From assembly GCF_937858865.1 (NCBI RefSeq), contig NZ_CALLYO010000177.1:1-18506 (forward strand): DNA of 18,506 bases, in the 5' to 3' direction. The stretch is from an uncultured Amaricoccus sp. Lineage in GTDB: Bacteria; Pseudomonadota; Alphaproteobacteria; Rhodobacterales; Rhodobacteraceae. Position numbers and translations under genes: made by a program. The notes beneath the pieces were generated by a model. That model was given only the letters and a program-made list of their open reading frames with translations. It was not told where the DNA came from and did not search any database. This document shows, piece by piece, positions 1-18,506 of the stretch (the first letter of the stretch is position 1; the number at the start of each line of letters is the position of its first letter).

Positions 1-1375
1 CGAAGGCGCGGCCGCGGTGCTCGAAGCTCTCGAACTGGTCGAAGCTGGCGCAGGCGGGGGCGAGGAGGACGACCTCGCCCGCCTCGGCTTCCGCGAGCGC
101 GGCGGTCACGGCGGCGGCGAGGGTGCCGGAGACGACGTGCGGGGTGTCGCCGAGGGTGGCGGCGAACGCTGGGGCGGCCTCGCCGATCAGGTAGGCCTTG
201 GCGAGGCGGGGGAAGAGCGGGCGGAGCGGCTCGATGCCGCCCTCCTTGGCGCGGCCGCCGGCGATCCAGCGGATGCGGTCGAAGGAGAGGAGCGCCTTCT
301 CGGCGGCGTCGGCGTTGGTGGCCTTCGAGTCGTTGACGATGCGGATGCCCTTCCAGGTGGCGACGAGCTGGCTGCGGTGGGCGAGGCCGGGATAGGTGGC
401 GAGGGCGGCCTCGATCTGCCGGGGGGCGAGGCCGAGGGTGCGGGCGGCGGCGTAGGCGGCGCAGGCGTTCTGGTGGTTGTGGGCGCCGGGGAGGGTGAGC
501 ATGGGGCGGAGGTCGATGGAGGCGACCTGGCGGCCGTGGCGCCACTCGGCGAGGAAGCCCTTGCGGGCGGTGACGTTCCAGCCGGGGGTGGCGAGCTTGC
601 GGGTGACCGAGATCTCGATGACCGGGTCGCCGCTGCCGGCCTCCTCGCGCATGCTGTTGGCGAGGAAGCGGCCCTCGTTCTCGTCGACGCCGATGATGGA
701 GCGGGAGGGGCCGCCCTGGGTGAAGAGGCGGCGCTTGGCGGCGAAGTAGCCGCCGAGGCCGCCGTGGCGGTCGAGGTGGTCGGGGGTGAGGTTGAGGAAG
801 ACGGCGATGTCGGGCTGCAGCGCGCGGGCGAGCTCGATCTGGTAGGAGGAGAGCTCCATGACGACGACCATGCCGTCCTCAGCCGGGTCGAGGTCGAGGA
901 CGCCGCGGCCGATGTTGCCGCCGACCTGGACCGGGCGGCCGGCGGCGGCGAGGACGTGGGCGGTGAGGGCGGTGGTCGTCGACTTGCCGTTCGAGCCGGT
1001 GATGGCGACGACCTGGGGGGTGCGATCGAAGCGGTCCCATTCCGGGGTGGCGAAGGAGCGGAAGAAGAGGCCGATGTCGTTGTCGACGGCGACGCCGGCG
1101 TCCCAGGCGGCGGCGATGGCCGGGTGGGGCGCGGGGTAGAGATGCGGGATGCCGGGGGAGACGATCACCGCCTTCACCCCCTCCCAGGAGCGGGCGCGGG
1201 TGAGGTCGGCGAGCGGGATGCCGTCGGCCTCGGCGGCGGCGCGGGCGGCGGGGCTGTCGTCCCAGGCGAGGACCTCGGCACCGCCGGCGACGAGCGAGGC
1301 GATGGCCGGGCGGCCGGAGCGGCCGAGGCCGAGGACGGCCACCCGGTGGCCGGCGTAGCCGCGGACCGGGATCAT
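1..1375 (-). CDS. murD: MurD, UDP-N-acetylmuramoyl-L-alanine--D-glutamate ligase (3' end cut by window)
   Basis: MurD is the cytoplasmic, ATP-dependent ligase that adds D-glutamate to UDP-MurNAc-L-Ala. The frame starts with ATG at 1375 and reads [21 protein letters not shown], the usual alphaproteobacterial MurD N-terminus with its Rossmann-like uracil-binding segment. The ATP-binding loop TGSNGKST lies at about residues 126-133 (Lys131). The last visible residues ([17 protein letters not shown]) match the conserved C-terminal MurD signature. The 458 visible codons are therefore nearly the whole protein, and only a short tail is missing beyond base 1. No in-frame start lies upstream before the sequence becomes non-coding. 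The ATG has no purine-rich Shine-Dalgarno: a CCCCTCCC tract and a perfect hairpin precede it directly. A 165-base gap separates it from mraY, unlike the tight packing of the rest of the cluster. Confidence 0.97.
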
Positions 1376-1383
1376 GGGAGGGG

Positions 1384-1406
1384 GCGCGAAATCGGGGATT
1401 TCGCGC
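1384..1406 (-). promoter_or_regulatory. perfect 10-bp hairpin just upstream of the murD start
   Basis: GCGCGAAATC (1384-1393) and GATTTCGCGC (1397-1406) are perfect inverted repeats with a 3-base loop. The hairpin ends 8 bases before the murD ATG, where a ribosome binding site would be expected and none is seen. A TATAGT element (1412-1417 on the minus strand, 5 of 6 matches to a -10 box, no good -35) would place transcription start at about 1405, at the edge of the stem. There is no T-run after it, so it is not a standard terminator. A role in murD translation or as an operator is inference. Confidence 0.5.
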
Positions 1407-1477
1407 GCGAAACTATAACTAAGCGCATGATATAACAGGGATTCGTCGGGTTAATGGATCGTTACCGCTCGCGGGGA

Positions 1478-1530
1478 GGGCAGCGCCCGCCGCGCGGGGT
1501 GGGTGGGCGGGAGCGTGGCGGGCGCTGCCC
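1478..1530 (-). repeat. 14-bp perfect inverted repeat 3' of mraY
   Basis: The arms 1478-1491 (GGGCAGCGCCCGCC) and 1517-1530 (GGCGGGCGCTGCCC) are exactly complementary, with a 25-base GC-rich loop. The dyad begins 10 bases after the mraY stop. On the mraY transcript it would form a very stable stem, but no U-run follows, so intrinsic termination is doubtful. It could protect or define the 3' end of an mraZ-to-mraY mRNA, or slow read-through into murD. Confidence 0.55.
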
Positions 1531-1540
1531 GGGGCCGGGA

Positions 1541-2626
1541 TCATCGGAGCTTCAGGGTGGCCATGCCGATCGTCGCCAGGATCAGCGAGACGATCCAGAA
1601 GCGGATCACGATCTGCGATTCCTTCCAGCCGAGCTTCTCGAAATGGTGGTGGATCGGGGCCATCAGGAAGACGCGCTTCTGGGTGCGCTTGTAGTAGAGC
1701 ACCTGGATGATGACCGACAGCGCCTCGACGACGAAGAGGCCGCCGATGATCGCCAGCACGATCTCGTGCTTGGTGGCGACCGCGATCGCGCCGAGCGCGC
1801 CGCCGAGGGCGAGCGAGCCGGTGTCGCCCATGAAGACCGCGGCCGGCGGGGCGTTGTACCAGAGAAAGCCGAGACCGCCGCCGATCAGCGCCGCGACGAA
1901 GACGAGGAGCTCGCCCGTCTCCGGCACGTAGTGGACGCCGAGGTATTCGGTGAAGTCGACGCGGCCGACGGCGTAGGCGATGACCCCGAGCGAGCCGGCG
2001 GCGATCATCACCGGCATGATCGCGAGGCCGTCCAGGCCGTCGGTCAGGTTGACGGCGTTGGCGGCGCCGACGATCACCAGCATGGCGAAGGGGACGAAGA
2101 ACCAGCCGAGGTTCAGCAGCAGGCCCTTGAAGACCGGGAAGGCGAGCTGGCCGCTGAGCTCGGCGGGATGGAGATACATCGCCCAGGCGGCGGCGATGGC
2201 GGCGATGACGAAGCCGGCGACGAGGCGCACCCGGCCGGAGACACCGGCGTGGGTCTGCCGGGAGACCTTGGCATAGTCGTCGGCGAAGCCGATGAGCCCG
2301 AAGGCGAGCGTCACGAACATCACCAACCAGACGTAGCCGTTCGACCAGCGCGCCCAGAGCAGCGTCGAGACGAGGAGCGCCGAGAGGATGAGGAGCCCGC
2401 CCATGGTCGGGGTGCCCTTCTTGGTGATGAGGTGCCCCTCGGGCCCGTCGCTCCTGATCGGCTGGCCGCGGCCCTGGCGCACGCGCAGGATCTCGATCAG
2501 CGGCCGGCCGAAGAGGAAGCCGAAGACGAGCGCGGTGAAGAAGGCGCCGCCGGCGCGGAAGGTGATGTAGCGGAAGACGTTGAGGGCGCTCAGGTTCTGA
2601 GACAGCTCGGCCAGGTAGTAGAGCAT
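1541..2626 (-). CDS. mraY: MraY, phospho-N-acetylmuramoyl-pentapeptide transferase
   Basis: This integral membrane enzyme transfers phospho-MurNAc-pentapeptide from UDP to undecaprenyl phosphate to make lipid I. The 361-residue length is normal for the family. The diagnostic segments are visible: FADDYAK with its Asp pair, [21 protein letters not shown], and [12 protein letters not shown] near the C-terminus, within about ten hydrophobic helices. The N-terminus [24 protein letters not shown] is typical of alphaproteobacteria. The ATG at 2626 lies 7 bases after the murF stop, and a GGAGG inside the last murF codons, 12 bases upstream, can serve as its ribosome site, so translation is probably coupled to murF. 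I see no missing key residues. Confidence 0.98.
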
Positions 2627-2633
2627 GCGGCGG

Positions 2634-4082
2634 CTATTCCTCCGGTCCGTCCGGGATCGCCTCGGCGGGGCGGGCCTCGCCGAGACGCTTGATCGCCTCG
2701 ACGACCTGCCCGACGCGCGAGCCGTACGAGCCCTTGACCATGGCGATGTCGCCGGCGTCGAGGAGCCGGCGGGCGCGGGCGGCCATCGCCGCGGCGTCCT
2801 CGAACCACTCGCCGCGCGCCGCCGGCGGCAGGGCGTCGTGCAGGGCGCGCATCCGCGGGCCGGCGCAATGGACGATCGTCTCCGGGCCGATCGCCGGGGC
2901 GAGGCCGGCGTGGAGCTCGCGCTCGCGCGGCCCGAGCTCGAGCATGTCGCCGAGGAAGGCGACGCGGCGGCCGCGGGAGACGCGGCCCTGGCCGTGCTCG
3001 GGCTGCTGGCGGGCGAAGACCTCGAGCGCGGCGCGCATGGCGGCCGGGTTGGCGTTGTAGCTCTCGTCGATGAGGGTGATCGCGCCGTCGAGGCCGCCAG
3101 GGCCGAGGCGGACGGTCCAGCGCGCGCCGCGGCCCTCGGGCGCCTGCCAGGCGGCGAGCGCGATGGCGGCGCGGGCGATGTCGCCGCCGAGGGCCTCGAC
3201 GGCGGCGAGGATGCCGAGGGCGTTCATGGCGAGGTGCCGTCCAGGCGCGGCGAGGCGGAAGAAGAAGGGCCGGCCGTGGGCGATGGCCTCGACGCAGGTC
3301 GAGGCGGTGCCGACCTTGACCTCGGCGAGGCGGAACTCCGGGCGCCCGGTGGCGCCGAAGCGGACCGGCCGCGCGCCGGCGCGGCGGGCGCTGGCGAGCA
3401 GGATCGGGTAGGTCTCGATGTCGCGGTTGACGACCGCGGTGCCGCCGGGCTCGAGGCCGGCGAAGATCGCCGCCTTCTCGCGGGCGATGCCGCGGACGTC
3501 CTCGAAGGCGGCGAGGTGGACGGCGGCGACGGTGGTGACGAGGGCGACGTGCGGGCGGGCGAGTTCGGCGAGCGGGGCGATCTCGCCGGGCGCGTTCATG
3601 CCGATCTCGACGACGGCGAAGTCGCTGCCGGCCGGCATGCGGGCGAGGGTGAGCGGCACGCCCCAGTGGTTGTTGAAGCTCCTGTCGGCGGCGTGGACCT
3701 TGCCCTGGGCGCCGAGGGCGGTGCGCAGCATCTCCTTGCTGCCGGTCTTGCCGACCGAGCCGGTGACGGCGACGAGCCGGCCGGCGAAGCGGGTGCGGGC
3801 GGCGCGGGCGAGGGCGCGGAGCGCCTGGAGGACGTCGGGGACGAGGAGGAGGGGGGCGTCCGCGGGGACGTTCTCCGGTCGGCGCGAGACGAGGGCGGCG
3901 GCGGCGCCGCGGGCGAGCGCGTCGGCGACGAAGTCGTGGCCGTCGCGGGCGGCGGAGAGCGCGACGAAGAGGTCGCCCGGCGCCAGGGTGCGGGTGTCGA
4001 TGGAGACGCCGGTGGCGCTCCAGTCCCGGTCGCTCGCGCCGCCGGTGGCGGCCACCGCCGCGTCGCGGGTCCAGAGGGTCAT
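2634..4082 (-). CDS. murF: MurF, UDP-MurNAc-tripeptide--D-Ala-D-Ala ligase
   Basis: MurF is the cytoplasmic ATP-dependent ligase that adds the D-Ala-D-Ala dipeptide and completes the UDP-MurNAc-pentapeptide. The protein has 482 residues. An N-terminal substrate-binding region includes STDTR-like [15 protein letters not shown]. The ATP loop TGSVGKTG is at about residues 107-114 and is followed by the [12 protein letters not shown] and [10 protein letters not shown] motifs of Mur ligases. [11 protein letters not shown] and GDMLELG, both characteristic of MurF, follow in the C-terminal half. The start ATG at 4082 overlaps the murE stop by 4 bases (ATGA) with no clear Shine-Dalgarno, so reinitiation after murE is the likely way it is translated. 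Confidence 0.98.
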
Positions 4083-5596
4083 GCGCCGAAGCCGTCGAGG
4101 GCGGCGACCGCGACGCTCGCCTGCTCGAGGTCGTCGAAGGGGAGGATGTCGTGGCCGATGATCTGGCCGGTCTCGTGGCCCTTGCCGGCGATGAGGAGGG
4201 CGTCGCCGGGCTGGAGGGCGTCGACGGCGGTGAGGATCGCCTCGGCGCGGTCGCCGATGTCGGTGGCCTCGGGGGCGCCCTCGCGCACGGCGGCGCGGAT
4301 CGCGGCCGGGTCCTCGGTGCGCGGGTTGTCGTCGGTGACGTAGACGAGGTCGGCGGCCTCGGCGGCGGCCTTGCCCATCAGCGGGCGCTTGCCGCGGTCG
4401 CGGTCGCCGCCGGCGCCGAAGACGACGATGAGCCGGCCCATGACGTGCGGGCGGAGCGCGTTGAGGGCGGTGGTCAGCGCGTCGGGGGTGTGGGCGTAGT
4501 CGACGAAGACGGCGGCGCCGTTGGCGCGCGTGGCGGCGCGCTCCATGCGGCCGCGGACGGTGCGGATGCCGGGGAGTGCGCCGATGACGGCGGCGGCGGG
4601 GCTGCCAGAGCCGATGGCGAGGCCGGCGGCGACGAGCGCGTTGTGGGCCTGGAAGCCGCCGATGAGCTCGAGGCGGACCTTGTGGGACTTGCCGTCCCAG
4701 GCGAAGAGCAGCTCCTGGCCGGTGGCGTCGAACCGCTGGCCGATGACGCGCAGCGTGCAGCCCTCGGCGTGGCCGACGGTGAGGACGCGCTGGCCGCGGT
4801 CCTTGGCCAGCGTGCGGACGCGGGGGCCGTGCGGGTCGTCGAGGTTGACGACGGCGGTGCCGTGGCGGGGGAGGACGCGGGTGAAGAGGCCGAGCTTGGC
4901 CTGGAAGTAGGCCTCGAAGTCGGGGTGGTAGTCGAGGTGGTCGCGGGTGATGTTGGTGAAGCCGGCGGCGGTCAGGTGCACGCCGTCGAGGCGGTACTGG
5001 TCGAGGCCGTGGCTCGAGGCCTCCATGGCGGCGTGGGTGACGCCCTTGTCGGCGAGGTCGGCGAGGAGGCGGTGGAGCTGCACCGGCTCGGGCGTGGTGT
5101 GCGAGAGCGAGGCGGAGACGGCGCCCTCGACGCCGACGGTGCCGAAGTTGACCGCGGTCTCGCCGAGCGCCTCCCAGATCTGGCGGGTGAAGCTGGCGCA
5201 GGAGGTCTTGCCGTTGGTGCCGGTGACGGCGACCACGATCTCGGGCTGGGTGCCGTAGAAGCGGCGGGCGGCGGTGGCGAGCGCCCGGCGGGGGGTGTCG
5301 CTGAGGATGACGGGGACGGCGAGCGGGCCCTCGGCCTCGGCGATGGCGAGGCCGGCGGGGTCGGTGAGGACGGCGACCGCGCCCATGCGGAGCGCGTAGG
5401 GGATGAACTCGGCGCCGTGCATCCGGCTGCCGGGGAGGGCGGCGAAGAGGTGGCCGGGGCGGGTCTCGCGGCTGTCGGCGGAGAGGCCGGTGATCTCGGG
5501 CAGCGCGCCCGACCAGTCGCCGGCGCGCCTGGTCCCGGCGAGGAGGCCGAGCGCCTCGAAGCCCGTCAGCTTGTCCGTCCTGTCCGTGCCGGTCAT
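4079..5596 (-). CDS. murE: MurE, UDP-MurNAc-tripeptide synthetase (meso-diaminopimelate-adding)
   Basis: MurE adds the third amino acid of the peptidoglycan stem peptide. The ATP loop TGTNGKTS is at about residues 125-132. DNPR (residues 423-426, in YVTDDNPRTEDP) is the motif of enzymes that use meso-diaminopimelate rather than lysine, as expected for a Gram-negative. Other family signatures are SADSRETRPGHLFAALPG, TTPEPVQL, MEASSHGLDQYR and DYAHTPDAL. I chose ATG 5596 (505 residues) because AAGG lies 5 bases before it. A GTG two codons upstream (5602) is possible but has no ribosome site. The gene starts about 40 bases after the ftsI stop and overlaps murF by 4 bases. Confidence 0.97.
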   Translation of the reverse strand: MTGTDRTDKLTGFEALGLLAGTRRAGDWSGALPEITGLSADSRETRPGHLFAALPGSRMHGAEFIPYALRMGAVAVLTDPAGLAIAEAEGPLAVPVILSDTPRRALATAARRFYGTQPEIVVAVTGTNGKTSCASFTRQIWEALGETAVNFGTVGVEGAVSASLSHTTPEPVQLHRLLADLADKGVTHAAMEASSHGLDQYRLDGVHLTAAGFTNITRDHLDYHPDFEAYFQAKLGLFTRVLPRHGTAVVNLDDPHGPRVRTLAKDRGQRVLTVGHAEGCTLRVIGQRFDATGQELLFAWDGKSHKVRLELIGGFQAHNALVAAGLAIGSGSPAAAVIGALPGIRTVRGRMERAATRANGAAVFVDYAHTPDALTTALNALRPHVMGRLIVVFGAGGDRDRGKRPLMGKAAAEAADLVYVTDDNPRTEDPAAIRAAVREGAPEATDIGDRAEAILTAVDALQPGDALLIAGKGHETGQIIGHDILPFDDLEQASVAVAALDGFGA

Positions 5597-5635
5597 GGTC
5601 ACCTTGCGCTGGCGGGCGCCCCCTCGGCGACCCGG

Positions 5636-7429
5636 CTATTCGTTTCCTGCGAGCGTGTAAAGCAGCGGCGCGCCGTCCTCGGGAGAGCCGATCGGGCGCA
5701 TCCCCATCACCGGGGCGAGCCGGCGGACGGCGTGGGCGAGCACCGGCGCGGCGGTGAGGCCGGCGGTGCGGAAGGAGGTCTTGTTGATGACGGCGGTGGG
5801 CTCGTCGAGGGCGATGACGAGAACGTACTTGGGGTCCGAGGCGGGGAAGAAGGAGGCGAAGGTGGCGATGGTCTTGTCGCGGGCGTAGCCGCCCCAGGCG
5901 TTCGGCTTGTCGGCGGTGCCGGTCTTGCCGCCGACCTCGTAGCCCTCGACGTTGGCGGACTTGGCGGTGCCGCGCACCACGACCTGGCGCATCATGTCGC
6001 GGAGCTGCTGCGAGGTGCGGGGCGAGATCACCCGGTCGGCCTCGGTCGGGCGCTCGTTGCTGGCGATGATGCTCGGGTGGATGCGCAGGCCGCCGTTGAC
6101 CAGCGCGGCGTAGCCGGCGGCGAGATGCAGCGGCGTCACCGCCATGCCGTGGCCGTAGGAGATGGTGATGGTGGAGAGGTCGCTCCACTTCTGCGGCAGG
6201 AGCGGGGCGGTGCGGCCGGCCTCGACGAGCTCGACCGGCGAGGCGTCGAGGAGGCCGATCCTGCGGAAGAACTCCTGCTGCCGGGTGGCGCCGAGCATCA
6301 TGCCGATGTGTGCGGCGCCGATGTTGGAGGACTTCACCAGCACGTCCTCGACGCTGAGGCGCGAACCGTAGTCGTGGAAGTCGCGGATGGTGAAGCGGCC
6401 GTAGCGCATCGGCGACTTCGAGTCGACGAGCGTCTGCGGCGAGACGAGGCCGGCCTCGAGCGCCATGGCGACGGTGAAGACCTTGAAGACCGAGCCGAGC
6501 TCGTAGCGCCCCTGCGCGGCGCGGTTGAAGAGCGGGCTGTCGGCCGGGTCGCCGGAGGTGGGCAGCGGCGGGCGGACGTTGGGGTCGAAGTCGGGGAGGC
6601 TGGCGAGGGCGCGGATCTGGCCGGTGTCTGCCTCCATCAGGATGCCGACGGCGCCCTTGGCGCGCATCTCCTTCATGCCCTGGCCGAGCACGTCCTCGAG
6701 CGCGGTCTGCGCCTTGAGGTCGATGGAGAGGCGGAGCGGACGGTCGACGGTTTCGGGGTCGCGCAGCCGCTCGTCGAAGACGCGCTCGACGCCGGCGGTG
6801 CCGATGACCTCGGCGGCGCGCACCCCCTCGCGGCCGAAGCTGGCGCCGCCGAGGACGTGGGCGGCGAGCGGGCCGTTCGGGTAGAGGCGCGTCTCGCGCG
6901 GGCCGAAGAGGAGGCCGGGCTCGCCGAGGTCGTGCACGAGCTGGCGCTGCTCGGGGGAGATCGACTTCTCGATCCACATGAACTTGCGGCCGTCGGTCAG
7001 GCGGCGCGCCAGCTCGTCGGCGTCGAGATCGGGGAAGATGCCGGCCAGCCCCTCGGCCGCGGCCACCGGGTCGATCATCTGCGCCGGCTGGGCGTAGAGC
7101 GAGGCGGTGACGATGTTGGTGGCGAGGATGTTGCCGTTGCGGTCGACGATGTCGGCGCGCCGGGTGTGGATCGGCTCGGCCGGCATGCCGCCGCGCGGCT
7201 CGACCGGCACGGCGGCGGAGAGGAGCGCCATGCGGCCGGCGACGGTCGAGAAGCCGAGGATGAAGGCGACGCCGAGCAGCAGAAGCCGCGTCTCGGCCTT
7301 GACCCGCTCGGCGCGGTGGCGCGCGGCGAGCCGGGCGGCCCGCTCCTCGGCCTCGACGAGGTTCGGGTCGGTGCCCTCGGCGCGGGCGCTGAGGATGCGG
7401 GCGAGCGGGCGGAGCGGGCGTCGGATCAC
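5636..7429 (-). CDS. ftsI: FtsI/PBP3, septal peptidoglycan transpeptidase
   Basis: This class B penicillin-binding protein crosslinks septal peptidoglycan in the divisome. Of 597 residues, about 1-46 are a charged cytoplasmic tail and about 48-64 are a single membrane helix (LLLLGVAFILGF). The periplasmic PBP dimerisation region (RADIVDRNGNILATN) follows, then the transpeptidase domain. Its three catalytic motifs are intact: SVFK (Ser313, Lys316), SSN (367-369) and KTG (502-504, in GGKTGTADKP). The start is GTG at 7429, overlapping the ftsL stop as GTGA, with GGAG 7 bases upstream. An open frame extends upstream to 7618, but that part overlaps ftsL and lacks family similarity. FtsI is expected to work with FtsL, encoded upstream, and FtsW, normally downstream of murD but outside this window. 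Confidence 0.97.
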   Translation of the reverse strand: MIRRPLRPLARILSARAEGTDPNLVEAEERAARLAARHRAERVKAETRLLLLGVAFILGFSTVAGRMALLSAAVPVEPRGGMPAEPIHTRRADIVDRNGNILATNIVTASLYAQPAQMIDPVAAAEGLAGIFPDLDADELARRLTDGRKFMWIEKSISPEQRQLVHDLGEPGLLFGPRETRLYPNGPLAAHVLGGASFGREGVRAAEVIGTAGVERVFDERLRDPETVDRPLRLSIDLKAQTALEDVLGQGMKEMRAKGAVGILMEADTGQIRALASLPDFDPNVRPPLPTSGDPADSPLFNRAAQGRYELGSVFKVFTVAMALEAGLVSPQTLVDSKSPMRYGRFTIRDFHDYGSRLSVEDVLVKSSNIGAAHIGMMLGATRQQEFFRRIGLLDASPVELVEAGRTAPLLPQKWSDLSTITISYGHGMAVTPLHLAAGYAALVNGGLRIHPSIIASNERPTEADRVISPRTSQQLRDMMRQVVVRGTAKSANVEGYEVGGKTGTADKPNAWGGYARDKTIATFASFFPASDPKYVLVIALDEPTAVINKTSFRTAGLTAAPVLAHAVRRLAPVMGMRPIGSPEDGAPLLYTLAGNE

Positions 7430-7779
7430 GGGCGGGCTCCGGTCGGGATCGGCTTCGGGGTGCCCTCGTCGGAAGCGACGAGGGGGTCGGGCTCGGGCGG
7501 GAAGGCGACCATCGTCACCTCGCCGAACTGTTCGGGGGTGAGCTCGGCGAGGCCGAGCTCGGCGGCGTTGGCGGCGACGAGGGCGGCGAGCCGGTCGGGG
7601 CGGTTGAGGTAGGCCCATTCGGCGTTCAGCACCGCGATCGCCTCGCGCTCGTGGGCGATCTGCTTGCGCAGCTCATCGAGCCGGCCCATCGCCTCCTGCG
7701 TCGCGTAGTTCACCCGGTAGGCCCATGTGGCGGAGACGACGACGAGCACCGCCGCCGAGAGGTGGAGGACGATCCTCAT
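7426..7779 (-). CDS. ftsL: FtsL-like cell division protein
   Basis: This small bitopic divisome protein has 117 residues. A membrane helix at about residues 4-21 ([18 protein letters not shown]) is followed by a periplasmic coiled-coil stretch (about 28-60, [20 protein letters not shown]) and the [16 protein letters not shown] segment typical of alphaproteobacterial FtsL. The tail is proline-rich ([14 protein letters not shown]...PIPTG). FtsL normally forms a complex with FtsB and FtsQ and activates FtsW/FtsI. The start is ATG 7779, overlapping the rsmH stop by 4 bases, with GAGGG 6 bases upstream. Its position between rsmH and ftsI supports the assignment, because FtsL is poorly conserved in sequence. 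Confidence 0.92.
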
Positions 7780-8789
7780 GCCAGGCCCTCGAGCGCGAGC
7801 CGCGGCAGGCCGAGGGCGCGGGGATCGACCGGCGCGGCGGGGGTGTCGAGGCGGCGGGCGACGCGGAGCCGGGCCGAGCGGGCGCGCGGGTTGGCGGCGA
7901 CCTCGGCGGCGTCGGGCGCGATCGGCTTGCGGGTGACGAGCTCGAAGCCGGGCGCCTCGCCGGGCGTCTCCGGGGCATGGCGGCTGCCGCGCGGGGCGGC
8001 GCCGGAGCGCAGCGCGAGGAAGCGCTTCACGACCCGGTCCTCGAGCGAATGGAAGGTGACGACGGCGAGCCGGCCGCCGGGGGCGAGCGCGGCCTCGGCG
8101 CCGGCGAGGCCGCGGGCGAGCTCGCCGAGCTCGTCGTTGACCGCGATGCGCAGCGCCTGGAAGCTGCGGGTGGCCGGGTGCGGCTGGCCGGGCTTCGGGC
8201 GCGGCAGCAGCCGTTCGAGGAGGCCGGCGAGCTGCAGGGTGGTGGTGAAGGGGGCGGCCTTGCGGTCCTGCACGATGGCGCGGGCGATGCGCCGCGAGGC
8301 GCGCTCCTCGCCGTATTCGTAGAGGATGGTGGCGAGCTCGGCCTCGGGGAGGCGGTTGACGAGGTCGGCGGCGGTCGGGCCGCTCTGGCTCATGCGCATG
8401 TCGAGCGGGCCGTCGCGGAGGAAGGAGAAGCCGCGGCCGGCCTGGTCGAGCTGCATCGAGGAGACGCCGATGTCGAGCACGACGCCGTCGAGCGCGGGGG
8501 CGCCCGCCGCGGCGGCGATCGCGGCGAGATCGCCGAAGCGGCCGGGGACGAGCGTCAGCCGCTCGCCGAAGGCGGAGGCCCAGGCGGCGGCGCGCTCGAG
8601 CGCCTCGGGATCGCGGTCGATGCCGATGACCCGCGCGGCGCCGGCGTCGAGGAGGGCACGGGCGTAGCTGCCGGCGCCGAAGGTGCCGTCGAGCCAGGTG
8701 CCGGAGACGGGGGCGACCGCGCGCAGGAGGGGCGCGAGGAGGACCGGCACGTGCGGAGTTCCGGGCGGGGCGATGGGGGCCATCATCAT
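7776..8789 (-). CDS. rsmH: RsmH (MraW), 16S rRNA (cytosine-N4)-methyltransferase
   Basis: RsmH methylates N4 of C1402 (E. coli numbering) in 16S rRNA using S-adenosylmethionine. The 337-residue protein begins near [13 protein letters not shown] and contains the SAM-binding loop [14 protein letters not shown], the segments [20 protein letters not shown] and GPLDMRM, the [18 protein letters not shown] region, and [18 protein letters not shown] and VKRF, all diagnostic for the family. Three ATG codons stand in tandem at the start. The first (8789) overlaps the mraZ stop as ATGA and has GAGGG 6 bases upstream, so I prefer it. The C-terminal [11 protein letters not shown] motif is typical. Confidence 0.98.
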
Positions 8790-9301
8790 GACCGGCCCTC
8801 GCGGTCCATCGCGTCGAGGAGGGCGAAGGGGTCGCCGCCCTCGTCGAGGCCCTCGCGCCAGGCGTCGATGCCGGCCATGTCGTCCTGGTAGGCCTTGGGC
8901 GCCCAGACCTGGAAATGCTCGCCCATGCCGGCGAAGAGCGCCTCGTCGGTGAGGCCGAACATCTCGCGCAGGCGCTGCGGCAGGACGATGCGGCCGTTCT
9001 CGTCGACCTGGGCATAGACCGACTGGGTGTTGAGGAGCCGCTCGAGGGCGCGGCGTTCCCTGGAGAAGGCGGGGAGCCGGGCGACCTTCTCGTCGAGCCT
9101 GGCCGCGCCTTCGAGGGTGTAGCCCTCGAGGCAGTGGCCGGACGGCATGCCGTAGATGAGGACGAAGGTCGGGTTCAGCCCCTCGGTCCAGTCCGGGTCG
9201 CCTTCCTCGATCACGCGGCGAAAGGGGGCGGGAACCGACACGCGGCCCTTCTGGTCCACCTTGTGGACCGATTCGCCCCTGAACCGCCGCAACACCGGCA
9301 C
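8786..9301 (-). CDS. mraZ: MraZ, transcriptional regulator of the dcw cluster
   Basis: MraZ is an oligomeric AbrB/MazE-fold DNA-binding protein that represses its own operon in E. coli. Both half-domains are visible: [25 protein letters not shown] at the N-terminus and [22 protein letters not shown] in the middle, followed by a [14 protein letters not shown] segment and an acidic tail. I place the start at GTG 9301 (171 residues), with AGGAG (9306-9310) 4 bases upstream. GTG 9295, two codons in, is equally possible, with 10-base spacing. The frame stays open to a TTG at 9340, but that extension lacks family similarity and contains the ribosome site. The gene overlaps rsmH by 4 bases. A candidate operator for its product lies at 9546-9600. 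Confidence 0.97.
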
Positions 9302-9305
9302 GCTA

Positions 9306-9310
9306 CTCCT
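9306..9310 (-). promoter_or_regulatory. ribosome binding site of mraZ
   Basis: AGGAG on the minus strand is the only strong Shine-Dalgarno sequence before the conserved MraZ N-terminus. It excludes the upstream TTG (9340) and supports GTG 9301 or GTG 9295 as the start. Confidence 0.65.
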
Positions 9311-9334
9311 GTCCCGTCGGCGAAGTCCCTCCGG

Positions 9335-9540
9335 AAGCAAATGGCGGGCCGTGCTGCCTCACGGCACGACCCGCCACCTGGTCCCTCTCTGGGTCCTCGC
9401 GCCCGGCCGCCCCCTGCTCGTTCGTGGGTCCTTGCCGGGTCTTGCTTCGTCTTTGGAAGAACTGTGGGCCTGTATGAAACCTGCCGGGTTTCTGTTTCGG
9501 GTCTTGTCGCCCTTGATCGAATTACCACTGCCCTTCCGTG
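9335..9540 (-). ncRNA. mraZ leader RNA, candidate UpsM-like sRNA
   Basis: The predicted transcription start (about 9540) lies about 240 bases before mraZ, a long leader for this gene. A terminator-like hairpin (9343-9375) would end a short transcript of about 200 bases. In Rhodobacter sphaeroides the dcw cluster is known to be preceded by an extended mraZ leader that gives rise to the abundant sRNA UpsM, of about 200 nt. Position, length and layout agree, but I did not compare sequences, so homology is inference. The leader carries five GGGTYYTYG-like repeats on the plus strand, read in the RNA as CAAGGACCC or CAAGACCC variants. It contains no open frame that resembles a protein. The exact ends are estimates. 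Confidence 0.45.
9343..9375 (-). terminator. weak terminator/attenuator hairpin in the mraZ leader
   Basis: The arms 9343-9354 and 9364-9375 pair over 12 bases with a 9-base loop. As minus-strand RNA the single imperfect position is a G-U wobble. As plus-strand RNA it would be an A-C mismatch, so the structure is better formed in the mraZ direction. It is followed by ATTTGCTTCC, a poor U-tract, which suits partial rather than full termination. It ends about 41 bases before the mraZ start. Confidence 0.5.
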
Positions 9541-9545
9541 CTTCA

Positions 9546-9600
9546 TTGGATAGCATGGGAGCACATGGGTTTCAATGGATTTTTGTGGGAATTCTTGGAC
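9546..9600 (+). promoter_or_regulatory. array of six 10-bp-phased MraZ-box-like repeats
   Basis: Reading the plus strand, TTGGA (9546), TGGGA (9556), TGGGT (9566), TGGAT (9576), TGGGA (9586) and TGGAC (9596) begin at exact 10-base intervals. In E. coli, MraZ is known to bind direct TGGGN repeats separated by 5 bases, the same period. Three boxes here are exact TGGGN and three deviate by one base. The array covers the candidate mraZ promoter completely, as expected for an autorepressor site. Phasing on one helical face fits binding by a ring-shaped oligomer. Function is inferred. Confidence 0.7.
9547..9575 (-). promoter_or_regulatory. candidate promoter of the mraZ/dcw operon
   Basis: On the minus strand TTGAAA (9570-9575) is followed after 17 bases by TATCCA (9547-9552), which is preceded by TGC, an extended -10 feature. 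The -35 box matches the sigma-70 consensus at 5 of 6 positions and the -10 box at 3 of 6. Transcription would start near 9540. The MraZ-box array overlaps both elements. Confidence 0.55.
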
Positions 9601-9831
9601 GTGAGCGCTTTCGAGTTTCCCGATCACGCGGATGTTCCCGTAAGGTTCGAATCCTGGTCCAGTTCTTGGTTGCTGCGCCGCAGCAGAACACAAGATGATG
9701 TGCTCTACCTGGCGTTTTATCCCGGCGCAAGATTATCGTTAAAGTTGTTCCCAGCCGCGTGATCGGCGGCCGCCGGCGGCGAATCGCCTGCCTTTCCCAT
9801 GCCGTTCCATGCGTGGCGGCCTTGGGGGAAG
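9601..9831. other. intergenic region between dcw promoter and rnpB 3' end, no gene seen
   Basis: This stretch is less GC-rich than its surroundings, especially 9700-9750. It holds an imperfect hairpin (9662-9665 and 9671-9676 pairing with 9680-9685 and 9686-9689, with a bulge) and a GC-rich palindrome near 9765-9780. I find no convincing open frame, tRNA or strong terminator for rnpB. It could contain further upstream promoter elements for the dcw operon. Confidence 0.5.
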
Positions 9832-10230
9832 AGTCGCGCGGATGGCCTGTAAGCCGGATTCTGTGACGGCCCCGGGGGGCCGCCGATGGCCATTCATCTC
9901 GGCCCGCCGTCGCCGGCGGGCTCGGGCAGCCAACCCGGATCGCTCGGGCGGGAGAACCCTGGGGGACCTCTCTCTCGATCGGACCCCCGCGCGATCCCTA
10001 TTTGGCCTTGCTCCTGGCGGGGCTTGCCGTGCCACCGACGTTGCCGCCGGCGCGGTGGGCTCTTACCCCACCGTTTCACCCTTGCCGCCGGGTTTCCCCG
10101 GAGGCGGTCTCTTCTCTGTGGCGCTTTCCCTCGGGTTACCCCGGGCGGGCGTTACCCGCCGCCATTTCTCCCTGGAGTCCGGACTTTCCTCGACCCTTTC
10201 GGGCCGCGGCCATCCGGCCATCCGCGCGTG
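9832..10230 (-). ncRNA. rnpB: RNase P RNA (bacterial type A)
   Basis: This is the catalytic RNA that removes 5' leaders from tRNA precursors. Read on the minus strand it contains the invariant segments: GAGGAAAGTCCGGACTCC near the 5' end, CACAGAGAAGAGACCGCC, GGTAAGAGCCCACCG, GGAGCAAGGCCAAATAGGG, and near the 3' end CACAGAATCCGGCTTACAGG. The ends are fixed by helix P1: 10216-10227 (read GCGCGGATGGCC) pairs perfectly over 12 bases with 9836-9847 (read GGCCATCCGCGC). The length of about 400 nt is normal for type A. The exact termini are uncertain by a few bases. The 5' end lies only about 5 bases from the stop codon of the upstream amidase gene. Confidence 0.97.
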
Positions 10231-10233
10231 CCC

Positions 10234-10260
10234 CTTATGTGGGAACGCGGCGGCGGTCAA
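10234..10260 (-). promoter_or_regulatory. candidate rnpB promoter inside the amidase 3' end
   Basis: TTGACC (10255-10260, minus strand) matches the -35 consensus at 5 of 6 positions. CATAAG (10234-10239) follows after 15 bases as a -10-like element and contains the TAA stop of the amidase gene. Transcription would start near 10228, where helix P1 of rnpB begins. The 15-base spacing is shorter than the usual 17, so the -10 assignment is tentative. Confidence 0.5.
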
Positions 10261-10966
10261 CGCAAGCCCGCATCGCGGCGACGTCAGTGGAATCGGGGGC
10301 GGGATCGGGCGCGCCTGCCGCCCAGGGGCGGAAGCGGAGCCGGGCGGCGGCCAGCACGAGCCCCCAGTCGCCGGCGGGGGCGGCGTAGCCGGCTGCATGC
10401 GCGGCGGCGCGGAAGTGGTCCCAGCCGGCGGAGGGGGCGGGTTCCGTGTCATCGGCGTCGGGCCAGACGGCACGGCCGCCGAGGGCGAGGCGGCGCCAGT
10501 CGAACTTGGGGCCGGGGTCGGACTTGCGCTCGGGCGCCATGTCGGAATGGGCGATGACCCCGGCGGGGGGGATCGACCAGCGCGCCATGATGCCGTCGAG
10601 GAGGGTCTCGAGCGCGGCCATCTGCGGCTCGGGGAAGGGCGGGAAGCCGGCGAGCGGGCCGGCGTTGGCGAGCTCGATGCCGATGGAGCGGGAGTTCACG
10701 TCCCCTGCCCCGCCCCAGGAGCCGGTGCCGGCGTGCCAGGCGCGCCCGGTCTCGGGCACCAGGCGCCAGGTGCGGCCGTCCTCGGCGACGAGGTAGTGGG
10801 CGGAGACCTCGGCGGCGGGATCGCAGAGCCGCTCGAGCGCCGCCTCGGCGGTCAGCATGGCGGTATGGTGCAGGACGACGAGCTCCGGCCGCAGGCCGTC
10901 GCGGCGCGGGCCGAAGTTGGGGCTGGACCGCTCGATGATTTCCATGCGCTTCTCGGGGGATGTCAT
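10235..10966 (-). CDS. N-acetylmuramoyl-L-alanine amidase, AmpD/AmiD type (Amidase_2)
   Basis: This zinc amidase cleaves the bond between MurNAc (or anhydro-MurNAc) and the stem peptide and is likely to act in peptidoglycan recycling. The 243-residue protein has the Amidase_2 fold markers: VVLHHTA (zinc ligand His33), AHYLVAEDGRTWRLVPETGRAWHAG, SIGIELAN (residues 94-101), and AHSDMAPERKSDPGPKFDW (ligands His140 and Asp150). There is no signal peptide or lipobox, so a cytoplasmic AmpD-like role is favoured over the lipoprotein AmiD. ATG 10966 has GAGGGG upstream. ATG 10945 (MEIIERSSPNF) is closer to where many homologues begin. With the first start, the gene overlaps the divergent gene by 7 bases. 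It encodes cell-wall recycling beside the wall synthesis cluster. Confidence 0.93.
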   Translation of the reverse strand: MTSPEKRMEIIERSSPNFGPRRDGLRPELVVLHHTAMLTAEAALERLCDPAAEVSAHYLVAEDGRTWRLVPETGRAWHAGTGSWGGAGDVNSRSIGIELANAGPLAGFPPFPEPQMAALETLLDGIMARWSIPPAGVIAHSDMAPERKSDPGPKFDWRRLALGGRAVWPDADDTEPAPSAGWDHFRAAAHAAGYAAPAGDWGLVLAAARLRFRPWAAGAPDPAPDSTDVAAMRACVDRRRVPT

Positions 10967-11580
10967 GCCGCCCCTCGCCGCTGCAGAACCGCGTCGCCCC
11001 GGACGGGAGCCTCAATGCGGTCGCGGCGCGCGGGACGCTGATGGGCAACCGCGGCGGTCGGCTGCACCGGGCGGACGGAACGCTCGGCCGTGCGCGCTGG
11101 CGGAGCCGGGCGTGGATCGCCTGCCTGACCGAGTTCCGGGGGCGGCACCGCGCGGTCTGGGGCGAGAGCTACAGCGAGATCTTCTTCCTCGACGAGGCGA
11201 CGGCGCTCGCCGCCGGGCACCGGCCCTGCTTTGAATGCCGGCGCGCCGAGGCGCTGGCCTTCGCGGCGGCCTGGGGAGAGCCGGCGCCGCGCGCCGGGGA
11301 GATGGACGCGGTGCTGCACGCCGAGCGGCTCGGGCCGCGCCAGCGGATCGCCTTCGGGGCGCTGCCGGAGGGGGCGATCTTCGCGGCGGCGGAGGGGTTC
11401 CACCTGCGCACCGAGAGGGGTGCGCTCCTCTGGAGCTTTGCCGGCTATCGGCCGGCGCGGCGCTTCGCGGCAGAGGAGATCGTGCAGGCGGTCACGCCGG
11501 CGCACGTGCGCGCGGCGCTGGCGCAGGGCTATCGCCCGCGGCTGCACCCGAGCGCGGCGGCTCAGTTGAGCGCGCGGTAG
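10960..11580 (+). CDS. conserved hypothetical protein with an Ada-like Cys pair
   Basis: The product (206 residues) resembles an uncharacterised family I recall from alphaproteobacteria and other bacteria, with conserved blocks LQNRVAPDG, ARGTLMGNRGG, WIACLTEFRG, FFLDEATALAAGHRPCFECRR, EMDAVLHAERLG and GYRPRLHPSA. The block around residues 75-94 resembles the second half of the zinc-binding domain of the DNA repair protein Ada (AEAxAAGFRPCxxC). Cys90 and Cys93 match its second ligand pair, but the paired Cys-x3-Cys of Ada is absent: only Cys3 and Cys55 remain. Function is unknown. No signal peptide or membrane helix is visible. ATG 10960 is directly preceded by GGGGG, and the next ATG (11041) would remove conserved residues. 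The gene runs divergently from the amidase and converges on the lipoprotein gene with a 19-base overlap. Confidence 0.8.
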   Translation: MSCRPSPLQNRVAPDGSLNAVAARGTLMGNRGGRLHRADGTLGRARWRSRAWIACLTEFRGRHRAVWGESYSEIFFLDEATALAAGHRPCFECRRAEALAFAAAWGEPAPRAGEMDAVLHAERLGPRQRIAFGALPEGAIFAAAEGFHLRTERGALLWSFAGYRPARRFAAEEIVQAVTPAHVRAALAQGYRPRLHPSAAAQLSAR

Positions 11581-12167
11581 GGAGCGGGGTCCCACTTGCA
11601 GGCGAAGCCGTCGCCGTCGGGGTCGATGCCGTAGCGATCCTGCTCCGGGCCGCCGCCGGCGAGGAAGGCGCGCTGGGCGGCGTCCGAGTCGCGGAAGCGG
11701 CCGCAGTTGCCGACGCCGGTCACCCGCGCCGCCGCCCCGCGCGGATAGATCGACTGGCCGATGGAATTCGAGGTCTGCTTGGCGAAGAGGGCGATGTTGA
11801 CCCCGTCGACCCGGTTCGGCAGCGGCCCCGGCTGCACCACGACCAGCTGGTCGCGCGCGGAGGCGAGCTCGCGCTCGGCGATGGCGGCATCGATCTTCTG
11901 CTGCTCGAGCGTCCACTGCATCAGGTTGATGCGGTCCTGGTCGAGCGCCGCGCCGGTGCCGGTGGTCGAACCGGCGAGCGCGACCTGGGTCGGCTGGCCG
12001 CTCTCGTCGAGGGCACCCGCGACCGTGGTCGAGAAGTCCCCGCCGCCATAGGTCGAGGCGTTGCCGGCGACCGGCACCTCGGTGATGACGCCGTCGGACG
12101 GGACGGTGACCGCCCCGCCGGCGCAAGCGGCCAAGGCACTGCAGGCAAGGATCGTCAGAATTCGCAT
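11562..12167 (-). CDS. lipoprotein with C-terminal excalibur calcium-binding domain
   Basis: The 201-residue product begins with a short signal peptide and lipobox (MRILTILACSALAAC, Cys15 as the lipidation site), so it should be anchored in a membrane facing the periplasm. A Gly/Thr-rich linker follows, then a helical region (about 75-105, DRINLMQWTLEQQKIDAAIAE), then NRVDGVNIALFAKQTSNSIGQSIYPR, and last an excalibur-like domain (about 155-195) with NCGRFRDSDAAQRAFL and DPDGDGFACKWDPAPYR. The DxDGDGxxC loop is the usual calcium-binding signature. I recall similar proteins in Rhodobacteraceae, but no function is established. It lies 44 bases after gatA on the same strand and may be cotranscribed with it. 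An AAGG lies 12 bases before the ATG. Its 3' end overlaps the convergent gene. Confidence 0.85.
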   Translation of the reverse strand: MRILTILACSALAACAGGAVTVPSDGVITEVPVAGNASTYGGGDFSTTVAGALDESGQPTQVALAGSTTGTGAALDQDRINLMQWTLEQQKIDAAIAERELASARDQLVVVQPGPLPNRVDGVNIALFAKQTSNSIGQSIYPRGAAARVTGVGNCGRFRDSDAAQRAFLAGGGPEQDRYGIDPDGDGFACKWDPAPYRALN

Positions 12168-12211
12168 GGGTGGTCTGCCTTTTCGCCCTCAACGGCCAGT
12201 TTCGTGTGCTC

Positions 12212-13699
12212 TTACCACCATTTTTCCGGCTTTGCAGCAAATCCGCTCGCGCGCTCGAGAGCGAAGGCCACGTCGAGCATTCCCGCCTCGTCCCAGGGGC
12301 GGCCGATCACCTGCAGGCCGAGCGGGAGCCCGCGCCCGTCCAGCCCCGCCGGCACCGCGGCGCCGGGCAGCCCGGCGAGGTTCACCGTCACGGTGAAGAC
12401 GTCGTTGAGGTACATCTGCACCGGATCGGCGTCGGCCATCTCGCCGATGCCGAAGGCGGCCGAGGGGGTCGCCGGGGTGAGGATCGCGTCGATCCCCTCC
12501 GCGAAGGCCGTCTCGAAGTCGCGCCGGATCAGCGTGCGGACCTTCTGCGCCCGGAGGTAGTAGGCGTCGTAGTAGCCGGCGGAGAGGACATAGGTGCCGA
12601 TCATCACCCGCCGGCGCACCTCGGGGCCGAAGCCCTCGGCGCGCGTGCGCTCGTACATGGCGGTGATGCCTTCGTTCGCGCCGATCTTCGCCCGATGCCC
12701 GTAGCGGACCCCGTCGTAGCGGGCGAGGTTCGAGGAGGCCTCGGCCGGGGCGATCACATAGTAGGCGGGCAGCGCGTACCTGGTGTGCGGCAGCGAGATC
12801 TCGACGATCTCGGCGCCGGCGGCGCGCAGCCAGTCGGCGCCCTGGTGCCAGAGCGCCTCGATCTCGGCCGGCATCCCCGCGACGCGGTACTCCTTCGGGA
12901 TGCCGATCCGCTTGCCGCGCATGTCGCCGACCAGCGCGGCCTCGAAGTCGGGCACCGGGGCGGGCGAGGAGGTCGAATCCTTCGGATCGTGCCCGGCCAT
13001 GGCGCGCAGCATGATGGCCGCGTCGCGCACCGTCCTGGTCATCGGGCCGGCCTGGTCGAGCGAGGAGGCGAAGGCGATGATCCCCCAGCGCGAGCAGCGC
13101 CCGTAGGTCGGCTTCACCCCGACGATGCCGGCAAAGGCCGCCGGCTGGCGGATCGAGCCGCCGGTGTCGGTGCCGGTGGCGCCGAGGCAGAGGTCGGCCG
13201 CGACCGCTGCCGCCGAGCCGCCGGAGGAGCCGCCGGGGGTGAGCGGCGCCGGATCGCCCTGGCGCCGCCAGGGGCTGATCGCCGGGCCGTAGGCGGAGGA
13301 CTCGGTCGAGCTGCCCATGGCGAATTCGTCCATGTTGAGCTTGCCGAGGCAGATGGCGCCCGCTTCCCAGAGCTTGCGGGTCACCGTGCTCTCGTAGGGC
13401 GGGCGGAAGCCTTCGAGGATGCGCGAGGCGGCCCGGGCCGGCTCGTCCTCGACGCAGAAGAGATCCTTGATCCCGAGCGGGATGCCGCAGAGGTCGGGGG
13501 CGTCCCCCTCCTTCAGCCGCGCGGCGGCGAGGGTCGCCTGGTAGCGCGCCTTGTCCGCGGTCAGCGCCGAGAAGGCGTTGAGGGGCGCGGAGGCCTCGGC
13601 CGCGGCGAGGCAGGCCTCGGTCAGCTCGATCGCGCCGATCTCGCCGGCGCGCAGCGCCCGGCGGGCCTCGGCGATGGTGAGCGACGGCAGCCCGCTCAC
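12212..13699 (-). CDS. gatA: GatA, Asp-tRNA(Asn)/Glu-tRNA(Gln) amidotransferase subunit A
   Basis: GatA is the amidase subunit of GatCAB. It releases ammonia from glutamine for conversion of misacylated Glu-tRNA(Gln) or Asp-tRNA(Asn). The 495-residue length is normal. The amidase-signature Ser-cisSer-Lys triad is visible: Lys78 in [10 protein letters not shown], Ser158 in [17 protein letters not shown], and nucleophile Ser182 in [14 protein letters not shown]. The segments [27 protein letters not shown] and [19 protein letters not shown] confirm GatA over other amidases. The start is GTG 13699, which overlaps the gatC stop as GTGA and has AAGG 7 bases upstream. gatB is not seen here and is presumably elsewhere in the genome. 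Confidence 0.97.
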
Positions 13700-13983
13700 T
13701 CGACCACCTTCGGAACGGTGAAGAAGCCGGCGCGCGCGTCCGGCGCATTCTCGAGCACCTTGTCGGGATAGCCGCCGTCGGTCACCTCGTCGGCACGCCA
13801 GGGGAGCTTCATCGGCGTCACCGAGGTCATCGGCTCCACGCCCTCGACATCGACCTCGTTCAGCTCCTCCATGAAGCCGAGGATCCCCGAGAGCTCGGTC
13901 GCCAGCGGCGCGAGCTCGGCCTCGGCCACCTCGATGCGCGCCAGATGCGCCACCCGGCGCGCGGTCTCCTTGTCGATCGACAT
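13696..13983 (-). CDS. gatC: GatC, amidotransferase subunit C
   Basis: GatC is the small subunit that wraps around GatA and stabilises the GatCAB complex. The 95-residue protein [19 protein letters not shown]...[27 protein letters not shown]...[21 protein letters not shown]...[14 protein letters not shown] sequence (here with PWRADEV) has the full family layout. ATG 13983 has GGAAG 6 bases upstream. The frame stays open to about 14103, but that extension lacks similarity. It overlaps gatA by 4 bases, so the subunits are probably made in step. Confidence 0.97.
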
Positions 13984-14006
13984 GCGGTCTTCCCGGGAAC
14001 GTGGCT

Positions 14007-14043
14007 CGGCCGCGGCTTTACCGCGGCCGGCCTCCCCGCGCAA
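14007..14043 (-). promoter_or_regulatory. candidate gatC promoter with a dyad over the -10 box
   Basis: On the minus strand TTGCGC (14038-14043) and TAAAGC (14015-14020) are 17 bases apart. The -10-like element occupies the centre of a perfect 9-bp inverted repeat (14007-14015 and 14021-14029). Both boxes match the consensus at only 3 positions. Transcription would start near 14008, about 25 bases before gatC. Confidence 0.35.
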
Positions 14044-14095
14044 GGCGAGCCCGGCCGCACGAGGCGGCACCGGGCCAACACCGCACCAGCCATTC

Positions 14096-14125
14096 TTGAC
14101 CAAATAAGTTGGGATGGGCTAGCAA
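14096..14125 (+). promoter_or_regulatory. candidate promoter of the heme uptake operon
   Basis: TTGACC (14096-14101) matches the -35 consensus at 5 of 6 positions, and TAGCAA (14120-14125) follows after 18 bases. A small dyad, CCAA-N5-TTGG (14100-14112), lies in the promoter. I do not recognise a canonical Fur, Irr or RirA site, although heme uptake genes are normally iron-regulated. Confidence 0.4.
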
Positions 14126-14183
14126 GGCGCGAGATGCCCAGCCCGACGCCAGGCGCGACTCAAGTTCTCGGGGAGGGGCGGGC

Positions 14184-16232
14184 ATGAAGGCGAAGGCATT
14201 GACGGCAGTGGCGCTTGCCGCTGCGACGGGCGCGCAGGCGCAACAGGCGGGCTTCATGCTCGACACGATCACGGTGACCTCGGCGGCGCGCCAGGAGCGG
14301 CCGCTGCTCGACACGCCGGTGGCGGCGAGCGTGGTCGAGGGCGAGGCGCTGGCGGTCAAGCAGGCGACGAACTACCAGGAGCTGATCGGCGACCAGCCGG
14401 GCGTGCTGATCGCCGGCGGGCCGCGGCCGATCGCGCAGGAGCCGAACATCCGCGGCTTCTCCGACGATCAGATCGTCATGCGCTACGACGGCGGGCGGTC
14501 GAACTTCAACGACGCCCACCGCGGGCGGTTCTTCATCGATCCCGACATCATTCAGCGCATCGAGATCATCCGCGGCGGCGGCTCGACGCTCTACGGCTCG
14601 GGGGCGATGGGCGGGGTCATCGCCATCGAGACGAAGGACGTGGCGGACCTGCTCGAGCCGGGGCGGGACTGGGGCGGCCGGCTCGCCTCCGGCTGGTCGA
14701 CGAACGGCGAGATCGGCCAGGCGAGCGCCACGCTCTTCGGCCGGCAGGGGCGGTTCGACGCCCTCGGCTTCATCGGCTGGCAGCCGATGGGCGCCGACCT
14801 CGAGGACGGCGACGGCGAGCGGATCCGCTCGTCGCAGATCGACATCGGCAACGCGCTGGTGAAGTTCGGCTTCGAGCCCAACGAGGCCAACCGCATCGAG
14901 CTGAGCGGCGTGCTCTACCGCGACGAGGGCACCACGCCGCCGAACGCCAATGCCGCCGCCTCGGCGACGACCGACGTCGACCGCGACGCCGACGTCTCGA
15001 TGGCGCGGCTCTCCTGGGACTATGCGCCGCCGGGATCGACGCTCGTCGACCTCTCCGCGCTCGCCTACTTCAACGGGCTGAAGATCACCGAGGACCGCGA
15101 CTTCGACGGCCGCAACGACGTGACCCGCTACGAGACCTGGGGCATCGACGTCACCAACCGCTCGCGCTTCGACGCCGGGCGGCCGGTGACGCTGGTCTAC
15201 GGCATCGAGGCCTTCCGCGATACGCAGGAGGGCGAGCGCAACGGGGCGCCGCGGACGCAGTTCCCCAAGGCCGAGGCCACGACCTTCGCCGCCTATGCCG
15301 AGGCGACGGTCGCGCTGACCGAGCGGCTCGAGCTGATCCCCGGCCTGCGCTACGACCGCTACCAGCGCGACCCGGACGATCCGGCGCTCGACAGCGTGGA
15401 CGAGGGCTTCGTCTCGCCGCGGCTCGGGCTCAGCTACCGGCCGAGCGACGACTGGCAGATCTACGGCAACGTGGCGCGCGCCTTCCGCGCCCCCTCGATG
15501 ATCGAGCTCTACAACGACGGGGTGCATTTCGCGACGGCGGGCTTTCCGATGGGGCCGGGCCTCTCCTTCTCGGGGGTGAACAGCTTCGTGCCGAACCCCG
15601 ACCTCGAGCCGGAACGCTCGACCCAGGTCGAGATCGGCACCCGCTTCTCGCGCCAGGGCGTGCTGCGCGAGGGCGACAGCCTCGATCTCTCGGCGAACGC
15701 CTACTATGCCGACGTGGACGATTTCATCAACCAGACCGTCACCTTCATCGACTTCTCGACCATGGCGCCGGGGCCGGGCGGGATGGTCGTCGGCGGCACG
15801 ACGACGACGGAGAACGTCGACGCGCGGCTCTGGGGCTTCGAGGGGACGCTCGACTACGACGCCGGGCCCTGGTTCGCCGGACTGATCCTGACCGTGCCGC
15901 GCGGCGAGGAGACGGGGGGCGGGGCGCTCGGCTCGATTCCGCAGGACCGGCTGACGGTGTCGGGCGGCTTCCGGCCGGCGGCGGCCTGGGCGTTCGGCGC
16001 GCGGGCGACCTTCGCGGCGGAGCAGGACGACGTACCCGAGGAGTCGCTGCCGGCCGACGGGTGGACGACGGTCGATCTCTTCGCCTCGTGGGCGCCGCAG
16101 ATGGCGGCGCTCGAGGGGACGGTCTTCCGGGCGGGGATCGACAACCTCTTCGACGAGACCTACGCCATCTATCCGAACGGCCTGAACCAGCCGGGCCGCA
16201 CCTTCAAGATCGCCGCCGCCGTGGCCTTCTGA
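14184..16232 (+). CDS. hmuR: TonB-dependent heme/hemoglobin outer membrane receptor
   Basis: This outer membrane beta-barrel imports heme using TonB energy. The 682-residue protein starts with a signal peptide (MKAKALTAVALAAATGAQA) followed by a TonB box (LDTITVTSA). The plug domain includes QEPNIRGFSDDQIVMRYDG and IEIIRGGGSTLYGSGAMGGVI. The barrel carries the two marks of heme receptors: FRAP (residues 434-437) and NPDL (471-474), with a His between them (His448, in DGVHF) that corresponds in position to the heme-binding His of the HemR/HmuR family. His112 (NDAHRGRFF) in the plug is a further candidate ligand. The protein ends in the terminal Phe expected for outer membrane insertion. ATG 14184 has GGAGG 7 bases upstream. 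The 2 bases between its stop and the next gene indicate an operon. The ligand, heme or hemoprotein, cannot be told from the sequence. Confidence 0.95.
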   Translation: MKAKALTAVALAAATGAQAQQAGFMLDTITVTSAARQERPLLDTPVAASVVEGEALAVKQATNYQELIGDQPGVLIAGGPRPIAQEPNIRGFSDDQIVMRYDGGRSNFNDAHRGRFFIDPDIIQRIEIIRGGGSTLYGSGAMGGVIAIETKDVADLLEPGRDWGGRLASGWSTNGEIGQASATLFGRQGRFDALGFIGWQPMGADLEDGDGERIRSSQIDIGNALVKFGFEPNEANRIELSGVLYRDEGTTPPNANAAASATTDVDRDADVSMARLSWDYAPPGSTLVDLSALAYFNGLKITEDRDFDGRNDVTRYETWGIDVTNRSRFDAGRPVTLVYGIEAFRDTQEGERNGAPRTQFPKAEATTFAAYAEATVALTERLELIPGLRYDRYQRDPDDPALDSVDEGFVSPRLGLSYRPSDDWQIYGNVARAFRAPSMIELYNDGVHFATAGFPMGPGLSFSGVNSFVPNPDLEPERSTQVEIGTRFSRQGVLREGDSLDLSANAYYADVDDFINQTVTFIDFSTMAPGPGGMVVGGTTTTENVDARLWGFEGTLDYDAGPWFAGLILTVPRGEETGGGALGSIPQDRLTVSGGFRPAAAWAFGARATFAAEQDDVPEESLPADGWTTVDLFASWAPQMAALEGTVFRAGIDNLFDETYAIYPNGLNQPGRTFKIAAAVAF

Positions 16233-16234
16233 GG

Positions 16235-17116
16235 ATGACGCCGGTGCCAGCCCTGCCGATGCTCAGCCGCCGCCGCCTGCTGGCCGCCGCGGGGGCGCTG
16301 CTCGTCGCGACGCGGGTCCGGGCGGCGGCGGGGCGGGTGCTGGTCCTCGGCGGGGACCTGGTGGAGATCGCCTTCGCGCTCGGGGCCGGCGGCGCGGTCA
16401 TCGCGACCGACGAGACGGCGCTCTGGCCGCCGGAGGCGGAGGCGCTGCCCAAGGTCGGCTACCTGCGCCAGCTCTCGGCGGAGGGGATCCTGTCGCTGGC
16501 GCCGGACCTGGTGCTGGCGAGCCCGGACGCCGGGCCGCCGGCGGTGATGGAGCAGCTGCGCGCCGCCGGCCTGGCCGTCGAGGTGGGGCCGGCCGGCACG
16601 GGGTTCGCGGCGGTGGCGCCGAAGATTTCCTTCGTCGGCAAGGCCCTGGGGCGCGAGGCGGAGGCGGGCGCGCTCGCCGCGCGGGTCGCGGCGGAGATGG
16701 CTGCGGTCGAGGCGGCGCTGGCGGCCGTTCCCGACACGCCGTCGGTGGTCTTCCTCATCTCGGTCGGGCGCGGGGCGCCGATGGCGGCGGGGAGCGGGAC
16801 GGCGGCGGATGCGATGATCCGGCTCGCGCATGCGCGCAATGCCGTCGCGGGCTTCGAGGGCTACAAGCCGCTCTCGGCCGAGGCGGCGGTGGGGCTGGCG
16901 CCGGATGCGCTGCTGCTGCCCGAGCATGCGGTCGATGCGGCGGGCGGGGCGGAGCGGGCGCTGGCGCTGTCGGGGCTCGCGAACACGCCCGCCGGGCGCG
17001 AGGGGCGGGTGGTGGTGATGGACGGGCTGAAGCTGCTCGGCTTCGGGCCGCGCACGCCGGCGGCGGTGGCGGAGCTGGCGCGGGCGCTGCATCCGGACGC
17101 GCCGCTCGACCTTTGA
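16235..17116 (+). CDS. hmuT: HmuT, periplasmic heme-binding protein of an ABC transporter
   Basis: This soluble binding protein carries heme from the receptor to the inner membrane transporter. The 293-residue product has RVLVLGGDLVEIAFALGAGGAVIATDETALWP followed by GYLRQLSAEGILSLAPDLVLAS, the cluster typical of HmuT. Tyr76 in GYLRQLS and Tyr210 in EGYKPLS are candidate heme ligands by family analogy. The N-terminus has SRRRLLAAAGALL, which looks like a twin-arginine export signal. ATG 16235 starts 2 bases after the receptor stop (TGAGGATG). ATG 16259, just before the SRRR motif, is an alternative start. The gene overlaps hmuU by one base (TGATG). A general iron-siderophore binding protein is the main alternative, but the receptor type and the YLRQLS motif favour heme. 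Confidence 0.93.
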   Translation: MTPVPALPMLSRRRLLAAAGALLVATRVRAAAGRVLVLGGDLVEIAFALGAGGAVIATDETALWPPEAEALPKVGYLRQLSAEGILSLAPDLVLASPDAGPPAVMEQLRAAGLAVEVGPAGTGFAAVAPKISFVGKALGREAEAGALAARVAAEMAAVEAALAAVPDTPSVVFLISVGRGAPMAAGSGTAADAMIRLAHARNAVAGFEGYKPLSAEAAVGLAPDALLLPEHAVDAAGGAERALALSGLANTPAGREGRVVVMDGLKLLGFGPRTPAAVAELARALHPDAPLDL

Positions 17117-18129
17117 TGCGCCCGGCGGCTGCCATCGCCGGGTTCGCGCTGGCGGCACTGGCGCTCGCCGTCGCCGGCATCGCGCTCGGGCCGGTGCCGC
17201 TCGGGCTCGGCGAGGTCATGGCGGCGCTGGGCGGCACGGCCGAGCCGCGGGCGCAGGCGATCGTCGCCGAGATCCGCGCGCCGAGGGTGGCGCTCGCCGC
17301 GGCGGTCGGCGGCGGGCTGGCGCTCTCGGGGACGACGCTGCAGGGGCTCTTGCGCAACCCGCTGGCCGATCCCGGCCTCATCGGCGTCACGGCGGGCGCG
17401 GCGCTCGGGGCGGTGGCCTCGATCGTCTTCGCCGATGCGCTGCTCGGGACGGTGCCGTCGGTGCTGCGGCCGTGGCTGCTGCCGGCGGCGGCCTTCGCCG
17501 GCGCGGTGGCGACGACGGCGCTCGTCTTCGCCATCGCCCGGCGCGGCGGGACGACGCATGCGGCGACGCTGATCCTTGCCGGGGTGGCGATCAACGCCAT
17601 CGCCTTCTCGGTGGTCGGGCTGATGACCTACATGAGCGACGACCAGGAGCTGCGCGACCTGACCTTCTGGAGCATGGGCGGGCTCGGCGGCGCGACCTGG
17701 CGGGCGGCGGCGCTGGCCACGCTCTGCACGCTGGTCGCGGCAGCGGGGCTCTGGCGGCTGGCGCGCGGGCTCGACCTGCTGCAGCTCGGCGAGCGCGCCG
17801 CCTGGCATGCCGGGCTCGAGGTCGAGCGGGTGAAGCGGGCGGCCGGCCTCTGGTCGGCGCTGGCGGTCGGGGCGGGCACCGCGGTCGCCGGCCCGATCGG
17901 CTTCATCGGCCTCGTCGCGCCGCACATCGCGCGGCTCTGCGTCGGGCCCTCGCACCGGCTGGTCGCGCCGGCGGCGGCGCTGATCGGGGCGGGGCTGCTG
18001 CTCGCGGCCGACCTCGGGGTCCGGATGATCGTGCCGCCGGCCGAGCCGCCGGTCGGCCTCGCGACCAGCCTGATCGGCGGGCCCTTCTTCCTCTGGCTGC
18101 TGCTGGCGCGGATGCGGCGCGATGCTTGA
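17116..18129 (+). CDS. hmuU: HmuU, heme ABC transporter permease (FecCD family)
   Basis: This inner membrane permease of the heme importer has 337 residues and roughly ten hydrophobic segments. The FecCD signatures are visible: RAPRVALAAAVGGGLALSGTTLQGLLRNPLADPGLIGV (about residues 55-92), GRTTHAATLILAGVAINA-like GGTTHAATLILAG, FWSMGGLGGATW, and GPIGFIGLVAPHIARL near the C-terminus. The ATG (17116) overlaps the hmuT stop as TGATG, so translation is probably coupled. A TTG one codon upstream is possible but less likely. Its end overlaps hmuV by 8 bases. The protein works as a homodimer with two copies of the ATPase. Confidence 0.96.
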   Translation: MRPAAAIAGFALAALALAVAGIALGPVPLGLGEVMAALGGTAEPRAQAIVAEIRAPRVALAAAVGGGLALSGTTLQGLLRNPLADPGLIGVTAGAALGAVASIVFADALLGTVPSVLRPWLLPAAAFAGAVATTALVFAIARRGGTTHAATLILAGVAINAIAFSVVGLMTYMSDDQELRDLTFWSMGGLGGATWRAAALATLCTLVAAAGLWRLARGLDLLQLGERAAWHAGLEVERVKRAAGLWSALAVGAGTAVAGPIGFIGLVAPHIARLCVGPSHRLVAPAAALIGAGLLLAADLGVRMIVPPAEPPVGLATSLIGGPFFLWLLLARMRRDA

Positions 18130-18506
18130 GGCGCGCGGGGTCAGCCTCCGCCGCGGCGGGCGGCCGGTGCTGGAAGGCGTGTCGCTCGCGCTCGCCACCG
18201 GCGAGCTCGTGGCGCTCTGCGGGCCGAACGGGGCGGGCAAGTCGAGCCTCTTCGCGCTCCTCGCCGGCGAGCTCCGCCCCGAGGCGGGCGCGGTCACCCT
18301 AGACGGGCTCCCGCTCGCCCGGCTCTCCGCCGCCACGCTCGCCGCCGAGCGGGCGGCGCTCGAGCAGGCCCCTACCCTCTCGGCGCCGTTCAGCGTCACC
18401 GAGCTGGTCGCGCTCGGGCTGACGGCGGTGCCGCGCGCCGATGTCGACGAGACGGCGCTCTGCGGCCGCGCGATGGCGGCGGCCGGGGTGGCGGCGCTGG
18501 CGGCGC
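18122..18506 (+). CDS. hmuV: HmuV, heme ABC transporter ATPase (5' part, cut by window)
   Basis: The first 128 codons of the ATPase that powers the HmuTUV importer are present. The N-terminus MLEARGVSLRRGGRPVLEGVSLAL is followed by the Walker A loop GPNGAGKS (residues 34-41) and the Q-loop region EQAPTLSAPFSVTELVALG. The ABC signature and Walker B motifs would lie beyond the window end. The ATG at 18122 overlaps the end of hmuU by 8 bases. No strong Shine-Dalgarno is seen, consistent with coupling to hmuU. Confidence 0.95.
   Translation, partial: MLEARGVSLRRGGRPVLEGVSLALATGELVALCGPNGAGKSSLFALLAGELRPEAGAVTLDGLPLARLSAATLAAERAALEQAPTLSAPFSVTELVALGLTAVPRADVDETALCGRAMAAAGVAALAA

Follow-up and report, generated by a model that had tools for sequence, protein, structure and literature searches.

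The window, that is, the whole stretch of 18,506 nucleotides from an uncultured Amaricoccus sp. analysed here, carries a dcw cluster on its minus strand, in which rnpB is followed by a gap, mraZ, rsmH and further dcw genes:

9834 to 10225, minus strand: rnpB (RNase P RNA; Rfam RF00010, 276.7 bits), upstream of mraZ and codirectional with it.
8786 to 9301, minus strand: mraZ (PF02381, E = 9.2e-18), with an assumed GTG start at 9301.
7776 to 8789, minus strand: rsmH (mraW; PF01795, E = 2.8e-93), the dcw gene after mraZ.

The first gene of the cluster is mraZ, with rsmH and a gene for a PBP transpeptidase following it, all on the minus strand, and the gap between rnpB and mraZ measures 532 bp. 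In the translation of the window's mraZ both D-x-x-G-R repeats (DQKGR and DENGR) are kept. The protein has solved structural relatives, the best being 1n0e (E = 9.1e-9); structure entries for MraZ also include 9qlr, 9qlg, 9r4j, 9sx6 and 9sz7. The nearest named record is the MraZ of Amaricoccus macauensis, with 79% identity over residues 3-166. A record titled as a Flavobacteriaceae MAG (L142) encodes an MraZ 55% identical to that of the window, which suggests that this record is mislabelled or a mixed bin.

Within the gap lies an array of TGG boxes, named O1, together with promoter elements on the opposite strand:

9546 to 9600, plus strand (antisense to mraZ): predicted MraZ operator O1, from the letters, shuffles and conservation.
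9570 to 9575, minus strand: -35 element TTGAAA, from the letters, between boxes 3 and 4.
9547 to 9555, minus strand: extended -10 element TGC-TATCCA (TATCCA at 9552-9547), from the letters, overlapping box 1.

Read on the plus strand, the boxes of O1 are TTGGA (9546), TGGGA (9556), TGGGT (9566), TGGAT (9576), TGGGA (9586) and TGGAC (9596). The sequence-only reading had described them as six TGG pentamers at an exact 10-base period. This holds for the five TGGs from 9556 to 9596, which are in exact 10-bp register, but not for TTGGA at 9546, whose TGG, starting at 9547, precedes the next one by 9 bp and is one base out of register. When the intergenic stretch 9341-9833 was Markov-shuffled 5000 times, a run of five in register never arose, and a run of four arose in 2 shuffles. 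The pattern TGGN7TGGN7TGG gave 3 matches in the window, all within O1; in 200 shuffles it averaged 0.10 matches and never exceeded 1. When the whole own genome was searched, this three-box pattern was found 7 times (3 matches in O1 and 4 on four other contigs) versus 11 matches of a control pattern, which speaks against the specificity of short TGG runs. The matches at these four other places could be taken to mean that O1 is itself a chance or low-complexity repeat. This explanation, to which we give hardly any probability, was rejected on the strength of the shuffles, in which the five-box run never appeared, and of the conservation of O1 across families, and it is also contradicted by the co-occurrence of the array with mraZ (see below).

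The overlap of the array with both a -35 and a -10 element, claimed by the sequence-only reading, was borne out: both elements are present with a 17-bp spacer, TGC directly precedes TATCCA, and the letters CCCATG form a box while also supplying the TG of the extended -10. In both alignments of the site, the TTGA core of the -35 element (on the array strand, TCAA) ranks with the best-conserved columns. A consensus scan of positions 9250-9900, using a scanner that accepts only -10 elements ending in T, which TATCCA does not, returned no sigma-70-like promoter. That O1 might be the operator of a divergent gene is ruled out in the window, since the upstream rnpB is codirectional.

An MraZ match was present in 135 genomes, and mraZ upstream stretches were fetched from 100 of these, some of the others being left out since they ended too near. 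Seven further loci and the window brought the set to 108, of which 102 were analysed; L103 (too short), L128 (no recognised start) and four minus-strand loci, which were handled separately, were left out. The motif search was seeded with antisense windows and both strands were scored. The best site was antisense to mraZ in 73 of the 75 Rhodobacteraceae loci and, outside this family, in all 27 alphaproteobacterial loci. Sites scoring above 20 were present in 69 of the 75 Rhodobacteraceae loci, all antisense, leaving 6 loci without a convincing site. The four separately handled loci also showed an antisense array (scores 17.6 to 69), as did 4 of the 5 alphaproteobacteria of a second locus set, the fifth having no recognised start. 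The 10-bp phase and the polarity of the boxes are thus conserved in relatives (69/75 Rhodobacteraceae, 27/27 other alphaproteobacteria).

The single boxes are conserved to different degrees. Among the 69 Rhodobacteraceae loci, TGG was found at register 9556 in 65 and at 9566 in 60, and at 9576, 9586 and 9596 in 16, 21 and 11, respectively, with shifted frames there giving 0-0.7. Box 1 is degenerate in this family (TGG at 9546 in 5 loci, NGG in 39); it is TGG in all 27 loci of the other alphaproteobacteria, where registers 9536, 9546, 9556, 9566 and 9576 are TGG in 18, 27, 25, 25 and 11 loci. A run of two contiguous boxes is present in 42 of the 69 Rhodobacteraceae loci. In the other alphaproteobacteria, contiguous runs of 3, 4 and 5 boxes occur in 6, 12 and 7 loci (25/27 in total), and 4/27 loci have six TGGs in register that do not form one unbroken run. 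These register and run counts indicate that the core consists of two to four boxes, so that five or six are nothing rare. The doubled number of boxes with respect to E. coli, which the sequence-only reading had singled out, therefore had to be given up as a notable feature. It could still be argued that the six-box length is itself an adaptation, with repression in this lineage becoming graded or stronger as boxes are added. The figures for boxes 4 and 5 are in favour of this idea, since in the window's genus (10 loci including the window) they are TGG in 7 and 5 loci, compared with 9 and 16 of the other 59 Rhodobacteraceae loci. However, within the genus box 6 is TGG in 4 of the 10 loci, and other families, too, have five boxes in register (7/27 loci). 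We consider such an adaptation unlikely.

In the sequence of E. coli K-12, the coding strand carries three boxes upstream of mraZ, at distances of 43, 33 and 23 bases. In O1, TGGG is on the template strand of mraZ, and the coding-strand placement of E. coli was not found; we regard the strand as peculiar to the E. coli variant and not as a property of MraZ operators as a kind. A start was recognised in 38 of the 40 loci of the second set, 34 of which come from non-alpha Pseudomonadota. A sense run of at least three boxes was present in 26 of these 34 loci, and the sense run was the longer one in 29, tied in 5 and never shorter; three of the 34 had, in addition, an antisense run of three further upstream. 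A seed-free count of runs within the 350 bp before mraZ gave a longer antisense run in 27/27 other alphaproteobacterial loci of the first set and in 4/4 of the second, while in the 75 Rhodobacteraceae loci the antisense run was longer in 60, with 11 ties and 4 loci in which the sense run was longer.

Some loci depart from this division. Against the rule of their class, L059 (genome G025, Rhodobacteraceae) has four boxes in E. coli polarity and L215 (genome G101, alphaproteobacterial) has three sense-polarity boxes before mraZ. At L182, L185, L186 and similar non-alpha loci, a sense array is accompanied by an antisense three-box run 180-320 bp before mraZ. In L195 and L196, larger non-alpha loci from the same family as these, the upstream frame is divergent, and the second array at loci of this type may therefore serve the divergent gene, which may be under the control of MraZ.

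What is new in O1 is its polarity and its placement on the promoter, not the number of its boxes. The letters and the 10-bp period of the autoregulatory operator are kept, while direction and place on the promoter differ between classes, and the simplest inference would be that, in the lineage of the alphaproteobacteria, the operator reversed its orientation and shifted onto the promoter. The orientation of the array bears on the mode of action of MraZ, which could be plain occlusion, where direction is irrelevant, or a polar complex with RNA polymerase. The array also provides a sequence-based map of where MraZ should act in alphaproteobacteria.

The association of the array with mraZ was assessed in whole genomes and before rsmH. 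The strict core pattern ATGGGANNNNATGGNNNTCAA was found in 8 of 20 whole genomes, once in each and in all 8 cases inside the mraZ stretch; the other 12 genomes had no match, and a control pattern had 0 matches in the 20. In the comparison before rsmH, 16 of 18 genomes had an rsmH match, and in 8 of these 16, coming from 6 families only, an mraZ-like frame was absent before rsmH. None of these 8 genomes carried an array at this place (0/8), the antisense TGG runs reaching at most 2 and the model scores remaining below 0. The mraZ-bearing controls had the array in 4 of 4 cases, all four of them members of the models' training set. Four genomes that the profile had called mraZ-free do show an MraZ-like frame; the array is present in G132 and G021, and no antisense array was found in G087 or in G101, the latter with the three-box sense run of L215. 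In most of the genomes compared, the array goes with an mraZ-like frame.

O1 is thus very probably an MraZ operator that occludes the promoter of a leader and of the dcw cluster. The sequence-only reading of the array as an MraZ autoregulatory site over the dcw promoter is strengthened by the conserved phase and polarity, by a tie to mraZ in most of the genomes compared and by the finding of the strict pattern solely at mraZ in the 8 of 20 genomes that matched it, and it loses the emphasis on box number. The inversion relative to E. coli and the long leader of UpsM type had escaped that reading. From the anatomy, the conservation, the polarity and the co-occurrence with mraZ, we infer binding by MraZ, repression and the use of all boxes. 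MraZ subunits would contact the TGG(G) boxes, which, since they recur every 10 bp, would look to almost the same side of the helix. MraZ, once bound, would then cover the -10 element (box 1), the spacer (boxes 2 and 3), the -35 element (between boxes 3 and 4) and also the DNA just upstream of it (boxes 4 to 6). With the promoter covered in this way, RNA polymerase would be kept off, and MraZ would limit the expression of its own gene and of the cluster. Boxes that extend over -35, spacer and -10 are most simply read as a sign of repression by occlusion. It counts against an operator that the other Rhodobacteraceae mostly have only two contiguous boxes. Our search found no literature on binding or expression for any alphaproteobacterial MraZ, and no paper on an alphaproteobacterial MraZ operator was among the matches listed, which came mostly from the open-access literature.

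Alternatively, the conservation could be due to the promoter and to another regulator, e.g. NtrX or CenR, with MraZ not reading the boxes at all. Both regulators have been reported, by ChIP signals, upstream of mraZ in R. sphaeroides in the accessible parts of PMC7240162 and PMC9275681. An NtrX site was rejected in the window, however, since the NtrX motif GCAn9TGC has 0 occurrences in 9301-9840. Moreover, promoter conservation alone gives no 10-bp TGG steps outside the -35 and -10 elements, and where mraZ is missing there is no array. This second regulator as the cause of the conservation is very unlikely in our opinion, and we retain MraZ as the protein that would read the boxes of O1.

The promoter under O1 lies far upstream of mraZ and would produce a long leader:

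9302 to 9540, minus strand: predicted leader (5' UTR) of UpsM type, about 240 nt, from the distance between promoter and mraZ; its start near 9540 is deduced from the -10 element.
9343 to 9375, minus strand: terminator-like hairpin in the leader, from the leader fold and the letters, followed by ATTTGCTT.

The hairpin (9375-9343) is strong in the leader fold; a consensus terminator scan of 9250-9900 reported no terminator, and an RNA family search with the window's leader gave no match. The distance from the upstream edge of the site to mraZ is 252-368 bp in the 69 good Rhodobacteraceae loci and 89-284 bp in the 27 other alphaproteobacterial loci. Look-alikes of a leader segment at 9469-9483 (minus strand), CAGGTTTCATACAGG, were seen by eye in the leaders of L059, L096, G087 and others.

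According to the accessible part of PMC5089854, UpsM of R. sphaeroides is a 268-nt 5' UTR of the dcw cluster with a terminator hairpin, the most frequently transcribed sRNA of this organism, with a read-through of about one in a hundred and described in Rhodobacteraceae only. The same source places the sole mraZ promoter far upstream, with no separate start site nearer mraZ. The window's leader, of about 240 nt versus 268 nt, shares with UpsM the promoter far upstream, the long 5' UTR and the terminator hairpin, and in its layout it fits the UpsM type. UpsM is a terminated sRNA that is cleaved by RNase E. Through O1 the UpsM leader would come under the predicted control of MraZ. Since the terms 'binding site', 'repressor' and 'TGGG' have 0 occurrences in the accessible main text of PMC5089854, the idea that MraZ controls UpsM would seem to be new within the literature searched.

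The neighbourhood of O1 is more surprising than O1 itself. Two further elements lie between O1 and rnpB:

9795 to 9810, minus strand: tentative O2, boxes TGGAA and TGGGA 10 bp apart, of opposite polarity to O1, following the Rhodobacteraceae pattern.
9688 to 9703, minus strand: NrdR-like palindrome GCACATCATCTTGTGT, model score 13.2.

The O2 boxes of the window are weak and within chance, a run of at least two being obtained in 1738 of 5000 shuffles. A survey of the 520 bp upstream of O1 in the 69 Rhodobacteraceae loci (L038-L112), counting pairs with at least one TGGG, yielded 94 sense-strand TGG pairs at 10-bp spacing, distributed over 49 loci, versus 3 on the other strand. Other spacings gave 6-13 pairs (6-9 and 12-14 bp), with an excess at 11 bp (24 pairs) and at 15 bp (30 pairs). 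The pairs of O2 type cluster at about -105 to -160 (34) and at -240 to -360 (47). Two other roles for O2 were considered and set aside. That it serves a divergent gene elsewhere in the Rhodobacteraceae is not favoured, since the likely upstream frame is codirectional with mraZ, a call made at seven loci (L191-L194, L197-L199) by frame length and resemblance. Against a second mraZ promoter speak an alignment built on 34 of the 94 pairs, in which no conserved -35 or -10 showed, and the accessible part of PMC5089854, where R. sphaeroides mraZ is given no start site of its own.

A bridging of O1 to O2 by MraZ is possible. Going beyond this, MraZ might bind O1 mainly as an architectural or activating factor that reaches over to the opposite-polarity boxes upstream, and the 94 pairs in 49 loci, versus 3 on the other strand, are in favour of this. 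Yet O2 is missing in 20 of the 69 loci, is within chance in the window and is rare in the other alphaproteobacteria, where the 27 loci together have 2 sense TGGG pairs at 10-bp spacing in the stretch from -800 to -360, and boxes over -10 and -35 favour repression. We regard a mainly architectural or activating role as very unlikely indeed, and repression by occlusion remains the preferred reading of O1.

The palindrome (..CWATATNTWGTGT) was found between O2 and O1 in 65 of the 69 Rhodobacteraceae loci, compared with 3 of 69 shuffled stretches, and its consensus equals what we take to be the NrdR box, acaCwAtATaTwGtgt. NrdR is encoded in all 21 genomes checked, that of the window included. A model trained only at mraZ was applied, with a cut-off of >8, to 500-bp stretches at gene 5' ends in 20 genomes. 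Scores above 8 were obtained at nrdJ and at the gene of a CcrM-type methylase (found by PF18755) in 20/20 genomes each. At ftsZ the signal was weaker than at these two genes, with 15/20 genomes above 8 and 8 of them above 11, and at recA it was absent (0/20). The cut-off was also exceeded in 3 of 80 coding stretches and in the mraZ regions of 5 of the 27 other alphaproteobacteria. The strict pattern ACWATATNTWGTG was located at 27 places in 9 of 11 genomes, versus 8 for a control; the window's own genome had no match, and neither did G005, which is listed under the same genus. Ten neighbouring frames comprised class II ribonucleotide reductase (3), class I ribonucleotide reductase (1), the methylase (2), FtsZ (1) and other or nothing (3); among them, the frame scanned at L247 is not the one adjoining the site, which makes its empty result uninformative.

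NrdR boxes are paired, about 31-32 bp apart. At mraZ the pair spacings peak at 31-32 (11 pairs) and at 64-65 (10 pairs); the 31-32 peak was not seen at nrdJ, ccrM or ftsZ, and the window has no clear partner box. Since the palindrome is situated about 123 bp upstream of the -35 element, a direct control of the O1 promoter by NrdR is not given. In the accessible part of PMC6473078, consulted for a link of NrdR with dcw, 'NrdR' occurs 0 times. An NrdR regulon that includes cell-cycle genes is possible. Rather tentatively, and with the chances somewhat against it, we propose for the Rhodobacteraceae a compound switch in which NrdR, a repressor that senses dNTP/ATP, would act upstream of dcw, at ftsZ and at the CcrM-type methylase, while MraZ would close the promoter from the inverted array, which may be bridged to the opposite boxes upstream. 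If this were true, DNA precursor supply, DNA methylation and division would form one regulon together with ribonucleotide reductase.

The MraZ operator of E. coli, reportedly described by Eraso et al. in 2014, is said to consist of TGGGN direct repeats with a 10-bp period before mraZ. O1 shares with it the TGGGN direct repeats, the period and the position before mraZ. The two differ in that the three boxes of E. coli are on the coding strand and lie 23-43 bases upstream of the start codon, whereas O1 has five or six on the template strand, about 240 bp from mraZ. The accessible part of PMC7761207 locates the E. coli site downstream of the -10 element, in contrast to O1, which lies over the promoter. 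In the same part of that source, the tested MraZ site of B. cenocepacia is made up of four 7-nt repeats with 3-nt spacers, and a 250-bp fragment holding the repeats was used in a gel shift. This site resembles O1 in having repeats of 10-bp period at the mraZ promoter, but, unlike O1, it has four repeats that lie downstream of the -10 element and over the start site (PMC7761207). For M. gallisepticum, the tested MraZ site is given as (AAAGTGKN3)3 in the accessible text of PMC5282649. As far as the available portions of PMC5282649 and PMC8475190 go, the site of the Mollicutes differs from O1 in its three repeats and its other consensus, with a GTG core, and is like O1 in consisting of direct repeats with a 10-bp period at the dcw promoter.
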